A stretch of DNA of 64,000 nt from Mycobacterium saskatchewanense (GTDB lineage Bacteria; Actinomycetota; Actinomycetes; Mycobacteriales; Mycobacteriaceae), in the NCBI RefSeq assembly GCF_010729105.1, contig NZ_AP022573.1, positions 1,984,001 to 2,048,000 of the forward strand, read 5' to 3'. The notes beneath the pieces were generated by a model, which made no database searches, was not told the DNA's origin, and saw only the letters and a list, made by a program, of their open reading frames with translations. This document shows positions 1 to 64,000 of the stretch, piece after piece (the stretch's first letter is position 1; each line of letters starts with the position of its first letter). Both the position numbers and the translations under genes were made by a program.

Positions 1-156
1 TCCAGCCCAACTCGGCGGCGCGCCGCCACCAGGCCGGGTCGAACGACTGGCCGGCGGCATGCAGTTCCCGGACGCGGCGCAGCGGCGCTTCTTTTGGAGA
101 AAGGCTTGGGTGGTGGAGGTGAAGAGTATCTTTTCGGGAGAGTCGACAGCCGTCAT
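1..156 (-). pseudogene. Acyl-CoA dehydrogenase N-terminus, frameshifted, cut by window edge
   Basis: Read leftward from an ATG at 156, the first ~22 codons give MTAVDSPEKILFTSTTQAFL, then the frame becomes unlike any protein. Dropping one frame at the AAAAGAAG run (about 87-92) restores EAPLRRVRELHAAGQSFDPA followed by WWRRAAELGW, which is the usual first 50 residues of mycobacterial acyl-CoA dehydrogenases (FadE family). A single missing G would explain it. The gene runs off the window, so its C-terminal part cannot be judged. It is divergent from the Mce-associated pair and shares the 293-311 operator region. A sequencing error is possible; otherwise it is a recent pseudogene. Confidence 0.7.
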
Positions 157-292
157 GATGCCGGCGGGATCGTTTTCGGCCGTCGATCGCCGCCGCGGAA
201 GACGCAAGGGAGAAGGTTGGGGTGGTTGATCATCCGCCTGATCGGTCCTGGTTGTCGCAGTTCGCTGGCGACTCCGATGTTAGCAACGGCGA

Positions 293-311
293 TACGGTAA
301 GAGATACCGGA
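293..311. promoter_or_regulatory. TACTGTA-type operator, site 1
   Basis: The sequence TACGGTA-AGAGA-TACCGGA matches the inverted repeat TACTGTA-N5-TACAGTA (6/7 and 5/7 positions) that recurs at seven other promoters in the catabolic parts of the window. It lies between the divergent acyl-CoA dehydrogenase (start 156) and the Mce-associated gene (start 349). The likely ligand is the TetR protein encoded at 58116; this is inferred, not shown. Confidence 0.5.
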
Positions 312-348
312 GTGCAGTCGATAATGATCCTGACGAGCGGTGATCGCG

Positions 349-1218
349 ATGGCTGAGGCTGACGACCACCCGCAGGAGTCGGTCACCTCGAAGGCCGACG
401 CCCTGGCGTTGATCGCCGAGGCCGAGGCGGAGGCCGCGGAGGCGGAGGCGCTGGCGGCCGCGGCCCGCGCCCGCGCCCGCGCGGCCCGCCTCCGACGTGA
501 GGCGCTGGCCCTGGCGGAGGGCGCCGAGGACTACGCCGACGCGGCACTCGCCGCCGCCGACGCGGAGGCCGTCGACGACTACGACGAGACCGCCGAGGAG
601 TACTACGCCGAGTCCGAGGACGACGCCTACGGCGGGGAGTACGAGGAGACGGCCGACGAGGACTACCTCGAGGGCACCGACGACGCCGCACCCAGGCGTC
701 CGGCGAGGCGGACCGGATGGCGGCGCTGGGTGCCGTCACTGCCGGTGAGCGCCATCACCGCCGCAATCATCCTCACCATCGTCTTCGCCGCAGCGAGCAC
801 CCACATGGTGCTGCAACATCGCGACGCCAACCAGCGCCACCAGCGCGAGGCGGCGTTTGTGGCCGGCGCAAGACAGGGCGTTGTCAACATGATCTCGCTC
901 GACTTCACCCGGGCCAAAGCCGACGTGCAGCGCGTGATCGACAGCTCGACCGGCCAGTTCAAGGTCGACTTCCAGCAGCGGGCCAACGATTTCGTCAGGG
1001 TGGTCGAGCAATCCAAAGCGATCACCGAGGGCACGGTGAACGCCGCCGCGGTCGAACTCGTGGAGGACAATTCGGCGGTGGTGCTCGTGTCGGCCACATC
1101 CCGAGTCACAAATTCCCCACCAGGAAGGGACGAGCCGCCCAAGATATGGCGGCTCAGGGTGACCGTTGCCGATGATGGCGGACGCTACAAGATGTCGAAA
1201 GTTGAGTACGTACCGTGA
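349..1218 (+). CDS. Mce-associated membrane protein, first of a pair
   Basis: The 289-residue protein has an Ala/Glu/Arg-rich N-terminal coiled-coil-like stretch (about 10-55), a very acidic segment rich in Asp, Glu and Tyr (about 60-110), one membrane helix near 135-157, and an extracytoplasmic alpha+beta domain of the Mce-associated (Mam) type. Such proteins accompany Mce lipid importers and stabilise them. I start it at the ATG at 349, preceded by GAGCGG, rather than the in-frame GTG at 340. No Mce substrate-binding gene is in the window, so this is an orphan pair, as occurs elsewhere in mycobacteria. A TACTGTA-type operator sits just upstream, which suggests co-regulation with the catabolic locus. 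Confidence 0.8.
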
Positions 1219-1868
1219 CCAACGATGTGCGCGACACCACCGCAGGGTCCGACGAACTCGCCTCCGCCACAAGCGAACCCGCTGACGGTGTCGACCGAGT
1301 GGCCGAGCCGACGACAACCGACGACGCGGCGGCGGCCGACCCGCCCGCGCCACCCAGGCGCCGGCGACGCAGTGTGCCGCCCGCGGTGCGGACGGCCCTT
1401 TACGGGCTCGTCGTCGTGCTCCTGCTGACTTCGGGCGGCGTCGCCACGTGGCTCTACTTCAAGGAGTACCGCCCCGATCAGCAGACCGACCCCGGCGTCA
1501 AGCGGGCGGTGGTCAGCTCCGCATCCGACGGCACCACAGCGTTGTTGTCCTACTCGTCGGACACGCTCGACCAGGACTTCGCCAACGCCAAGTCGCACCT
1601 CGCCGGCGATTTCCTGAACTACTACAACGATTTCACCCAGCAGATCGTCGCACCCGCCGCCAAACAGAGGTCACTGAGGACCACGGCCAAGGTGACGGGG
1701 GCCGCGGTGACGGAGCTGCACCCCGATTCCGCCATCGTGCTCATCTTCGTCGACCAGTCGACCACCACCAAGGACAGCCCTCAGCCGGCGGTGGCGCTGA
1801 GCAGCGTGCTGGTGCATATGACGCGCGTCGACGGCAAGTGGCTGATCACCAAATTCAACCCCGTCTAG
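1215..1868 (+). CDS. Mce-associated membrane protein, second of a pair
   Basis: This 217-residue protein starts with a GTG that overlaps the TGA of the preceding gene (GTGA), so the two are probably translationally coupled. It has a Pro/Arg-rich cytoplasmic N-terminus, a membrane helix near residues 58-80 ([20 protein letters not shown]) and an outer domain ending in [13 protein letters not shown], the usual end of Mam proteins. Family knowledge places it at the cell envelope, assisting an Mce transporter. The tail-to-tail neighbour is the alpha/beta hydrolase at 1878, only 9 bp away. Confidence 0.8.
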
Positions 1869-1877
1869 CGGCGCTCC

Positions 1878-2837
1878 CTACATAGCGAACACGCGCCGAA
1901 GCGTCTGCGCATGCAGCGCGCGGTTCTCTTGCGCGACAACCCAGTCCGGGACCAGCGCATCGAAGCCGTTGAACGTCGCTGCGATCACGTGCAACTCGGT
2001 ATGGACGTAGGCGTGCAGCAGCCGATTGGCGTAGTCGATCGCCTCGTCGCGGCACGGGTCGATTTCCGAGCAGCTGATGAACGTGGGCGGCAGGCCCTCC
2101 AGGTTGGCGCGGTGGGACGGGACATGCTGGCCGGTCGCGCTCGCGTGCCCGAGATAATGACCCCACGCTCGGCTCACGGCGGGGCCGTTCAGCCCGGGAG
2201 TGCGCTGGAACTCGCGCCGCGACGGCGTGGCATCCGAATCGAGCATCGGCTGGTGCAGGATCTGCACGAGGACCGGGGGACCCTCCCGGTCGAACATGCG
2301 TTGGGTCAGGCCGGCCACCAACGCCGCACCCGCATCCCGACCCATGACCGCGATGCGCCCGGCGTCCGCGCCCAATTCGGCGCGGTTCTCCACGGCGTGG
2401 CGGAGGGCCGCCTCCACATCGTCGAGCGCCGCCGGGCACGGATGCTCGGGCGCGAGCCGGTAGTCGACCGACACCACCAGGCACTTGCCGTCACGCGCCA
2501 GTTCCACGCATTGCGCATGGTCGGTGTCCAGGTTCCCGGTCACGAACCCACCCCCGTGCGCGTACACGAGGATCGGCGCGGGAGACTCGACCGGCCCGCA
2601 ATACAGGCGCAGTCCCAGCCGCCCACCCCCGGGCCCGGCGATGGATCGTGACTCGACCGCGACGCCGTCGGTGTCCACCGCTGTGGCCCGCCGCGCGGCC
2701 AGCAGGTCGGCGCGGTCGCGCTCGGCGGGCAGCGTCTCGGCCCGAAATTCGACGATGCCCAGCTCGATCGCCGCCTCGCGCAACGCGGGGTCGATGCGGT
2801 TAAGGCCTTGGAGCCGTGCCGGGTTCGCGTCGGTCAT
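1878..2837 (-). CDS. Alpha/beta hydrolase, HSL family, catalytic residues replaced
   Basis: The 319-residue protein has the hormone-sensitive-lipase fold: an oxyanion-hole HGGGF motif in VYAHGGGFVTGN and the conserved DPxRDE acid loop. The nucleophile elbow reads GRDAG instead of GxSxG, so the serine is Asp. The usual FHGFD histidine motif reads FNGFD, so the histidine is Asn. Two of three triad residues are therefore missing and hydrolase activity is unlikely. The ATG at 2837 has GAGAG upstream and lies 16 bp after the amidohydrolase stop, as the last gene of the leftward operon starting at 5419. It may be a binding or regulatory protein, or decay may be under way. Confidence 0.75.
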   Translation of the reverse strand: MTDANPARLQGLNRIDPALREAAIELGIVEFRAETLPAERDRADLLAARRATAVDTDGVAVESRSIAGPGGGRLGLRLYCGPVESPAPILVYAHGGGFVTGNLDTDHAQCVELARDGKCLVVSVDYRLAPEHPCPAALDDVEAALRHAVENRAELGADAGRIAVMGRDAGAALVAGLTQRMFDREGPPVLVQILHQPMLDSDATPSRREFQRTPGLNGPAVSRAWGHYLGHASATGQHVPSHRANLEGLPPTFISCSEIDPCRDEAIDYANRLLHAYVHTELHVIAATFNGFDALVPDWVVAQENRALHAQTLRRVFAM

Positions 2838-2853
2838 CGGCTCTCGTCTTAGG

Positions 2854-4017
2854 TCACCGGGCACCGACACCACCGCGTTCGCCGGGCAGCGCCTTGACGG
2901 TCGGCGGCAGACCGTACAGGGCCGTCGCGTTCCCGCGCATGATGCGCTCCCGCTGATCGGCGGGGAACCTGTTGATGGCGTAGGTCGGCGAGTCGTAGCT
3001 CCAATGGGGATAGTCCGTGGAGAACATGAGGTTGTCGCCGAGGTCCATCATCTCCAGGTATTCGCGGAACTGAACGGTGTCGGCGTCCTCGAGCGGCTGG
3101 GTGGTGAATCGAACGTGTTCGCGCACATAGTCCGACGGGCGGCGGCGCACGTGCGGCAGGTCCCCGCGGCGGGCCTCCCAGATCCGGTCCATCCTCGACA
3201 TCACCGGCATCGCCCAGGTGAACCCGCCCTCGATGAACACCACCCGCAGCCCGGGATGACGGTCGAACGCGCCGTCGAACACCAAGCTCATCAAGTGCGA
3301 CACATACAGCAACGGCCAGGACGCAAAGAAGTCGTGCCAGTGCGCGGGGTTGCCGACCGGGTACAGCGGGATGAGCTCGAACGGCGTCTGCCCCATCAGG
3401 TGGGTGGCCACCGGCAGCCGGTGGCGCGCCGCCGCCTCGTAGATCGGGTCGAAATGGGGGTTTCCGAAGGGAATTCCGCGCGTCTGGGGCGTCATCAGCA
3501 CCTGGGACATATAGGGGTGGCCGGCCCAGCGCTCCACCTCGCGGGCCGCCTGTTCCGGCGTCTGCGCGCTGACGCTGATCGACCCGCGCCAGCGCCCGTG
3601 CGCGTTGTGCCGGTCCAACCAGACGTCGGCCAGCCAGTCGTTGTAGGTGGACTTCAGGACGTGCTCGGCCTGCGGGAGCTGCGCGTCGCACATCGGCTCC
3701 AGCGACGCGATGCTGACGCCCGCATCGATGAGCAATTGCTTGGCGGCGAAATCCGGGTCGCTGCCGGCGAATCCGCCGCCCGGCGGCGCTGCGTCGAGGC
3801 GCAGCGACATCGTCTTGTACGAGTCCGGGGTGTCGTAGAAATGTGGCACCGGCGTGACCGCATTGCCGGTCGGCCAGATCTTGTCCACCCACTCCGGGGG
3901 CGCGTAGGACTTCAGCACGTCGGCCGAAACCGGGAGCGGGTGCACGTCGGTGTCCACGATGGTGACCGCTATCTCGTCGCGCCGGATCGGTGCGTCGGCC
4001 CGTTCGATGGTGGTCAT
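2854..4017 (-). CDS. Amidohydrolase family 2 (TIM-barrel metal-dependent hydrolase)
   Basis: A 387-residue protein of the amidohydrolase_2/COG2159 group, which includes decarboxylases and C-C or C-N hydrolases acting on ring-derived acids. The N-terminal strand VDTDVHPLP carries the metal-site histidine region, and the C-terminal FSTDYPHWSYDSP motif carries the conserved catalytic Asp region. The ATG overlaps the upstream stop as TAATG, so translation is coupled to the paralogous amidohydrolase. In Rieske-amidohydrolase-amidohydrolase operons these enzymes probably act on a CoA- or ring-cleavage intermediate, but the substrate cannot be read from sequence. Confidence 0.8.
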   Translation of the reverse strand: MTTIERADAPIRRDEIAVTIVDTDVHPLPVSADVLKSYAPPEWVDKIWPTGNAVTPVPHFYDTPDSYKTMSLRLDAAPPGGGFAGSDPDFAAKQLLIDAGVSIASLEPMCDAQLPQAEHVLKSTYNDWLADVWLDRHNAHGRWRGSISVSAQTPEQAAREVERWAGHPYMSQVLMTPQTRGIPFGNPHFDPIYEAAARHRLPVATHLMGQTPFELIPLYPVGNPAHWHDFFASWPLLYVSHLMSLVFDGAFDRHPGLRVVFIEGGFTWAMPVMSRMDRIWEARRGDLPHVRRRPSDYVREHVRFTTQPLEDADTVQFREYLEMMDLGDNLMFSTDYPHWSYDSPTYAINRFPADQRERIMRGNATALYGLPPTVKALPGERGGVGAR

Positions 4018-5063
4018 TAGACACGCTCCCTGAGTCCGTACAGTTCACTGGCGTTGCGCCACAACACTTTTTCGCGTTGAACGTCGTCGAGGCCCGCAGC
4101 GGAGGCTACCGGCGTCGTGGCGGACCAGTGGGGGTAGCCCGATCCGTACATCAGCAGGTCCGCCTTGCCGGAGAAGGCCATCCAGCGCCGCATCTTGTCC
4201 GCCTCCACCGGCCCGTCGAACGCCGAAGAACAGAACCGGACGTGGCCGGGCAGGTATTCGCTGGGGTAGCGGTCGACCCACGGCGTCTGGTCGCGCATCG
4301 ACAACCAGAAGGTGTCGAGCCGCCAGATCAGCGGGGTGAGGATGTCGTAGCCGCCGTCGGCGAAGACGAACCTCAGCCCGGGGTGCCGGCCGAACACCCC
4401 CTCGACGATCAGCGTCGCCAGGTGCACGAAGTAGTTCAGCGGCATGAACGCCGCGTACCCCGGGTAGGTGTGGGCGTGCCCGGCGAAGGTGGGCGGGTGG
4501 TCGACCCCGTTGCCGCCGTTGATGTGCACCGCGACGGGCAACCCGCGCGCGGCGGCGGCCTCCCAGATGGGTTCGAACATCGGCTTGCCGTAGGGCTCGC
4601 GCGACTGCATCGGAACGCCTACCTGCACCAGCTTGGGGTGGTCGGCCAGGCGCTCGATCTCGGCCACCGCGCCCCGGGGATCTTCGGGGTTCACGCGGAT
4701 CGTGCCCCGGAACCGGTTGGTCGTGTCCGGTTCCAGCCAGCGGTCGAGCAGCCAGTCGTTCACCGCGGCGCAGAGGCGGCTGTTGAGCCGGTAATCGGCG
4801 ATGTTGCCGCGGGTCAGTGGGTTGAGGATCGCGAAGTCCGCACCTCCGTCATCGAACAGGTGCCGGCTGACCGTGGCCGGGTCCGACCCGGGGTAGTGCT
4901 CGCCGTAGAGGCCTTCGCGGTAGTCGCCGCCGGGGGCCTGGTACCACTGCTGCTCGACGTCGGGAATGGAGCGCAGCTTGTGGGCGTCCGGCAGGTAGCG
5001 GCGGATCTCAGCGTTGTAGCGGAAGTGCGGCTGCACATTGGCGTCGATGACGGAGTGGCTCAT
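4017..5063 (-). CDS. Amidohydrolase family 2, paralogue of the downstream gene
   Basis: The predicted protein has 348 residues and starts MSHSVIDANVQPHF. It has the same TIM-barrel signature as its neighbour, with MYGSGYPHWS near the C-terminus in place of FSTDYPHWS. The metal-motif Asp found in the neighbour (TDYP) is Gly here (GSGYP), so the two copies may differ in metal use or activity. The ATG at 5063 overlaps the stop of the Rieske gene (ATGA). Together with the Rieske protein and the next amidohydrolase it forms one leftward operon driven from the region around 5455. Confidence 0.8.
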   Translation of the reverse strand: MSHSVIDANVQPHFRYNAEIRRYLPDAHKLRSIPDVEQQWYQAPGGDYREGLYGEHYPGSDPATVSRHLFDDGGADFAILNPLTRGNIADYRLNSRLCAAVNDWLLDRWLEPDTTNRFRGTIRVNPEDPRGAVAEIERLADHPKLVQVGVPMQSREPYGKPMFEPIWEAAAARGLPVAVHINGGNGVDHPPTFAGHAHTYPGYAAFMPLNYFVHLATLIVEGVFGRHPGLRFVFADGGYDILTPLIWRLDTFWLSMRDQTPWVDRYPSEYLPGHVRFCSSAFDGPVEADKMRRWMAFSGKADLLMYGSGYPHWSATTPVASAAGLDDVQREKVLWRNASELYGLRERV

Positions 5064-5419
5064 GCGGTCAGGTACACCTCCCCGCCCGTGACGTCGACCC
5101 GGTACGTGCGGACGCGGCGGCGCGGATCGGCGACGTTGCGCCCGGTGGTCACGTCGAATTCCCAATTGTGCCAAGGGCATCGAACGATCTGTCCCTCGCG
5201 CACCCGGCGCAGCCCGCCGGGCTCGCCGGGCGCGGACTCGTTGGTGCCGCCGAGGAGGCCCTGGCACAGGGGCGCGCCCTCGTGCGAGCAGTAGTTGACG
5301 ATCGCGTACAGCGAGCCGCGCACGTTGTAGACCCCGACGCCGAACTTGCCGACGTCCACCAGTTTCATGCCGCCGGGCGGCAGCTCGTCGATCGAGCACA
5401 CGAATCGCCGCTCGGGCAC
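5060..5419 (-). CDS. Rieske [2Fe-2S] ferredoxin-type protein
   Basis: A small (119 aa) soluble Rieske protein with both ligand boxes: CSH in VNYCSHEGAPLC and CPWH in VRCPWHNWEFD. This is the size of a stand-alone ferredoxin or regulatory Rieske domain, without an oxygenase catalytic domain. It could pass electrons to a P450 or oxygenase of the cluster. It is the first gene of the leftward operon and is divergent from the P450 at 5571, with a TACTGTA-type operator between them. Confidence 0.85.
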   Translation of the reverse strand: MPERRFVCSIDELPPGGMKLVDVGKFGVGVYNVRGSLYAIVNYCSHEGAPLCQGLLGGTNESAPGEPGGLRRVREGQIVRCPWHNWEFDVTTGRNVADPRRRVRTYRVDVTGGEVYLTA

Positions 5420-5454
5420 CTGAGAATCACCGCCTTCTGACGCCTAGGCTCCAA

Positions 5455-5473
5455 TACTGTGCCCATTACGGTA
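5455..5473. promoter_or_regulatory. TACTGTA-type operator, site 2
   Basis: TACTGTG-CCCAT-TACGGTA matches the recurring inverted repeat at 6/7 positions in each arm. It is in the 151-bp divergent promoter region between the Rieske operon and the P450/alcohol dehydrogenase operon, so one bound regulator could control both. A second inverted repeat, GCTATC-N8-GATAGC (5500-5519), lies closer to the P450 and includes a possible TATGAT -10 box at 5511-5516. Confidence 0.65.
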
Positions 5474-5570
5474 ACCACCACAAGCCGTTAAGCTTCGTTG
5501 CTATCTATATTATGATAGCCAAAATCCACGCCGCACCCATTTGCCTTCCGGCTGCTCAGGAGGAGCGCTG

Positions 5571-6797
5571 ATGACGCTCAGCACCGACCATGACGGCCAG
5601 CCCGTCGCCCTCGACCTCACCGGCGAAACCAGTCCCTACCCATTCTTCGAGTACATGAGGCGCACCGACCCCGTCTGGCACGGGTCCCTGGCCGACCACA
5701 CGCAGATGCCGGACGAGCTGCGGCCGAACGACGAATGGGTGCTGTTCGGGTACGACGGGGTGTTCCAGGCCTTCCGGGACGATCGGATCTTCACGTCCGC
5801 CTCCTACGACAAGACCATCGGACTGGTCATGGGGCACACCATTCTGGCGATGGGCGGCCGGGAGCACCACGACCACCGCAGCCTGGTCGCCAAGGCCTTC
5901 CGCGCCACCGCGCTGGAACGGTGGGAGCCCTCGGTCATCGGTCCGGTCTGCGACCAGCTGATCGACGAGATCAAGAAAGACGGCCAGGCCGACCTGGTGA
6001 AGGCGCTGACGTTCGAGTTCCCGACGCGGATCATCTCGGTGTTGCTCGGACTGCCGCCCGAGGACCTGGACCTGTTCCGGCGGCTGTCCCTCGATCTAAT
6101 CTCGATCCCGACAGACATCATGGCGGGGCTGAACGCCGCGGCCGAACTGCACGGCTACTTCCTCGACCAGGTCGAGCAGCGGCGCCGCAAACCCACCGAC
6201 GACATCATCGGGGACCTGGTGGCCGCCGAGATCGACGGCGAGAAGCTCAGCGACGAGGCCATCATCGCGTTCCTGCGCCTGTTGCTGCCCGCGGGGCTGG
6301 AGACCACCTACCGCTCGTCGGGCAACCTGCTGTACCTGCTGCTCACCCACCCAGAGCAACTGGCAATGGTCGCCCGGGACCGGTCACTGATACCACCCGC
6401 CATCGAGGAAGGGCTGCGGGTGGAAACCCCGCTGACCATGGTCATGCGGACCACCACCGAGGAAGTCGAGTTAGGGGGCAAGACGATCCCAGCCGACGCG
6501 CAGATCGACCTGTGCATGGGCTCGGCGAACCGCGACGAAACCCGATGGCCCGACCCCAACACGTTCGACATCACCCGGCCGCGGCACGCCCACATCGCGT
6601 TCGCCGGCGGCATCCACATGTGCCTCGGCATGCACCTGGCCCGGCTGGAAACCCGCGTCATGCTCAACAGCCTGTTCGACCGCCTCCAGAACCTCGCCTT
6701 CCTGCCCGACGACGGCACGGGCGAGGAGTCCCGGATCGTCGGGCTCACGTTCCGCTCACCCAACAAGCTCCCGGTCACCTTCTCCCCGGCGAAATGA
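5571..6797 (+). CDS. Cytochrome P450 (copy A)
   Basis: The 408-residue P450 has an I-helix AGLETT motif (oxygen activation), an ExxR region and the heme loop FAGGIHMCLG with Cys351 as the thiolate ligand. AGGAGG lies about 6 bp before the ATG at 5571, which is preferred over an upstream in-frame start at 5541. It is closely similar to the P450 at 18584, sharing long runs such as LLPAGLETTYRSSGNLLYLL, so the two are paralogues. The stop overlaps the ATG of the alcohol dehydrogenase, so hydroxylation and oxidation of the resulting alcohol are probably consecutive steps. Electron donors are not in the same operon; the Rieske protein next door is a candidate. Confidence 0.9.
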   Translation: MTLSTDHDGQPVALDLTGETSPYPFFEYMRRTDPVWHGSLADHTQMPDELRPNDEWVLFGYDGVFQAFRDDRIFTSASYDKTIGLVMGHTILAMGGREHHDHRSLVAKAFRATALERWEPSVIGPVCDQLIDEIKKDGQADLVKALTFEFPTRIISVLLGLPPEDLDLFRRLSLDLISIPTDIMAGLNAAAELHGYFLDQVEQRRRKPTDDIIGDLVAAEIDGEKLSDEAIIAFLRLLLPAGLETTYRSSGNLLYLLLTHPEQLAMVARDRSLIPPAIEEGLRVETPLTMVMRTTTEEVELGGKTIPADAQIDLCMGSANRDETRWPDPNTFDITRPRHAHIAFAGGIHMCLGMHLARLETRVMLNSLFDRLQNLAFLPDDGTGEESRIVGLTFRSPNKLPVTFSPAK

Positions 6798-7948
6798 AGA
6801 GCCGCGCCGCGATCCTGCACGACGTCGGCGGGCCGTGGTCCGTGGAGGAGTACGAGCTCGACCCGCCCCGCGCAGGCGAGGTCCTGGTCGAGATGGCGGC
6901 CGCCGGGCTGTGTCATTCCGACGACCATATCCTCAAGGGTGACATGGCGGCGCCCAACGAGGTGATGCGCTCGCTGGGACTGCCGACCATGTTCCCCACC
7001 ATCGGCGGGCACGAGGGATCGGGTGTTGTACGCGAAATCGGGCCAGGAGTATCGGGTTTCGCCGTGGACGACCACGTGGTGATGTCGTTCGTCGCCGTCT
7101 GCGGACAGTGCCGCTGGTGCGCGACCGGCATGGAATACCTGTGCGACGTCGGTATCGGCACCATGATCCCGGGCATGCCCACCGACGGCACCTTCCGCCA
7201 CCACACGGCCGGGGGCCGAAATCTCGGGCATATCGCCAAGATCGGCGCGTTCGCGGAACACACTGTGGTGTCGACCAATTCGCTCGTGAAGATCGACCCG
7301 CACCTGCCGCTGGCGCCGAGCGCGTTGCTGTCGTGCGCGATCCCGACCGGCTACGGTTCGGCGGCGAATCGGGCCGGCGTGCGCGGTGGCGACACCGTCG
7401 TGGTCCTCGGCGTGGGCGGCATCGGGACCGGCGCGATCCAGGGCGCCCGGATCAACGGGGCCGCACAGATCGTCGCGGTCGATCCGGTTGAGTTCAAACA
7501 GAAATCAGCGATGCAGTTCGGCGCGACCCACAGCGCCGCGACGGCCGCCGAGGCGCTCGACCTGGTGCGGGACCTCACGCACGGCGTGATGGCCGACGCC
7601 GTGGTGGTCTCGCCGTCCCTGATCGCCCCCGACGACGTTCGCGACGCGGTGAAACTCACCCGCAAGGGCGGCACGTGCGTGCTCACCGGCATGACGTCGC
7701 AACTGACCCGGTCGGTGAACATCGACCTGCAGGACTTCATCCTGATGAACAAGACGCTGGCGGGCACGATCTTCGGATCGTGCAATCCCAAGGCCGACAT
7801 CTCCCGGCTGGCGCGCCTCTACCAGACCGGACAGCTCTTGCTCGACGAGATGATCACCAAGCGGTACCGGCTGGACGACGTCAACGAGGCGTACGTGGAC
7901 CTGCTGAACGGTGCAATTGTCAGAGGGATAATCGATTTCGGCGCCTAA
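6794..7948 (+). CDS. Zinc alcohol dehydrogenase, NDMA-dependent (Rxyl_3153-like) family
   Basis: The 384-residue MDR-superfamily enzyme has the catalytic zinc residues in GLCHSDDH and GGHEGSG, the structural zinc cluster CGQCRWCATGMEYLC, and the dinucleotide fold GVGGIGTGAIQGA. The run VAVDPVEFKQKSAMQFGATH is typical of the NDMA-dependent alcohol dehydrogenases. That family keeps its cofactor bound and passes electrons to mycofactocin rather than exchanging NAD; this is family knowledge, not visible here. The ATG overlaps the P450 stop (ATGA). Its probable role is oxidation of the P450-made alcohol. The end overlaps the convergent SDR by 4 bp. Confidence 0.88.
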   Translation: MKSRAAILHDVGGPWSVEEYELDPPRAGEVLVEMAAAGLCHSDDHILKGDMAAPNEVMRSLGLPTMFPTIGGHEGSGVVREIGPGVSGFAVDDHVVMSFVAVCGQCRWCATGMEYLCDVGIGTMIPGMPTDGTFRHHTAGGRNLGHIAKIGAFAEHTVVSTNSLVKIDPHLPLAPSALLSCAIPTGYGSAANRAGVRGGDTVVVLGVGGIGTGAIQGARINGAAQIVAVDPVEFKQKSAMQFGATHSAATAAEALDLVRDLTHGVMADAVVVSPSLIAPDDVRDAVKLTRKGGTCVLTGMTSQLTRSVNIDLQDFILMNKTLAGTIFGSCNPKADISRLARLYQTGQLLLDEMITKRYRLDDVNEAYVDLLNGAIVRGIIDFGA

Positions 7949-8736
7949 GCCTCTTTGGCCTTCTCTCGCTGATCCCTGATCTCCCGCAGCCGCTTTAGCC
8001 GCATCAGCCGCTCCAGCTGACCGTACGCGTCGATCGGGCTGTGCAGCGCCAGCCCGCCGTCGGCGTGCACCACCTGCCCGGTCACCCAGGGCAGTTCGAG
8101 GACACCCACGATGGCCCCGGCCACGTCGATGGCCTCCCCCAGTCGACCGAGCGCCGTTCGCCTGGACAGTCCGTCCACCCACCCCGGCCATGCGTCCGGG
8201 TTGGGCAGCATCGGGGTCCGCGTCACGCCGGGGCCGACGGCGTTGACCCGGATGCCGTAGGTTCCCCACTCCGCGGCCGCGACCTTGACCAGCATGTCGA
8301 CGCCTGCCTTGGACACGCAATACGCGCCCATATCGCGGTCGGCCACGGTGCCACTGATGCTGGACACCGCGACGATCGAACCCTGCACCTCGGCGTCGAC
8401 CATGGCCTGCGCGGCGGCGCGCAGCGTGAGCCAGGTGCCGGTGAGGTTGATCGACAGCACCCGCTCCCAGTCGGCGGGCGATTGTTTCAGCAATAGGCCC
8501 GACGGGCCGGACGATCCGATGGCGGCGGAGGTCACCACCCGCGCCGGCACCCCGTGCTCGCGCACCGTCTGCTCCATGGCCGCCGCCACCGCGTCGGGAT
8601 CGCTGATGTCACACACGATGTCGGTATCGGTGAGGTCCCACACCACAACGTGGTGCCCCGCCTCGCGAAGCAGACCGACGACTTCACGCCCGATTCCCGA
8701 CGCTCCGCCGGTGACCAAGGCGGTCGATGGCGTCAT
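7945..8736 (-). CDS. Short-chain dehydrogenase/reductase
   Basis: A 263-residue classical SDR with the nucleotide motif TGGASGIG near the N-terminus and the active-site pair YCVSK (Tyr-x3-Lys), with a preceding Ser in VSSISG. It would oxidise a hydroxyl or reduce a ketone on a pathway intermediate. The ATG overlaps the stop of the VOC gene (ATGA), giving a two-gene leftward operon that converges on the alcohol dehydrogenase. No TACTGTA element was seen in front of this pair. Confidence 0.85.
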   Translation of the reverse strand: MTPSTALVTGGASGIGREVVGLLREAGHHVVVWDLTDTDIVCDISDPDAVAAAMEQTVREHGVPARVVTSAAIGSSGPSGLLLKQSPADWERVLSINLTGTWLTLRAAAQAMVDAEVQGSIVAVSSISGTVADRDMGAYCVSKAGVDMLVKVAAAEWGTYGIRVNAVGPGVTRTPMLPNPDAWPGWVDGLSRRTALGRLGEAIDVAGAIVGVLELPWVTGQVVHADGGLALHSPIDAYGQLERLMRLKRLREIRDQREKAKEA

Positions 8737-9182
8737 TGTGGCGAGCCGATCAGCTCGACCCGCACGCCGTCAGGCGCGGTGATGACCGCCATCGCGACCG
8801 CCTTTCCGCCCGGCGCCGTAACCGTGACACGCCGGACGCCGTCGTTGAACCCCAAAGTGTCGAGCGCAGAGAGCGTCTCGTCGACGTCCCGCTGCAGTGA
8901 AAGCAAGAAGAATCCGTGCCGGGGGCCATCGGGCCCGGGACACGCCTCGGCGGCGCCGGGCAACTCCACCAGCTCCACGATTCCGCTCTCCGGCGTCTGC
9001 GGGTCGCCGAGGAAGATCGACCGCAACTGATCGGTCTGCGCGCCGAACAGCTCCGGCCAGTCACCGCCGAAGTGATGGTCGAACAACTGGCTCAGACCGA
9101 GGCCGTCACGCCAGAATCGCAGCGAGCGTTCGACGTCGCTCGTGCAGATCGCCGAATGATGAACACCTAGCACGAGCTGCAA
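8733..9182 (-). CDS. VOC (glyoxalase/dioxygenase fold) protein
   Basis: The 149-residue protein begins GVHHSAICTSDVERSLRFWR, the standard first strand-helix unit of vicinal-oxygen-chelate proteins, and has a second half ending in APDGVRVELIGSP, where the metal-site Glu usually lies. Members are epimerases, glyoxalases or extradiol dioxygenases, and the specific reaction is unknown. The annotated start is a TTG at 9182; a GTG at 9173 is equally possible. It is the first gene of the pair with the SDR. Confidence 0.75.
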   Translation of the reverse strand: MQLVLGVHHSAICTSDVERSLRFWRDGLGLSQLFDHHFGGDWPELFGAQTDQLRSIFLGDPQTPESGIVELVELPGAAEACPGPDGPRHGFFLLSLQRDVDETLSALDTLGFNDGVRRVTVTAPGGKAVAMAVITAPDGVRVELIGSPQ

Positions 9183-9233
9183 TGCTAATACCCGGGTTGG
9201 GCGCTTTGGCCCGGGTGGCCGGACCGCGTGTTG

Positions 9234-9521
9234 TCAGGCCCTGACGTGACGCAGCGCCGTGACCTGTTCGGCCAAGTCCGACAACGCCCGCGCCGTGGCC
9301 AGCTCCTGGCCGGCCTCGCGCGTCAGGCAGTCGGACGGGTGGCGATAGGCGACGCCCGCCCCCGCGAGATGCTTTCCGCCCAAATGCAACTCGGCCTTGA
9401 CGTACGTGCGCCCGCTATGCTCATCGATCGCCAGGGAGACCAGCGGGTGCAGGGTAACGACCGGGCGGCTGTTCGGGTGCATGCGATGCGTCTTTCGAAT
9501 AGTGCTGCGGGGCAGTGTCAC
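9234..9521 (-). CDS. DUF1876 protein (Rv1738/Rv2632c-like)
   Basis: The 95-residue protein contains SLAIDEHSGRTYVKAELHLG and ATARALSDLAEQV, which match the DUF1876 signature (IDEHxGxTxAxAxL...ARALSDL). Rv1738 of M. tuberculosis is strongly induced in hypoxia and structurally resembles ribosome hibernation factors. The start is a GTG at 9521; an ATG at 9482 with a purine-rich leader is the alternative. A DosR-type box is directly upstream. The gene is not obviously related to the catabolic neighbours. Confidence 0.8.
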   Translation of the reverse strand: MTLPRSTIRKTHRMHPNSRPVVTLHPLVSLAIDEHSGRTYVKAELHLGGKHLAGAGVAYRHPSDCLTREAGQELATARALSDLAEQVTALRHVRA

Positions 9522-9551
9522 ATTCGAGCCTAGGCGCGCGGCCGGTACGTC

Positions 9552-9571
9552 CTAGGGCCTTTGGTCCCCAC
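9552..9571 (-). promoter_or_regulatory. DosR-type dormancy box
   Basis: On the minus strand the 20-mer GTGGGGACCAAAGGCCCTAG agrees with the DosR consensus TTSGGGACTWWAGTCCCSAA at about 15 of 20 positions, including the GGGAC and CCC cores. Its edge is 30 bp from the GTG of the DUF1876 gene, a normal place for a DosR-activated promoter. Hypoxia or nitric-oxide induction is therefore predicted. Confidence 0.7.
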
Positions 9572-9604
9572 CGGGGCGGCCGATGGACACCTGGGCCGAT
9601 GGTG

Positions 9605-10432
9605 TCAACTCAGCCGGGCCGACGTGCGTTCCCATAGCTCGCGGGCTAGCTCGGCGCGGTAGGCGGCGCGGTTGGCCTTGGCCACCCTGCCCTTCGAGTA
9701 GTACTCGCCCGCCGCCCAATCGATGCCCGGCGCGCTGGAGGCAAGCCAGACGAGCTGGTCGGCGCCTTCGTCCGCGGTCGCGGTGAAGCGGGCGGTGATC
9801 GGCACATGGTTCTTCATGAACAGCAGCATCCGCGAGCCCGAGGCGTCACCGAAGTTGGAGTTGACATAGCCGGGATGAAACGTCGCGGCCGACAGGCCGC
9901 TGGCGTGGTATCGGCGATGCAGTTCCCGGGTGAACAGGACGATCGCCAGCTTCGTCAGCGCGTAGGCGACGCTGGGGCGGCTGCGCGCCGTGTTCTCCAG
10001 GTCGGCGATCGCCACCCGCGGAAGCAGGCGCTGTGACGAGCTGGTCGTGTTGACGACGGCGGCGCGGGACTCGACCAGCACGTCCAGCAAATGCGTGGTG
10101 AGCAGGAATGGCGCCAGGTAATTTACTTGATAGGTCTTCTCGTACCCGTCGGGGGTGATCTCGACTTTTCGGCACATGCCGCCGGCATTGTTGGCCAACA
10201 CGTCGATGCGCGAATACTCCGACCGGATTTTGTCGGCGACCGCCCGCACCTGGGTCAGGTCGGCGAAGTCAACGACGAAATAGTCGGCGCCCAATTCCGC
10301 GGCGACCGCCTTTGTCTTGCTTTCTGACCGACCGACCACCACCACGTTCGCACCGCCCCGACTCAAGCGGCGGGCGGCGGCGGCGCCAATCCCGTCACTG
10401 GCACCCGTGATGACAATCGTCCTATGCGTCAT
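9605..10432 (-). CDS. Short-chain dehydrogenase, retinol-dehydrogenase-like
   Basis: The 275-residue SDR has TGASDGIG at the cofactor site, NNAGG after beta-4, and YALTK as the catalytic pair. The ATG at 10432 has GGAGG at ideal spacing and is preferred to 10447. The C-terminal part is like the human RDH/WWOX-type SDRs that act on lipophilic alcohols. It is transcribed alone from a 91-bp gap behind the P450 at 10524 and shows no TACTGTA element. Confidence 0.85.
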   Translation of the reverse strand: MTHRTIVITGASDGIGAAAARRLSRGGANVVVVGRSESKTKAVAAELGADYFVVDFADLTQVRAVADKIRSEYSRIDVLANNAGGMCRKVEITPDGYEKTYQVNYLAPFLLTTHLLDVLVESRAAVVNTTSSSQRLLPRVAIADLENTARSRPSVAYALTKLAIVLFTRELHRRYHASGLSAATFHPGYVNSNFGDASGSRMLLFMKNHVPITARFTATADEGADQLVWLASSAPGIDWAAGEYYSKGRVAKANRAAYRAELARELWERTSARLS

Positions 10433-10523
10433 TGCGTAGTCCTCCACCGGGGAGTGTAGCTATTGCCGCCGATTTTTCGACATTTTCAGGCGGCCGTAAA
10501 GGCCTGCTAATTAAGCGGATCGC

Positions 10524-11759
10524 TCACTCGAGCGAATAACGAATCGGCAGGTGCTTGAGGCCGCCGACGAATGTCGTGGCGACGAGTTCCGGGTCACCGG
10601 CCAGTTCGATTGATTTGAGGCGGGGCAGTAACTCGGAGAAGAAACTGTTGACTTCCATGCGCGCCAGCGCCGCACCCATGCAGAAGTGCACGCCGTAGCC
10701 GAAGGCCAGGTGCCGGTTGGGGTCGCGCCCGACGTCGAACCGGAAGGGCTCATCGAACACGTCCTCGTCTCGGTTGGCCGAGACGTACGACAACAGCACG
10801 GATTCGCCTGACGCGACGGGTATCCCACGCACGGTGGTGTCGCGAGCGGCGGTCCGCATGAACTCCTTCACCGGGGTGACCCAGCGGATCATCTCCTCGG
10901 TGGCCAACGGCATCAGGCCGAGGTCGCCGCGCAGCCGTCGGAGCTGGTCGGGATTCTCGATGAGGGCCTGCAGGCCACCGGAGATCGTCGCGCTGGTGGT
11001 GTCATGCCCCGCGGTGGCGACGATGAGGTAGTAGGAGACCGTCTCGATGTCCGACAGCGGCTCGCCGTCGATGCGGGCGTTGGCGATCGCCGACGCGAGG
11101 TCGTCGGTCGGATGCTCGCGGCGGGCCGCGGTCACCGCGTTGAAGTACGCGAACATGTCGAGCAACGCGGGCAGCTGGTCGGAATTGGTGGTGCCGCGCT
11201 TGAATTCGGAGTCGTCGCTGCCGAACAGCTCCTGGGTCAGCTTGAGCATGCGCGGAAAGTCGGTCTCCGGCAGCCCCAGCAGCGACATGATCACGTAGAG
11301 CGGGTAATTGACCGCCACCTCCTGCACGAAATCACACTCCGGACCCGCGGCCATCATCTTGTCGACGTAAATCCTGGCCAATTCGTCGACACGAAGCTTC
11401 AACGCGCGCATCGCCTTCGGCCGAAACCAGTCCGAGCCGATCGCCCGCACCACCCGGTGCTGGGGGTCGTCGAGATGAATCAGGGTGCGAACGCCCGCCG
11501 CGGCCTGCATCTCGTCGCCCTCGGCGGTCGTCAGGACCGGACGAGGCCAGTTGGTGAAGAGCGCGTTGTCGCGTTCGATGTCCATGATGTCGGCGTGCTT
11601 GGTGACCGCCCAGAACGGACGGTAGTTCGGCACGTCGACCCACGACACGGGAGCGCCGGCGCGCAGCTGCGCCAGCGCGGCGTGCAGCCGCCGCTCGTCG
11701 GTGTAGGCCAGCGGATCCGCCAGCAGTCCGGCGGCCTCGTCCGTCGTCGCCGCGCTCAC
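10524..11759 (-). CDS. Cytochrome P450 (copy B, different subfamily)
   Basis: The 411-residue P450 has the I-helix TAGHDTTS, the ExxR-type EEMIRWVTP, and the heme loop FGYGVHFCMG with Cys360. It is only distantly related to the other two P450s here and resembles the bacterial P450s that hydroxylate terpenoid or steroid side chains; this similarity is from memory. The ATG overlaps the stop of the F420-type oxidoreductase gene (ATGA), so the two form an operon running left from the 12778 region. Confidence 0.9.
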   Translation of the reverse strand: MSAATTDEAAGLLADPLAYTDERRLHAALAQLRAGAPVSWVDVPNYRPFWAVTKHADIMDIERDNALFTNWPRPVLTTAEGDEMQAAAGVRTLIHLDDPQHRVVRAIGSDWFRPKAMRALKLRVDELARIYVDKMMAAGPECDFVQEVAVNYPLYVIMSLLGLPETDFPRMLKLTQELFGSDDSEFKRGTTNSDQLPALLDMFAYFNAVTAARREHPTDDLASAIANARIDGEPLSDIETVSYYLIVATAGHDTTSATISGGLQALIENPDQLRRLRGDLGLMPLATEEMIRWVTPVKEFMRTAARDTTVRGIPVASGESVLLSYVSANRDEDVFDEPFRFDVGRDPNRHLAFGYGVHFCMGAALARMEVNSFFSELLPRLKSIELAGDPELVATTFVGGLKHLPIRYSLE

Positions 11760-12778
11760 TGTCGAAAGTCCTTCAAAGCGGCGCTAACACACCCCGGTGA
11801 CGCGGTCATGAAGATTGGCAGCACCCGGTCGACCGAGTCCTGGCAGCGGGTCCGCAGGGCGGCCGTGACCGTGTCGACTGGGCCGACCACGGCGAAGGCC
11901 GCCAGCATCTCGTCGTCGATGAGCGACCCCATTGCATCCCACTGGCCTTCCAGGGATAGCCGATGTAATTCCGTTTGCAGGTCCCCCCAGCCGTGCACCT
12001 CGAGCACCCTGCGGTACGCCGGCGTCGAGCCGTAGAACGCGATTTGCTTGCGCACGGCCGCGATCGCGGTCGCCAGTTCGGCGTCGTCCCGGCCGGTCGC
12101 GACCAGCACCTCGGCCGACACCTGGAAGTCGCTGCGGGAGCGGCCCGATCGCCGCAGCCCACGCAGCAGGGCCGGGGCCGTCACCTCGTCGAGGTAGCGC
12201 TTCGAGACCATCGGGTGACCGAGGTGACCGTCGGCGACCTCGCCGCACATCTCGGTCATCGCTTCGCCGACCGCCGCGATGAACACCTTCGGCGCCGGAT
12301 AGGGGTGCGGCTCGGGGGTGAACATCGGGGTCATGATCTTGTGCGTGTAAAAGTCGCCCTCGAACCGGAGCTTGGTGCCGTCACTCCAGGCCGACCAGAT
12401 GGCATGCAGCGCGGAGACGAATTCGCGCATCCGGCGCGCCGGGTGGCTCCACGGCATGCTGAAACGCTTCTCGATGTGCGGCTGGATCTGCGCGCCCAGG
12501 CCGAGGATGAGCCGGCCCTGCGAATATTCCTGCAGGTCCCACCCAATGTTGGCCACGACCATCGGGTTGCGCGCGAACGCCACGGCGATGTTGGTGCCGA
12601 TCTCGAGCCGCGAGGTGTGCTCGGCAGCAAGCAGGAGCGGCAAAAACGGATCATGACTCGTCTCGGCGGTCCAGCCGCCGTCATACCCCTGGCGCTGGAG
12701 CGCACCGGCAGCCTCCGCCGCGTCGGCGAGTCGATTGGGAATGCCCCCGTCCAACTTGAGGCGGGGGGCGCTACCCAT
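11756..12778 (-). CDS. LLM-class F420-dependent oxidoreductase
   Basis: The 340-residue protein has the luciferase-like TIM-barrel sequence: QRQGYDGGWTAETSHDPFLP, then IGTNIAVAFARNP, and GRLILGLGAQ. This group uses the deazaflavin F420, common in mycobacteria, for hydride transfer to alcohols, ketones or double bonds. The ATG at 12778 starts MGSAPRLKLDGG; with a TACAGTA element only about 11 bp upstream, either the transcript is nearly leaderless or the true start is slightly different. It is co-transcribed with the P450 at 10524. Confidence 0.8.
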   Translation of the reverse strand: MGSAPRLKLDGGIPNRLADAAEAAGALQRQGYDGGWTAETSHDPFLPLLLAAEHTSRLEIGTNIAVAFARNPMVVANIGWDLQEYSQGRLILGLGAQIQPHIEKRFSMPWSHPARRMREFVSALHAIWSAWSDGTKLRFEGDFYTHKIMTPMFTPEPHPYPAPKVFIAAVGEAMTEMCGEVADGHLGHPMVSKRYLDEVTAPALLRGLRRSGRSRSDFQVSAEVLVATGRDDAELATAIAAVRKQIAFYGSTPAYRRVLEVHGWGDLQTELHRLSLEGQWDAMGSLIDDEMLAAFAVVGPVDTVTAALRTRCQDSVDRVLPIFMTASPGCVSAALKDFRQ

Positions 12779-12796
12779 GCGGGTAACTTTACAGTA
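12778..12796. promoter_or_regulatory. TACTGTA-type operator, site 3 (one strong arm)
   Basis: TACAGTA at 12790-12796 is a perfect right arm, but the left arm at the same spacing (TGCGGGT) matches only 3/7. The position fits, in the 85-bp gap between the divergent oxidoreductase/P450 operon and the carboxyltransferase gene. I regard it as a likely but weaker member of the set. Confidence 0.4.
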
Positions 12797-12863
12797 AGCG
12801 ATCCAGTATGTGACCCTGCTGTTTCTGGCCACGCATTCGTCCCACATGAGGTAGGACATCAGC

Positions 12864-14360
12864 ATGACAAGAGCCCCTGATTGGCGGGAGACGCTCGACG
12901 ATCTCGACAGCCGGCGTGAGCGGGCGCGGGCCATGGGCGGGCAAGAGCGGCTGTACAAGCATCGCGCCAAGGGCAAACTGGACGCCCGCGCCCGCGTCGA
13001 GCGGCTCCTCGACCCGGGGACTTTCCGGGAGATCGGCACGCTGGTCGGGGGCGACGTCGCCGCCGACGCCATCGTCACGGGCTCCGGTCGCATCAACGGC
13101 GCACCGGTGATGGTGGGCGCCGAGGACTTCACCACGGTGGCCGGGACGATCGCGCCGGGCAGCAACTCCAAGCGCTACCGCATCGCCGAACTGGCTCTGC
13201 GGGACAAGGTTCCGCTGGTGATGCTGCTCGAGGGCGCCGGATTCCGTCCCACCGGAGTGCATTACGGGCGGACACCGACCGACCTGCTCGCGCAGGCCCG
13301 ATGCTCCGGCCGGGTGCCGACGGTGACCGCCGTGCTGGGCCCCTCGGCCGGGCACGGCGCCCTGGTCGCGCCGGTCTGCGACTTCACCGTGATGAGCCGC
13401 CAGGGCGCGATCTTCACCGCCGGCCCACCGGTCGTCAAAGAATCGACGGGAGAAGACATCTCGAAGGAGGACCTCGGCGGGCCGGATGTCGCACTGGCCA
13501 GCGGCGTGATCCACAACGTCGCCGAGGACGATGCGGCGGCCCTCGACATGATTCGCAGCTACCTGTCGTACTTCCCGCCGAGCGCGTGGTCCTATCCGCC
13601 GGCGTTGCCCATCTCGACCGCGGCCGCGCCACGGCCCACGCCTGAGTTACTCGACATCGTCTCGCGGGACAATCGCCGCGTCTACGACATGCGGGCGGTA
13701 CTCGACGTGGTGTTCGACAGCCCCGATTGGTTCGAGGTTCAGCCGAGGTTCGGCCGGGCGATCATCTGCGCGCTGGCGCACCTCGGCGGCCACCCCGTCG
13801 CGGTGGTCGCCAACCAGCCACAAGTGCTGGCCGGGTCCATCGACGCCGACGCCGCCGACAAGGCCGCGCACTTCATCATGGTGGCCGACTCCTTCCACCT
13901 GCCGATCGTCTTCCTCGCCGACAACCCCGGCATGCTGCCGGGCAGCCGATCCGAGCGCGCGGGCGTGCTGCGCAGCGGCGCACGGATGTTCGCCGCGCAG
14001 ACGGCCGCCACCACGCTCAAGCTGCACCTGACGATGCGCAAGGCCTACGGCTTCGGCTCCATGGTCATGTCGCTCATCGGCTTCGATCAGCAGGTCGCCA
14101 CATTCGCCTATCCGGGCGCGACCATGGGCGCCATGGGCGCCGGGGCGCTGAGCCGCGCGTCACACGCCGACGAGGACCTGTCGGCCAAGCTGCGCAACGC
14201 CGAGCTGCAGGCCTCGTATCGGTCGGCCGAGCAGATGGGCTTTGACGAACTCATCGATCCGCGCGAGACGCGCGACGCGCTGCTTTCCTCGTTGCAGCGC
14301 GGCCTGTCCAGCCGGCAGGCCGCCGCCGAGCCGGTGGCCCGGACCGTCATCATGCCCTGA
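12864..14360 (+). CDS. Acyl-CoA carboxylase, carboxyltransferase (beta) subunit
   Basis: The 498-residue protein has the two crotonase-like halves of biotin-dependent carboxyltransferases: an N-terminal half with SGRINGAPVMVGAEDFTTVAGT and GPSAGHGALVAP, and a C-terminal half with FLADNPGMLPG and the YGFGSMVMSLIG loop. The partner alpha subunit (biotin carboxylase plus biotin carrier) is not in the window. It is probably shared with a housekeeping AccA, or this subunit is adapted to a particular acyl-CoA such as a branched or terpenoid one. The ATG at 12864 is divergent from the oxidoreductase operon, with operator site 3 between. Confidence 0.85.
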   Translation: MTRAPDWRETLDDLDSRRERARAMGGQERLYKHRAKGKLDARARVERLLDPGTFREIGTLVGGDVAADAIVTGSGRINGAPVMVGAEDFTTVAGTIAPGSNSKRYRIAELALRDKVPLVMLLEGAGFRPTGVHYGRTPTDLLAQARCSGRVPTVTAVLGPSAGHGALVAPVCDFTVMSRQGAIFTAGPPVVKESTGEDISKEDLGGPDVALASGVIHNVAEDDAAALDMIRSYLSYFPPSAWSYPPALPISTAAAPRPTPELLDIVSRDNRRVYDMRAVLDVVFDSPDWFEVQPRFGRAIICALAHLGGHPVAVVANQPQVLAGSIDADAADKAAHFIMVADSFHLPIVFLADNPGMLPGSRSERAGVLRSGARMFAAQTAATTLKLHLTMRKAYGFGSMVMSLIGFDQQVATFAYPGATMGAMGAGALSRASHADEDLSAKLRNAELQASYRSAEQMGFDELIDPRETRDALLSSLQRGLSSRQAAAEPVARTVIMP

Positions 14361-14443
14361 CTGATCTCCCCTCCTCCCCGCGCGACCCCTCACCCTCGCG
14401 AGCGACCGTGTCTGCACAGCGACACGCCGTCACGGCCGTACAT

Positions 14444-15505
14444 TCACGGGCGCTCGCGGACCGACAGGGCCGCCCGGTAGGCCGCGACGACCGGCTCGAG
14501 TTCGTCGGGCGTCGCGCCGTGCAGGATGACCGCGTCCGCCCCATAGCCGAATTCCTTCCGGATGCGGTCCACACACTGGCGCGCCGTCCCGGTGGCCGAC
14601 GGCTCCAGCCACGCGTCGGGGATGAGCGTCGCGATGTGCTCGATCTGCTCGGGCGTGGCCTTGTGATCGATGCCGCCCGTCACCGACGTCACCACCGGGT
14701 CGCTCCGGAACCGTTGCAACACAGCAGGATCCCAGTCGTTCGTCCGCACCAGCAGGTCGCCGTACCCCTGCAGGTAGGTGGCCAGGCGCGCGACGGTCTT
14801 CTTCAGCCGCAGCTGCTCGGGAAGGTGGTCGCCGACCGTGGCGAAGCACGACCACACTCGCACGCTGTCGGGGTCGCGGCCCGCCCTTTCCGCCGCCGTC
14901 TTGACGGTCTTGACGCAGCGCTGCAACGTCTCCGGGGTGAAGTAGGTGTGCAGGATGACGTCGTCAAACGCCCGACCGCCCAGGGCGAGCGTGTTCGGGC
15001 CGAAAGCCACCAGCGCCAAGCGGATGTCCTCGTCGAAGTCCGGGTCGAGGAACAGGATCGGGTATCGGCCCATCGGCCCATCGTGGTTGACGATGATCTC
15101 GCCGTGCCACAGGCGGCGCATCACCTGCGCCCAGTCCTCCATCTGCGCCGTGGTCACTGCGGGGATGCCGAACGCCCCGTAGAGGGCGGCGATCCCGCGG
15201 CCGATGCCCAGCGTGAACCGGCCACCGGACAGCCGGTGCATGGTGGTGGCCCAGGACGCGGTGATCAGGGGGTGGCGTGTGTTGTGATTGGTTGCGGCCG
15301 TTGCGATCTGGATGCGTCCGGTCACCGCGCAGGCCGCCCCGGTCAACGAGGAGGCCTCCTTGACATTCCAGCGCTCGGAGATGAACGCGGTGCCGAATCC
15401 CAGTTGCTCACCGCGGCGGGCCTCGTCCATCAGGGTGGCCGGCCCATCGCCGCCCGCCCCCGCGAGCAGGTAGTAACCCAGTTCGCCGAGCATCCGATCG
15501 GTCAA
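14444..15505 (-). CDS. LLM-class F420-dependent oxidoreductase (MSMEG_2249-like)
   Basis: A 353-residue luciferase-like enzyme starting LTDRMLGELGYYLLAGA with FISERWNVKEASSL and RFTLGIGRGIAALY, which resembles the TIGR03857 type of probable F420-dependent oxidoreductase. I start it at the TTG at 15505, 2 bp after the upstream stop and with GGGAG in front; an ATG at 15493 is the alternative. It follows the alpha/beta hydrolase in a leftward operon. Its exact substrate is unknown; a redox step on a ketone or alcohol intermediate fits. Confidence 0.78.
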   Translation of the reverse strand: MTDRMLGELGYYLLAGAGGDGPATLMDEARRGEQLGFGTAFISERWNVKEASSLTGAACAVTGRIQIATAATNHNTRHPLITASWATTMHRLSGGRFTLGIGRGIAALYGAFGIPAVTTAQMEDWAQVMRRLWHGEIIVNHDGPMGRYPILFLDPDFDEDIRLALVAFGPNTLALGGRAFDDVILHTYFTPETLQRCVKTVKTAAERAGRDPDSVRVWSCFATVGDHLPEQLRLKKTVARLATYLQGYGDLLVRTNDWDPAVLQRFRSDPVVTSVTGGIDHKATPEQIEHIATLIPDAWLEPSATGTARQCVDRIRKEFGYGADAVILHGATPDELEPVVAAYRAALSVRERP

Positions 15506-15507
15506 CT

Positions 15508-16635
15508 TCAGCTCCCTGCCGCCGCGTCGCGCAGGAATCGCTCGGTGACCGACCACACGCGGCGCGAGAAGATGTGACCGACGTGGCTGCCGTCGTACCA
15601 ATACAATTCGCCGCCCCAGCGCTCCTGCAGAGCGACGGCCGGCTCCCGCATCGCCATCCGGTCATGCCACGCGCCGACAATGAGCCGCTTGTGCGGCGCC
15701 GGAGCGGGGTCGGCCGCCAGGGGGTCTATCACCGACGTCAGCTTCGCCACCTCCACCGATCCCAACAGTCGGCGGAATTCGTCGCGGGACGTCCCCCAGC
15801 GCGCCAGGTGCCGCGCGATCATCGCGTTGAGGCCGAGGATGGGCGTGTACAGCGCGACGGCGTCGACCTGCCGCTCCAGGTGGGAGACCAGCGCCGCGAC
15901 CGGGGTGCCCATCGAAATCCCGGCAACCACAATCGCGGTCGCGTCGCGCTGCTGCGCCCACCGGACAACGGCGCGAACCTCCGAGACCGCCCGCATCATG
16001 CCCGCGACGTTGCCCAGCGGGTCCAAGTCCGGGTAGGCCGGCCACTCGCGGCGCCGGCTCCCGTGGCCCGGTTGCACCGGCATGGCGACGTTGAACCCCA
16101 CCCCGCGATGGATTCTCCCGATACGCGACAGCAACAGATCCTCGATGCCACCCTGGCCGGCTCCGTGCACCCAGATCAACCATGGCCGGGGCCCGTCGCG
16201 GTGCCGGCACACGTGCATCACCGCCCGCGCCGGGCCGCCGAAGCCCGCTTCCGCCAGCGTCCGCGGCAGCGACGGGTCGTGTTCGTAGCTCATCCGCTCG
16301 TACGCCAGGCCGCCGAGGCGGCGGCGTCGCCGCGACGTCACGCGCATCGGGGCCGGCTCCGCGTGCGCGCCGTCGATGCCGAGGGCCGCCAGTTCTTCCG
16401 CCGCGGCCCTGCATCCATCCAGCGGCCGGAGCGCCGACGGATTCGCGCCGAGGATCGAGAAGCCGCTCAGGGCAAGCTCGTCCAGCATGACCTCACCGAA
16501 CTGGCGCAGGCCCCGCGGCGAGGCCGGGACCCAGCCGGTCGACTCGCCGAGACCGGTGACCGTGCGCGGCACCAGCAGGCCCAGCTCCCGGGCGACATCC
16601 CTGGTGACACCCAGTCCTCGCGTCACCTTCGACAT
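15508..16635 (-). CDS. Alpha/beta hydrolase with intact GxSxG
   Basis: The 375-residue protein has an N-terminal helical extension of about 140 residues, then WLIWVHGAGQGG (oxyanion region), GHGSRR, the nucleophile elbow GISMG, the acid region VGAWHDRM and a histidine in DGSHVGHIF. Unlike the hydrolases at 1878 and 35956, the catalytic triad looks complete. It may release an ester or thioester, or act on a C-C bond. The ATG at 16635 is the first gene of the leftward operon, divergent from the acyl-CoA synthetase at 16843, with operator site 4 between. Confidence 0.82.
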   Translation of the reverse strand: MSKVTRGLGVTRDVARELGLLVPRTVTGLGESTGWVPASPRGLRQFGEVMLDELALSGFSILGANPSALRPLDGCRAAAEELAALGIDGAHAEPAPMRVTSRRRRRLGGLAYERMSYEHDPSLPRTLAEAGFGGPARAVMHVCRHRDGPRPWLIWVHGAGQGGIEDLLLSRIGRIHRGVGFNVAMPVQPGHGSRRREWPAYPDLDPLGNVAGMMRAVSEVRAVVRWAQQRDATAIVVAGISMGTPVAALVSHLERQVDAVALYTPILGLNAMIARHLARWGTSRDEFRRLLGSVEVAKLTSVIDPLAADPAPAPHKRLIVGAWHDRMAMREPAVALQERWGGELYWYDGSHVGHIFSRRVWSVTERFLRDAAAGS

Positions 16636-16733
16636 GGCCGGCGCCTACGCTGGCACGGTGCGACCGGGAGCGCGTCGGCCGATCCAGTCATCTCTCTCCT
16701 TGCCCGTGGGCCGGCCCGACCGGCTGAAATTTA

Positions 16734-16752
16734 TACTGTAACCGCCTTAGTA
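16734..16752. promoter_or_regulatory. TACTGTA-type operator, site 4
   Basis: TACTGTA-ACCGC-CTTAGTA has a perfect left arm and a weak (4/7) right arm. It is in the 207-bp divergent region between the alpha/beta hydrolase and the acyl-CoA synthetase. Its placement is the same as the other members of the set. Confidence 0.5.
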
Positions 16753-16842
16753 TCTTCCCCAGCGAGCAGACGCAGAATCGGACTCACAGCGGCTTCCGGA
16801 TGCGATTTCGTGTCTGCTCGACAGTGCGACCCGAGAGGCACG

Positions 16843-18495
16843 ATGTCCGATACAGCAACGCAATTCACGGTGCCGGCCGTCGCCCGGGCCGTCGCGGCCG
16901 CGATCCCGGATCGGGACCTGCTCATCCAGGGGGAGCGTCGGTTCAGCTACGGACGGGTGATCGAGCGATCGAGCCGGGTCGCCTCGTACCTGCACTCGCG
17001 GGGGTTGGGCTGTCATACGGAGCGCTCGGCGATCGGGGGCCACGAGGCGGGGCAAGACCTCCTCGGCATCTACGCGTACAACGGGAACGAGTACGTCGAG
17101 GGCATGCTGGGTGCCTTCCAGTCCCGGGTCGCCCCGTTCAACGTCAACTTCCGGTACGTGAAGAGCGAGCTGCAGTATCTGCTTGCCGACTCGGGGGCGA
17201 CCGCCCTGCTCTACCACTCCGCGTTCGCGCCACGGGTCGCCGAGGTGCTGCCCGACCTTCCCCTGCTGCGTGTCCTCATCCAGATCGCCGACGGGTCGGG
17301 TAACGAGTTGCTGGACGGCGCGGTCGATTACGAGAGCGTGATCGCGGCGAGTTCGCCGCAGCCGCCGCCGGTGCAGCCCTCTCCCGATGACCTGTACGTG
17401 CTCTACACCGGCGGCACCACGGGGATGCCCAAGGGTGTGCTCTGGCGGCAGCACGACATCTTCATGACGTCCTTCGGCGGACGCAACCTGGTGACCGGCG
17501 AGCCCGCGCGCTCCCTCGACGAGATCGTGACGGCCGCCGCCGCGGGCCCGGGGACCAGCCTGATGGTGCTGCCGCCGCTCATGCACGGCGCCGCGCAGTG
17601 GACCGTGATGACGGCGCTGACCACCGGCCAGTCCGTCGTCTTCCCGACGGTCGTCGACCATTTGGACGCCGGGGACGTGGTCCGCACCATCGAGCGCGAA
17701 CGCGTCTCGGTGGTGACCGTGGTCGGCGACGCGATGGCGCGTCCGCTGGTGGCCGCCATCGAGAGCGGTGTGGCGGACGTCTCGTCGCTGGCCGTGATCG
17801 CCAACGGCGGCGCCCTGCTGACGCCCTTCGTCAAGCAGCGCCTGATCGAAGCCCTGCCCAACGCCGCGGTGGTGGACGGCGTCGGATCCTCCGAGACAGG
17901 CGTGCAGATGCACCACATGTCCGTGCGGGGGTCGGTGTCCACCGGCACCTTCAACGCCGGGCCCGACACGTTCGTCGCCGCGGACGACCTGGCCGCCATC
18001 CTGCGCCCAGGTCACGGCGGCATCGGTTGGCTGGCGCAGCGAGGACACGTCCCGCTGGGCTACAAGGGCGACGCGGCGAAGACGGCCGCGACGTTCCCGG
18101 TCATCGACGGCGTGCGATACGCCGTACCCGGTGACCGCGCCCGTCACCGGGCCGACGGCACTATCGAATTGCTGGGCCGCGATTCGGTCACCATCAATTC
18201 CGGAGGCGAGAAGATCTTCGCCGAGGAAGTCGAAACGGCGATCGCGTCGCATCCCGCGGTGACCGATGTGGTGGTCGCCGGCCGCCCCAGCGAGCGCTGG
18301 GGGCAGGAGGTCGTGGCCGTGGTCGCGCTCACCGAGGGTGCTACCACCGACGCCGACGAGCTGGTCGCGCACGCCGGGCGATCGCTGGCCCGTTACAAGC
18401 TTCCCAAAGCGATCGTGTTCCGCCCCGCCATCGAGCGCAGCCCATCGGGCAAGGCGGATTACCGGTGGGCTCGCGAGCAGGCGGCCAACGGCTGA
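16843..18495 (+). CDS. Acyl-CoA synthetase (FadD type)
   Basis: The 550-residue adenylate-forming ligase has the ATP-binding loop YTGGTTGMPKG at about 188-198, the GEKIFAEEVE hinge near 455, and a C-terminal SGKADYRWAR with the catalytic Lys. It would activate a carboxylic acid as its CoA ester, at the entry to the beta-oxidation part of the pathway. AGAGG lies 5 bp before the ATG at 16843. It is a paralogue of the synthetase at 51781, with the same overall layout. The next gene, a P450, has its own operator 20 bp after the stop. Confidence 0.88.
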   Translation: MSDTATQFTVPAVARAVAAAIPDRDLLIQGERRFSYGRVIERSSRVASYLHSRGLGCHTERSAIGGHEAGQDLLGIYAYNGNEYVEGMLGAFQSRVAPFNVNFRYVKSELQYLLADSGATALLYHSAFAPRVAEVLPDLPLLRVLIQIADGSGNELLDGAVDYESVIAASSPQPPPVQPSPDDLYVLYTGGTTGMPKGVLWRQHDIFMTSFGGRNLVTGEPARSLDEIVTAAAAGPGTSLMVLPPLMHGAAQWTVMTALTTGQSVVFPTVVDHLDAGDVVRTIERERVSVVTVVGDAMARPLVAAIESGVADVSSLAVIANGGALLTPFVKQRLIEALPNAAVVDGVGSSETGVQMHHMSVRGSVSTGTFNAGPDTFVAADDLAAILRPGHGGIGWLAQRGHVPLGYKGDAAKTAATFPVIDGVRYAVPGDRARHRADGTIELLGRDSVTINSGGEKIFAEEVETAIASHPAVTDVVVAGRPSERWGQEVVAVVALTEGATTDADELVAHAGRSLARYKLPKAIVFRPAIERSPSGKADYRWAREQAANG

Positions 18496-18514
18496 GCCTG
18501 CCCCCGATATTGCT

Positions 18515-18533
18515 TACTGTAGTAATTACAGTA
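18515..18533. promoter_or_regulatory. TACTGTA-type operator, site 5 (perfect palindrome)
   Basis: TACTGTAGTAATTACAGTA is a perfect 7-5-7 inverted repeat and defines the consensus for the set. It lies 50 bp upstream of the GTG of the P450 at 18584 in an 88-bp gap, where bound protein would overlap the promoter. This is the best single candidate for testing TetR binding. Confidence 0.75.
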
Positions 18534-18583
18534 CGATCGGACCGAAGGACGGTCCGTTCCCCCCGTAGACGCCGGAGAACCAG

Positions 18584-19780
18584 GTGACGACGAACGCTCA
18601 GGCTGGCGTCGCGACGGTCAGCCTGCGCGATCCCTACCCGTTTTTCCGCCAAAATCGAGGGCAGGCAGGGATATTCGCCGGCACGGTGATGGACTACTCC
18701 AAGTCGCCCGAGTCGTTACGGCCCGCGCGTGAGTACTCCGCGATGTCGTTCGATGCGGTCAATAGGGTTTTCCGGGACGGCCGAATCTTCAGCTCCAAGC
18801 CGTACGACAAGACGATCGGCCTGTTCATGGGGCCCACCATCCTGGCAATGCAGGGCCGGCAACATCGCGACCACCGCAACCTGGTGTCGGCGGCGTTCAA
18901 GTCGAAGACGCTGGCCCGGTGGGAGCCCGGCATCGTCCGGCCGGTCTGCAACGCGCTGATCGACGACTTCGCGGAGACCGGCCGAGCCGACCTGGTGCGG
19001 CAGTTCACGTTCGAGTTCCCCACCCGAGTCATCGCCCGGCTGCTCGGACTGCCGGAGGCAGACCTGCCGATGTTCCGCAAGCGGGCCGTGCAGCTGATCA
19101 GTTACCACGTCGACTACGAACGGGCCTTCGAGGCGTCCGCCGCGCTGAAGGACTATTTCCTCGAACAGATCGAACTGCGTAAGTCCGAGCCCACCGACGA
19201 CATCATCGGCGATCTGGTCGGCGCCGAGATCGAAGGCGAAAGGCTCAGCGACGAAGCGATCTATTCTTTCCTTCGCCTGCTGCTGCCCGCCGGGCTGGAG
19301 ACGACGTATCGGTCGTCGGGAAACCTGCTGTACCTTCTGCTGTCCCACCCGGACCAGTTCGCCGCGGTGCAAGCCGACCACGGCCTTATTCCCCGGGCCA
19401 TCGAGGAGGGGCTGCGGTTCGAGACACCTCTGACCACCGTTCAACGCTTCACGACGGAAGACACCGAAATGGACGGAGTGCGCATCCCGGCGCGATCCGT
19501 GGTCGGCGTGTGCATCGGCTCGGCCAATCGCGACGAAAGGCGTTGGGAGCGTGCGGAAGAGTTCGATATCGCCCGCAAGCAGGTGCCACACATCTCCTTC
19601 GCGGCCGGTGAGCACACCTGTCTGGGACTGCACTTGGCGCGGCTGGAAACCCGTGTCGCGCTGGAGTGCCTGCTGAGCCGGTTGACCAACCTCGTCCTGC
19701 AAAGCGACGGTGACCCGCACATCCACGGACAACCTTTCCGCTCCCCGACGGCCCTTCCGGTGACATTCGACGCAAAGTGA
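18584..19780 (+). CDS. Cytochrome P450 (copy C, paralogue of copy A)
   Basis: The 398-residue P450 has AGLETT in the I-helix and the heme loop FAAGEHTCLG with Cys346. It shares long identical runs with the P450 at 5571 (for example the segment DDIIGDLV and the FLRLLLPAGLETTYRSSGNL region), so it arose by duplication and may hydroxylate a later or related intermediate. The GTG at 18584 follows GGAGAA. It is followed 9 bp later by the CoA-transferase, with which it forms an operon under operator site 5. Confidence 0.88.
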   Translation: MTTNAQAGVATVSLRDPYPFFRQNRGQAGIFAGTVMDYSKSPESLRPAREYSAMSFDAVNRVFRDGRIFSSKPYDKTIGLFMGPTILAMQGRQHRDHRNLVSAAFKSKTLARWEPGIVRPVCNALIDDFAETGRADLVRQFTFEFPTRVIARLLGLPEADLPMFRKRAVQLISYHVDYERAFEASAALKDYFLEQIELRKSEPTDDIIGDLVGAEIEGERLSDEAIYSFLRLLLPAGLETTYRSSGNLLYLLLSHPDQFAAVQADHGLIPRAIEEGLRFETPLTTVQRFTTEDTEMDGVRIPARSVVGVCIGSANRDERRWERAEEFDIARKQVPHISFAAGEHTCLGLHLARLETRVALECLLSRLTNLVLQSDGDPHIHGQPFRSPTALPVTFDAK

Positions 19781-19789
19781 GGATGACGA

Positions 19790-21013
19790 ATGGTCAAGGT
19801 AATGGCGGGTTTCCGTGTGCTGGAACTGGCGCAGTTCACATTCGTGCCGGCGGCGGGCGCCATCCTCGCGGACTGGGGCGCGGACGTCATCAAGGTGGAG
19901 CATCCGGTCCGTGGTGACACCCAACGGGGGTTCCTCAACATGGGGGGCATCCAGGTCGACCCCGACCGGCACCCGCTGATGGAGCATCCCAATCGAGGCA
20001 AGCGCAGCGTCGGCATCGACGTCTCCACACCGGGCGGCCAGGAGGTGCTCTACGAATTGGCCAGGGCCTCCGACGTCTTCCTGACCAATTACCTTCCTGC
20101 CCAACGGCAGAAGAACATGTTCGACGTCGAGCACATCCGGGGGGTGAACCCCAACATCGTCTATGCCCGCGGAACCGCGTACGGCGACAAGGGACCCGAG
20201 CGCGACGTCGGCGGCTATGACGGCACCGCCTTCTGGACACGCAGCGGCATCGGTTACGCGTTGACCCCGGAGGGATTGGGAGGTGCTCTGCCGCAAAGTA
20301 TCCCGGCCTTCGGCGATTCCATCGGCGGCATGAACATCGCGGGTGGCATCTCGGCCGCACTGCTGCACCGCGAGCGCACCGGTGAAGCCCTCGAGGTGGA
20401 CGTGTCGCTGCTGAGCACGGCCTGGTGGGCGGCGGGCGCCAGCATGACGCAGGGCATGGAGACCGGCGAGGTCATGCGCAACGCAATGCCGGGATCCGGT
20501 GCATCGGTGAACCCGTTCATGGGCAACTACCTGACCTCCGACGGAGGCACCATCAACCTGTGCGTCATCAGCCCGACCGGGTTGATTCGCGACACCTTCG
20601 CGCACCTCGACATCCCCGAGGCCGCGGACGACCCACGCTTCGCCGACGTGCTCCCGCTGATCCAGAACGCCGACGCGGCGGCCGAACTCATCGCGGAAGC
20701 CTTCGCGCGAAAGCCGTTCGACTACTGGCGCCAGCACCTCAAGACGATGAGGGGGCAGTGGGCACCGTTTCAGAGCCTGCTCGATCTCGCCGCCGACGAG
20801 CAAGCGATCGCCAACGACATGGTCGCCGAGCTCGAACTCGCCGGCGGCGGAGAACCGTTCAAGGTCGTGCGCGGGCCCGTGCAGTTCAACCACGAGCCGC
20901 TGGAGACGTCCAGGGCACCACAGGCCTCCGAACACACCGAGCTCGTCCTGATGGAGCTCGGCATGGACTGGGACAGGATCGCCGAGCTGAAGGAAGCCGG
21001 AGCGATCGCGTGA
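19790..21013 (+). CDS. CaiB/BaiF (class III) CoA-transferase
   Basis: The 407-residue protein begins FRVLELAQFTFVPAAGAILA and DWGADVIKVEHP, the hallmark of family III CoA-transferases, and has the candidate catalytic Asp in GGYDGTAFWTRSG. These enzymes move CoA between an acyl-CoA and a free acid via a mixed anhydride on that Asp. Here it would give an alternative to the synthetases for activating a carboxylic acid, or would recycle CoA from a product. The ATG at 19790 has GAGGA upstream. It is the last gene of the left half of the catabolic locus. Confidence 0.88.
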   Translation: MVKVMAGFRVLELAQFTFVPAAGAILADWGADVIKVEHPVRGDTQRGFLNMGGIQVDPDRHPLMEHPNRGKRSVGIDVSTPGGQEVLYELARASDVFLTNYLPAQRQKNMFDVEHIRGVNPNIVYARGTAYGDKGPERDVGGYDGTAFWTRSGIGYALTPEGLGGALPQSIPAFGDSIGGMNIAGGISAALLHRERTGEALEVDVSLLSTAWWAAGASMTQGMETGEVMRNAMPGSGASVNPFMGNYLTSDGGTINLCVISPTGLIRDTFAHLDIPEAADDPRFADVLPLIQNADAAAELIAEAFARKPFDYWRQHLKTMRGQWAPFQSLLDLAADEQAIANDMVAELELAGGGEPFKVVRGPVQFNHEPLETSRAPQASEHTELVLMELGMDWDRIAELKEAGAIA

Positions 21014-21198
21014 ATGCCGCCACCGCGACTTAACGCGCTAAGTGCACTCACGGCGTCGCGCGGGTAGCCACCGAGTGCACGCGCGGCTACGCCACGGTTA
21101 AATGAAGTTCGCACCGAAAAACGAGACTCCGAATCTCGGCGTCCAAGCTCGTAGGCTATCGCGGAAAGCCCGTCTCACCATCGATGTGAGGAGTTGCG

Positions 21199-21552
21199 TT
21201 GGCCACAACCGAGTTTCCACCGGGGCAAGCCCCGGTATCCGGCGGCGAGCAGTTCGTGAGCATCCACGCCAGTCCCGAGTTCGTCGAATTGCGGCGCGGG
21301 TTACGCCGTTTCGTCTTCCCGATGACGGCGTTGTTCCTGGCTTGGTACGCCACCTATGTCTTGCTGGGCGCCTTCGCGCACGACTTCATGGCCGTCAAGG
21401 TCTTCGGGAATGTCAACGTCGGGCTGCTCATCGGCCTGGGACAATTCCTGACCACATTCCTCATCACCGGGCTTTATGTGCGGTTCGCCAACCGTGAACT
21501 TGACCCGCGCGCCGCCACCATCCGCTCGAAGCTGGAAGGTCGGGCATCGTGA
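21199..21552 (+). CDS. DUF485 membrane protein, partner of the symporter
   Basis: The 117-residue protein has two hydrophobic segments, FPMTALFLAWYATYVLLGAF and LLIGLGQFLTTFLITGLYV, with a conserved RRGLRRF before the first. This is the DUF485 (YjcH-like) architecture that accompanies ActP-type symporters. It starts at a TTG (21199) preceded by GAGGAG. Its stop overlaps the symporter GTG (GTGA), so the two are coupled. The 185-bp gap upstream has GTAGCC-N16-GGCTAC and CGAGA-N7-TCTCG inverted repeats but no TACTGTA element. Confidence 0.8.
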   Translation: MATTEFPPGQAPVSGGEQFVSIHASPEFVELRRGLRRFVFPMTALFLAWYATYVLLGAFAHDFMAVKVFGNVNVGLLIGLGQFLTTFLITGLYVRFANRELDPRAATIRSKLEGRAS

Positions 21553-23180
21553 CCGCGCTGGCCGCCGCGCACGACACGATCGGCAATCCCGTTGCCAACA
21601 TTGCGATCTTCGCCGTCTTCGTCCTGATCACCCTCTGCGTGGTGATCCGGGCCAGCCGGCGCAACGCCACCGCGACCGAGTTCTTCACCGCAGACCGTGC
21701 CTTCTCGGGACCACAGAACGGCATCGCCATCGCGGGCGACTACCTGTCCGCGGCGAGCTTCCTCGGCATCGCCGGCGCGATTGCCGTCTACGGCTACGAC
21801 GGGTTCCTGTATTCCATCGGCTTCCTCGTTGCCTGGTTGGTGGCCCTGCTGTTGGTGGCCGAACTGATTCGCAACACCGGCAAATTCACGATGGCCGACG
21901 TGCTCAGCTTCCGGCTCAGGCAGCGCCCGGTGCGACTGGTCGCGGCCATCTCGACGCTGACCGTCTCGCTGTTCTACCTCCTCGCGCAGATGGCCGGCGC
22001 GGGCGGTCTGGTCGCGTTGCTGCTCAACGTCAAGGGCCGCCTTGGCGAATCGATCGTGATCGCCGCCGTCGGAGTCCTGATGATCGTGTACGTTCTCGTC
22101 GGCGGCATGAAGGGCACCACCTGGGTACAGATCATCAAGGCCGTGCTGCTGATCCTCGGCGCCGCGGCGATGACGGTGATGGTGCTCGCGAAGTTCGGCA
22201 TGAACTTCTCCGACATCCTGGGGTCGGCGCAGTCGGCGGTGTCCCACGCCATCACCAAGGGAGTCGCCAACCGGAACGTGCTGGCACCGGGCGCCCAGTA
22301 CGGCGGATCGACTACCTCGAAAATCAACCTGCTATCGCTGGGCCTCGCACTGGTGCTCGGCACCGCGGGCCTGCCGCATGTGTTGATGCGCTTCTACACG
22401 GTGCCAACCGCGAAAGAGGCGCGCCGCTCGGTGGTATGGGCGATCGGCCTCATCGGTGCCTTCTACCTGTTCACGCTGGCGCTGGGCTACGGCGCCGCCG
22501 CCATGGTCGGGCCCGACCGCATCCTCAAGGCCGCCGGCGGCCAGAACTCGGCGGCTCCCCTGCTGGCGTTCCAACTCGGCGGAGTCGTCCTGCTCGGCGT
22601 CATCTCCGCGGTGGCGTTCGCAACGATCCTCGCCGTGGTCGCGGGCCTGACGATCACCGCATCGACGTCGTTCGCGCACGACATCTATGCCAGCCTGATC
22701 CGGCGCCACCAAGTCACCGAGACCGAACAGGTTCGGGTGTCGCGCATCACCGCCGTCGTGCTCGGCGTATTCGGGATCGCGCTCGGCATCCTGGCGAACG
22801 GCCAGAACGTCGCATTCCTGGTGGCGCTCGCGTTCGCGATCGCGGCCTCCGCCAACCTGCCGACCATCCTGTATTCGCTCTATTGGCCGCGGTTCAACAC
22901 CCGCGGCGCGCTGTGGAGCATGTACGGCGGCCTGATCTCGACGCTCGTGTTGATCGTGTTCTCCCCCGCGGTGTCCGGTTCGAAGAGCGCGATGATCCCG
23001 GGCGCGGACTTCGCCTGGTTCCCGCTTTCCAACCCCGGAATTGTCTCGATCCCATTGGCTTTCCTACTCGGCGTCGTCGGCACCCTGTCGTCGCCCGACC
23101 GCGGCGATCCGGAGCTCAACGCGGAGATGGAGGTCCGCTCGCTCACCGGGATCGGCGCCGAGAAAGCCACCGCCCACTGA
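21549..23180 (+). CDS. Solute:sodium symporter, ActP (cation/acetate) family
   Basis: The 543-residue multi-pass transporter of the SSS family starts with NIAIFAVFVLITLCVVI and has GDYLSAASFLGIAG, the sodium-site motif region of acetate permease ActP. About 13 hydrophobic segments can be traced. ActP homologues import short monocarboxylates such as acetate or pyruvate; a larger acid is possible here. It is coupled to the DUF485 gene. The 155-bp gap downstream holds no gene that I can support. Confidence 0.85.
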   Translation: MTALAAAHDTIGNPVANIAIFAVFVLITLCVVIRASRRNATATEFFTADRAFSGPQNGIAIAGDYLSAASFLGIAGAIAVYGYDGFLYSIGFLVAWLVALLLVAELIRNTGKFTMADVLSFRLRQRPVRLVAAISTLTVSLFYLLAQMAGAGGLVALLLNVKGRLGESIVIAAVGVLMIVYVLVGGMKGTTWVQIIKAVLLILGAAAMTVMVLAKFGMNFSDILGSAQSAVSHAITKGVANRNVLAPGAQYGGSTTSKINLLSLGLALVLGTAGLPHVLMRFYTVPTAKEARRSVVWAIGLIGAFYLFTLALGYGAAAMVGPDRILKAAGGQNSAAPLLAFQLGGVVLLGVISAVAFATILAVVAGLTITASTSFAHDIYASLIRRHQVTETEQVRVSRITAVVLGVFGIALGILANGQNVAFLVALAFAIAASANLPTILYSLYWPRFNTRGALWSMYGGLISTLVLIVFSPAVSGSKSAMIPGADFAWFPLSNPGIVSIPLAFLLGVVGTLSSPDRGDPELNAEMEVRSLTGIGAEKATAH

Positions 23181-23335
23181 CGCGGCCCCTCCACCGAACG
23201 TGCGATTGTTGCGACGATACGCCGCCCGGGCTCAAGGACTGATTACACATTCGGCGCCGGATGGGAAAAACTCCGCGGCACCGGCGCAGCGAGGGTACGG
23301 ACGAGGTGAGCACGCAGGTCGGCTGGGCTTGATTC

Positions 23336-23815
23336 CTAAAACGAATCCACCTTCTCCGTGCTGACGCGCATGCCGTGACCCGTGCGGTCATTGGTGAAGC
23401 TGATGGCGTCGGCGGCGGCGGTGATGGTCCAGTGTTGGGCCCAGTATGTCCGCGGACTCAGCTCGACCTTGCCCTCGAGGGCACCTAGGTCGGCGTCAAC
23501 GAATTGGAGTTCGCCGTCGACGTTGACGCTCACGGTATGAAACGGTTTCCCGTCGCCCCGGGCAGGCCAACCGTCCGAGGAGGTTTCGCAGGCGACTATG
23601 ACGGCAGCCACCGAACAGCCGATAGCCTGCGAGATCGTGGTCACACGCACGTAACCCTGGTCGTTCGGCGCCAACGACACCGGCGGTGCGGGCGGCGTCG
23701 AGGTGGTGATCAGGTGATACGTGGGCGCCGCGGTGACCGCTGTGGGAATCAAGACGGCCGCGACCGCGGAACACACAGCAGCGGCCATCACACCGAGCCC
23801 CTCGAATCGATCCAT
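23336..23815 (-). CDS. Exported protein of unknown function
   Basis: The 159-residue protein has a clear signal peptide (VMAAAVCSAVAAVLIPTAVTAAP, cleavage near AVTA|AP written from residue 9). The mature part has two cysteines (GCSVAAVIVACETS) and is rich in beta-type residues, including RTYWAQHWTITAAAD. I do not recognise the family. It lies 24 bp after the stop of the frameshifted exported gene and is probably co-transcribed with it from the ATAGGG-type promoter at 24230. Confidence 0.7.
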   Translation of the reverse strand: MDRFEGLGVMAAAVCSAVAAVLIPTAVTAAPTYHLITTSTPPAPPVSLAPNDQGYVRVTTISQAIGCSVAAVIVACETSSDGWPARGDGKPFHTVSVNVDGELQFVDADLGALEGKVELSPRTYWAQHWTITAAADAISFTNDRTGHGMRVSTEKVDSF

Positions 23816-23839
23816 TCGCCGCGCGCCCTAGCCCTGCAT

Positions 23840-24165
23840 TTAGGACATTCGGCACGCGCACCCGCCGGGCTTGTGCCCGGTGAGCGTGGCCCGCTGCCCA
23901 CCGACCCGAATCGCACGTTCGTGGGTGCCGTTGTGGTCGGTGTAGGTCGATGCAAGGAACTTGCTTCCGGTCACCTCGACCGTCCGCGACCACGCCGTCG
24001 AAACCCATTTGGCGGTGCCGGGCGGATAAACCGGCGTCCCCGGGTCGGGGATGCCGCCGGGTGTGCATCCGCCGTCAGCCGAAGCGCGAGGTAATCCCGT
24101 GACGTCTGCGCCGACGAGGGGGCGGCCATATAGATCGGCAACACGGGCGCGAAATGACTGTGCAT
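23840..24165 (-). pseudogene. Exported small protein, probably frameshifted
   Basis: An ATG at 24165 with AGGAG upstream starts MHSHFAPVLPIYMAAP. After a CCCCC run (about 24122-24126) that frame loses its character. The other frame continues as LVGADVTGLPRASA, an export-signal-like end, then DGGCTPGGIPDPGTPVYPPG, KWVSTAWSRTVEVTGSKFLA and a C-terminal CACRMS before a TAA. The 326-bp span needs one extra base to be in frame, which a sixth C in the run would supply. I infer a secreted protein of about 108 residues disabled by a 1-bp indel, or a sequencing error. The family is unknown. Confidence 0.55.
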
Positions 24166-24229
24166 GAAAAGGTCTCCTGTCGCCGATCCCGAGGCATTCG
24201 ACGCTATGTCCCCGCGCGCCGAGGGGGAA

Positions 24230-24246
24230 ATAGGGTAATTCCCTAC
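24230..24246 (-). promoter_or_regulatory. ATAGGG-type operator/promoter, copy 1
   Basis: On the plus strand the sequence is ATAGGG-TAATT-CCCTAC, a near-perfect 6-5-6 inverted repeat. On the minus strand, 22 bp further along, ATAGCGTCGA (24207-24198) fits the -10-like box found at the same distance in the other three copies. It sits between the exported-protein operon (start 24165) and the regulator gene that ends at 24304. It probably binds one of the LuxR-type regulators of this region. Confidence 0.65.
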
Positions 24247-24303
24247 GATCGCGACACGGCGAGGTGTTCGCTCGTCCGCGGATGGCACTGCGGGACGGTG
24301 CCC

Positions 24304-26209
24304 TCAGGCCGGCGTTTGGCTCACGTGCCAGGCCAGCTCGGCGCGGGACCGGATGTTGAGCTTCCGATAAATCCTGGCAAGGTTGGCTTCCACCGTTTTT
24401 GGACTGATGAACAATGTGCTGGCGATGGCCCGATTCGTCATTCCCTTGGTGACGAGTTCAGCTATTCGCCGTTCCGAAAGGGTCAGGCCGTCGCTGGTCC
24501 GCAGCCGTGGCACGCCGGCGCGGGCAAGGGCAGCGCGGGCCCGATCTGCCCACAATGGACTTCCGAGTTCTTCGAACCCGCGCAACGCCTCGCCTAGCGT
24601 GGCCGCGCTGGCGTCCTTCAGACGATGCCGGCGTTGCAACTCGCCAAGGAGAACCTGCGTGCGGGCTCTCTCGAACGGCATCGCCAGGCCGTCGAGGTGG
24701 GCAAGCGCGCGCCCGGCTGCGGCAAGCGCGTCGTCGACATCGCCGCGCGCCGAACACAGCAAGCTACGGCAGCGCGCGCCGATGGCGACCGTCCATTGTC
24801 TGTCGACACGAGCGCCGTTGCTTTCCATGGCCTCCACCAGCTGCGCCGCATCGTCGATGCGATCGACGGCGGTGAGCGCCTCAACCAGGTCGGGAACGAA
24901 TGCAGCCAAGATGATTTCGGTCTGTCGACCAGTTGCTTGCAGTCGAGACCGCAAACCTTCCCCGGCGCTCAATGCAGCGCCGTAATCGCCCAGCGAAACC
25001 TCCAGGAATACCAGTGCGGTACTGGCCAAATCGCTCAGTTGCTGCGAACCGCACCGCCGGCTGGCGGCCAATCCTTCAGTGATGTCGTTGCGGGACTGTG
25101 CTTCTCGTCCCAGGTACGCACCGACGAGGCCGCTGATGATCAACGACATCGCGCGCGCCAAATCGCCGTCGATCTGCGTGGCGCGCTCGATCATTTCCCC
25201 TGCGATCCGCTCGGCGTCTGCAAAGTTTCCCATCCACGTCTCGATCAGCGCCGAATGGAACGCACAAGCGACCAGCTCGCTCTCTTCTCCGTTCTCGATA
25301 CAGCCGCGTCGAACGTCGAGCATCCGCCGGCGGCCTTCGTCAAGGTGGTCCGTCCACGCCAAGATCAGCGCCTGCTGCACCCGGGGACGGAGCACCAGCG
25401 GGACGTGCGCCCCCGTTTCACCACATTCCAGCGCGCGTCGCAGACCAATCTCGTCTACGCCGTCACCGCGCAAAAACGACAACATAGTCCTCGCCCCGAG
25501 GGCCAGGCCGATCAACTCAGGCTGCTCGAGACAGGCCGCGATGTTCACGGCATTCTCGGCGGTTCGCACGGCCTGATCGAGTTGGCCGAGGTGGGCGCAC
25601 GAATAGGCGAGCATGACCTGTATTTGTACGCGCAGCGCAAGGCTGCTCACTGCGTCGTTCATTGCCTGCTGAAGGAGCGACGCCGCGGCAGGGAAACTGT
25701 CGCAATGGAAAGCGATCATCGCCAGCGCGTGCGCCGCCTCGCCACGGACGAGGCCCGGCGGCATGGAGGTGATCGCCTCGCCAAGCAGCCTTTTGGCGTA
25801 CGCCGGCTCGCCCGCAGCGAAATGGTATTGGGCAGAGCGCATCTGGCGCAGCGGATCGTCACCTCCGAGACTGATCGCCAAGTCGACGAGCTCCGCCGCA
25901 TCGGCCGGCGCCCCGCGGGCGCGGGCCAGTTCGGCGGCCATGTCTAGTGAGCGCAGCGTCCGCTCGTCGGACGTCATGGCGCCCAGCGCCAAGTGCCGTG
26001 CCTGCAATTCGGGCTCGTGCACAACCGTGGCCAGGCGACGGTGCATCTGGCGGCGCTGCGCCGGCGTTGCGCCGGCCAACACACCCTGGGCCAACAACGG
26101 CTCCGTGAAGCGCAACCAGGGCCCGTGAATGGCGACGACGCCTTCGGCTTCGGCCTCCTCGAGCAGCTCGACGATGGCACGTGCGTCGGCGCCCGTGGCG
26201 CCGGCTAGC
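24304..26209 (-). pseudogene. LuxR-type ATPase regulator 1, C-terminal part (cut by IS)
   Basis: This part holds the TPR-like repeats and the C-terminal LuxR HTH (LTLSERRIAELVTKGMTNRA, then FISPKTVEANLARIYRKLN). Upstream codons read on as GATGADARAIVELLEEAEAE up to 26203, and 26204-26209 is the GCTAGC target copy, where the IS begins. The first ATG inside (26115) is unlikely to be the natural start. Joined with 27304-28187 (one GCTAGC removed) it gives 927 codons in frame, very close to the intact paralogue at 32539 (924). An internal start could still produce a DNA-binding fragment. Confidence 0.85.
26204..26209. repeat. Target-site duplication, left copy
   Basis: GCTAGC here and at 27304-27309 flank the insertion element directly. 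It fits the NCTAGN 6-bp target known for IS481. One copy belongs to the original regulator gene, where it encodes part of VLA. Confidence 0.85.
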
Positions 26210-27303
26210 TGTCGTGACCTGACACGTTGTTGTCAGGCAGCGAGTCGGCTGATCGGTGGTTGTCCGCCGAGGGCGGAGTGGCCTCGTCGAGTGTTGTAGT
26301 GGCGAAGGAATTGGTCAAGGCCGCGTCTGCGCAGGGTGTTGTTGGTCCAGGGGCGGGCGTAGGCCCATTCGTTGAGCAGGGTGCGGTTGAAACGTTCTGC
26401 TTTGCCGTTGGTCCAGGGACAGCCGGGTTGGGTGAATCGGCGTTTGAGTTGCCAGGCCGAACAAACCCAGCCCCAGTCGGTGCCGCGTCGGTAGACCAAT
26501 GCGTTGTCGGTCAGTAGCCGACGCACGCGCACGCCGTGGGCGGTGAACCAGGCCAGTGCCCGGTGGAGAAACCCAGCGCACGTCGGGTCCTTCTCATCGG
26601 GGAGCACTTCGCTGTAGGCCAGCCGGGTGTAGTCATCGATGGCAGTGTGGACGTAGTCGTAGCCGATCTTGGTCTTCTTGTGCCGGTGGGCTACTGAGAC
26701 CGCGGCGTGGCGGCCGTGCAGCCGCCACCCACCACCGGGGGGGATGCGGCCGAGCTTTTTGACGTCGACATGAACCATGGCCCCCGGCGTGGGGTGTTCG
26801 TAGCGGTTGGGGCTGCGTCGAGAGCAGCGCACCGCCTCGCCGGTGATCGGGTCGATCGCACTCAGATGCGGCATCTGGTGGCGCGCCAGGATCCGCCCAA
26901 CCGTCGAAGGAGTCAGACCGAGTTCGGCGGCCAGCACCACAGCGCCGCGCTTACGGCGTCGGCGGGCGGCGAGCACCTTCTGCTCGACCTGATAGCTCGT
27001 GCGGTTGGGCATCCGGATCGGCCGTGACGAACGGTCGGCCAACGCAGGATTGCCGCCCTGGGCATATCGGCGCAGCCACTTGTACACCGTTGCCCGCGAA
27101 ATCCCCAGTTGCTCAGCCACACGCGCGGCCGGCCACCCAGCGGCGACACGCTCAACGATCAACCGACGAGCGAACACATTGGTACGGGCGTTAGCGTGAG
27201 ACACAAGGACCTCCTACGGGTGAATGCCAGACACATCCACTCCGTCAGGAGGTCCTCCCACTTTCAAGCAGGCACGCCGTTAACAACCTCCCGGGTCACG
27301 ACA
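26210..27303 (-). mobile_element. IS481-family insertion sequence, 1094 bp
   Basis: The element starts TGTCGTGACC and ends GGTCACGACA, with a further matching GTTGTT about 6 bp inside each end. It carries one transposase gene and is flanked by GCTAGC. The transposase stop lies in a CCTGACA-N6-TGTCAGG hairpin (26218-26237) that may act as a terminator. The ends and the single DDE transposase make it look intact and potentially active. It interrupts the regulator gene exactly in the codons before GATGADAR. Confidence 0.9.
26233..27204 (-). CDS. IS481-family transposase
   Basis: The 323-residue protein has an N-terminal HTH (AEQLGISRATVYKWLRRYAQ) and an integrase-like core with the DDE residues in MVHVDVKKLG (D), LTDNALVYR (D) and TNGKAERFNRTL (E). 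It starts at a GTG at 27204 with AGGAGG at 6-8 bp. It would cut and join the element ends at NCTAGN-like targets. No frameshift or stop is visible. Confidence 0.92.
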   Translation of the reverse strand: MSHANARTNVFARRLIVERVAAGWPAARVAEQLGISRATVYKWLRRYAQGGNPALADRSSRPIRMPNRTSYQVEQKVLAARRRRKRGAVVLAAELGLTPSTVGRILARHQMPHLSAIDPITGEAVRCSRRSPNRYEHPTPGAMVHVDVKKLGRIPPGGGWRLHGRHAAVSVAHRHKKTKIGYDYVHTAIDDYTRLAYSEVLPDEKDPTCAGFLHRALAWFTAHGVRVRRLLTDNALVYRRGTDWGWVCSAWQLKRRFTQPGCPWTNGKAERFNRTLLNEWAYARPWTNNTLRRRGLDQFLRHYNTRRGHSALGGQPPISRLAA

Positions 27304-28187
27304 GCTAGCACACCAACGGTCGGGGAACGGGCACAGGCCGCCGCGAGCAACACCTCTCGGACCCGAGGGCTGAGGCGGTCGAGTCTGTTGCGGACCCCGT
27401 GGACGATGCTGTCCGGCAGCCGCGGCGCTGCGTCGGCCATATGACCATCGAACTGCCGAGCCAATTCCAGCGCGTAGTACGGGTTCCCGCCGGAGAGCTC
27501 GTGGATCCGCGCCATGGCCGGGCGCGTGAATGATCGCTGCAGACGCCGTAAGAACAGCTCGTGCAGCCCCGACAAGCTCATCGGTAGGACGGTGATTCGC
27601 CGCATCGCATCGGGGCGCGACAACTTGAGCGATGACCCTCGACCGGTCGGCGCGGCGTCGGCGGGCACCGTGGCCAGCACACCCACTCGTGACACCAATC
27701 GCCGGGCGGCGTAACCGAGCACGCGTCTACTCGGCATGTCAAGCCACTGGAGATCATCGATGGCGATCAATACCGGCGCTTGCTCGCCGAGCCGTTCGAT
27801 GACCGTGAGAAACGCCTCCGCCAGGACTCGCCAGTCGCTGCCGTGGTCGCTGCCGTGGTCGCCGCCGTCGGTGTGTGAGAGCACAGCTGTCAGCGCGCGT
27901 TGCTGCGGACCCGGCAACTCGGGAATCGGAAGCTCGATGCTGCCGAGGAGGTCCGCGAGCCCGGCATATGCCAGCTCTGACTCCGCGGCCGCAGTTTGCG
28001 CAACCAGTAACAGAAAGCCGCGCTCACGAGCCTGAGCCAGTGCATCGAGCCAGAAAGTCGTCTTTCCGATGCACGCTTCACCATCTACCACCAACGACGC
28101 CGGGCGCTGTGTTGCGGCGGTCAGGAACTGGTCGACCGTCCTGGCGTGGGAAGGCCGTCTCGGAACCAAGGGCGCTGGCGCCACCAT
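27304..28187 (-). pseudogene. LuxR-type ATPase regulator 1, N-terminal part (cut by IS)
   Basis: Starting at an ATG at 28187 (GGGAGGG upstream), this part encodes the STAND/AAA-type ATPase: Walker A GEACIGKTT, the sensor-like IDDLQWLD (Walker B) and HELSGGNPYYALELARQF. The ATPase ends with VLLAAACARSPTVGVLA, where GCTAGC (27304-27309) begins the IS flank; the live frame then reads out of the IS to a stop near 27264. Family members are large ATP-binding LuxR regulators (LAL/MalT-like). The parent gene would be a paralogue of 32539-35313. Confidence 0.85.
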
Positions 28188-28466
28188 TAGGGCAGCCCTC
28201 CCACGCAGGAGCACTGGTGGGTCGCGCAACGGCGGCGCCCTCTTGCGCGAATTGGTCGACCATCGTCGGTGATCGCGGCCACGTGTTCCCCTCGGTCGGT
28301 CGGCGCACCAAGAGCGTGGCCGGTTCAAGCGCCCTTCGGTGTTTGCCTATGGACACCGAACATAAAAGGCGGCGGGGCGCCGTTGCATCAGGGAAACCAC
28401 TACAGTTTCACGACCCCGCCCCTAATGGATCCCTCGGGCGGTCGACAGGACCGCTCCACGCGCTGT

Positions 28467-28751
28467 TTATGCCCGAGGCGGCAGGTGGATGTCGGTCGCC
28501 GCGGTGAGTCGCTGGGCCGGCATACCCGCCCCCTCACAGGCCATTGCCACCGCTTCCACCGATTCGGCGCTGAAAATCCCAAACAGCGCCTCGTCGGCGG
28601 GCACCGCCAGCATGCTCTCAAGCCGCACCGAAACGCCTTGAACCACCAACCTAGCCGCACTGGCACACAGTGCCGTGGCGCTGCGTTCGCACGGCGGCAC
28701 AGTAAGTTCGGGGCGATACCACTCGACGAGAAACCGCTTCTGCTGCTCCAT
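28467..28751 (-). CDS. Small DUF4242-like protein, copy 1
   Basis: The 94-residue protein has the order FLVEWYRPELT, a middle helix, LFGIFSAESVEAVAMACEGA and GMPAQRLTAA. This matches the plan of DUF4242 proteins (ferredoxin-like fold, some nickel-binding). It is a clear paralogue of the gene at 35396. It lies on the same strand as regulator 1, 279 bp upstream of its start; the gap shows no gene. The copy at 35396 sits beside regulator 2, so the pairing is conserved. Function unknown. Confidence 0.65.
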   Translation of the reverse strand: MEQQKRFLVEWYRPELTVPPCERSATALCASAARLVVQGVSVRLESMLAVPADEALFGIFSAESVEAVAMACEGAGMPAQRLTAATDIHLPPRA

Positions 28752-29139
28752 CGATATTTTTCACCCGACCGTTGTCTCCCCGTCACCACCAGCGCAAGGT
28801 CGGAGTTGTCGTGAGTGCCGGGTAGGGCGCACGACAAGCCGGCGCCGGCCTTCCCGTAGCGGGCGGCGCAGCCGTTCGATGCAACGAAAGATCACCGCGA
28901 TGGCAACGGATGCTCGCGTTCGGCGCGACCGGTTGACCAATCCCCGATAAGGCTGAATGAGATGTCACGCGGCAATCCTCTCGACCTTTCCCACCGTTCG
29001 ACGCTACGACCGGTCGCTTCATGGGAGCTATAGGGAACCTCCCTATTTCTGCCCGGCCCCGACCGGCCGTAACGTCGAGCAGTCGGGATGGCGCGTCAGG
29101 CGTAGCGCTGTCCAACGCCGATCGACTCGAGGAGCCACC
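28752..29139. other. 388-bp intergenic region with ATAGGG-type promoter
   Basis: No coding sequence that I can support. It is the divergent region between the small DUF4242-like gene and the first CVWR-repeat gene. It contains the ATAGGG-N5-CCCTAT element at 29030-29046 and its matching downstream box, GTAACGTCGA at 29069-29078. The left half has no repeat or promoter that I recognise. Confidence 0.5.
29030..29046 (+). promoter_or_regulatory. ATAGGG-type operator/promoter, copy 2 (perfect)
   Basis: ATAGGG-AACCT-CCCTAT is a perfect 6-5-6 inverted repeat. GTAACGTCGA begins 22 bp after its end. Beyond that, GAGCAGTC is shared with copy 3, so the promoter, not only the operator, is conserved. 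It probably serves the CVWR-repeat gene at 29140. Confidence 0.75.
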
Positions 29140-29586
29140 ATGGCAGGAACGGTCAGAACGTCATGGATGGCCACTTCGTTCGTGGCCGGGATGACCGCTT
29201 CGGCGACGCTGTTCGTCGGTGTGATTCCCGCGCAAGCGGATCCGAACCTGCCGTACGGGCCCAACACATGTGTGCAGGGCCTGGTATGGCGGGAAGCGCG
29301 AGTCGGCGATGCCGTCTGTGTCCGACCGGATGACCGCACCCGCACGGCCCAGGAGAACGCCACAGCCGCTGACCGGCGCGATCCCAACGGCCCCTACGGG
29401 CCGCAGAGTTGTAAGCAGGGATCGGTGTGGCGGCAGGCCTTCGACGGCGACGCGGTCTGTGTGACGCCGGACACCAGGCGGGAAAATCTTGATTGGAACG
29501 CGTACCGGTGCGGCACGGTTCTGGGCGCACAACAGCACGCGGATTACTGCCCACCGTACCCGCCACCACCGAACGACCTCAGGTAG
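29140..29586 (+). CDS. Exported protein with two CVWR repeats
   Basis: The 148-residue protein starts at an ATG with GAGGAG upstream. It has a signal peptide (VAGMTASATLFVGVIPAQAD, cut likely near AQA|D) and two copies of a roughly 35-residue repeat: CVQGLVWREARVGDAVCVRP and CKQGSVWRQAFDGDAVCVTP, each preceded by YGP. The C-terminus is Tyr/Cys/Pro-rich (DYCPPYPPPP). The two Cys of each repeat probably form a disulfide outside the membrane. The repeat is shared with the genes at 29666 and 30702; I cannot assign a function. Confidence 0.75.
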   Translation: MAGTVRTSWMATSFVAGMTASATLFVGVIPAQADPNLPYGPNTCVQGLVWREARVGDAVCVRPDDRTRTAQENATAADRRDPNGPYGPQSCKQGSVWRQAFDGDAVCVTPDTRRENLDWNAYRCGTVLGAQQHADYCPPYPPPPNDLR

Positions 29587-29665
29587 TTTCGGCGGCCACG
29601 GCTTGATTGAGCAGAGCCGAGTGCGGTTCAGTCAAGGCCCGGGAATCCGTGTGCTCGCCGGCAGC

Positions 29666-30367
29666 TCACTGGTCACAGATGAATTTGGCGACCGAATCCC
29701 AGTTGCCGCTGTGGACGTCAGAGTCGTTGGGGGGCCCGAAGTCCTCGTAGCCACCACGCGCGCTTCCGTCGGGATGGATATTCCCGATATAGCGGCTGTG
29801 CCAACCGTTGTTCCAGTTGACGTTGAAACTGATGGCGTTGCCGTTGATACCGCCGGGCGTCGTGATGGTTCCTTTGACCTCGGGTCCACCGTGACCCTCG
29901 AAGCTGGCCTGGCCGGTCAAGGAGGTGTACGCGAAGACCTTGTAGCCGTTGTCCTCTGCAAGGATGAGTTCGTCGGTAGCGCCCCGCCACTTCTGACAGG
30001 TGTCTGCGGTGGCGACTGTGCGCGATGAGGCAGCTTGATTATCGGCAGCCGCCTGATCGCGCATGTCGGGGGTCACGCAGACTGCGTCGCCCGGATAGGC
30101 GTTGCGCCAGACGAATCCGGATTTACAGGCGTTGCCGCCGCCGGGTTGAACGTTTTGCGCGGCGGCGGCGTTCTCCTGCGCGGTCTTATCCCTGATCTCG
30201 GGGGTGACACAGACCGCGTCCCCTGGACGAGCAGCCCTCCAGACAAACCCGGGTTTGCACGCCGGTGCCGGCGGGTCCGCGGCTGCCGCCGGCTCCGTGA
30301 TGAACGCGGCCACGCCGGCAAGAGCGATCACGCACAACGGCGTCCGCAGTCTGGATACGGTCGCCAT
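29666..30367 (-). CDS. Exported CVWR-repeat protein with a C-terminal beta-rich domain
   Basis: The 233-residue protein starts at an ATG at 30367 with GAGAGGAAA upstream; the signal peptide is LCVIALAGVAAFITEPAAAA. It has two CVWR repeats (CKPGFVWRAARPGDAVCVTP and CKSGFVWRNAYPGDAVCVTP), then a domain of about 110 residues containing FEGHGGPEVKGTITTPGGIN, NVNWNNGWHSRYIGN and a final CDQ. The C-terminal part looks like a beta sandwich and may bind a ligand. It is divergent from the CAP-domain gene and has its own imperfect ATAGGG-type element. Confidence 0.75.
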   Translation of the reverse strand: MATVSRLRTPLCVIALAGVAAFITEPAAAADPPAPACKPGFVWRAARPGDAVCVTPEIRDKTAQENAAAAQNVQPGGGNACKSGFVWRNAYPGDAVCVTPDMRDQAAADNQAASSRTVATADTCQKWRGATDELILAEDNGYKVFAYTSLTGQASFEGHGGPEVKGTITTPGGINGNAISFNVNWNNGWHSRYIGNIHPDGSARGGYEDFGPPNDSDVHSGNWDSVAKFICDQ

Positions 30368-30441
30368 GGCTTTCCTCTCGACTACGCGCGGCTTCGACGG
30401 CATGTTGCTCTCACGCTAGGCACAGACAGGCGCAGGGTGAT

Positions 30442-30458
30442 ATCGGTAATTTCCCTAT
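30442..30458 (-). promoter_or_regulatory. ATAGGG-type operator/promoter, copy 3 (imperfect)
   Basis: On the minus strand the sequence is ATAGGG-AAATT-ACCGAT, with 4/6 matches in the second arm. A CCTAGCGTGA box begins 21 bp after it (30420). It faces the gene at 29666. Confidence 0.5.
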
Positions 30459-30622
30459 GCAGCTGGTCGCCACCGTGCCGGCACGGCTCCGCGGAGGCCA
30501 ACCAGCGGGTGCACCGTCAATGTTGCCGGCAGGCGCTTCGGCCCGAAATCGTTGCATGCGTTGCGTTGTCCACTGTGCGTCGCGGCCAAAGCGATGGCAT
30601 GGGACCAGAGCCGCAATAACAG

Positions 30623-30639
30623 ATAGGGAAACGCCCTAT
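30623..30639 (+). promoter_or_regulatory. ATAGGG-type operator/promoter, copy 4 (perfect)
   Basis: ATAGGG-AAACG-CCCTAT is a perfect 6-5-6 inverted repeat. GTAGCTTCGA begins 21 bp after it at 30661 and is followed by GAGCAGTC, as in copy 2. It faces the CAP-domain gene at 30702. Copies 3 and 4 make up most of the 334-bp divergent region 30368-30701, which holds no other feature I can support. Confidence 0.75.
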
Positions 30640-30701
30640 TTCTTCCTCGACCCGCCGGCCGTAGCTTCGAGCAGTCCGGATATCGAGAGGAGCGCTTTCT
30701 C

Positions 30702-31721
30702 ATGTCCCTCGTTGCGACACCGCAATTAGCGACCCACGCGAAGTCCATCCGCCGCCTCGGGCGGGAAGCGCGAAAAGTATGTCACCGCAGTCGCCGTCGA
30801 CTACCGATGTTGCCGTTGTGCGCCGCCGCCATCACGGTGCTGAGCTGTGCGGTGGTGCCGCCGGCCGCATCGGCCGACGGTGGATGCATTCCCAACGACA
30901 TGGCCGGGCTGGTACCGCGTAACGCTCGACCCGGCGACAACGTTTGCGTCCCGAAGGCGATCGCCGACACCGTACAGAAGGAAAACGCGTCCGCGGCAAA
31001 GGGTGTGGGCTATGTGCCCGGCGGCGGCGCCTACGGACCGAAGACCTGTACCTCGGGTTTGGTGTGGCGCGAAGCATTTGACGGTGACGGGGTCTGCGTG
31101 GACCCTGGGCGGCGGCAACAAACCTGGCAGGAGAATGCCGATGCCGGTGTCGGCAACACCGGCGGTCTCAAGCCGGAGGCCGGCTTCAACCCCGGCGGTG
31201 CCCCGGCGGCCAAGGGTAGCGGTGGCCCCGATCCTGCTCTGCTCGCGGCGGTCAACGACGCCAGGATGAACCCCGGCAAGTACCCGCCGCACACCACAGA
31301 TCCCAACACGGGCAAGCCATGGGACACCTCCGGCGCCGCAACGAAGGCCTGCGGGAAGCCTTTCGCCGATTCCGGGGCCTTGGACAACACGGCTGCGACG
31401 CACAACGGCTTCATCGCCACGATGGACCAAAATACGGTGAACAAATTTCCCAACATGCACAGGACCGCGAGCGGCGGCCTCGAAACGGATCAGGGCGGAC
31501 CCATCACGCAAGCCGGATACTCGTCTACTGGAGAGATTGTTGCCGACGGCTTCACCTCCGAAGCGACTGCGCTGCAGTTCTGGATGCAAGATGACGGCGG
31601 CGCCAACAACTGGGGTCACCGCAACCTGATCCTGAACTGTAACCTCACGGACGCCGGCGCAGCGCACTTCGCAGGGGGTCCTTTAGGACATTATTGGACC
31701 GTTGACATGGGCTCCCACTGA
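30702..31721 (+). CDS. Exported CVWR-repeat and CAP/SCP-domain protein
   Basis: The 339-residue protein starts at an ATG with GAGAGGAG upstream and has a long N-terminal region before the signal hydrophobic core (LPLCAAAITVLSCAVVPPAA). Two CVWR-type units follow (the first degenerate, GLVPRNARPGDNVCVPKAIA; the second CTSGLVWREAFDGDGVCVDP). The last ~150 residues form a CAP (SCP/PR-1) domain with LLAAVNDARMNPGKY, HNGFIA, GEIVADGF and WGHRNLILN. CAP proteins are secreted and bind sterols or act as effectors. Its promoter is ATAGGG copy 4. Confidence 0.78.
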   Translation: MSLVATPQLATHAKSIRRLGREARKVCHRSRRRLPMLPLCAAAITVLSCAVVPPAASADGGCIPNDMAGLVPRNARPGDNVCVPKAIADTVQKENASAAKGVGYVPGGGAYGPKTCTSGLVWREAFDGDGVCVDPGRRQQTWQENADAGVGNTGGLKPEAGFNPGGAPAAKGSGGPDPALLAAVNDARMNPGKYPPHTTDPNTGKPWDTSGAATKACGKPFADSGALDNTAATHNGFIATMDQNTVNKFPNMHRTASGGLETDQGGPITQAGYSSTGEIVADGFTSEATALQFWMQDDGGANNWGHRNLILNCNLTDAGAAHFAGGPLGHYWTVDMGSH

Positions 31722-31768
31722 AGCACACACCACGTTTGCCGAATGCACACGTCCTGAAGGAGGGCCCT

Positions 31769-32341
31769 GTGCCGCAACATATCTCGGCAACCTCGCCGCG
31801 CACACCGGTAGGCTTGGCGCGAGGTTCGGTCGCATTGCTCTCCCTCGCGGCGTTGTGGTGCGTCACGTCCGCCTGCGGATCGAGTGGCACCTCGGTCACC
31901 GCCGGCAGTCCTGGCGCGTCGCAGTCCGCGGCCACTACCGCGCCAGGTGGCGCCAAGCGCATCGACGCCTGCTCGATGCTCTCACCGCAAGACATTTCGC
32001 CACTCCTCGGCGTCTCCGTGCCCGGAGTGTCGACAGGAAAGGCTGCCGACCAGGCCGATTGCACGTGGACGAATACCGCGACCGAGGAATCGGTGTCGCT
32101 AACGATCAGCAATCCCGGCACCGCGCTGCACAACAAGCTTCCGGCCCCCGACTCCGGTTTCCCCGATCCCGGGACGCCGGGGCCGGACGGCATGCGCTAC
32201 CTGGGAGGTGGCTCAGTCGAGTTCGCGGCCGGCGACCGCATCAACACCGTCCAAGTCGCCGTGCTCCGGATGTCCGCGGACCAGGCCAATGCTGCAGCCG
32301 TCAACCTGGCCCGCAAGATCGCGCCGATGGTCCCTCGCTGA
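31769..32341 (+). CDS. Lipoprotein, DUF3558-like
   Basis: The 190-residue protein starts at a GTG with AAGGAGGG upstream. Its signal peptide ends in a lipobox, VTSAC|GSSG. The mature part has CSMLSPQDISPLLG and DCTWTNTATEESVSL, the Cys-Trp pattern of DUF3558-type mycobacterial lipoproteins. It lies 47 bp after the CAP gene and may be co-transcribed. It is likely anchored in the outer face of the membrane. Confidence 0.75.
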   Translation: MPQHISATSPRTPVGLARGSVALLSLAALWCVTSACGSSGTSVTAGSPGASQSAATTAPGGAKRIDACSMLSPQDISPLLGVSVPGVSTGKAADQADCTWTNTATEESVSLTISNPGTALHNKLPAPDSGFPDPGTPGPDGMRYLGGGSVEFAAGDRINTVQVAVLRMSADQANAAAVNLARKIAPMVPR

Positions 32342-32538
32342 TCGCTGACCAGTCGCATTGGGTGCGCGCATTCTCGCTATGCACGCATGGCCGGCAACCG
32401 CTAAGCTCCGAGCGGGGAACTGCCCCACTCACCGCCGGAGACTGGTTGCGCTATGAACATGTTCGGAATCGCGCAGCGTTCCGCCGTCGGAGAGGCACGC
32501 TCGGAACCCGCCTAGAACAGACCCGGAAGCCCCCGCCA

Positions 32539-35313
32539 GTGAGTCCGCTCGTCGGCCGCAGCGAAGAAGTCCGCAGCATCGCCGATTTTCTCAGTGCGGC
32601 GACCGATTCCGCCACGGGGCTGCAAATCGAAGGCGATCCGGGTATCGGGAAGACCACGCTGTGGCTAGACGCCCTGCAACGCGCACGGCACCAGGGCATT
32701 CGCGTCCTGGCCACCCGGGCAAGCGAGGCCGAGTCGGTCCTTGCCTACGCCGGACTGGCCGACCTGCTGACCGAAGTCGATCACGGCGTGTGGGCCGATT
32801 TGCCGCCGCCGCAGCGACGCGCGCTGGCGGCGGCGTTACTCAGCGAGGAGCAAACCGCGGTGCGTGGGGTCGAGCAGCGCGCGGTGGGCGCCGCGTTTCT
32901 GACCGTGCTCGCAAGGCTGGCCGGAGAGTCACCGGTCCTGGTCGCCGTCGACGACATGCAGTGGCTGGACGGCTCCACCCGGGCCGCGGTGGCGTTCGCC
33001 GCCCGACGCCTGTCCGGCCCGGTGGCATGGCTGTGCACCCAACGCAGCGGTACCGCATCGTCATCGGGGAGATGGTTGGACTTGTCGAGGCCGGACGCAG
33101 TTCGCCGAGTCCGGCTGCCGCCGTTATCTGTTCGCGAGCTGCACGATGCGCTCATCGCGCAGCTCGAACATCCCATCCCGCGGCCACGCCTGCTGCGCAT
33201 TCACCAGGTCTCAGGCGGAAATCCTTTTTATGCGCTGGAACTGGCCAGGGAGATCGACCAGGGCGGTGCCGGACTCGACCTTCGACTACCCGACAGCCTT
33301 AGCGAGGTGACGCACTCACGGATCAGCAGGTTCGACGACGACGCCGCTGAGGCGCTACTAGCGATCGCCAGCCTCGCCGATCCGGCGATACGCGTTGTCG
33401 CGCAGGCGATCGACGTCGCGCCACCACGCCTCCTGGAGATGCTCGGCGAAGCCGAGACGCGACAGATCGTCACCATCGATGGCATCAGCATTCGCTTCAC
33501 ACACCCTCTTCTGGCCCACGCGGTCCGCGTGCGGGCGAACCCGCTCGCCCGGCGGACCATCCACCGCCGTCTCGCCCAGGTCGTGACGGAACCCGAGCTG
33601 CGCGCCCGCCACCTAGCGCTGGCCGATCCGGTCGGTGAACCGGAAACACTCAGTGCGCTCGACGCCGGCGCCGACGTCGCCCGCGGGCGCGGCGCACCGG
33701 CGGCCGCCGCGGAGCTGCTGGAAATGGCCATCGGGCTGGGGGGCGCCACCGAAGATCGCCTGACCCTGTTGGCGCAGTGCCTATTCGACGCCGGCGACCC
33801 ACGCCGGGCGCGCGAGGCTCTCGAAACGGCGGCAGAGCTAGCGGCGGGCCCTCGCCGCGCCAAGGCCTTGCAACAGCTGGCGATGGTGCGGCTCTACGAC
33901 GACAGCTTTCTCGAAGCCGCGCAGATTTGTCAGCAGGCAGTGGTCGACTGCGGCGACGACGCGGCGCTGCGGGTGACCGTCATGACCACGTTGGCGTTCG
34001 CGCAACTGAACACCGGCGAGCGGGACGCTGCCCTGGCGACCGCCGAGCAGGCAGTTACCGTTGCGGAGAACACAAACCTTCCCGACGCGCTCTGCCGCGC
34101 GTTGAGCATGCGGGCGATCATGCGGTTCATGAACGGCGAGGGCATCGCCCCATCCGATTTGAATCGGATCGCTGCGTTGGACAGGCTGGACACCGCGATG
34201 CCGGTGTCGCTTCGGCCGAGCGTCCAGACCGCACTGCTGCGGGGCTGGACCGGCGAGTTCGCGGCGGCCCGCAACGTGCTTGCACAGCTTGCGCAGCGGT
34301 GCGAAGCCGTCGGTGAAGAGGGCGAGCTCATCTTCCTGGAGTTCCAACTCGTGCTGTTCGACACCTGGCTGTGCGAACTGGGGCGGGCCGCGGAAGTCGC
34401 CGACGAGGCCCAACAGCGGGCCCGCCAGCTCGGCGGCGGCGCGGCACTGTTCATCGCGTTGTCGCTCCAAGCCACCGTGGCCGCCTACCAGGGTCGGGTC
34501 GAAGAGGCTCGCCGTCACATCCAGAGTGCCCTCACGGCCGGTGTAGGCAGTGGCTACAACCTCATGCTGTCGTGGGTCATCTCCGTACACGGCTTTCTGG
34601 AACTGTCCCTTGGCGATCACGCCGGGGCGCTTGCCGCTCTCGAACCCTTGCTGCCGATGGTCTACCTCGTGCCGCGCTACACCGAGGCCGTCGGCGCCGG
34701 CTTCGTTCCCGATGCTGCCGAAGCACTGATCAACCTCGGTCGGCTCGATGAGGCCGAACGCCTGGTCGCCACCCTGGAAAGCAATGGGGCGCGACTGGAG
34801 CGCGCGTGGATGTTGGCCGTCGGCACGCGATGCCGGGCCCTGCTGTCGGCAGCGCGCGGCGACGTCGAGGCCGCCGTCACACATGCTCAGGCCGCGCTGG
34901 TCCACCACGATCGTGTTGACATGCCGTTCGAACGCGCACGGACGCTTCTGGTTCTCGGCCGGCTGGAGCGCCGACTGCGTCATTGGCGCGCCGCGGCCGC
35001 TGTGCTGAGCGAGGCCCTGCTGATCTTCGAGAGCGTCGGGACACCACTGTGGGCCGAACAGGCCCGCGCCGACCTGGACCGTGGTACCGCCGGGCGGACC
35101 CGATCCCCCGGTCTGACCCCCAGAGAGCGACGCGTCGCCGAGCTGGCCGCCGCCGGGATGAACAACCACCACATCGCCGCCAAGCTTTTCATCACGCGAA
35201 AGACGGTCGAAGTCAATCTCTCTCGCATCTACCACAAGCTGGGAATCCACTCTCGCATTGAGCTCTATCACGTCATGAACGACGCCGACTCTGAGCCGGC
35301 GGCGCACGAGTAG
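32539..35313 (+). CDS. LuxR-type large ATP-binding regulator 2 (intact)
   Basis: The 924-residue protein has Walker A GDPGIGKTT at about 32-40, a Walker B VAVDDMQWLD near 135-144, a helical TPR-like middle, and a C-terminal LuxR HTH in GLTPRERRVAELAAAGMNNH and FITRKTVEVNLSRIYHKLG. I start it at the GTG at 32539 (CGGAAG upstream); a TTG slightly upstream is possible. It is paralogous to the IS-split regulator 1. LuxR dimers bind short inverted repeats, so the ATAGGG-N5-CCCTAT elements nearby are likely targets; this is inference. Confidence 0.85.
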   Translation: MSPLVGRSEEVRSIADFLSAATDSATGLQIEGDPGIGKTTLWLDALQRARHQGIRVLATRASEAESVLAYAGLADLLTEVDHGVWADLPPPQRRALAAALLSEEQTAVRGVEQRAVGAAFLTVLARLAGESPVLVAVDDMQWLDGSTRAAVAFAARRLSGPVAWLCTQRSGTASSSGRWLDLSRPDAVRRVRLPPLSVRELHDALIAQLEHPIPRPRLLRIHQVSGGNPFYALELAREIDQGGAGLDLRLPDSLSEVTHSRISRFDDDAAEALLAIASLADPAIRVVAQAIDVAPPRLLEMLGEAETRQIVTIDGISIRFTHPLLAHAVRVRANPLARRTIHRRLAQVVTEPELRARHLALADPVGEPETLSALDAGADVARGRGAPAAAAELLEMAIGLGGATEDRLTLLAQCLFDAGDPRRAREALETAAELAAGPRRAKALQQLAMVRLYDDSFLEAAQICQQAVVDCGDDAALRVTVMTTLAFAQLNTGERDAALATAEQAVTVAENTNLPDALCRALSMRAIMRFMNGEGIAPSDLNRIAALDRLDTAMPVSLRPSVQTALLRGWTGEFAAARNVLAQLAQRCEAVGEEGELIFLEFQLVLFDTWLCELGRAAEVADEAQQRARQLGGGAALFIALSLQATVAAYQGRVEEARRHIQSALTAGVGSGYNLMLSWVISVHGFLELSLGDHAGALAALEPLLPMVYLVPRYTEAVGAGFVPDAAEALINLGRLDEAERLVATLESNGARLERAWMLAVGTRCRALLSAARGDVEAAVTHAQAALVHHDRVDMPFERARTLLVLGRLERRLRHWRAAAAVLSEALLIFESVGTPLWAEQARADLDRGTAGRTRSPGLTPRERRVAELAAAGMNNHHIAAKLFITRKTVEVNLSRIYHKLGIHSRIELYHVMNDADSEPAAHE

Positions 35314-35395
35314 GCTCACTAGCACTGTCCGAGCGTCATCATTTTGTAGCAAGACCACTGATGAAACCCGCGCCAGGGCGACGTAGCGTGACACG

Positions 35396-35677
35396 ATGCC
35401 CAACGGTGAGCGGGCGCGATCGCGCTACTTGGCCGAGTGGTACACACCGCGGCTCTCCGTCCAGCGAATCGGTGACATCGCCGAGCGGCTGCGCCGAACG
35501 TTGGCGGCGATGCCTGGCGAGCCCAATGCGCCGCAACTGCTTTACGCCGTAGAGGTCCCGCGGGATGCCTACGCGTTCGGTGTGTTCGCAGCCGACTCCC
35601 CCGAAGTGGTCCTACACGCCTGCCAGCAGGCCGGACTGCCCGCCGACCGTGTCACGGCCGCCGTTGAAGCGCTGTAA
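35396..35677 (+). CDS. Small DUF4242-like protein, copy 2
   Basis: The 93-residue protein has YLAEWYTPRLS, then VPRDAYAFGVFAADSPEVVL and QAGLPADRVTAA. It is a paralogue of 28467-28751 (both have WY-P-L at the start and GLPA/GMPA-R-TAA at the end). It follows regulator 2 on the same strand by 82 bp, mirroring the pairing at regulator 1. The 278 bp after it hold no gene I can support. Confidence 0.65.
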   Translation: MPNGERARSRYLAEWYTPRLSVQRIGDIAERLRRTLAAMPGEPNAPQLLYAVEVPRDAYAFGVFAADSPEVVLHACQQAGLPADRVTAAVEAL

Positions 35678-35955
35678 CTGGAGAAGACGATCTCTCGCCG
35701 GACGGCTTGCAGGAGTGACGGCGGGGTTTTGCGGCTTACCCCGCACCAAACCGTGCTGACACTGAAAGCGATGAGCGGGCAGTGTCTGACCGCGTCACTT
35801 TCGGTGCCATGTCGTCCGGAACCACCGCTTCAGTCGCGATACGTGCGCAGACGAAAAAGGATTCGTGCGCCGGTGCGCAAGGTCGCGCCGCTCGGCTGAG
35901 GAACAATCACGTTTGGGGGATTCGTACGGGCTAGACCACTGGAAAGTGATTACCC

Positions 35956-36906
35956 ATGGGCGATGTTCTCGACCCTGAGCTTGCTGCCGCGGTGGCTGCT
36001 CTGCCCACAATGGATCTTTCGGATCTTGCGGCGGCCCGGGAAAGCGGACAGTTGTTGTTCGCTCAGCCGAAATACCATGCAGGGATTCCGCTAACCGTTT
36101 GCGACGTTGCCGTCAACAGGAGTCGAGGCGCGGCAAAGATACCCGTCCGCATCTACGCGTCGGACCAGCGGTCCACCCCCGCGCCCGTGCTGGTCTACTT
36201 GCACGGCTGCTCCTACGTGATGGGCGGGTTGGCGATGGCCGACTTCACCGCCCGACTGCTCGTCGAATGGGCCGATGTTTCGGTGGTGACCGTCGATTAC
36301 CGACTGGCACCCGAGGACCCGTACCCCGCGGGTTTGGAGGACGGCTATGCGGTCCTGTGCTGGGTGGCCGACAACGGCCTGGAATTCGGCCTGGATGCTG
36401 GGTCTGTCGGACTTTTGGGTGAAGGCGTGGGCGGCGGCCTGGCGGCGGCACTTGCGCTGCTTGCTCGTGACCGCGGCGGTCCCCGGCTGGCCGCCCAGTT
36501 CCTCGATGCCCCACTTGTCGATGACCGGCTGCAGACCCCGTCGATGAAGACCCTCGTCGACACCCCGATGTGGAGGCCGGTCGACTATTCGCTTGGCTGG
36601 CGCCACTACCTGAAGGGGATCGCACAGCCGGGCGGCGCGGACGTCCCGATCTACGCAGCGCCGGCCCGCGCTTCGGTGCAGGAACTGGTCGGACTTCCGC
36701 GGGCGTTCGTGACCACCTACCAGATCGATCCGACCAGGGACGAGGGCCTTCGCTACGCGAATCGCCTCATGCAGGCCGGTGTTCCAACCGATCTCGAGCA
36801 CTATGCCGGGGCATTCCACATCGCTCACGCCATCCCCGGAACGACCATCGGGCTACGAATGATCAGCGACCGCGTCAAAGCAATTCGACGGATGTTGGTG
36901 GCGTAA
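35956..36906 (+). CDS. Alpha/beta hydrolase-like protein without the catalytic serine
   Basis: The 316-residue protein has the HSL-family layout: LVYLHGCSYVMGG (oxyanion region, HGG altered to HGC), VDYRLAPEDPYPAGLED and DPTRDEG (acid). The nucleophile elbow reads GEGVG, so the serine is Gly. The histidine is present in GAFHIAH. It is more like a homologue of 1878-2837 than like 15508-16635, and it too lacks the nucleophile. It stands between the secreted-protein module and the biosynthetic cluster. Activity as an esterase is unlikely; a structural or binding role, or decay, is possible. Confidence 0.75.
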   Translation: MGDVLDPELAAAVAALPTMDLSDLAAARESGQLLFAQPKYHAGIPLTVCDVAVNRSRGAAKIPVRIYASDQRSTPAPVLVYLHGCSYVMGGLAMADFTARLLVEWADVSVVTVDYRLAPEDPYPAGLEDGYAVLCWVADNGLEFGLDAGSVGLLGEGVGGGLAAALALLARDRGGPRLAAQFLDAPLVDDRLQTPSMKTLVDTPMWRPVDYSLGWRHYLKGIAQPGGADVPIYAAPARASVQELVGLPRAFVTTYQIDPTRDEGLRYANRLMQAGVPTDLEHYAGAFHIAHAIPGTTIGLRMISDRVKAIRRMLVA

Positions 36907-37443
36907 CGGCACTGCCAACGCGTCCTTGCCCTCGATCCTGCCGCCCGCCCGGTTCACTCGGTCACGGGTGACTACAGCCGTTGTCGCGCCGGCCGGCCAT
37001 TGACTTGAACCTTCCCGACGGCCGCCTCGTACTTCAAGTGGCGGCAATTTAGCCAAGCCTCACCGAACCGGTGCAAGTTCGTTCGGTGCTCGGGCTTGTT
37101 CTTGGAGAGAGGGGGAACACCGATGGCTGGGTGTCCGTGCGGGGCGACGGGGCCGGGCGGTTCGGATTGAATTCACGACCCAAGGGCGACCCACCGCATT
37201 CCAGCGCTACGGCGCAGCGGAGCGCCTTGATCCGGCGGCGGAAGTATTCGCGTCGAATGCAGTGACGTTCTTCGTTGTGGAAGACGTCTCGGGGCCACAC
37301 ACGGCGGCCCGACTGCAATGCATAGACCTCGGTGAAAACGGAGCCGACGCGCGCCGTCCGACGTTGCGGTAATCCGCACGAGAAAACCGAAATCAATATT
37401 CGCGTGCCTCGACTGAAGGCACCACGACGATGGAGCAGGTTCA
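36907..37443. other. 537-bp leader of the biosynthetic operon
   Basis: No convincing gene is present. Noted items: a CACCG-AAC-CGGTG inverted repeat (about 37066-37078); TTGAA and TTCAA half sites 25 bp apart near 37012-37040; and a tiny reading frame at 37123-37170 (MAGCPCGATGPGGSD, 15 residues) behind a strong GGAGAGAGGGGG ribosome site, which could be a leader peptide. A minus-strand reading frame at 37049-37453 is rejected for lack of protein character. Confidence 0.35.
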
Positions 37444-38595
37444 TTGAACGCATACATCACAGCTACGGGCACTTTCCTTCCCGGCGAACCCGTACCCAAC
37501 GAGGAAATCGAAGACTACATCGGCACGGCGGGGCGCTCGACCAGCGATCTCAAAGCGATCACGCTGGCCAACTGTGGCATCAAGACACGCCACTACGCGA
37601 TCGACAAGAAGCAACAGACGGTTATCTCGAATGCGGCGATGGCGGCCGGCGCCGTTCGCAGCGCCGCGGAGCGCGCGGGGCTGCGGCCAGATGACATCGA
37701 ATTGCTCTGCGCGGCGACCTCATTGCCCGACCTGGTGACGCCGGGCCTGGCCAGCATGATCCACGGTGAGCTGGGCTATGGTCCCCTCGAGATCGCCACC
37801 TCCCACGGTGTGTGCAGTTCGGGGATGATGGCCTTGAAGAACGCCTACCTCCAGGTGGCGATCGGCGAGAAGCGCAACGCGATCAGCGTCGCCAGCGAGT
37901 CCATCTCGCGGTGGCTCAAAGGGTCCCGCTACGCCGAGATGGGGGCCGCTGCCGAGGACGGCTCTTTGCCGCTCGAGGCCGCGTTTCTGCGCTACATGCT
38001 GTCGGACGGCGCCGGCGCCGCGGTGATCGAGGATCGGCCCGCTGCATCGGGTATCAGCTTGCGTATCGACTGGATCTCCCTCAGGTCGTACGCGAACACC
38101 CAAACGGCCTGCATGTTCCTGGGCAGCAAAGAAAGGAATTGCGACAAGACTTGGGTCGACTACCCGACCGCCTCCGAGGCCGCCGCGGACGGCGCGACCG
38201 TGTTGAGGCAAGACTTGTCGATGTTGCCTCACGTGGTCACGATCGGGGTCGACGAGTTTGAGCGCTTGAGTCGGCTCGGCAAGTTCGATCCCTCCACATT
38301 GTCGTGGGTACCCGCTCACTACTCGAGCGAGCGAATGAAAACCCTGGTGCTGAACGAGTTTTCGAGACGGGGTATCGAGGTGGCGTCTCGCCCCGAGATT
38401 TGGTACAGCAATCTGACCAGCGTCGGAAACATCGGCAGCGCGTCAATTTACGTGATCCTCGACGAAATGTTGCAGCAGGGGCTCATCAGAGACGGAGAAA
38501 CGCTGCTGTGCATGGTCCCCGAGTCCGGCCGGTTCGCCATCTCGTTCATGCACCTGACGGCGGTCTCCGGGGCGGCTTCCGAGGATGGCCGATGA
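37444..38595 (+). CDS. Ketosynthase of the KAS III type, DarB-like
   Basis: The 383-residue protein starts at a TTG (37444) with GGAGCAGG upstream. It has the thiolase-fold triad: Cys124 in SHGVCSSGMMA, His292 in WVPAHYSS and Asn329 in GNIGSAS. It is longer than ordinary FabH (about 320) and matches the size of the DarB ketosynthases of dialkylresorcinol synthesis, which condense two acyl thioesters and close a six-membered ring. Its stop overlaps the ATG of the DarA-like gene, the same pairing as darA/darB. It begins the plus-strand biosynthetic operon. Confidence 0.7.
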   Translation: MNAYITATGTFLPGEPVPNEEIEDYIGTAGRSTSDLKAITLANCGIKTRHYAIDKKQQTVISNAAMAAGAVRSAAERAGLRPDDIELLCAATSLPDLVTPGLASMIHGELGYGPLEIATSHGVCSSGMMALKNAYLQVAIGEKRNAISVASESISRWLKGSRYAEMGAAAEDGSLPLEAAFLRYMLSDGAGAAVIEDRPAASGISLRIDWISLRSYANTQTACMFLGSKERNCDKTWVDYPTASEAAADGATVLRQDLSMLPHVVTIGVDEFERLSRLGKFDPSTLSWVPAHYSSERMKTLVLNEFSRRGIEVASRPEIWYSNLTSVGNIGSASIYVILDEMLQQGLIRDGETLLCMVPESGRFAISFMHLTAVSGAASEDGR

Positions 38596-39560
38596 TCGCA
38601 TCGGTCGAGGGAGGCTCCACCACCCAGCGGAGCTACTCCAGGGCCGTCGTGTACTTGTACACGCAGACGGGGCAGCTGCGCGAGGTCACCAAGGCATTGA
38701 CCGATCCCCTGGAGGGCCGTGACTGGAGCGTTCGGTGGGTCGACGTCCAACCGCGCAAAGGGTTCCCGTTTCCGTGGCCGGTTCGGCGATTCTTCGGCGT
38801 ATTCCCGGAAGCGGTCGATCGATCGGCACTCGTCGAACTCGTCGAGCCGAAGGACGGATTCCACACGGCAGCGGACGAATTGGTGATCTTGGCGTACCAG
38901 GTGTGGTACCTGTCGCCGTCGATCCCGATTCGGTCGTTGCTTGCCGCCCACCCCGAGTCAGTGCGAGACCGTGACGTCGTCACGGTCATCGCCTGCCGCA
39001 ACATGTGGTACTCCGCCGCCATCGAGATGTGTCAACTTCTGCGGGCCGCCGGGGCGCGCAGCGTCGAGGTCGTCGCCGCCACGGACACCCGTTCGTCGGC
39101 GACGACACTGGTCACGACGCTGCGTTGGCTGCTGACCGGAAACCGCGAGCCCTTCCTGTGGTTCGGGAGGGCGGGCGTCGGTGCGGATGAACTCGGCAGA
39201 GTCGCCGAGGTGGGTCGCTGCCTTGCCGAGGCGGAGCCACGGCCGTCCGAGATGGCGCCGGTGGTTCCGGCACTGGCCGTCGCCGATATCCTTGCCGGCC
39301 ATGCCTTTCGGCGATGGGGCGCCCTGGCTGACCGGGCCCGCGCACACGGTAAAGCTGCGAGTGCTGCGAGCTTGACCGCATTCGTGCTGGTCTTGTTGGC
39401 AGCCATCGCGTTGGGTCTCCCGCTGGCGGCCACCGCGGAGGTCCTCGGTGGAGCACGGCTGGCGGCCCGCATACGCGGGCTGGTCTACCGCCAGATCCTT
39501 TTTGGGCATACCGCTTTCCGCGGAACAGAACGACCGTTGAGGAGCTTGAGCACGCTATGA
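38592..39560 (+). CDS. DarA-like dialkylresorcinol condensing enzyme
   Basis: The 322-residue protein starts with SRAVVYLYTQTGQLREVTKA, a flavodoxin-like loop, followed by RWVDVQPRKGFPFPWPVRRF and FGVFPEAVD, the pattern I recall for DarA-type enzymes, which convert the DarB product into an aromatic resorcinol. The C-terminal third has one hydrophobic stretch, LTAFVLVLLAAIALGLPLAA. It is coupled to both neighbours by ATGA overlaps. The name rests on remembered motifs and on the DarB-like neighbour, so a homology search should confirm it. Confidence 0.6.
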   Translation: MIASVEGGSTTQRSYSRAVVYLYTQTGQLREVTKALTDPLEGRDWSVRWVDVQPRKGFPFPWPVRRFFGVFPEAVDRSALVELVEPKDGFHTAADELVILAYQVWYLSPSIPIRSLLAAHPESVRDRDVVTVIACRNMWYSAAIEMCQLLRAAGARSVEVVAATDTRSSATTLVTTLRWLLTGNREPFLWFGRAGVGADELGRVAEVGRCLAEAEPRPSEMAPVVPALAVADILAGHAFRRWGALADRARAHGKAASAASLTAFVLVLLAAIALGLPLAATAEVLGGARLAARIRGLVYRQILFGHTAFRGTERPLRSLSTL

Positions 39561-39823
39561 CGATGACCATGAAGACCATCGACCACCAGGAACTCGCCGA
39601 CTGGCTGACCGCGGAGGTCGCCCGGCTCGTCGGGTTACCCGTCGACGCCATCGACGTCGACACGCCGCTTGCCGATTATGGCCTCGACTCGGCCGCCAGC
39701 CTCGCGCTGTGCGCGGACTTGGAGGACGAACTGGGCATCATCGCCGAAACGACGATCGTCTGGGACTACCCGACGGTCGATGGCATCGCGCAACACCTTG
39801 CAGCACTCGGGCGATCGTTGTGA
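39557..39823 (+). CDS. Free-standing acyl carrier protein
   Basis: The 88-residue protein has the phosphopantetheine site Ser45 in DYGLDSAASLALC. It starts at an ATG overlapping the upstream stop and ends in TGA overlapping the GTG of the polyketide synthase. It would take the acyl group from the fatty acyl-AMP ligase or present the nascent chain to the DarB-like enzyme. Confidence 0.88.
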   Translation: MTMTMKTIDHQELADWLTAEVARLVGLPVDAIDVDTPLADYGLDSAASLALCADLEDELGIIAETTIVWDYPTVDGIAQHLAALGRSL

Positions 39824-42765
39824 TACCCATCGCCGTGGTGGGGATCGACTGCCGCTTTCCGGCCGCGCCTGACAAAGACGCGTTCTGGCAGTTGATGCTT
39901 GATGCGACGGTCACCGATACGGAGGTTCCGGCCCAGCGGTGGAATGTCGACGCCTACTATGACCGAGGCGGAGCGCCGGGCACCATGAACACCAGGCGTG
40001 GCCACTTCATCGGCAACGTTGACGCGTTCGACAACCAGTTCTTCGGCGTCGCACCCATTGAAGCGGCTGCGCTCGATCCCCAGCAGCGACTGCTGCTCGA
40101 GACGTCGTGGCGGGCACTCGAGGACGGCGGAATCGATCCACGCTCACTGGCCGGCACGCAGACCGGTGTGTTCGTCGGGATCATGTCCAGCGAGTGGAGC
40201 AGTCTGCAGCTCAACGATTTCGCCGGAGTCACCCCGTTCCGCGGCACCGGCAGCGGCTACTTCATGGCCGCGAACCGGATCTCCTACCATCTGGGGCTGA
40301 CGGGGCCGAGCATGGCGATAGATTCGGCGTGCTCCTCCTCGCTGACCGCGGTTCACCACGGTTGTGCCGCGTTACGGTCGGGCGAAGCTGACCTGGTCAT
40401 CGCCGCGGGTGCCAACCTGATATTGACGCCTTCGCTTTCGATCTTCTATACCCAGGCGGGATTGTCGGCCCCGGACGGCCGGTGCAAGCCGTTTGGGCAA
40501 CACGCCGACGGCATCGGCCGCGGGGAAGGCGTCGGCGCTGTGGTATTGCGCCGGCTTGACGATGCCCTGGCGGCGGGGCAGCCGATCTATGCGATCGTGA
40601 AGAGTTCGGTGGTCAACCACGATGGCCGCAGTAACGGAATCACCGCGCCGAACCGCCACACCCAGGTCGCACTGATGCGGCGAGCGCTCGAACTTGCCGA
40701 AATCGACGCGGCGTCGGTCGACTTCGTCGAAGCGCACGGCACGGGCACGGTCATCGGCGACGCGATCGAGGCCCGGGCGCTCGGTGAAGTGCACCACGCA
40801 CGACGCGCCAATCCCTGCCTTCTGGGCTCGGTGAAGGGAAACATCGGACACACGGAGGGCAGCGCCGGCATCGCATCGTTCATCAAGGCGTGTCTGGCGC
40901 TGCAGCATCGCACGCTGCCACCCACGACGTACGGCGGTGAAGACCACCGCGGGCTGCGGCTCGATGAGCTCGGGCTGCAACTGGCCGACCGCGCACGGGC
41001 TTTGCCCACCGAAGGCGCAATCGGCGCGATCAGCTCCTTCGGCCTCGGCGGCAGCAACGCGCATGTGGTCGTGGAGTCCGCACCCGCACCGGCAGCGCCC
41101 GTCACGGGTCGATACGGAGTCTTGACAATTTCCGCATCTTCGCCGAAGTCCCTGTTGCGCAACATCGCGGCGGTCACTCCCGCGTTGGACTCCCTCGAGC
41201 CCGACCACGTGGCCTCCTGGTGTCGGTCGACCAACGTGGTGAAACGGTCGAATCGGCATCGCATCGCGGTGCACGGTGACCGTGACTCACTGCTGAAATG
41301 CCTCCGCCAGTTCACTGCGGGCGCTCGGCCCGACCTGGCATCGTCGGCCCCGGCGCGCAAAACTCCGGCCAGCTTCGGACTCCTCTTCTCAGGCCAGGGA
41401 ACCCAGTACCCCGGCATGACACTGCCGCTCTACGAGGCCAATCCGGTGTACCGGAGCATTCTCGACGCGGCCGCGGCTGCGGTGAACCAGCATCTGCGCG
41501 CTGATGTGCTCGGGGCGCTTTTCGGGAGCCAGTCCAGCTTGGCCGACGCCAGCCTGGCACAGCCGGCCTTGTTCATCGTTTCCTATGCACTGGCAAGCAC
41601 GCTGCGGGAGAGCGGGATCGAGATCGCCTTCGGGATAGGTCACAGCCTCGGTGAGATCACCGCGGCCTGCCTTGCCGGCGTGCTCACCCTCGAGGATGCG
41701 ACCAGGTTGGTCGCCGTACGCGGGCGGATGATGGAGTCATTGCCGCACGACGGTGCGATGTTGTCGGCAGAACTGAGCCTCGCGGAGGCCGAAGCGGTTC
41801 TCGAAGCGGAGTCGGCCTGTGCCGTCGCGGCTGTCAACGGAGAGCACGCGTTGACGATTTCGGGGCCAATCGATGCCGTGGAACGAACTCACACGTTGAT
41901 CAGGCAGCAAGGCCGGAAGGCGGTGCGCTTGAATGTGTCACAGGCATTTCACTCGCCAAGCATGAGCCCTATCGTCGAGGATTTCCGCCGCGAACTGCAG
42001 GGGCTCGAGCCCGGAGATGCCGAATTCCCGATCTTCTCGACGGTGCTCGGCAGGCAAGTCGTGGGCCAGGAGATGAATGCCGACTACTGGGCCGAGCAGA
42101 TCCTTGCGCCCGTGCGGTTCTCGGATGCCGTGCGGGCGGCCTTGAGTTGGACAGTTCCCGCGTATTTCGCCGAGGCCGGCCCCAGATCTGTGCTGCTCAG
42201 CCTTGCCAGACAGTCCGAGATGGCCTCGGAGGCGCGCATGCTGGCGTTGTGCAGCGGTCCCGATTCAGGGGGGACCGAGTTGCTCGAAGTTGCTGCGGCA
42301 ACGATGCGCGATGGGTATTCACCCGACCTCGACGCACTCTGCGGGCGCTCGACGGACTTCGCGTTTCGGCTCCCGCCTTACGTCTTCGATGATTCCAACC
42401 GATTCTGGCTCGACCGTCCAACCGTCCACGGCGAGCACATGTCGAACACCCAGACCACCGATGAATCGGCGAACGGCGCGCCGGCATCGTGCTCACCAAC
42501 GGGCGATGTCGTCACAGCCGGAATCGTGGACATGATCGCCGATGTCGGCGGCTACCCAAGCGGCACGCTCGACTTGTCCAAACGACTCGTCGAGGACCTG
42601 GGGTACGACTCTCTGCTCCAACTCCGGCTGCTGGAGCGGCTTCGGACGCAGTACCCGCCACTGAGCGACGTCAACGTCGTCGAAGTTCTGCCCAGCATCG
42701 GCAGCGTCGGCGATCTGGTCGGCTTCATCACGCAACGGCTCAGCCTGAGCGGCGAGACCGGATGA
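39820..42765 (+). CDS. Type I polyketide synthase module: KS-AT-ACP
   Basis: The 981-residue protein starts at a GTG overlapping the ACP stop. The KS (about 1-430) has Cys171 (DSACSSSL), His306 (EAHGTGT) and His344 (NIGHTEG). The AT (about 510-820) has Ser609 (GHSLGE) and His711 in the QAFHSP motif, typical of malonyl rather than methylmalonyl use. The ACP has Ser931 (GYDSLLQL). No reductase, dehydratase or thioesterase domain is present, so it would make a beta-ketoacyl chain, the form a DarB-like enzyme needs. Confidence 0.9.
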   Translation: MIPIAVVGIDCRFPAAPDKDAFWQLMLDATVTDTEVPAQRWNVDAYYDRGGAPGTMNTRRGHFIGNVDAFDNQFFGVAPIEAAALDPQQRLLLETSWRALEDGGIDPRSLAGTQTGVFVGIMSSEWSSLQLNDFAGVTPFRGTGSGYFMAANRISYHLGLTGPSMAIDSACSSSLTAVHHGCAALRSGEADLVIAAGANLILTPSLSIFYTQAGLSAPDGRCKPFGQHADGIGRGEGVGAVVLRRLDDALAAGQPIYAIVKSSVVNHDGRSNGITAPNRHTQVALMRRALELAEIDAASVDFVEAHGTGTVIGDAIEARALGEVHHARRANPCLLGSVKGNIGHTEGSAGIASFIKACLALQHRTLPPTTYGGEDHRGLRLDELGLQLADRARALPTEGAIGAISSFGLGGSNAHVVVESAPAPAAPVTGRYGVLTISASSPKSLLRNIAAVTPALDSLEPDHVASWCRSTNVVKRSNRHRIAVHGDRDSLLKCLRQFTAGARPDLASSAPARKTPASFGLLFSGQGTQYPGMTLPLYEANPVYRSILDAAAAAVNQHLRADVLGALFGSQSSLADASLAQPALFIVSYALASTLRESGIEIAFGIGHSLGEITAACLAGVLTLEDATRLVAVRGRMMESLPHDGAMLSAELSLAEAEAVLEAESACAVAAVNGEHALTISGPIDAVERTHTLIRQQGRKAVRLNVSQAFHSPSMSPIVEDFRRELQGLEPGDAEFPIFSTVLGRQVVGQEMNADYWAEQILAPVRFSDAVRAALSWTVPAYFAEAGPRSVLLSLARQSEMASEARMLALCSGPDSGGTELLEVAAATMRDGYSPDLDALCGRSTDFAFRLPPYVFDDSNRFWLDRPTVHGEHMSNTQTTDESANGAPASCSPTGDVVTAGIVDMIADVGGYPSGTLDLSKRLVEDLGYDSLLQLRLLERLRTQYPPLSDVNVVEVLPSIGSVGDLVGFITQRLSLSGETG

Positions 42766-42793
42766 TCACTGCACGTGAAAGGATAAATGTCTC

Positions 42794-44440
42794 GTGAGTG
42801 CGCTCACCCGCCAAATAAACGTCACCGCGGCATCGTCTTCGCGGGGTCTCACCGCGGGAACGGTGGCGGCCCCAATCCGGCTGGGTTGGAGCGAAGTTCA
42901 GCACCGGGCAGCGCGGATAGCCGCCGGCCTCGGCCGCCTGGGCGTTGAGCCCGAGGGGTCGATTGCGGTACTGGCCAGCGACGCGGCCGATGTTGCCTCG
43001 CTCGCCCAGGCAGCCTGGTTCATGCGGGCGGCATTGACCATGCTTCAGCAACCGACACCCCGCGCCGACCTAACCGTGTGGCTGGCCGACACCGTACGCG
43101 CAATCCGCCTGGTCAGAGCGGATGTGGTGGTTGTCGGCGACTCCTTCCTCGCGGCGCTGGATCAACTGGCCAGCCACGGCGTGAAGGTTTGCACCGTCGA
43201 ATCCCTGCGCACTGCTACACCCGGCGCGCTGAAACCCGACGACGCCCAAGACGAAGACATCGCGCTAAGGCAGTTGACCTCCGGCTCCACGGGCACGCCG
43301 AAGGCCGTAGAGATCACTCACGCCAACCTTGCCGCAAACGTCGTCGCGCTGTTCGATGGGATGAATGTGGACACCGACACCGACGTGATCGTGTCCTGGT
43401 TGCCACTCTCCCACGACATGGGCATGGTCGGCTTCGTCTGCGCGCCAATGCAAATGGGCGTCGAGACCGTTGTCGTCCCGCCGCAAGAGTTTCTCGCCCG
43501 ACCGATCGTCTGGGCTGAGCTGATCAGCCGGCATCGCGCCACCATCACCTCGGGCCCCAGTTTCGGCTATGGCGTTCTGTCTCGTGCCTTGCGCCGCGTC
43601 AAAGAACCAGCGGTTATCGATCTCTCGTCACTGCGGATCGCGATAATCGGCGCGGAGCCTGTCGACCACCGTCAACTGACAGAATTCGCCGATGCGGGAG
43701 CGCCATTCGGGCTGCGCCCGACGGCATCGGTACCCGCCTACGGACTCGCGGAAGCGACCTTGGTGGTGTCTTTGGCGGTGAGCCGCGACCGGCCGATCGT
43801 GGATGCGATAGCGCGGCGTGCGGCCAGCGATCACCACCGGGCGCAACCCGTCCGCGATGACACCGAAGATGCGCAACACGTTGTCTGTCTCGGTCCACCC
43901 GTCACCGGCACCAGCGTTCGCATCACCCGCGGCGGGATGCCGTTGGCGCCAAGACAAATCGGCACCATCGAGATCAGTGGAGCTTCCGTCGCCAAGAACT
44001 ACCTCACATCGGACGGTGTCACCCCTCTCGCGTCCGCGGCCGGGTGGTTCGATACCGGGGATCTCGGATACCTCGACGAGCAGGGAAGAGTTTATGTTTG
44101 CGGCCGCGCCAAAGAGCTCATCGTCATAGCCGGCAGGAACCTCTATCCGCACGACATCGAGCGGGCGGCCGAGGGTGTCGCGGGCGTGCGGACGGGGTGC
44201 GTTATCGCGCTGCGCGTCGATGAGGAGGAGGGCCCGGAGGGTTTTGCGGTACTAGCCGAAGTCCGCGACGTCGACGACGAGGCCACGCGGGTGCGGATCA
44301 GCCGCGACATCACGGCCCGGGTGAGCCAACACGTCGGACACCTTCCGCGCCAGGTCCGCCTTTTTCCGGCAGGCACTTTGCCGAAGACGTCGTCGGGCAA
44401 GCTTCGGCGAAATAGCGCTCGGGAACTCCTGCTGCGATGA
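42794..44440 (+). CDS. Fatty acyl-AMP ligase (FAAL-type)
   Basis: The 548-residue protein has the adenylation loop QLTSGSTGTPK (about 160-170), WLPLSHDMGMVG (a FAAL hallmark), GRAKELIVIAGRNLYPHDIE and the C-terminal Lys536 in PKTSSGK. FAALs load fatty acids as acyl-adenylates onto ACPs or PKSs rather than CoA. It starts at a GTG 28 bp after the PKS and ends the operon. It would supply the starter acyl chain. Confidence 0.85.
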   Translation: MSALTRQINVTAASSSRGLTAGTVAAPIRLGWSEVQHRAARIAAGLGRLGVEPEGSIAVLASDAADVASLAQAAWFMRAALTMLQQPTPRADLTVWLADTVRAIRLVRADVVVVGDSFLAALDQLASHGVKVCTVESLRTATPGALKPDDAQDEDIALRQLTSGSTGTPKAVEITHANLAANVVALFDGMNVDTDTDVIVSWLPLSHDMGMVGFVCAPMQMGVETVVVPPQEFLARPIVWAELISRHRATITSGPSFGYGVLSRALRRVKEPAVIDLSSLRIAIIGAEPVDHRQLTEFADAGAPFGLRPTASVPAYGLAEATLVVSLAVSRDRPIVDAIARRAASDHHRAQPVRDDTEDAQHVVCLGPPVTGTSVRITRGGMPLAPRQIGTIEISGASVAKNYLTSDGVTPLASAAGWFDTGDLGYLDEQGRVYVCGRAKELIVIAGRNLYPHDIERAAEGVAGVRTGCVIALRVDEEEGPEGFAVLAEVRDVDDEATRVRISRDITARVSQHVGHLPRQVRLFPAGTLPKTSSGKLRRNSARELLLR

Positions 44441-44456
44441 TGCCGCGGGCTACCTG

Positions 44457-44510
44457 AGCCCGGCGGCCCCGCGAAGCGCTATCAGCCCGGCGGCCCCGCG
44501 AAGCGCTATC
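44457..44510. repeat. Perfect 27-bp tandem repeat at the convergent operon ends
   Basis: Two identical 27-bp units (44457-44483 and 44484-44510) lie in the 65-bp gap between the ligase stop (44440) and the methyltransferase end (44506), and the second runs into the methyltransferase stop. They are GC-rich with a GGCGGCCCC core. They may form a shared transcription stop or be recent slippage. Confidence 0.85.
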
Positions 44511-45588
44511 GCGCTCGGGCTTCGACCAGACTCATGGGCGAGATGGTGGGAACCACGCGGGTCATGTGGAACCCCGCGGCGTCAAGCAAGCTCCGGTACT
44601 CCGCAGCGGTGCGTTCACGGCCGGCCTGCATTACCAGCATCTCGAGGTCAGACCAGTGCCCGACATGGTCGCGATTGTCGTCCGGGACCACGTATTCGAT
44701 CAACACGATCGTCGCTCCCGTGGTTGCCGCCGAACGGACGTTCTGCAGGATGCGGACCGCCTCGGCGTCCGGCCAGTCATGAACGATCTGCTTGAGCATG
44801 TAAAGGTTCCCGCCCGGGGGAACGCTGTCGAAGAACGACCCCTCCGCGACTTGCACGCGATCAGCGACGTGACGCGCGCGCAGCAGGGGCTCGACGTCGG
44901 CGACGACGGCCGGCAGGTCATAGAGGACCCCTTTCGACGCGGGTGCGGCATTCAGTACCGCCGCCAGGTTTTGGCCAGTCCCACCCCCGACGTCGACGAT
45001 GGTCGGATATGCGTCGAACGGGTAGGCGGCGACCAGAGATCCCACCACCATCTCGGTGATGTCGGCCATACATTTGCCGAACACCTCGACGCGCTCCGGG
45101 TCTTGATTCAAGAACTCGAACCCGCTGGTGCCGTACAGTACTGGGACAATCCCCTCCCCGGATCTGATCGCATCCGCCAGGTGACTCCATATCTCGCGAT
45201 GTTCTTGTGAACCGAACATGCGGGCCGGACCGGCCGCCGAGAACCGTGCGTCCGGACGCAAGGTATCGGCCAGTGCGTTCAGCTCATAACGGCCGTCTTT
45301 GCGCTGCCGAAAAATTCCGCGGCCTATGAGCGCACGGATCAAGCGGCGCAGCGCATCGGCGTCGGCCTCGACTCGAGACGCCAAGTCCTCGAGGGGCAGG
45401 GGGCCGTCGGCGAGCGCATCGGCGATACCGAGTTGCACGGCCGCGGTGATCGCCTGTGCGGTCCAACCTTCCAGAAGCATCTCCAGTATCGCCACGTGCG
45501 GCGGGGCCGTTCGCTGATGAGCGCGCGACAGCGCGCCCCGTGCGCGTTCGACGACGCGAATGACTTTTGGTGAGATTTGCACGGTCAT
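44506..45588 (-). CDS. SAM-dependent O-methyltransferase (COMT type)
   Basis: The 360-residue protein has an N-terminal dimerisation helix bundle (LEMLLEGWTAQAITAAVQLG), the SAM motif VDVGGGTGQN near 180-190, and the COMT-type catalytic His in LKQIVHDWPD. This is the plan of plant and bacterial phenol O-methyltransferases. It probably methylates a hydroxyl on the aromatic product. Its start at 45588 is 72 bp after the end of the VOC gene. Confidence 0.88.
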   Translation of the reverse strand: MTVQISPKVIRVVERARGALSRAHQRTAPPHVAILEMLLEGWTAQAITAAVQLGIADALADGPLPLEDLASRVEADADALRRLIRALIGRGIFRQRKDGRYELNALADTLRPDARFSAAGPARMFGSQEHREIWSHLADAIRSGEGIVPVLYGTSGFEFLNQDPERVEVFGKCMADITEMVVGSLVAAYPFDAYPTIVDVGGGTGQNLAAVLNAAPASKGVLYDLPAVVADVEPLLRARHVADRVQVAEGSFFDSVPPGGNLYMLKQIVHDWPDAEAVRILQNVRSAATTGATIVLIEYVVPDDNRDHVGHWSDLEMLVMQAGRERTAAEYRSLLDAAGFHMTRVVPTISPMSLVEARAR

Positions 45589-45659
45589 GGGCTGGGTGTA
45601 GCCTTTCTTCGGCGGGTTTGCACCCGGGTCGATCGTCGGCGATCGGATGTCTCGGTCCG

Positions 45660-46118
45660 CTAGCGGGATGGCTCGGTGTCGGCCAGCACCGTGTCGGGGT
45701 CCAGTTCGTCGGGCCACTCGGCCAGGTTCACATCGGGGCCAGCGTTGCCCGAGGGAAGGCTCAACGCGACATCGGTACCGTTGGGGTCGCGGAACCACAG
45801 CGCCGTGACCGCGCCCTGGCGGGTCGCTCGGTAGGGGTGAGAATTGTGCCCCGCCAACCGATCGACCGTTGCACGGATGTCGTCTGGCTCGTCGAAAGTC
45901 AAGTTGATCGCGGTGACGCCGCTCGCCTCGGGATGGTAGTCAAATGCAGTCTGGGAGCGCTCGATGACGACTCCGAGGCGTGCGGCGGTGACAGTGGTCA
46001 GCTTCGCGGTGACCGGATGCGGTTGCACACCAAGCAAAGCGGACCACCAGGCCGCCATCTCCGCCGGCCGGTAGCTGAGCAGTCGTAGCTCGACGAGCGG
46101 TGCGCCAATGGAATTCAC
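45660..46118 (-). CDS. VOC-fold protein of the tailoring operon
   Basis: The 152-residue protein starts at a GTG with GGGAGG upstream, overlapping the monooxygenase stop (GTGA). It has LVELRLLSYRPAEMAAWWSALL and a second half TALWFRDPNGTDVALSL, where a metal Glu would be expected but Asp/Val are seen. It may bind or modify the product. A self-resistance role, as for VOC bleomycin-binding proteins, is also possible. Confidence 0.7.
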   Translation of the reverse strand: MNSIGAPLVELRLLSYRPAEMAAWWSALLGVQPHPVTAKLTTVTAARLGVVIERSQTAFDYHPEASGVTAINLTFDEPDDIRATVDRLAGHNSHPYRATRQGAVTALWFRDPNGTDVALSLPSGNAGPDVNLAEWPDELDPDTVLADTEPSR

Positions 46119-47896
46119 GAGATAGACCTCCCAACACCGCACGGTGCGCTGACCGCGCTCAGTGCCTGCCGTATCTGCGTCGCGTCGCGCCTGTCGGAGT
46201 GCAGTACAGCGGCGATATGGCCGTCCGGCCGCACGATGAGGCCGTCCGCGTCCGCCGCTGCACCGGTGCGGAACACGTGATGCGCCGCCTCATCGACGGT
46301 GCCGACCGCGATGGGGAGCGTCGCGGCGGTGTGCGTCCACCGGGCCCGGGATCGGGGCGTGGCGAGCAGTGTCAGCCGATCATGGCTGATCAGATCGAGA
46401 GTGGATACGCGCCTGCCGCGGTCTTCGACCCAGCCGTGCGGAAGCCGTCCCCCGGCCCAGGCCAACGGCGTGTAGAACTCGGGATCGCAATGCCTCGTGG
46501 GTATCCCGTCGGCCACCACCGCGCCGCTCGAATAGATCACCCCGAGGTCGCTCCCCCAGCTGCGGTAGTGGCGGCCTTGTCGGCTGATCGCCTCTGCTGC
46601 CCTGCGGCGTAGATATCCGCCGACCTTTCCCGGGGACGCCGCCAGGCCAAAGGTGCGATACGCCTGCGCGGAAAGGCCTCGGACCAGCGTGCGCACGGGC
46701 CGCCGTGGCACCCATTCGGGAAGTGCCGCAATGATTCGCGGCAGCAGACTACCGACTCGGCGTGGCATGCCCAGAGCGGCAACCACGTCGAGCAGACCCT
46801 CGACGTTGGCCACGGAGTGGTCGGTGGCACTGCGTCCCACCGGCCGGCGCTCTTGTTCGTAGGTGTCCAGAAGTCCGTTGCCGGCCCGACCGGTGAGCAC
46901 CCACGCGATTTTCCACGCGAGGTTGTGCACGTCGGCGATGCCGGTGTTCAAACCCAGGCCGCCGGTGGGCGGAAACCGGTGCGCCGCATCTCCGGCCAAG
47001 AACGCCCGACCTACTCGGTAGTTGGTCGCGACTTGTGCGTTCATCGCCCACGATTTGATCGAGTGGATGTCGACGCGGACGCTGGAATCGCCGATGGCAT
47101 CGAGGATGTGGTCTCGGCAGACCGCCGCCGGAAAGTCCTCCAGCGATTCGGCCGGTGGAAAGTAAGGGATCTGGAACACGAGATCGTGCGGTGGGCGGTG
47201 GACTATCAAGGCCCCCACGCCCTTGCCGCTGTGCGTCCACATGACCGGCCCACGGCGGTTGCGGCGAAACTTCTCCAGATCGGCGGAGAAGTGCACGCTG
47301 ATCATGTGTTGAAGGGTGGGCCCCTTCATCGCGACACGGAGCGCTCTTCGCACCGGACTGGCCGCGCCGTCGGCGGCGATAAGGTACTGCCCCAGAATCA
47401 TTCGGCTTCCGCCGGCCGTGTCACCGATTGTGACCGCCACCTTGTCGGGTCCGTCCGTGTGGGTGACGTAGCGCCAGCCGCTGCGCAAGTCGATGTGAGC
47501 GTTGTCGCGCAGGCGTTGCCAGAGCAGGGTTTCCAGGAGGCTTTGCGGCAAATGGGCGCTGCGCGTTGGACTGATCGCCTCGATGGCCTCCACCTGCCTG
47601 TCGGGCAGCTCGGCCACCGGCACCCGGCCGAGCTCCGGCCCGGCCAACGTAGTGCAGTACGCGATGCAGCGCAGCTCGTAGGCTTGGGCACTCAAGGCAC
47701 GCAGCTCACGGTCCAGCCCGATCTCGCGCCATATCTCCATTGACCGAGTCGAGAGCACGTGTGCGGCCGGGTGCGTCTGCGGGCGCTCACGCGGCTCCAC
47801 GACAACGCAGCTGACACCGCGGGCGGCCAGCAGCAATGCTGCCGTCGCGCCCACCGGTCCGGCGCCGACGATCACCACGTCACAGGTGTCAGCCAC
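46115..47896 (-). CDS. FAD-dependent monooxygenase, class A (aromatic hydroxylase-like)
   Basis: The 593-residue protein has the FAD motif VVIVGAGPVGATAALLL, the second motif IAADGAASPVRR and the third GDAAHRFPPTGGLGLNTGIA. It has a C-terminal thioredoxin-like extension, as in phenol hydroxylases. It would hydroxylate an aromatic ring or oxidise it toward a quinone. It is co-transcribed with the VOC gene and the methyltransferase. The 148 bp between it and the DoxX-like gene show no gene. Confidence 0.88.
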   Translation of the reverse strand: MADTCDVVIVGAGPVGATAALLLAARGVSCVVVEPRERPQTHPAAHVLSTRSMEIWREIGLDRELRALSAQAYELRCIAYCTTLAGPELGRVPVAELPDRQVEAIEAISPTRSAHLPQSLLETLLWQRLRDNAHIDLRSGWRYVTHTDGPDKVAVTIGDTAGGSRMILGQYLIAADGAASPVRRALRVAMKGPTLQHMISVHFSADLEKFRRNRRGPVMWTHSGKGVGALIVHRPPHDLVFQIPYFPPAESLEDFPAAVCRDHILDAIGDSSVRVDIHSIKSWAMNAQVATNYRVGRAFLAGDAAHRFPPTGGLGLNTGIADVHNLAWKIAWVLTGRAGNGLLDTYEQERRPVGRSATDHSVANVEGLLDVVAALGMPRRVGSLLPRIIAALPEWVPRRPVRTLVRGLSAQAYRTFGLAASPGKVGGYLRRRAAEAISRQGRHYRSWGSDLGVIYSSGAVVADGIPTRHCDPEFYTPLAWAGGRLPHGWVEDRGRRVSTLDLISHDRLTLLATPRSRARWTHTAATLPIAVGTVDEAAHHVFRTGAAADADGLIVRPDGHIAAVLHSDRRDATQIRQALSAVSAPCGVGRSIS

Positions 47897-48044
47897 GGTG
47901 GCTGCGGTCCCCGGACCGCGGTCCGCTGCGGCGTCCGCCGGAGTCGGGCCACAACAGGAGGTGGCATTGCGTCATACGGCTTACACGATGCCGGGCGGCG
48001 GAGCCCTCAACCGAATGACAGTGATGTACATCACAACACGCCAC

Positions 48045-48419
48045 TCACCGACGCCCCCATACGGACATCACGGCCAAAGCCAACAGCACGACGTTCATCG
48101 CGATCATCACCGGTTCACGTCGACGCGCGTGTATCACCGCCGCCCCCAGGGAAACGACGATCAGACCCGCCACGCCAGCCGCCAGCGCCCATCCCTCCGG
48201 GATGTTCAGGAACACCGGAAGAGTCATCCCCAGCGCCGCCAGGACCTCGGTCAACCCCACCAATCTCACTGTTCCCAAGGTGAAGTCGCCGACCCAACTC
48301 GCGCCGCGCAATACAAGCTCGTTCTTCGAGAGCACCAGTTTCGTCGCACCCGCGGCCGCGAACGCCGCAGCCAGCCCCATGCTGAAGACCCACAACGCGA
48401 CGTGCATCGGGCCGATCAC
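48045..48419 (-). CDS. DoxX-like membrane protein
   Basis: The 124-residue protein has four hydrophobic segments (for example LWVFSMGLAAAFAAAGATKL and WALAAGVAGLIVVSLGAAVI) and the DoxX-family ending MNVVLLALAVMSVWGRR. Some DoxX proteins work with quinone or thiol redox systems. An internal ATG at 48407 is an alternative start. It lies upstream of the tailoring operon on the same strand; the 259 bp before it hold no gene I can support. Confidence 0.75.
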   Translation of the reverse strand: MIGPMHVALWVFSMGLAAAFAAAGATKLVLSKNELVLRGASWVGDFTLGTVRLVGLTEVLAALGMTLPVFLNIPEGWALAAGVAGLIVVSLGAAVIHARRREPVMIAMNVVLLALAVMSVWGRR

Positions 48420-48678
48420 CGCCTACCGACACCCGCCGCGCGCCGGCGATCCACCGAGTGGACCGACCGTCGAGCGGGGATGCGTGACCGACGCCCGATG
48501 ATGCACGGACTGGTAACGGCCGTCGACCGGCTTCAGTTCACCGGTAGCTTCGGCCGACAACGCGTGATGCCCAGGTCAGCGACCTCACCGCAGCACGAGA
48601 CGCCTTTGGCGTCCGACGACGCCGAACGACTGGCGCTCGATCACGGCGGATCAACGGCCGGGATGCCGCGCGTCGGCC

Positions 48679-49878
48679 CTAGGACGTTTTCTGCAGCGGC
48701 GGCGAGTAATTGGGCTTGCCCAGGCCGAGGACGTATTGCGCGATCATGTTCCGGAACACCTCTAGCGTGCCGCCGTAGATGCCTACCAGGGGAGCGAATC
48801 GGTAGGCGTACTCGGCGCTGCCGTCGTCGGCGGCACCGTCGGTCCCGAATGGGAGGGCCGCCGCCGCCCCGAGGATGTCCATCAAATCCGGTGAGATGTC
48901 ACGCATGGTCTGCGCGATGGCAACCCGGCCGAAGATGCCCGGCGCGGAAAGCGCGACCTCCAGGCGGGCGACGCTGCGGCCGAGCCGGTATGCGACCGAA
49001 CCGTCATCGATGAGCCGGCGGCCACCGGGCTCGACCCCGGTGACGCGGGCGGCGGCGCGGTCAACGGCCTCGGACAGGAACCCGGCCTGATGCATCATGA
49101 TCGAGGTGTCCTGCAGGCCGTCCGGCGCCGCCGTCACCGCGCCGTGTTCGACGTTCAGCGGCTCGCGCAGCACCGTCCAGCCCGCGTTCACGTCGCCGAG
49201 CCGATACCTGTCATCGACGCGGACCTCGCTGTAGTAGACGATGTTGGTGCGGTCGCCGTCGACCGTGCGGATCCCCTGGATCTCGATTCCCGGCGAGTCG
49301 AGCCTAACCAGGAACATGGTGAGGCTCTTGTGTTTTGGCGCGTCAGGAGCCGTGTTGGTGATCAGGAACACGTACTGGCAATTGTGCGCCCCGGTGGTGA
49401 ACATCTTGGAGCCGTTGATCACCCAGCTGGCCCCGTCCGCCTCCCGGACCGCCCGCGTCTTGCAGGTGGCCACGTCGGAGCCACCTTCGGGTTCGGTGTA
49501 TCCGAGGCAAAGGCGGACCTCGCCGCTGAAGACCTTCGGCAGCACCTCGTCTCGCAGTTCCGGCGTTCCGAACTTAGCCACCGAGCGCGCCACCATGGCG
49601 GTGGTGCCCCAGGTCACCCACGGAACCCGCGCCCGCCGCTTCTCCAGCTCCCAGATACGACGACGCACCCGGCTGAACCCCCCCTCCGCGTCGGACTTCC
49701 ACTCGGCCTCCAAATAGCCTGCGGCGCCGAACTTCAGGTGCAGGCCCTCGTCGAAGTTGTCGCCGGTCTCGCGGTCCCGACGCCTGACCTCTTCGGTGAC
49801 GTGCGTGTCGAGGAAGCTGCGCACTTCGTCGCGAAAGGCCTGGTCGTCGTCGGACAGTTCGACCCGGGAGAAATCCAT
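48679..49878 (-). CDS. Acyl-CoA dehydrogenase, subunit of a pair (FadE type)
   Basis: The 399-residue protein has LCLGYTEPEGGSDVATCKTR (FAD/substrate loop) and the C-terminal IYGGTLEVFRNMIAQYVLGL. It starts at an ATG with GGGGAAAGG upstream and lies 15 bp after the end of another FadE gene. In mycobacteria such side-by-side FadE pairs often form alpha2beta2 dehydrogenases that act on bulky CoA esters; that complex is inferred here. It is the last gene of the operon starting at 55483. Confidence 0.85.
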   Translation of the reverse strand: MDFSRVELSDDDQAFRDEVRSFLDTHVTEEVRRRDRETGDNFDEGLHLKFGAAGYLEAEWKSDAEGGFSRVRRRIWELEKRRARVPWVTWGTTAMVARSVAKFGTPELRDEVLPKVFSGEVRLCLGYTEPEGGSDVATCKTRAVREADGASWVINGSKMFTTGAHNCQYVFLITNTAPDAPKHKSLTMFLVRLDSPGIEIQGIRTVDGDRTNIVYYSEVRVDDRYRLGDVNAGWTVLREPLNVEHGAVTAAPDGLQDTSIMMHQAGFLSEAVDRAAARVTGVEPGGRRLIDDGSVAYRLGRSVARLEVALSAPGIFGRVAIAQTMRDISPDLMDILGAAAALPFGTDGAADDGSAEYAYRFAPLVGIYGGTLEVFRNMIAQYVLGLGKPNYSPPLQKTS

Positions 49879-49892
49879 GCCTTTCCCCTCTC

Positions 49893-50951
49893 CTACACCG
49901 GTTGCGGCGCGCCCTCGCGGGCGGTCACGATGTCGGCGATGCGCTGCGCCACGATGCCCGGGTCACCGCCGGCCAGCGGCCAGCCCCTGGCGCGCACCAG
50001 GTACGCCGTCGCGGCGGCCTCGGACGACACGCCGAGGCCGCCCTGGATGTGGACCGCCATCGTCGCCGCCTTGGCGGCCTCCTCGGCCATGAAAACGAAG
50101 GCCGAGGGTGCCAACTCGGGTCGTTCGTCGGGTTCGTTGTCCAGGAACCACGCGGCGCGCCGGACCAGGTTTCGCCCGCCCTGAACGGTGATCGCCATGT
50201 TCGCAAGTGGGTGCGAGATGGCCTGCAGGGTCGAGATCGGTACACCGAGCGTGTAGCGCGTCTTGGCGAACTCGGCCGCGATGGTCATCGTCTCCTCAAC
50301 CAAACCGACCAGGGCCGCCGCAGTCAGAAGTCGCCATTCATCCAGGGCGAGTTGGTAATCGGCCACCGCCTGAGCACCTTTGGCCACCACCGTGCGGGTG
50401 TCGGCGGCGGCCGGATCCACCCAGGCCATCGGCAGCCGACCGATGTTGTCGACCTTCGCGGGTCGGGCGCCGAAGGTGAGGCGGACGACCCGGTCTCCGT
50501 CGCGGACGAGGATGTGGTCGGCGATCGAACCCGTCGGGATCAATCGGGTGCCCACCGAATCCGCGATCCGTACGTCGAGAGCAGCGAGCTGCTCGCCGCC
50601 GACGACGCCTGCCGTCGCGGCGTCCAACGCCCCCAGCCGGCCGAGCAGCCGGGCGGCGCAGACATGGTCGATCCACGGAACCGGCGCCAGCGACCGGCCT
50701 ACCTCCTCCGCCACCAGCGTCAGGTCGACCAGGGTCGCCCCGTCTCCCCCACAAGAATCGGGCAGCGCCATGGTGGTGGCGCCCATCGCGCACAGCCTCC
50801 CCCAGAGATTCCTGTCGAAGCCGGACGGCTCTGCGGCACGCACCGTTTCGATCGGACAGTGCGCCTTGAAAAATTGCCGGTACGCGCTTTGCAGGTCCGT
50901 ATGATCGTCGGAGAGGCTGTAGTCCAGTCGGCGAAGTTCGAAGCGGTCCAT
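49893..50951 (-). CDS. Acyl-CoA dehydrogenase, second subunit of a pair (FadE type)
   Basis: The 352-residue protein starts MDRFELRRLDYSLSDDHTDL and has DSCGGDGATLVDLTLVAEEV, TRYTLGVPISTLQAISHPLA and HIQGGLGVSSEAAATAYLVR, the usual FadE order. It is shorter than single FadE enzymes (about 380-400), which fits a heteromeric partner. GGAAGGAA lies upstream of the ATG at 50951, which overlaps the preceding amidohydrolase gene by a few bases at its end (50954). Confidence 0.82.
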   Translation of the reverse strand: MDRFELRRLDYSLSDDHTDLQSAYRQFFKAHCPIETVRAAEPSGFDRNLWGRLCAMGATTMALPDSCGGDGATLVDLTLVAEEVGRSLAPVPWIDHVCAARLLGRLGALDAATAGVVGGEQLAALDVRIADSVGTRLIPTGSIADHILVRDGDRVVRLTFGARPAKVDNIGRLPMAWVDPAAADTRTVVAKGAQAVADYQLALDEWRLLTAAALVGLVEETMTIAAEFAKTRYTLGVPISTLQAISHPLANMAITVQGGRNLVRRAAWFLDNEPDERPELAPSAFVFMAEEAAKAATMAVHIQGGLGVSSEAAATAYLVRARGWPLAGGDPGIVAQRIADIVTAREGAPQPV

Positions 50952-50953
50952 CG

Positions 50954-51784
50954 TCAGCGTTCCTTCCCGAAGAAGAAGTCCTGCGCATTGTTGTACAGAT
51001 AGTTGTCGAGCACGTCGGCGGGCAGATCCAGGGCGCGGGCCTCGGGCAGCACCCGCTGCATGCGCAGCACGGGCCAGTCTGACGCGTAGATGACCTTTTC
51101 GGGGCCGCGCGTCCGCATGTAATGCAGCAGGCTTTCCGGCAGCCGCTTGGGTGACCAGGCCGACGTCATCAGGCGCAGGTTGGCGTACTTGAGCAGCAAC
51201 CGGATGGCCACGTCCCACCACGGGTCGGCCCCGTGGATCATGCAAAGCTTCAGCTCGGGGAACCGCACGCACACCCTGTCCAGGTGCATCGGGTGTTGGA
51301 CCTCCCCGGGGATCGGCGGTCCGGGGATGCCCGTGTTGAGACAGAGGGGCAGGCGCAGCTCGGCGCACTTGGCGTAGAGCGGGTAATAGACCGCGTCGCT
51401 GGGCGGGTATTGGCCATCACCCCAGAAGCTCGGCCCCACTACCGCATACGCGACCGGAAGATCGCCCGCGGCGGCGGTCAATTCCCGCAGGGTTGGTACC
51501 GGGCGCAGCAGATTCAGCCCGCCCATGGCCAGTGCGAACCGGTCCGGCCTGGCTTCGACGAACTTGCGCGCGGTTGTCGACGGCTTACTGAGCGAATCCA
51601 TCAGGATCGCCTTCCGCACGCCGTGGTCGTCCATCTCGTCGAGCAGATCGGACAGGTCGACCGGGGCGAACATCGATTCGGGGCCGTTGAAGTAGTCGTC
51701 GCGGACCTTGAGCATCCAGGAGGGCTGGGATTCGGTTTCACCGAAGTGCACGTTGACCAGGCAGTCGATCGCCCCGGCAGTCAT
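50954..51784 (-). CDS. Amidohydrolase family 2
   Basis: The 276-residue protein starts MTAGAIDCLVNVHFGETESQ and has CMIHGADPWWDVA and VIYASDWPVLRMQRV, the metal and Asp motifs of COG2159 TIM barrels. It is smaller than the paralogues at 2854, 4017 and 53409. The ATG overlaps the synthetase stop (ATGA). It is a likely hydrolase or decarboxylase step on a CoA or acid intermediate. Confidence 0.82.
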   Translation of the reverse strand: MTAGAIDCLVNVHFGETESQPSWMLKVRDDYFNGPESMFAPVDLSDLLDEMDDHGVRKAILMDSLSKPSTTARKFVEARPDRFALAMGGLNLLRPVPTLRELTAAAGDLPVAYAVVGPSFWGDGQYPPSDAVYYPLYAKCAELRLPLCLNTGIPGPPIPGEVQHPMHLDRVCVRFPELKLCMIHGADPWWDVAIRLLLKYANLRLMTSAWSPKRLPESLLHYMRTRGPEKVIYASDWPVLRMQRVLPEARALDLPADVLDNYLYNNAQDFFFGKER

Positions 51785-53397
51785 GACCGGACCTGCTGGG
51801 TGGCCTGTTCCCTGGCCCACCGGTAGTTGGGCTTACCGTTGCCGAGGCGCTGAACCTCGTCGACGAAGATGAATGCCTTGGGCGCCTTGAAATGCGCCAG
51901 TTGCGCGGCGCAGACGCCGCGAAGGTCGTCCGGGGTGAGGTCGGCGCCGGGTTGCGGCGCGATCAGCGCGACGACCTCCTGCCCCCACCGTTCGCTCGGC
52001 CGCCCGACGACCAGGGCGTCGGCGACGCCCGGGTATGCGCGCAGCACGCCCTCGACCTCCTCGACGAAAACCTTCTCGCCGCCGGTGTTGACCACCAGCG
52101 AGTCGCGCCCGAAAAGCCTTATGGTGCCGTCTTGTTCGAGGGACGCCCGATCGCCGGGGATCACTACCCGTCGGCCATCGATCCGGGTGAAGGCCCGTCG
52201 GGTCGCTTGGGCATCGTCGAAGTACCCGAGCGGAATCCGGCCGGTCCTGGCCGCCCAGCCGATTTCGCGATCGCCGGGCCGCAGGAACCGGCTGCGGTCC
52301 GCGGAAACGACCGAGGCCCCGACCCTGGGTTCGAAGGTTTCGCTGGTGGTCCCGCCGCGGCTGTGCCCGAAGGCCATGTTGCCGCTCTCCGAAGACCCGT
52401 ACCCCTCGACGATGGTCACGTGCGGCAGGCGTTCCATCAGCGCCCGTTTGTATTTCGCGTTGGTGGCGGCCCCGCCCGTGCCGATCGCGTTCAGCGACGA
52501 CAACTGGTATGGGCGGGCGCGCAGTTCGGCGACCAGCGGCCCCGCGTACGCGTCGCCGACCATCGTCATCATGCCGACCTTTTCGCGCTCCGCGGTCTCC
52601 CAGACCGACCGCGCGTCGAGCTTGTTGCGGTCGTCGTAGAGCACGACCGGCAGGCCGGCGCACAGCGCGGCGAACGCGGTCCACATGCCCGCCGCATGCA
52701 TCAGCGGGGAAACCGCGAACCACGGCGGACCGCCATTGCGGACCTTGTCGTGGATCTCCGTGATGCTGTCGTGGTCGGCGCCCACCATCGACGAGACGTA
52801 CATGTCGCTCTGGCGCCACAGGACGCCCTTCGGGCGTCCCGTGGTTCCGCCGGTGCACATCATGATCAGGTCATCCGGCGACCCCATCAGGTGGAGGTGG
52901 GGGTCGCCCGCCGCCAGCGCATCGCCCAACGGGACCGCACCCGGCAGGTGGGCGGCACCGCTTCCGTCGTCGATGGACACCAGGAGCTCGGTCCCGTCGG
53001 GCGGCAGCACGTCGGCGAATCTGGCCCCGAGCGAGCGGTGGCAGATGATGCCCCGCGGCCGGACATAGGCAAGCAAGTCGCGGATCTCGCGCGGCGAGTA
53101 GTGGTGGTTGACATTGACGGGGACCACACGGGCCTTGAGGCAGGCGACCACCATGTCGGGATACAGGTCGTTGTACATAAGGAGCGCGACGCGGTCCTGA
53201 CCGCATTCCCACGGCTCCAGCGCCCCGCGTTCGGTGTGAGCCCCAAAACCGTTCGCTCGGAGGTAGTTTGCGAGGCTGTTGGTCCGGCTCGCCGATTCGC
53301 CGAAGGTGCTCCGCCGGTTCCCGCACACCGTCATCAGCCGGTCGGGAACGACGTCGGCGATGGCGTCGAGAACGGCGCCCACGGTCCATTCACTCAT
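51781..53397 (-). CDS. Acyl-CoA synthetase (FadD type), second copy
   Basis: The 538-residue ligase starts MSEWTVGAVLDAIADVVPDR and has MCTGGTTGRPKGVLW, GYGSSESGNMAFGHS, GEKVFVEEVEGVLRAYPGVA and the C-terminal GNGKPNYRWA Lys. It is a paralogue of 16843-18495 and 63061. It sits between two amidohydrolases in the operon running from 55483 to 48679. Confidence 0.88.
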   Translation of the reverse strand: MSEWTVGAVLDAIADVVPDRLMTVCGNRRSTFGESASRTNSLANYLRANGFGAHTERGALEPWECGQDRVALLMYNDLYPDMVVACLKARVVPVNVNHHYSPREIRDLLAYVRPRGIICHRSLGARFADVLPPDGTELLVSIDDGSGAAHLPGAVPLGDALAAGDPHLHLMGSPDDLIMMCTGGTTGRPKGVLWRQSDMYVSSMVGADHDSITEIHDKVRNGGPPWFAVSPLMHAAGMWTAFAALCAGLPVVLYDDRNKLDARSVWETAEREKVGMMTMVGDAYAGPLVAELRARPYQLSSLNAIGTGGAATNAKYKRALMERLPHVTIVEGYGSSESGNMAFGHSRGGTTSETFEPRVGASVVSADRSRFLRPGDREIGWAARTGRIPLGYFDDAQATRRAFTRIDGRRVVIPGDRASLEQDGTIRLFGRDSLVVNTGGEKVFVEEVEGVLRAYPGVADALVVGRPSERWGQEVVALIAPQPGADLTPDDLRGVCAAQLAHFKAPKAFIFVDEVQRLGNGKPNYRWAREQATQQVRS

Positions 53398-53408
53398 GGT
53401 GTCAGGCG

Positions 53409-54611
53409 CTACGCGGGCGATCCGACCTGGACACCGAGGAGGTCGAGGGCGTTGTCGCGCATGATTTTTCGGACGTCGGCAGCGTTGAAGCCGTCGAGCT
53501 CTCGGGTAAAGGACACCGGCGACTCCAGGCCTTCGCCGTGCGGCCAGTCGGAACCGAACAGGATCTTGTCGACGCCGATGAATTCCGCCAGTTCGGTCAG
53601 GTCGTCCTCGTAGTAGGGCGCGATCCACACGTTCGTGCGCAATTGCGCGACCGGATCCTCGGGGAAGTGCCGGGGATAGTTGTTGGCCGCCTTCTTCAGC
53701 CGCTTGATCAGCCGATGCACGAAGTAGGAGCCGTTCTCGATGCTGACCGCCCTGAGCTCCGGGTGGCGGGTGAACACGCCGTGCACGATCATCGAGGCCA
53801 TCGTGTCGTGGATGGCGCGGTCGTCGAGGAGCAGCGTGTCCAGCGGGTCCTTTTCGCCGAACCCCTCGAATGTCGCCTTGCCGCCCCACTGCGCGGCGAT
53901 GTGCAGATACCCGCTGTCGCTGAGGTGAAAGCCGACGGGAACTCCCGCCTCGGCCAGCCGTGCCCAGACCGGGTCGTGAGCGGGATCACCCAGCGACCTC
54001 GGCTTCACCACGCCGGGCACCGGTGCCGGCCGCACCAGGACGAGCTTGGCGCCGCGCGCCAGCACGAACTCGACCTCTTCGACCGCCTTAGCGGGATCGG
54101 CGAGCGAGATGATCGGTGCGGCGATGACTCGGTGGTCGGGCCGGTCGAAGCCCCAATCCTCGTCGAGCCACAGGTTAAACGCGTGCACCGAGGCCATGGT
54201 CGCGTCGATGTCGTGCTTGAGGGCCTCCTCGACGCCGCACGCGAAAGTCGGCAACATGAAGACCGTCTCGATGTCCTGGGTGTTCATCACCGCGACCCGG
54301 GCATCCCGATTCTGGTATTCGGGGTGGGTTGCCAGCCGCTCGACCTTCATCAGCGAGGCCGGGTCGACGCCCTCGGGGATCGCGCCGCGGAAGAGCGAGT
54401 CCAGGCAGCCCGGCACGATGATCGGGTCGAAGGTGGGGTTGGGGACGAAGTGGTTGACGCGGTCCCCGATCACTGCCCAGGTCCGCTTGCCATCGCTGAG
54501 CATCTGCACGCCGCGGCGCTTGAACGCCTTGTCCAAGTGCCGGGTGAAAGCGTCGAGTGGCTCGTAATAGTGGTTGTCGACGTCGATCGCCAGATAACCC
54601 AATTGGCCCAT
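53409..54611 (-). CDS. Amidohydrolase family 2
   Basis: The 400-residue protein starts MGQLGYLAIDVDNHYYEP (the metal-site strand) and has HDPVWARLAEAGVPVGFHLS and KILFGSDWPHGEGLESP. I start it at 54611, where GGAAAGG has good spacing; the GTG at 54644 that overlaps the crotonase stop is also possible. The family often acts as a decarboxylase or ring-opening hydrolase. Confidence 0.82.
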   Translation of the reverse strand: MGQLGYLAIDVDNHYYEPLDAFTRHLDKAFKRRGVQMLSDGKRTWAVIGDRVNHFVPNPTFDPIIVPGCLDSLFRGAIPEGVDPASLMKVERLATHPEYQNRDARVAVMNTQDIETVFMLPTFACGVEEALKHDIDATMASVHAFNLWLDEDWGFDRPDHRVIAAPIISLADPAKAVEEVEFVLARGAKLVLVRPAPVPGVVKPRSLGDPAHDPVWARLAEAGVPVGFHLSDSGYLHIAAQWGGKATFEGFGEKDPLDTLLLDDRAIHDTMASMIVHGVFTRHPELRAVSIENGSYFVHRLIKRLKKAANNYPRHFPEDPVAQLRTNVWIAPYYEDDLTELAEFIGVDKILFGSDWPHGEGLESPVSFTRELDGFNAADVRKIMRDNALDLLGVQVGSPA

Positions 54612-54640
54612 GTCCATCCTTTCCGGTGCCATCGGCGAAC

Positions 54641-55483
54641 TCACGCATCGGTCGAACTGAGCGAAGGGAACCGGGGCGGCCGCTTCTCGAGGAAGCTGGT
54701 GATGCCCTCGATGACGTCCGGCCGTGGCATGGCCTCGTGGAGCAGCACCTCGGCGCGCGAAGTCGCCTCCGCCACATCGCGACTCGCGTCGCCGTACACC
54801 TGCCGCTTGATCACCGCCATCGACGCCGGCGAGCAGCTTCGCGCCATCTCCTCGGCGTAATCGAGCGTGCGCGCCATCAAGTCCTCGGGCGCGACGACCT
54901 CCTTCACCAGACCGAGCTCGGCCGCTTCCTCGGCGAGGAAGGTGCGGCCGCTCAGCAGCAGGTCGAGCGCGACGCCCCAGCTGGTCAGTCGCGGAAGGAT
55001 CCAGGAGATGCCAAACTCGGCGATCAGGCCGCGGCGAGCGAAGACGGCGGCGAACTTGGCCCCTGCGGCGGCGAACCGGATATCACACATCAGCGCCTGG
55101 GTGAGGCCGATACCGACGCAGGAGCCGTTGATGGCGGCGATGATCGGCTTGCGCAGCGCGGTGACAAAATGTGGCGGGCGCTCACCGACCAGGTCGGCCA
55201 GGTTTGTCTGCGCGGCCTTCTCGATGGTCTCGCCGTAGGTGGGCGCCGACGTGGCCGTGCCGAGGAACGCGCCGGCGCAGAATCCCCGGCCGCGGCCGGT
55301 CAGCACGATGACGCGGACGGCCGGGTCCCGTTCGGCGCGGTCGACGGCGGCGTAGAACCCGGCCGCGAGGTCGGGCCCCCAGGCGTTGAGGCGTTCCGGT
55401 CGATTGAACGTGAGGATCGCGACGCCGCTCGGCGTGGCTTCGTAGAGCACGGGTTCGTCGGAAGCGCCGTCGCTGCCGGGCAT
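54641..55483 (-). CDS. Enoyl-CoA hydratase/isomerase family protein 1
   Basis: The 280-residue protein has VLTGRGRGFCAGA and AINGSCVGIGLTQALMCDIR, the crotonase oxyanion loop. The position of the hydratase Glu144 (GGCELAM in rat ECH) is Thr here, so it may be an isomerase or hydrolase rather than a classical hydratase. It starts at an ATG at 55483 behind GAGGAGG and heads the operon that runs to 48679, under operator site 6. Confidence 0.82.
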   Translation of the reverse strand: MPGSDGASDEPVLYEATPSGVAILTFNRPERLNAWGPDLAAGFYAAVDRAERDPAVRVIVLTGRGRGFCAGAFLGTATSAPTYGETIEKAAQTNLADLVGERPPHFVTALRKPIIAAINGSCVGIGLTQALMCDIRFAAAGAKFAAVFARRGLIAEFGISWILPRLTSWGVALDLLLSGRTFLAEEAAELGLVKEVVAPEDLMARTLDYAEEMARSCSPASMAVIKRQVYGDASRDVAEATSRAEVLLHEAMPRPDVIEGITSFLEKRPPRFPSLSSTDA

Positions 55484-55539
55484 CTGCTGCGGCACCTCCT
55501 CGCGCTCCCCGTACTGGACCCATCCCGCTTTGTACGCAT

Positions 55540-55558
55540 TACTGTATACCTATCGGTA
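55540..55558. promoter_or_regulatory. TACTGTA-type operator, site 6
   Basis: TACTGTA-TACCT-ATCGGTA has a perfect left arm and a 4/7 right arm. It lies 57 bp before the ATG of the crotonase at 55483, the first gene of the amidohydrolase/synthetase/FadE operon. Confidence 0.55.
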
Positions 55559-55639
55559 CTGCGTTCCACAAGCGTCGGCGCGGCCGCACGAACCCGCGTC
55601 CAGCAGGGGATTTGGTTTCCCGGACGGCAGCGCCCGCGG

Positions 55640-55912
55640 CTAGCGCGAGACGCGCCCGCGGGTGACCAGTTTGACGATCCCGAGCAGGATCACCGCGCCC
55701 AACAGACAGGTCAAGAAAGAGAACAGCAGCCCGCCGCCGGACACGTTGACACCGAAGCCCCGCAGGAGAAAGCCACCGATTAAGCCGCCGATGATGCCGA
55801 CCACAATGTTGAGGACGATCCCCATCTGCGCGTCGGTGCGCATGATCTTGCTGCCGATCCAGCCCGCCAGTCCGCCGATGATGATCCAGCCGATGACACC
55901 CAGAGTGAGCAT
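55640..55912 (-). CDS. GlsB/YeaQ/YmgE-family membrane protein
   Basis: The 90-residue protein has three hydrophobic segments, starting LTLGVIGWIIIGGLAGWIG and ending VILLGIVKLVTRGR, with the Gly-rich GIIGGLIGGFLL typical of transglycosylase-associated stress proteins. The ATG at 55912 with AAAGG is preferred to the earlier M. It is not part of the catabolic pathway as far as can be seen. Confidence 0.85.
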   Translation of the reverse strand: MLTLGVIGWIIIGGLAGWIGSKIMRTDAQMGIVLNIVVGIIGGLIGGFLLRGFGVNVSGGGLLFSFLTCLLGAVILLGIVKLVTRGRVSR

Positions 55913-56005
55913 GTCCGCGATCCTTTCCAATACCCAGCAAGCGACTCAGACCGTATGCCCGCCGCGCGTCGGTTGTAACCCCGGCGTCACCGCGGCCCGA
56001 ATGCG

Positions 56006-57013
56006 TCACGCGCCGAGCAGACCGAGGCGGCGATAGGCCTTCTCGATCTGCGTCTTGGCCTCCGGCGGCAACTCGGCCTGCGGGGGGCGGGAATGAGCAT
56101 GGTCCCCGATCGGCAGGCCAAGCAGCGACGCGGAGTATTTGAAGGCGCCGCCCCAGTGGGTGAAGTAGTCCGGCCGCCCGGGGTAACAGGTCCACCAGGA
56201 GCCGAGGTCGATGTCGAACTGGTCCAGGCCGGAATCCCGCCCGTAGTCCATGGCCTCGACCAGCTTGTCGCTCCACACCAGCTCCCAGTACTCGGAAAGC
56301 AGTCTCCGTTGCGGAGTTTCGTACAGGTAACCGGCCGTGCCCAGCTGTGCCGCGGAGACGATGCCGTCGCGCAACCATCCGGCGCGATACACCGTCTTGT
56401 CACATTCCCAGAGCACCAGGTCCGGCGCCAGCTGATGCAGCAACCGGCTGCTGGCCGGCCGGAAGGCGCCCTCCTTGGTCGCGCACACCCCGGGCACCTC
56501 GTGATAGATCCGCGCGCTCTCCGCGGGGGACAGCACATAACCCGACGACGGCGAATTGAACATGCCCAGCGCGATGTCGGTGCGCGCCGCGATGTAGGCG
56601 AAGAACCGCAGCACGCCCTCGCCGCCGTGTGTTTCCATCATCGGCGTCTGGATGTAGGCGATGTCGGCACCGGCGTGCTGGGCGTGCAGCGTAAGTTCCA
56701 GGCAGTCCTTGGCCGTGATGGCCGACGTGCAGGCCTGCACGACGACGCCAGGATTGGCGTTGCGGCCCTCCTCGATTGCGACCTCCAGCAACCGTTTCCG
56801 CTCGGCGATGGTCAACGACCAGTATTCAGCGATCCCGCTGGTGCACCACAACATCGGGTGCCTGAGGTCGTGAACGCAGTAGCGCACCAGCGTCCGGTAA
56901 GCGTCCCAGTCGATCTCGTCACCGTCCGGCCCGTGGAACGGGGTGTAGAGCGAATCCCCGATTCCCCGCAGGGCCGTGCGCGCCCAGGTTCGCGCCTCGT
57001 CTGCAGTCGCCAC
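56006..57013 (-). CDS. DapA-like (dihydrodipicolinate synthase/N-acetylneuraminate lyase) aldolase
   Basis: The 335-residue protein has the (beta/alpha)8 lyase features: SGIAEYWSLTIAERKRLLEV, a Schiff-base Lys in CATKEGAF and the substrate loop MFNSPSSGY. The family forms or splits C-C bonds next to a 2-oxo acid. It starts at a GTG with GGGGAG upstream, 45 bp after the SDR stop, in an operon with the SDR under operator site 7. Confidence 0.8.
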   Translation of the reverse strand: MATADEARTWARTALRGIGDSLYTPFHGPDGDEIDWDAYRTLVRYCVHDLRHPMLWCTSGIAEYWSLTIAERKRLLEVAIEEGRNANPGVVVQACTSAITAKDCLELTLHAQHAGADIAYIQTPMMETHGGEGVLRFFAYIAARTDIALGMFNSPSSGYVLSPAESARIYHEVPGVCATKEGAFRPASSRLLHQLAPDLVLWECDKTVYRAGWLRDGIVSAAQLGTAGYLYETPQRRLLSEYWELVWSDKLVEAMDYGRDSGLDQFDIDLGSWWTCYPGRPDYFTHWGGAFKYSASLLGLPIGDHAHSRPPQAELPPEAKTQIEKAYRRLGLLGA

Positions 57014-57058
57014 AGTGCACTCCCCTTGTCGCTCAGACGTTTCCGCGGGACGGCCCGG

Positions 57059-57856
57059 TCAGGTGAAGTCGGAACCCCCGTCGACGTTGATGTTGGCGCC
57101 GGTCATGTAGGAGTTGCGTCGCGACGCCAGGAAAACGGCAACCGGCCCGACCTCTTCAGGCAGACCCGCGCGGGGCATCTGGGCTGGATGACCGAAGTGC
57201 TCGGCGATGGCGTCCATCAGGCGATAGGGGTCGTCCCCATCGACTCCGACCGACTTCGCCCACGCGACCAGCGATTCCGACGCAATGCTGCCGGGCGAGA
57301 CGACGTTGACCAGGATCTCGTCCTTGGCCAGCAGCAGGGAGAGGTTCTTCGAGACGCTCGTCAGCATCGCCTTGGCCGCGGTGTAGGCGGGCAGCATGAC
57401 GCTCTGCCGTTGGGTGGAGTGAGCCGAGAAGTTGACGATGCGGGCCCAGCGGGCCTTGCGTAGCAGCGGAAGCGCCGAACGTACGCAGCGCACCATGCCC
57501 ATCACACCGTCTTCTACGGATCGGCGCCACTGGTCGTCGGTCAGCTCCTCGAAGGCTCCCGGCGCACCCGGACCGACCGTATTGACGAGAACGTTCAGTT
57601 CGCCGTCCCACCGCTCGGCAAGTTCGGCGAACACGCCGTCGACCGCGCGCGCGTCGCCGATGTCGGCGCTGAGGCCGAGCGCCTCCCGGCTACCGCGACC
57701 GGTCAACTCCGTCACGGCCGAGTCGAGTGCGGCGCGGGTGCGGCCGATGACCGCCACCCGGGCGCCTTCTTCGGCGAGACAGCGGGCCGTCGCGAGACCC
57801 ATTCCGCGGCTACCACCGATCACGGCCGCGGCGGCGTTTGCCAGCCCGAGGTCCAC
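57059..57856 (-). CDS. Short-chain dehydrogenase/reductase
   Basis: The 265-residue SDR has the cofactor site IGGSRGMG, NTVGPG (in place of NNAG) and YTAAK as the active pair. The GTG at 57856 is the first codon. It leads the DapA-like gene in a leftward operon and is divergent from the TetR gene, with operator site 7 between. Confidence 0.85.
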   Translation of the reverse strand: MDLGLANAAAAVIGGSRGMGLATARCLAEEGARVAVIGRTRAALDSAVTELTGRGSREALGLSADIGDARAVDGVFAELAERWDGELNVLVNTVGPGAPGAFEELTDDQWRRSVEDGVMGMVRCVRSALPLLRKARWARIVNFSAHSTQRQSVMLPAYTAAKAMLTSVSKNLSLLLAKDEILVNVVSPGSIASESLVAWAKSVGVDGDDPYRLMDAIAEHFGHPAQMPRAGLPEEVGPVAVFLASRRNSYMTGANINVDGGSDFT

Positions 57857-57931
57857 GGCTCAGCCCGGAGACCCGTTAAACGGCTGGTGTCCGATCATCT
57901 TCGCCCATTCGGCCATAGGTATCAAAAAGCC

Positions 57932-57950
57932 TACGATAGGGATTACAGTA
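57932..57950. promoter_or_regulatory. TACTGTA-type operator, site 7
   Basis: TACGATA-GGGAT-TACAGTA has a 5/7 left arm and a perfect right arm. It lies between the SDR start (57856) and the TetR start (58116), as expected of an autoregulated TetR gene with a divergent target. Confidence 0.6.
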
Positions 57951-58115
57951 ACAGACGGCGAACCACACGAAAGCCGCGCCAGCAACCCCGCCCGAAGACG
58001 ACCGTGCGGCTGCCCGGACGTGTGATCGGATGGCCACCGGTAAGGTTGACGGTCGGAGCCCGACGGCGTCACCCGTTGGGACCGCCCAGGACATTCGTTG
58101 ATGGAGGTGCCCTCA

Positions 58116-58901
58116 GTGGCCAAGCAGGCGACGGCCGACAAGCGTCAACGACGCGAGCGTGGGTCCATCAATCCCGACGACATCATCACTGGCGCATTCG
58201 AACTCGCGGAGCAGGTGTCGATAGACAACCTGAGCATGCCCCTGCTGGGCAAGCACCTGGGTGTCGGGGTCACCAGCATCTACTGGTACTTCCGCAAGAA
58301 AGACGATCTCCTCAACGCGATGACCGACCGCGCCTTGAGCAAGTACGTGTTCGCCACCCCCTACGTCGAAGCCAGCGATTGGCGCGAGTCGCTGCGCAAT
58401 CACGCGCGCTCGATGCGGAAGACGTTCCTGGGCAACCCCATTCTGTGCGACCTGATTCTGATCCGGGCGGCGCTCAGCCCGAAGGCGGCGAGACTGGGCG
58501 CTCAGGAGATGGAGCGGGCGATCGCCAACCTGGTGGAGGCGGGCCTGTCGCCCGAGGACGCCTTCGACACGTACTCGGCGATGTCGCTGCACGTTCGCGG
58601 GTCGGTGGTGCTGCACCGGCTGTCGGAGAAGAATCAATCGCCGGACAGCGAATCGCGCACCTTTGAAGACACGATGGCGATCGATCCGGGAAGCACCCCG
58701 CTGCTTGCCCAGGTGACCGGGCAGGGACACCGCATCGGGGCCCCGGACGAAACCAACTTCGAATACGGCCTGGACTGCATCCTCGACCACGCCGGCCATC
58801 TGATCGAGAGGGGCGCCAAAGCCGCTGCACCCTCCCGCCAGCGGCGAGCGACCAAGTCACCCGTTCAGCGCGGAAGAAGCCGGGCGCCCGCTCCGAAGTG
58901 A
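58116..58901 (+). CDS. TetR-family regulator, candidate controller of the catabolic locus
   Basis: The 261-residue protein has an N-terminal HTH (LGKHLGVGVTSIYWYFRKKD, about residues 45-65) and a helical ligand-binding part with a C-terminal Ser/Arg/Pro-rich tail. GGAGG at 58103-58107 places the start at the GTG at 58116, not the earlier ATG. It is the only TetR gene in the window. The adjacent operator and the seven others with the same repeat make it the candidate repressor; the ligand may be an acyl-CoA intermediate. Confidence 0.85.
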   Translation: MAKQATADKRQRRERGSINPDDIITGAFELAEQVSIDNLSMPLLGKHLGVGVTSIYWYFRKKDDLLNAMTDRALSKYVFATPYVEASDWRESLRNHARSMRKTFLGNPILCDLILIRAALSPKAARLGAQEMERAIANLVEAGLSPEDAFDTYSAMSLHVRGSVVLHRLSEKNQSPDSESRTFEDTMAIDPGSTPLLAQVTGQGHRIGAPDETNFEYGLDCILDHAGHLIERGAKAAAPSRQRRATKSPVQRGRSRAPAPK

Positions 58902-58940
58902 GGGGGCACCACCTCCGCAATCTCGCGTGGCGGCGGCGAA

Positions 58941-59828
58941 CTAGGCCTCGGGCTCCGACACGTGGAAGTGCTCGTCGCGCAGCCGGAATGCCTCCTTGGC
59001 GCCGTGCTCGGCGCGCGTCTTGACGAAATTGAATTCGCCGGGGGCGAATTGCAGGTTAGTGCCGAAGGCGTGGAACAGATAGCTTGCGGTCTCCTCGCCG
59101 TGGTACACCTGGGTCTGTTCCACAAGCCGGAACGCCTCTTTGGCGATGACGACTCCGTCCGCGGGCATTTTCGCCGCCTTCTCGGCCCAGTATCGCGCGC
59201 GGGCCGTGACAGACCCGGAGTCACATGTCTCGGTGAAGATTCCGAGCCCCTCGATCTCGCCCGCCGGAATGATGTCTCCGGTCAGCAGCAACCGCCTGGC
59301 CAGGACCGGTCCCAGCCGGTGGAAGAACATGTGCAGGCTGCCGAGCGCAGGACCCAGGAAACGCGTCGCCGGCATGCCGATTCGTGTGTCGCGCGCGACG
59401 ACGGAGATGTCGGTCATCAATGCCATTTCGAATCCGCCGCCCAGCGCATACCCGGCGATCTCACCGACCGTCACCTTCGGAAAACCCATGAAGTTGTGGT
59501 AGAAGCCAAAAGACTTGCGATCCACGGTGAGTCGGCGACGTTGGCTGGGACGGCGCTCGGTTCCGGCCTCGTCGCCGGGCGCGCCGTACCAGCCGTAGGC
59601 ATTCTTCATGTCGGCTCCGGCGCTGAAGACGCCGCCGGCTCCCCGTAAGAGCACCACCGTGACGTCGTCATCTTCGGCCACGCGATCCAGATGGCGTGCG
59701 ACGGTCTCGCGCATGGCGGCGTCATAGGAGTTGCGTTGCGACGGATTGTTAAGTGTGATGGTCGCGATTCGCCGGTCGGGGTCGACCTCGAAGAGCACGC
59801 GGTCGTCCGAAGCGCCCGTGGCGGTCAT
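58941..59828 (-). CDS. Enoyl-CoA hydratase/isomerase family protein 2
   Basis: The 295-residue protein has LLRGAGGVFSAGADM and IAGYALGGGFEMALMTDISV, which keeps the Glu of classical hydratases (GGFEMAL), while the second acidic residue is absent in GMPATRFLG. It would add or remove water next to the CoA. It is coupled to the hotdog thioesterase by ATGA overlap. Confidence 0.85.
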   Translation of the reverse strand: MTATGASDDRVLFEVDPDRRIATITLNNPSQRNSYDAAMRETVARHLDRVAEDDDVTVVLLRGAGGVFSAGADMKNAYGWYGAPGDEAGTERRPSQRRRLTVDRKSFGFYHNFMGFPKVTVGEIAGYALGGGFEMALMTDISVVARDTRIGMPATRFLGPALGSLHMFFHRLGPVLARRLLLTGDIIPAGEIEGLGIFTETCDSGSVTARARYWAEKAAKMPADGVVIAKEAFRLVEQTQVYHGEETASYLFHAFGTNLQFAPGEFNFVKTRAEHGAKEAFRLRDEHFHVSEPEA

Positions 59829-60517
59829 TGGTCGGCCTCCTTTCGCCGCCTACCGAAGTCGAATCCGGTCAGCTTCTCCGGCGCCGATGCCAAGGTGTCG
59901 ACCTCACCCGTGCACAGCACCTCGTCGTCGAGCATCAGTCGCGCGATCGATGCGACGCCCCGCTCGCTCTGCTCTCGCGAGATGTCGAACCGCAGATCGC
60001 TCAGGACCGGTGTCGGCCGGCGGAACGTCACGGCCAGCGCGCGGGTCTTGCCGGAACGGCCGGTGACACAGTTGTGATGCTGGATGACGCAATCGAAGAA
60101 GACCCCCAGGAAGCCGCCGTGCACCAGGCCGGGCGGCCCCTCGTACACCAGCGGGAAGCAGACCCGCCCGCCCGCCCGCACGGAATCGAGGTGATCGAAC
60201 TCGTACTCGGGGAAGCACGGGTTGTACGAACCGATGTCGGTCGCATGGTTGAGATAGACCCGCCGCGGGTCGTCGGGGAGTTCTCCGATGCGCGGCGCGC
60301 TGTCGGGCGGGATCGCGCCGGCCAGCTCGCCCTCCCACTCGGCGAGCTTCACCAGCATGGCGTCCACCGTTGGATGAGGATGCTCGAGGGACAAAAGCAA
60401 TGAGCCCAGGCGCCGCAGGGCGCCCGCCGCGGCGACCGTCTGGGCAAGGGGCGTCTCGCCGAATCTGGCGTCGCGGGTCGGCGTCGAACCCGGCGCGGCC
60501 CGCCCCTCCAAGGCCAT
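59825..60517 (-). CDS. Hotdog-fold acyl-CoA thioesterase-like protein
   Basis: The 230-residue protein has an N-terminal extension and a hotdog core with YEGPPGLVHGGFLGVFFDCV, the PaaI/THEM4-type active helix (HGG). It would hydrolyse an acyl-CoA. It is the first gene of a leftward operon divergent from the crotonase at 60648, with operator site 8 between. Confidence 0.78.
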   Translation of the reverse strand: MALEGRAAPGSTPTRDARFGETPLAQTVAAAGALRRLGSLLLSLEHPHPTVDAMLVKLAEWEGELAGAIPPDSAPRIGELPDDPRRVYLNHATDIGSYNPCFPEYEFDHLDSVRAGGRVCFPLVYEGPPGLVHGGFLGVFFDCVIQHHNCVTGRSGKTRALAVTFRRPTPVLSDLRFDISREQSERGVASIARLMLDDEVLCTGEVDTLASAPEKLTGFDFGRRRKEADQ

Positions 60518-60603
60518 GATTCTCTCTTTCGCCGGGTCCGGCCCGGATATTCCGTCGGCAGACTTTCCTTGCTAACTTATACACCGTTGGCAATCGTATT
60601 GTT

Positions 60604-60622
60604 TACTGTATGGGTAACCGTA
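60604..60622. promoter_or_regulatory. TACTGTA-type operator, site 8
   Basis: TACTGTA-TGGGT-AACCGTA has a perfect left arm and a 5/7 right arm. It is 25 bp before the GTG of the crotonase at 60648 and 86 bp before the thioesterase start, so it can control both directions. Confidence 0.6.
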
Positions 60623-60647
60623 GCGGCAGGAGAGGCCGGTTTCGACA

Positions 60648-61469
60648 GTGAGTCACGAGGCCGACCCGCCGGGGGCCGACGGCTCGGTGACCGTGTCCCG
60701 CGACGGCGCGGTTCTACGAATCACACTTGATCGCACATCGCGCCGTAATTCGCTGACGCAGTTGATGATTGGCACGCTGGTGGATGCGCTCACCGACGCC
60801 GCCGTCGACGACTCCTTGCGAGCCATTCACCTGCGCGGCGCCGGCGACCACTTTTGCGCCGGCGTGGATTGGGTGAGCATCAACTCCCACGGCGGCTCGC
60901 GTCCCCGCGCCGGCGATCTCGTGCGGCGCATTCCGCACGCCGCCCATCGCGTGATCGAACTCGTCGGAACCGTCCAACTGCCCGTGGTCTGTAGCGTGCG
61001 GGGGTGGGCCGCCGGGTTCGGCTGCAATCTCGCACTGGCGGCCGATTTCTCCGTGGCCGCAACTGATGCCGTGTTCTGGGAACCTTTCATAAGCCGTGGC
61101 TTCAGCCCGGATTCGGGGTCCACCTGGTTGCTGCCCCGGCTGGTCGGCCTCGCCCGCGCCAGGCGGATGCTGCTCCTCGGCGAGAAGGTGAGCGGAACAG
61201 ATGCGGCCAACTGGGGCCTGATCCATCACGCGGTGGCACACTCGGGGCTCGACGACGCCGCCGAGGAGTTGCTGGACAGGCTTGCGAACGGGCCGACGGC
61301 GGCGATCGGGCTCGCCAAGCAGGCGATGGCGTTCGGTCAGCACGCGACGCTGCCTCAATCACTGGCACAAGAGCTGTTTAACCTCGAATTGACTTGCCGC
61401 ACCGGCGACTTCAAAGAGGGTTTGGATGCTTTTCGCCAGCGGCGCACACCGAAGTTCGAGGGCCGATGA
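60648..61469 (+). CDS. Enoyl-CoA hydratase/isomerase family protein 3
   Basis: The 273-residue protein has LRGAGDHFCAGVDW and VRGWAAGFGCNLALAADFSV; the position of hydratase Glu144 is Asn. It starts at a GTG and its stop overlaps the next crotonase ATG (ATGA). It opens a rightward operon of three crotonases and a synthetase. Confidence 0.82.
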   Translation: MSHEADPPGADGSVTVSRDGAVLRITLDRTSRRNSLTQLMIGTLVDALTDAAVDDSLRAIHLRGAGDHFCAGVDWVSINSHGGSRPRAGDLVRRIPHAAHRVIELVGTVQLPVVCSVRGWAAGFGCNLALAADFSVAATDAVFWEPFISRGFSPDSGSTWLLPRLVGLARARRMLLLGEKVSGTDAANWGLIHHAVAHSGLDDAAEELLDRLANGPTAAIGLAKQAMAFGQHATLPQSLAQELFNLELTCRTGDFKEGLDAFRQRRTPKFEGR

Positions 61470-62278
61470 CCGTTCCCGCGTTCCAGACCATCACTTACGA
61501 CGTCGACGGGCACACCGCCACCATCACGCTGAACCGACCGGACGCCTTGAACGCCCTGAGCCCACACATGATCACCGAACTTCGAACCGCCTACGACGCG
61601 GCCGAAAACGACGACAACGTGTGGTTGCTCGTCGTCACCGGCACCGGCCGCGCGTTCTGCACCGGGGCGGACGTCAAGGCCATTCCCGGCGACGGCAAGG
61701 TGATCTACGAACGGCCATACCTGTCGACGTACGAGCAGTGGGAGGCACCTCAGGAGGGAACTCCCCCGTTTCGGCGGATGGCCAAGCCGGTCCTGGCCGC
61801 GGTCAACGGCCTGTGCTGTGGCGCGGGGCTGGACTGGGTCACCACCTCCGACATCGTCATCGCCTCTGACCGTGCGACGTTCTTCGATCCCCATGTCAGC
61901 ATTGGCCTGGTGGCCGGACGCGAGCTGGTGCGGCTGGCCCGGGTGCTCCCCCGATCGGTCGCCCTGCGGATGGCGTTGATGGGCAAGCACGAGCGCATGG
62001 GCGTCGAACGCGCCCTGGAGCTAGGCCTGATCAGCGAGATCGTCGAACACGACAAACTCATGGAGCGGGCCCGTGAGATCGCCCGCATCGTGAACTCCAA
62101 TGCACCGCTGGCCGTGCGGGGGACGCGGCTGGCCATTCTGAAGGGTCTCGACCTGCCGCTGCACGAAGCCGAGATGCTCGCCGAAACCTTTCGCGAACGC
62201 GTCCTGAGGACCGAGGACGCGCTGGAGGGTCCCAAGGCATTCGTCGAGAAGCGGCCCCCCGATTGGAAATGTCGGTGA
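61466..62278 (+). CDS. Enoyl-CoA hydratase/isomerase family protein 4
   Basis: The 270-residue protein has TGTGRAFCTGADV and VNGLCCGAGLDWVTTSDIVI; the Glu144 position is Asp. It is coupled to crotonase 3 by ATGA. It resembles crotonase 5 in FFDPHVSIGLVAG versus FFDSHVSAGLVCA, so the two may be recent duplicates or partners. Confidence 0.82.
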   Translation: MTVPAFQTITYDVDGHTATITLNRPDALNALSPHMITELRTAYDAAENDDNVWLLVVTGTGRAFCTGADVKAIPGDGKVIYERPYLSTYEQWEAPQEGTPPFRRMAKPVLAAVNGLCCGAGLDWVTTSDIVIASDRATFFDPHVSIGLVAGRELVRLARVLPRSVALRMALMGKHERMGVERALELGLISEIVEHDKLMERAREIARIVNSNAPLAVRGTRLAILKGLDLPLHEAEMLAETFRERVLRTEDALEGPKAFVEKRPPDWKCR

Positions 62279-63060
62279 AGTTCGAGACCATCCTGCTCGA
62301 GGTCGACGACGCCGACCACGTCGCCACCATCACGCTGAATCGGCCCGCGCAACTCAACGCCTTCAACCGCACCATGTGTGAGGAGATGGCCCGGGTCTGG
62401 CGGCTGGTCAAGCTGGACGACTCGGTGCATGCGGTGGTGCTGCGGGCCGCCGGTGACCGGGCGTTCAGCGCCGGGCTGGACATCCAAACGCCCTATGGTC
62501 AACCCGAAAACGTCTGGAATCACGAGGATCCCGGCGAGACGCTGAGCCCGAAGTGGCAAAAGATGTGGAAACCCGTCGTGTGCGCCGTCCAGGGCATGTG
62601 CACGGCGGGCGCATTCTATTTCGTCAACGAGTCCGATGTCGTCATCTGCTCGGACGACGCAACGTTTTTCGACTCACACGTGTCGGCCGGACTGGTCTGT
62701 GCGCTGGAGCCGATCGGCCTCATGCGGCGCATCGGTCTAGGGGAAACGCTGCGCATCGCACTGATGGGCAACGACGAGCGGGTGGGCGCCGACACCGCGC
62801 TGCGCGTCGGGTTGGTGTCCGAGGTGGTCGCTCCCGACCGATTGTGGGGCCGTGCCCATGAGATCGCCGCGACGATCGCCGCCAAGCCGCCGTCGGCAAC
62901 GCAAGGCACCGTGAAGGCGATCTGGGAGTCGCTGGAAAAGCCGTACCGTGCGGCCCTCGAGCAGGGGCTCATCTATACCCGGTTGGGCAACCCGCTCGGC
63001 GCCGCCGAACTCGCCGCGCGGCAAGGCGACGTGGCGCCGCGCCGGCCGAAGATCCGCTGA
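62269..63060 (+). CDS. Enoyl-CoA hydratase/isomerase family protein 5
   Basis: The 263-residue protein has LRAAGDRAFSAGLDI and VQGMCTAGAFYFVNESDVVI; the Glu144 position is Tyr. It starts at an ATG at 62269, overlapping the previous gene; a GTG at 62275 is the alternative. It may be a hydrolase or isomerase. It ends exactly at the ATG of the synthetase. Confidence 0.82.
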   Translation: MSVKFETILLEVDDADHVATITLNRPAQLNAFNRTMCEEMARVWRLVKLDDSVHAVVLRAAGDRAFSAGLDIQTPYGQPENVWNHEDPGETLSPKWQKMWKPVVCAVQGMCTAGAFYFVNESDVVICSDDATFFDSHVSAGLVCALEPIGLMRRIGLGETLRIALMGNDERVGADTALRVGLVSEVVAPDRLWGRAHEIAATIAAKPPSATQGTVKAIWESLEKPYRAALEQGLIYTRLGNPLGAAELAARQGDVAPRRPKIR

Positions 63061-64000
63061 TGGCCCGCCACCCACTCAGCGGGCGGATCGCCGACGTCCT
63101 GAGTCTGCGGCCGGACTCCCAGGCAATCGAGTTTGAGGGGCAATGGATCTCGTTGCGCCGCGTTGGTGAGCTGGCTCGCTCCGTCGCATCCCTGGCCGCC
63201 GAGCAGAACGCAGGCATCGGCATACTGCTGCGCAACCGGCCGGGTCACGTGGCGGCCTTTCTCGGCGTGCTGCTGGCCGGCGGCACCGTCGTCGTCATCA
63301 ACCCTGGCCGCGGCGACGACCGCGCCCGGGCCGATATCGCCGCGCTCCGGCTGCCGCTGATCGTGGGCGAGGGCGACGATCTTTCGGCACTCGTCTCGGA
63401 GGCCGACACCGCAACGGTGCCGATCCCCCCTCGCCTCGACGGCGCCCCGCGCGCGGTGTCACCACCCCCGGCCGGGTCCGCTTCGCGGGGCGGCGTCGCA
63501 GTGCGGATGCTGACCAGCGGGACGACCGGTCCGCCCAAGCGGATCGACCTCGGCTACGACGCGCTCGCGCGCAGCGTGATGGGCCCCGACTTCGAGCGCA
63601 CCAAAGCGCCGACCGAGGTACGGCGTGGCATCGCGATCGTCAACTCGCCGCTGGTCCACATCGGCGGCGTGTTCCGGGTATTGCAATGCTTCGTCGAGGC
63701 GAGACCGTTTGCCCTCCTCGAACGATTCGAACTCACGGCGTGGGCCGACGCGGTGCGCAGGCACCGGCCCCGCGCGGTGTCCCTGGTACCGGCCGCGTTG
63801 CGGACCGTTCTGCATTCCGACTTGACGCGAGCGGACCTGGCGGGCGTTCGAGCCGTCACGTGCGGAACCGCGCCGCTTTCGGCCGACGACGCCGACGCGT
63901 TCACCGAGAAGTACGGCATTCCCGTGCTGACCTCCTACGCCGCAACGGAATTCGGGGGCGGGGTGGCCGGCTGGACCCTTCCCGACCACAAGCGGCACTG
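63061..64000 (+). CDS. Acyl-CoA synthetase, N-terminal part, cut by window end
   Basis: An ATG directly after the crotonase stop opens a frame with no stop to the window end (about 313 codons). It has FLGVLLAGGTVVVINPGRGD, the adenylation loop MLTSGTTGPPK and TSYAATEFGGGVAGW. It is the third FadD-like gene and is likely the last enzyme of the crotonase operon seen here. Its C-terminal Lys domain lies beyond the window. Confidence 0.82.

Follow-up and report, generated by a model that had tools for sequence, protein, structure and literature searches.

What would a mycobacterium build with a ketosynthase of the StlD/DarB kind, a DarA-like partner and a polyketide module of its own? The question is raised by a gene cluster in Mycobacterium saskatchewanense, within a window of 64,000 nucleotides (bases 1,984,001–2,048,000 of a single-contig genome of 6,008,916 bases, ~6.0 Mb). 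An initial annotation had read the cluster as a chain running from a fatty acyl-AMP ligase (FAAL) and acyl carrier protein (ACP) through a KS-AT-ACP module to DarB-type condensation and aromatization. We find that this chain matches the gene anatomy at the level of the enzymes, not of the product, and propose what the product may be.

Gene content of the cluster

Five genes on the forward strand (37444–44440) form the core: a KAS III (37444–38595, 383 aa, TTG start), a DarA-like protein of 322 aa (38592–39560), a free ACP of 88 aa (39557–39823; PF00550, 60.5 bits), a type I polyketide synthase (PKS) module KS-AT-ACP (39820–42765, GTG start at 39820) and a probable FAAL (42794–44440). Open reading frames and profile scans place all five where they had been annotated. 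The first four overlap by a few bases at three junctions and 28 bases separate the PKS gene from the FAAL gene, a spacing that looks as in an operon. Converging on this block from the opposite strand are genes for an O-methyltransferase-fold protein (44506–45588; Methyltransf_2 with a dimerization domain), a VOC (glyoxalase-fold) protein (45660–46142) and an FAD-dependent aromatic-ring hydroxylase (46115–47896). The methyltransferase and the monooxygenase had been recorded on that strand already, the former with a start at 45798 that we would move, probably, to 45588; the VOC gene, which overlaps the start of the long methyltransferase reading frame, had been overlooked.

The PKS module scores 280 bits for its KS, 177 bits for its AT and 24.1 bits for its ACP (cut-off 20.8), with no KR, DH or ER among its Pfam matches. 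Because no reductive domain matched, a β-ketoacyl thioester would be its natural output. Inspected by eye, the translated AT contains QAFHS, a stretch that we take to mark a malonyl-type domain. For the product of 42794–44440, the PDB sequences that match best belong to fatty acyl-AMP ligases (3pbk, 1.1e-65; 3kxw, 5.4e-57), with a 4-coumarate–CoA ligase at 1.1e-26, and a stretch following YGLAEATLVVS is absent from the ligase at 51781, the sole comparison protein. NCBIfam disagrees, naming it a ‘long-chain-fatty-acid--CoA ligase’ (NF005850, 669.9 bits, cut-off 572). By its PDB matches and this insertion, the protein is probably a FAAL that loads a fatty acid on ACP.

The methyltransferase-fold protein matches PF00891 (165.6 bits) and PF08100 (56.2 bits). 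Among solved structures AlpH matches it best; the list also includes RdmB, which shares the fold but is a hydroxylase, so that the fold need not methylate. The VOC gene was detected via its copies at two related loci (L012 and L010) and matches PF00903 at 22.5 bits against a cut-off of 20.6. The hydroxylase scores 281.8 bits for PF01494 and 47.9 bits for PF21274, and its nearest solved relatives are 2,4-dichlorophenol 6-monooxygenase (4.1e-70) and 2-hydroxybiphenyl 3-monooxygenase (1.6e-66), which are phenol ortho-hydroxylases acting next to an existing hydroxyl.

Affinities of the KAS III and its DarA-like partner

Against the StlD/DarB family model NF005293 the KAS III scores 361.5 bits (E 5.2e-108), and against the DarB model NF053539 318.8 bits, missing the curated cut-offs of 450 and 550, respectively. 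Two general FabH models give it just 89 and 71 bits, and Pfam ACP_syn_III_C yields a partial model match of 28.9 bits. A Bacteroidales control protein clears both cut-offs (537.3 and 551.9 bits); actinobacterial relatives miss them as the KAS III does (three in one scoring, two in another). The best solved relative is StlD (PDB 5gk0, E 1.2e-71, matched over its full length), the best FabH reaching 3.4e-14. Cys124, His292, Asn329 and Glu152 (the SE glutamate) are invariant across all 27 aligned rows, in the pattern seen in StlD. In a tree of 30 rows, of which we use only the coarse split, its bootstrap being not fully settled and some branches long, the actinobacterial KAS III proteins form a single clade (21 rows, support 96/99) whose sister group contains StlD together with the DarB of Bacteroidales and two proteins from Bacteroidales plasmids. 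L068, a more divergent protein from another genus of the family, joins the StlD/DarB group (87/47), and both FabH-like rows, like a remote KAS III from Streptomyces, lie far from both clades. Profile scores, PDB matches and tree all favour StlD/DarB over a grouping with ordinary FabH, as had been anticipated. Because both curated cut-offs are missed, we call the KAS III, from its sequence, a divergent sister clade of StlD/DarB and not DarB itself, and propose it as the condensing, ring-closing enzyme, of Michael-plus-Claisen type.

The DarA-like protein has no match in Pfam, NCBIfam or PDB sequences. Among 8000 candidates scored we retrieved 500 homologues, one of them labelled ‘Dialkylrecorsinol conde...’; the closest named relatives are mycobacterial, and one homologue (P0051) comes from M. 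spongiae. The protein is 30% identical, over most of its length, to a gene product (L017, 5722–6639) encoded beside a Bacteroidales DarB of curated level, with the motifs YxQTGQL, PFPW and CRNMWY in common. Its annotated relation to DarA is borne out by this homology, since the KAS III next to that gene scores above the curated DarB cut-off. A structure model of good quality predicts a flavodoxin fold with a hydrophobic tail of C-terminal helices, and a flavodoxin fold likewise appears in the model of the Bacteroidales DarA. The predicted fold fits an oxidative aromatase role in the sense of being compatible with it, with FMN as a putative cofactor. GPCR entries in the Foldseek list are presumably constructs fused to flavodoxin, as one title states for its entry. 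Apparent fusions of DarA to ACP (P0100), KAS III (P0121) or FAD hydroxylase (P0133) among metagenome proteins have garbled linkers, are likely frameshifts and were discarded. A C-terminal extension of one Nocardia DarA (L013) reaches 25.9 bits for Rng_hyd_C, under the cut-off of 27.5, and L014 gives no match; we treat the extension as a lead only.

A conserved unit in mycobacteria and its actinobacterial relatives

The DarA-like protein occurs in 15 of 396 Mycobacterium genomes, its own included (E<=1e-15), with strong matches in 5 of 301 genomes of the wider family, and in 3 of 298 at order level and 2 of 396 at phylum level (the last by alignment, E<=1e-20). The family survey gave 19 matches in all, of which the other 14 are weak (E 5e-4 to 4e-9), have no KAS III match within ~1.5 kb and were set aside as another family. 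Neighbourhoods of up to ~20 kb were inspected around the 14 other genus matches, plus two in sister genera of that family, covering flanks of ~10 kb on each side of the relatives’ blocks (less at one contig end); four of the 13 relatives’ genomes discussed below are those of loci L009–L012 and are counted once. At every one of the 14 relatives (L053–L066) the genes for KAS III and DarA are adjacent. Thirteen keep the order KAS III–DarA–ACP–KS-AT-ACP–(thioesterase)–FAAL, all on the same strand; in the remaining one (G629) KAS III, DarA and an FAD hydroxylase occur in a different setting. Observation covers gene content, homology, active-site residues, predicted fold and the conservation of the unit, and confirms the block as a real, conserved biosynthetic unit.

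Around this core the 13 relatives vary. The methyltransferase and the monooxygenase are each present at 11 of them (the monooxygenases of L063 and L064 being only 35% identical), the VOC gene at nine, a type II thioesterase at seven, an extra upstream ACP at five and an MmpL transporter at five (one more is only 29% identical). Two genomes (G352 and G535) have neither methyltransferase nor monooxygenase in the fetched stretch, and no monooxygenase homologue genome-wide at E<=1e-60; tailoring is therefore not obligatory. The conserved unit spans 37444–47896, ~10.5 kb. Seven flanking genes of the window (DoxX, LuxR, an alpha/beta hydrolase, two acyl-CoA dehydrogenases, an amidohydrolase and a second AMP-ligase) are each found at 0/13 relatives, and we rejected them as parts of the cluster; the DoxX gene (48045–48419), with which the annotated range had closed, falls outside the unit. 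One weak ACAD1 stretch is seen in L066, which is outside the 13.

The pair extends beyond the genus. At three Nocardia loci, KAS III (67–70% identical) and DarA-like protein (47–51%) are paired, with an ACP adjoining the KAS III and other PKS genes nearby. A Streptomyces plasmid (NZ_CP108465.1) carries the series ACP–KAS III–DarA-like–FAD oxidoreductase–SCP2–FabF–P450–ACP–FabG. Since the pair recurs in Nocardia and Streptomyces loci, we regard the KAS III/DarA pair, often with a ring hydroxylase, as an actinobacterial theme by sequence and the form with KS-AT-ACP and FAAL as its mycobacterial version. Prevotella and Bacteroides plasmids, whose annotation is incomplete, carry a DarB-like KAS III with no DarA named beside it.

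The proposed route and its product

Published accounts supply the chemistry against which the unit can be read. The ketosynthase class reaction joins a β-ketoacyl and an α,β-unsaturated acyl thioester to a 2,5-dialkylcyclohexane-1,3-dione (PMC4578411), and a gene table from Azoarcus lists DarB as cyclase and DarA as aromatase (PMC3949708). Chitinophaga pinensis darB and darA, expressed elsewhere, yield a dialkylresorcinol (PMC3992019), P. chlororaphis loses its resorcinol once darA or darB is disrupted by insertion (PMC6403133), and homologues of DarA and DarB also occur in cyanobacterial clusters (PMC8406957). The literature searched, which included few subscription papers, contained no study of a DarA/DarB system in a mycobacterium beyond one sentence in the M. 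spongiae genome paper, where antiSMASH reports a ‘putative alkylresorcinol locus (F6B93_10605 - F6B93_10760)’ (PMC11361433); the remark that none had been described in mycobacteria was nearly right, this sentence being the exception. The whole unit is present in genome G322, with all genes on one strand, and may be that M. spongiae locus.

On balance we favour a reading in which the cluster yields a lipid of the 2,5-dialkylresorcinol type, along an StlD/DarB-like route that draws on the cluster’s own polyketide module, and then hydroxylates and probably O-methylates this lipid. We infer each chemical step of this route, as well as which chains serve as substrates and where the unsaturated partner comes from. 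The FAAL would load a fatty acid on the free ACP, and KS-AT-ACP would perform one extension with malonyl to a β-ketoacyl thioester. The KAS III would add this to an α,β-unsaturated acyl thioester in a Michael reaction and close the ring by Claisen condensation, giving a 2,5-dialkylcyclohexane-1,3-dione, from which the DarA-like protein would take two electrons to leave a resorcinol. No enzyme for the α,β-unsaturated partner was found in the conserved unit, and the neighbouring acyl-CoA dehydrogenases occur at 0/13 relatives; our guess at the likeliest source is an enoyl-ACP of FAS-II. The monooxygenase would hydroxylate a free ring position that lies ortho to one of the hydroxyls and para to the second. 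Because the free positions of a 2,5-dialkylresorcinol are each placed in this way relative to the two hydroxyls, the hydroxylated resorcinol could convert readily, by autoxidation, to a hydroxy-p-quinone; the methyltransferase would cap a hydroxyl, and the product is possibly a quinone. The initial annotation is supported for the enzymes, not for the products; where it had an ‘alkylresorcinol’, the core to be expected is a 2,5-dialkylresorcinol.

How far the tailoring goes is less certain. A methylated hydroxy-p-quinone would, by analogy, resemble compounds reported from mycobacterial type III PKS operons, whose published recipe is a resorcinol plus methyltransferase plus oxidoreductase (PMC5916927, PMC9927152). 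The unit may then be a second, convergent mycobacterial quinone route, in which a two-chain dialkylresorcinol would be turned by monooxygenase and methyltransferase into a methoxy-benzoquinone serving as alternative electron carrier, a suggestion that we hold only tentatively. In the same genome, type III PKS genes adjoin genes for ICMT methyltransferases, so that one cell could carry both quinone routes.

MmpL proteins export lipids in mycobacteria, and with comparable reserve one may suppose that the ring chemistry is as proposed and the product an exported phenolic envelope lipid (a hydroxylated or methylated dialkylresorcinol), not a redox quinone. At L057, L059, L061, L064 and L065 the block has next to it MmpL genes that either served as the two queries or are at least 60% identical to them, and G352 and G535 retain block and MmpL without the monooxygenase. 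Neither query MmpL, however, matches the window, and the monooxygenase is kept at 11 of 13 relatives.

StlD makes a stilbene, and the KAS III falls under the StlD/DarB cut-offs; it might form another two-chain product, either stilbene-like or an α-pyrone as PpyS does, with DarA as some other flavin reductase. PpyS-type ketosynthases form pyrones from two chains (PMC4578411). We nevertheless think this improbable, given the strict coupling of the KAS III to a DarA homologue, StlD as the nearest solved relative and a conserved unit with no gene for aromatic acid supply. A reading with an ordinary FabH at 37444 and, at 38592, a protein unrelated to DarA could draw on the partial ACP_syn_III_C match (28.9 bits) and on a DarA that matches no family, but is contradicted by the StlD/DarB profile and PDB scores, the tree and the DarA homology, and we consider it extremely unlikely.

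Some mycobacteria, then, carry conserved genes that very probably fuse two fatty chains into a resorcinol-type lipid and go on to oxidize and methylate it, perhaps to a quinone; this way of building the ring has until now been described in other bacteria. If the dialkylresorcinol reading is true, mycobacteria hold an unstudied family of two-chain aromatic lipids despite decades of lipid study, DarA/DarB chemistry has a wider range, and DarA is suggested to be a flavin oxidoreductase, as against its database name of ‘condensing enzyme’; were the product a quinone, it would add a second mycobacterial route to alternative electron carriers. At ~10.5 kb and conserved, the unit is directly testable.

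Comparison with known systems

Like the DarA/DarB systems for flexirubin, arcuflavin, Pseudomonas HPR and the cyanobacterial products, the mycobacterial unit sets an StlD/DarB-like KAS III beside a DarA homologue, with invariant motifs in common. It differs in its host, in a KAS III that lies under the curated cut-offs, and, at least relative to the systems other than the cyanobacterial ones, in having KS-AT-ACP, ACP and FAAL built in, together with hydroxylase, methyltransferase and VOC protein. To StlD, the Photorhabdus stilbene ketosynthase (5gk0), the KAS III is matched over its full length with the same Cys/His/Asn/Glu pattern. The stilbene pathway has an aromatic-acid starter side, however, to which the conserved unit has no counterpart. 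The cluster on the Streptomyces plasmid, uncharacterized to judge by its annotation, shares the KAS III (62% identical), the DarA-like protein (45%) and an adjoining FAD hydroxylase, but where the mycobacterial unit has KS-AT-ACP and FAAL it carries FabG and a type II-like KS. With the mycobacterial polyketide-quinone operon (PMC5916927, PMC9927152, PMC8730385), the unit has in common a resorcinol-forming synthase, a methyltransferase and a flavin oxidoreductase. Unlike that operon, it contains no type III PKS (the four PF00195 matches of the genome lie outside the window, at 476, 494, 612 and 5496 kb), its methyltransferase is of the Methyltransf_2 kind and not an ICMT, and two chains, not one, would be joined.

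Surroundings of the cluster

Upstream of the cluster lies a gene for a large AAA/TPR/LuxR-type regulator (window 31702–35313, 1,203 aa), which has no counterpart in the searched stretches around the blocks of the 13 Mycobacterium relatives. At the junction where the FAAL and methyltransferase genes converge (44455–44515), a sequence of about 27 bases, AGCCCGGCGGCCCCGCGAAGCGCTATC, is directly repeated.

Related genes in other bacteria

The DarA-like proteins of three Nocardia loci (L013, 9929–11263; L014; L015) carry a C-terminal extension, which in one of the two scanned resembles the ring-hydroxylase C-terminal domain, at 25.9 bits, below the cut-off of 27.5. The Streptomyces linear plasmid NZ_CP108465.1 (L078, 9715–19275) encodes an ACP, a StlD/DarB-like KAS III, a DarA-like protein (annotated 'hypothetical protein'), a FAD hydroxylase, SCP2, FabF, a P450, a further ACP and FabG, and this set looks like an uncharacterised relative. 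On human-associated Prevotella and Bacteroides plasmids, a DarB-like KAS III gene adjoins a regulator gene (L077, 8001–9137; L080, 3001–4143); the plasmid annotation, itself incomplete, holds no DarA name near either.

Type III polyketide synthases of the host

Four type III PKS genes lie on the host contig G000:C1, at about 476, 494, 612 and 5,496 kb. For two of them, at 612 and 5,496 kb, a match to an ICMT methyltransferase lies no more than about 1 kb away, an arrangement that resembles the published polyketide-quinone operon.
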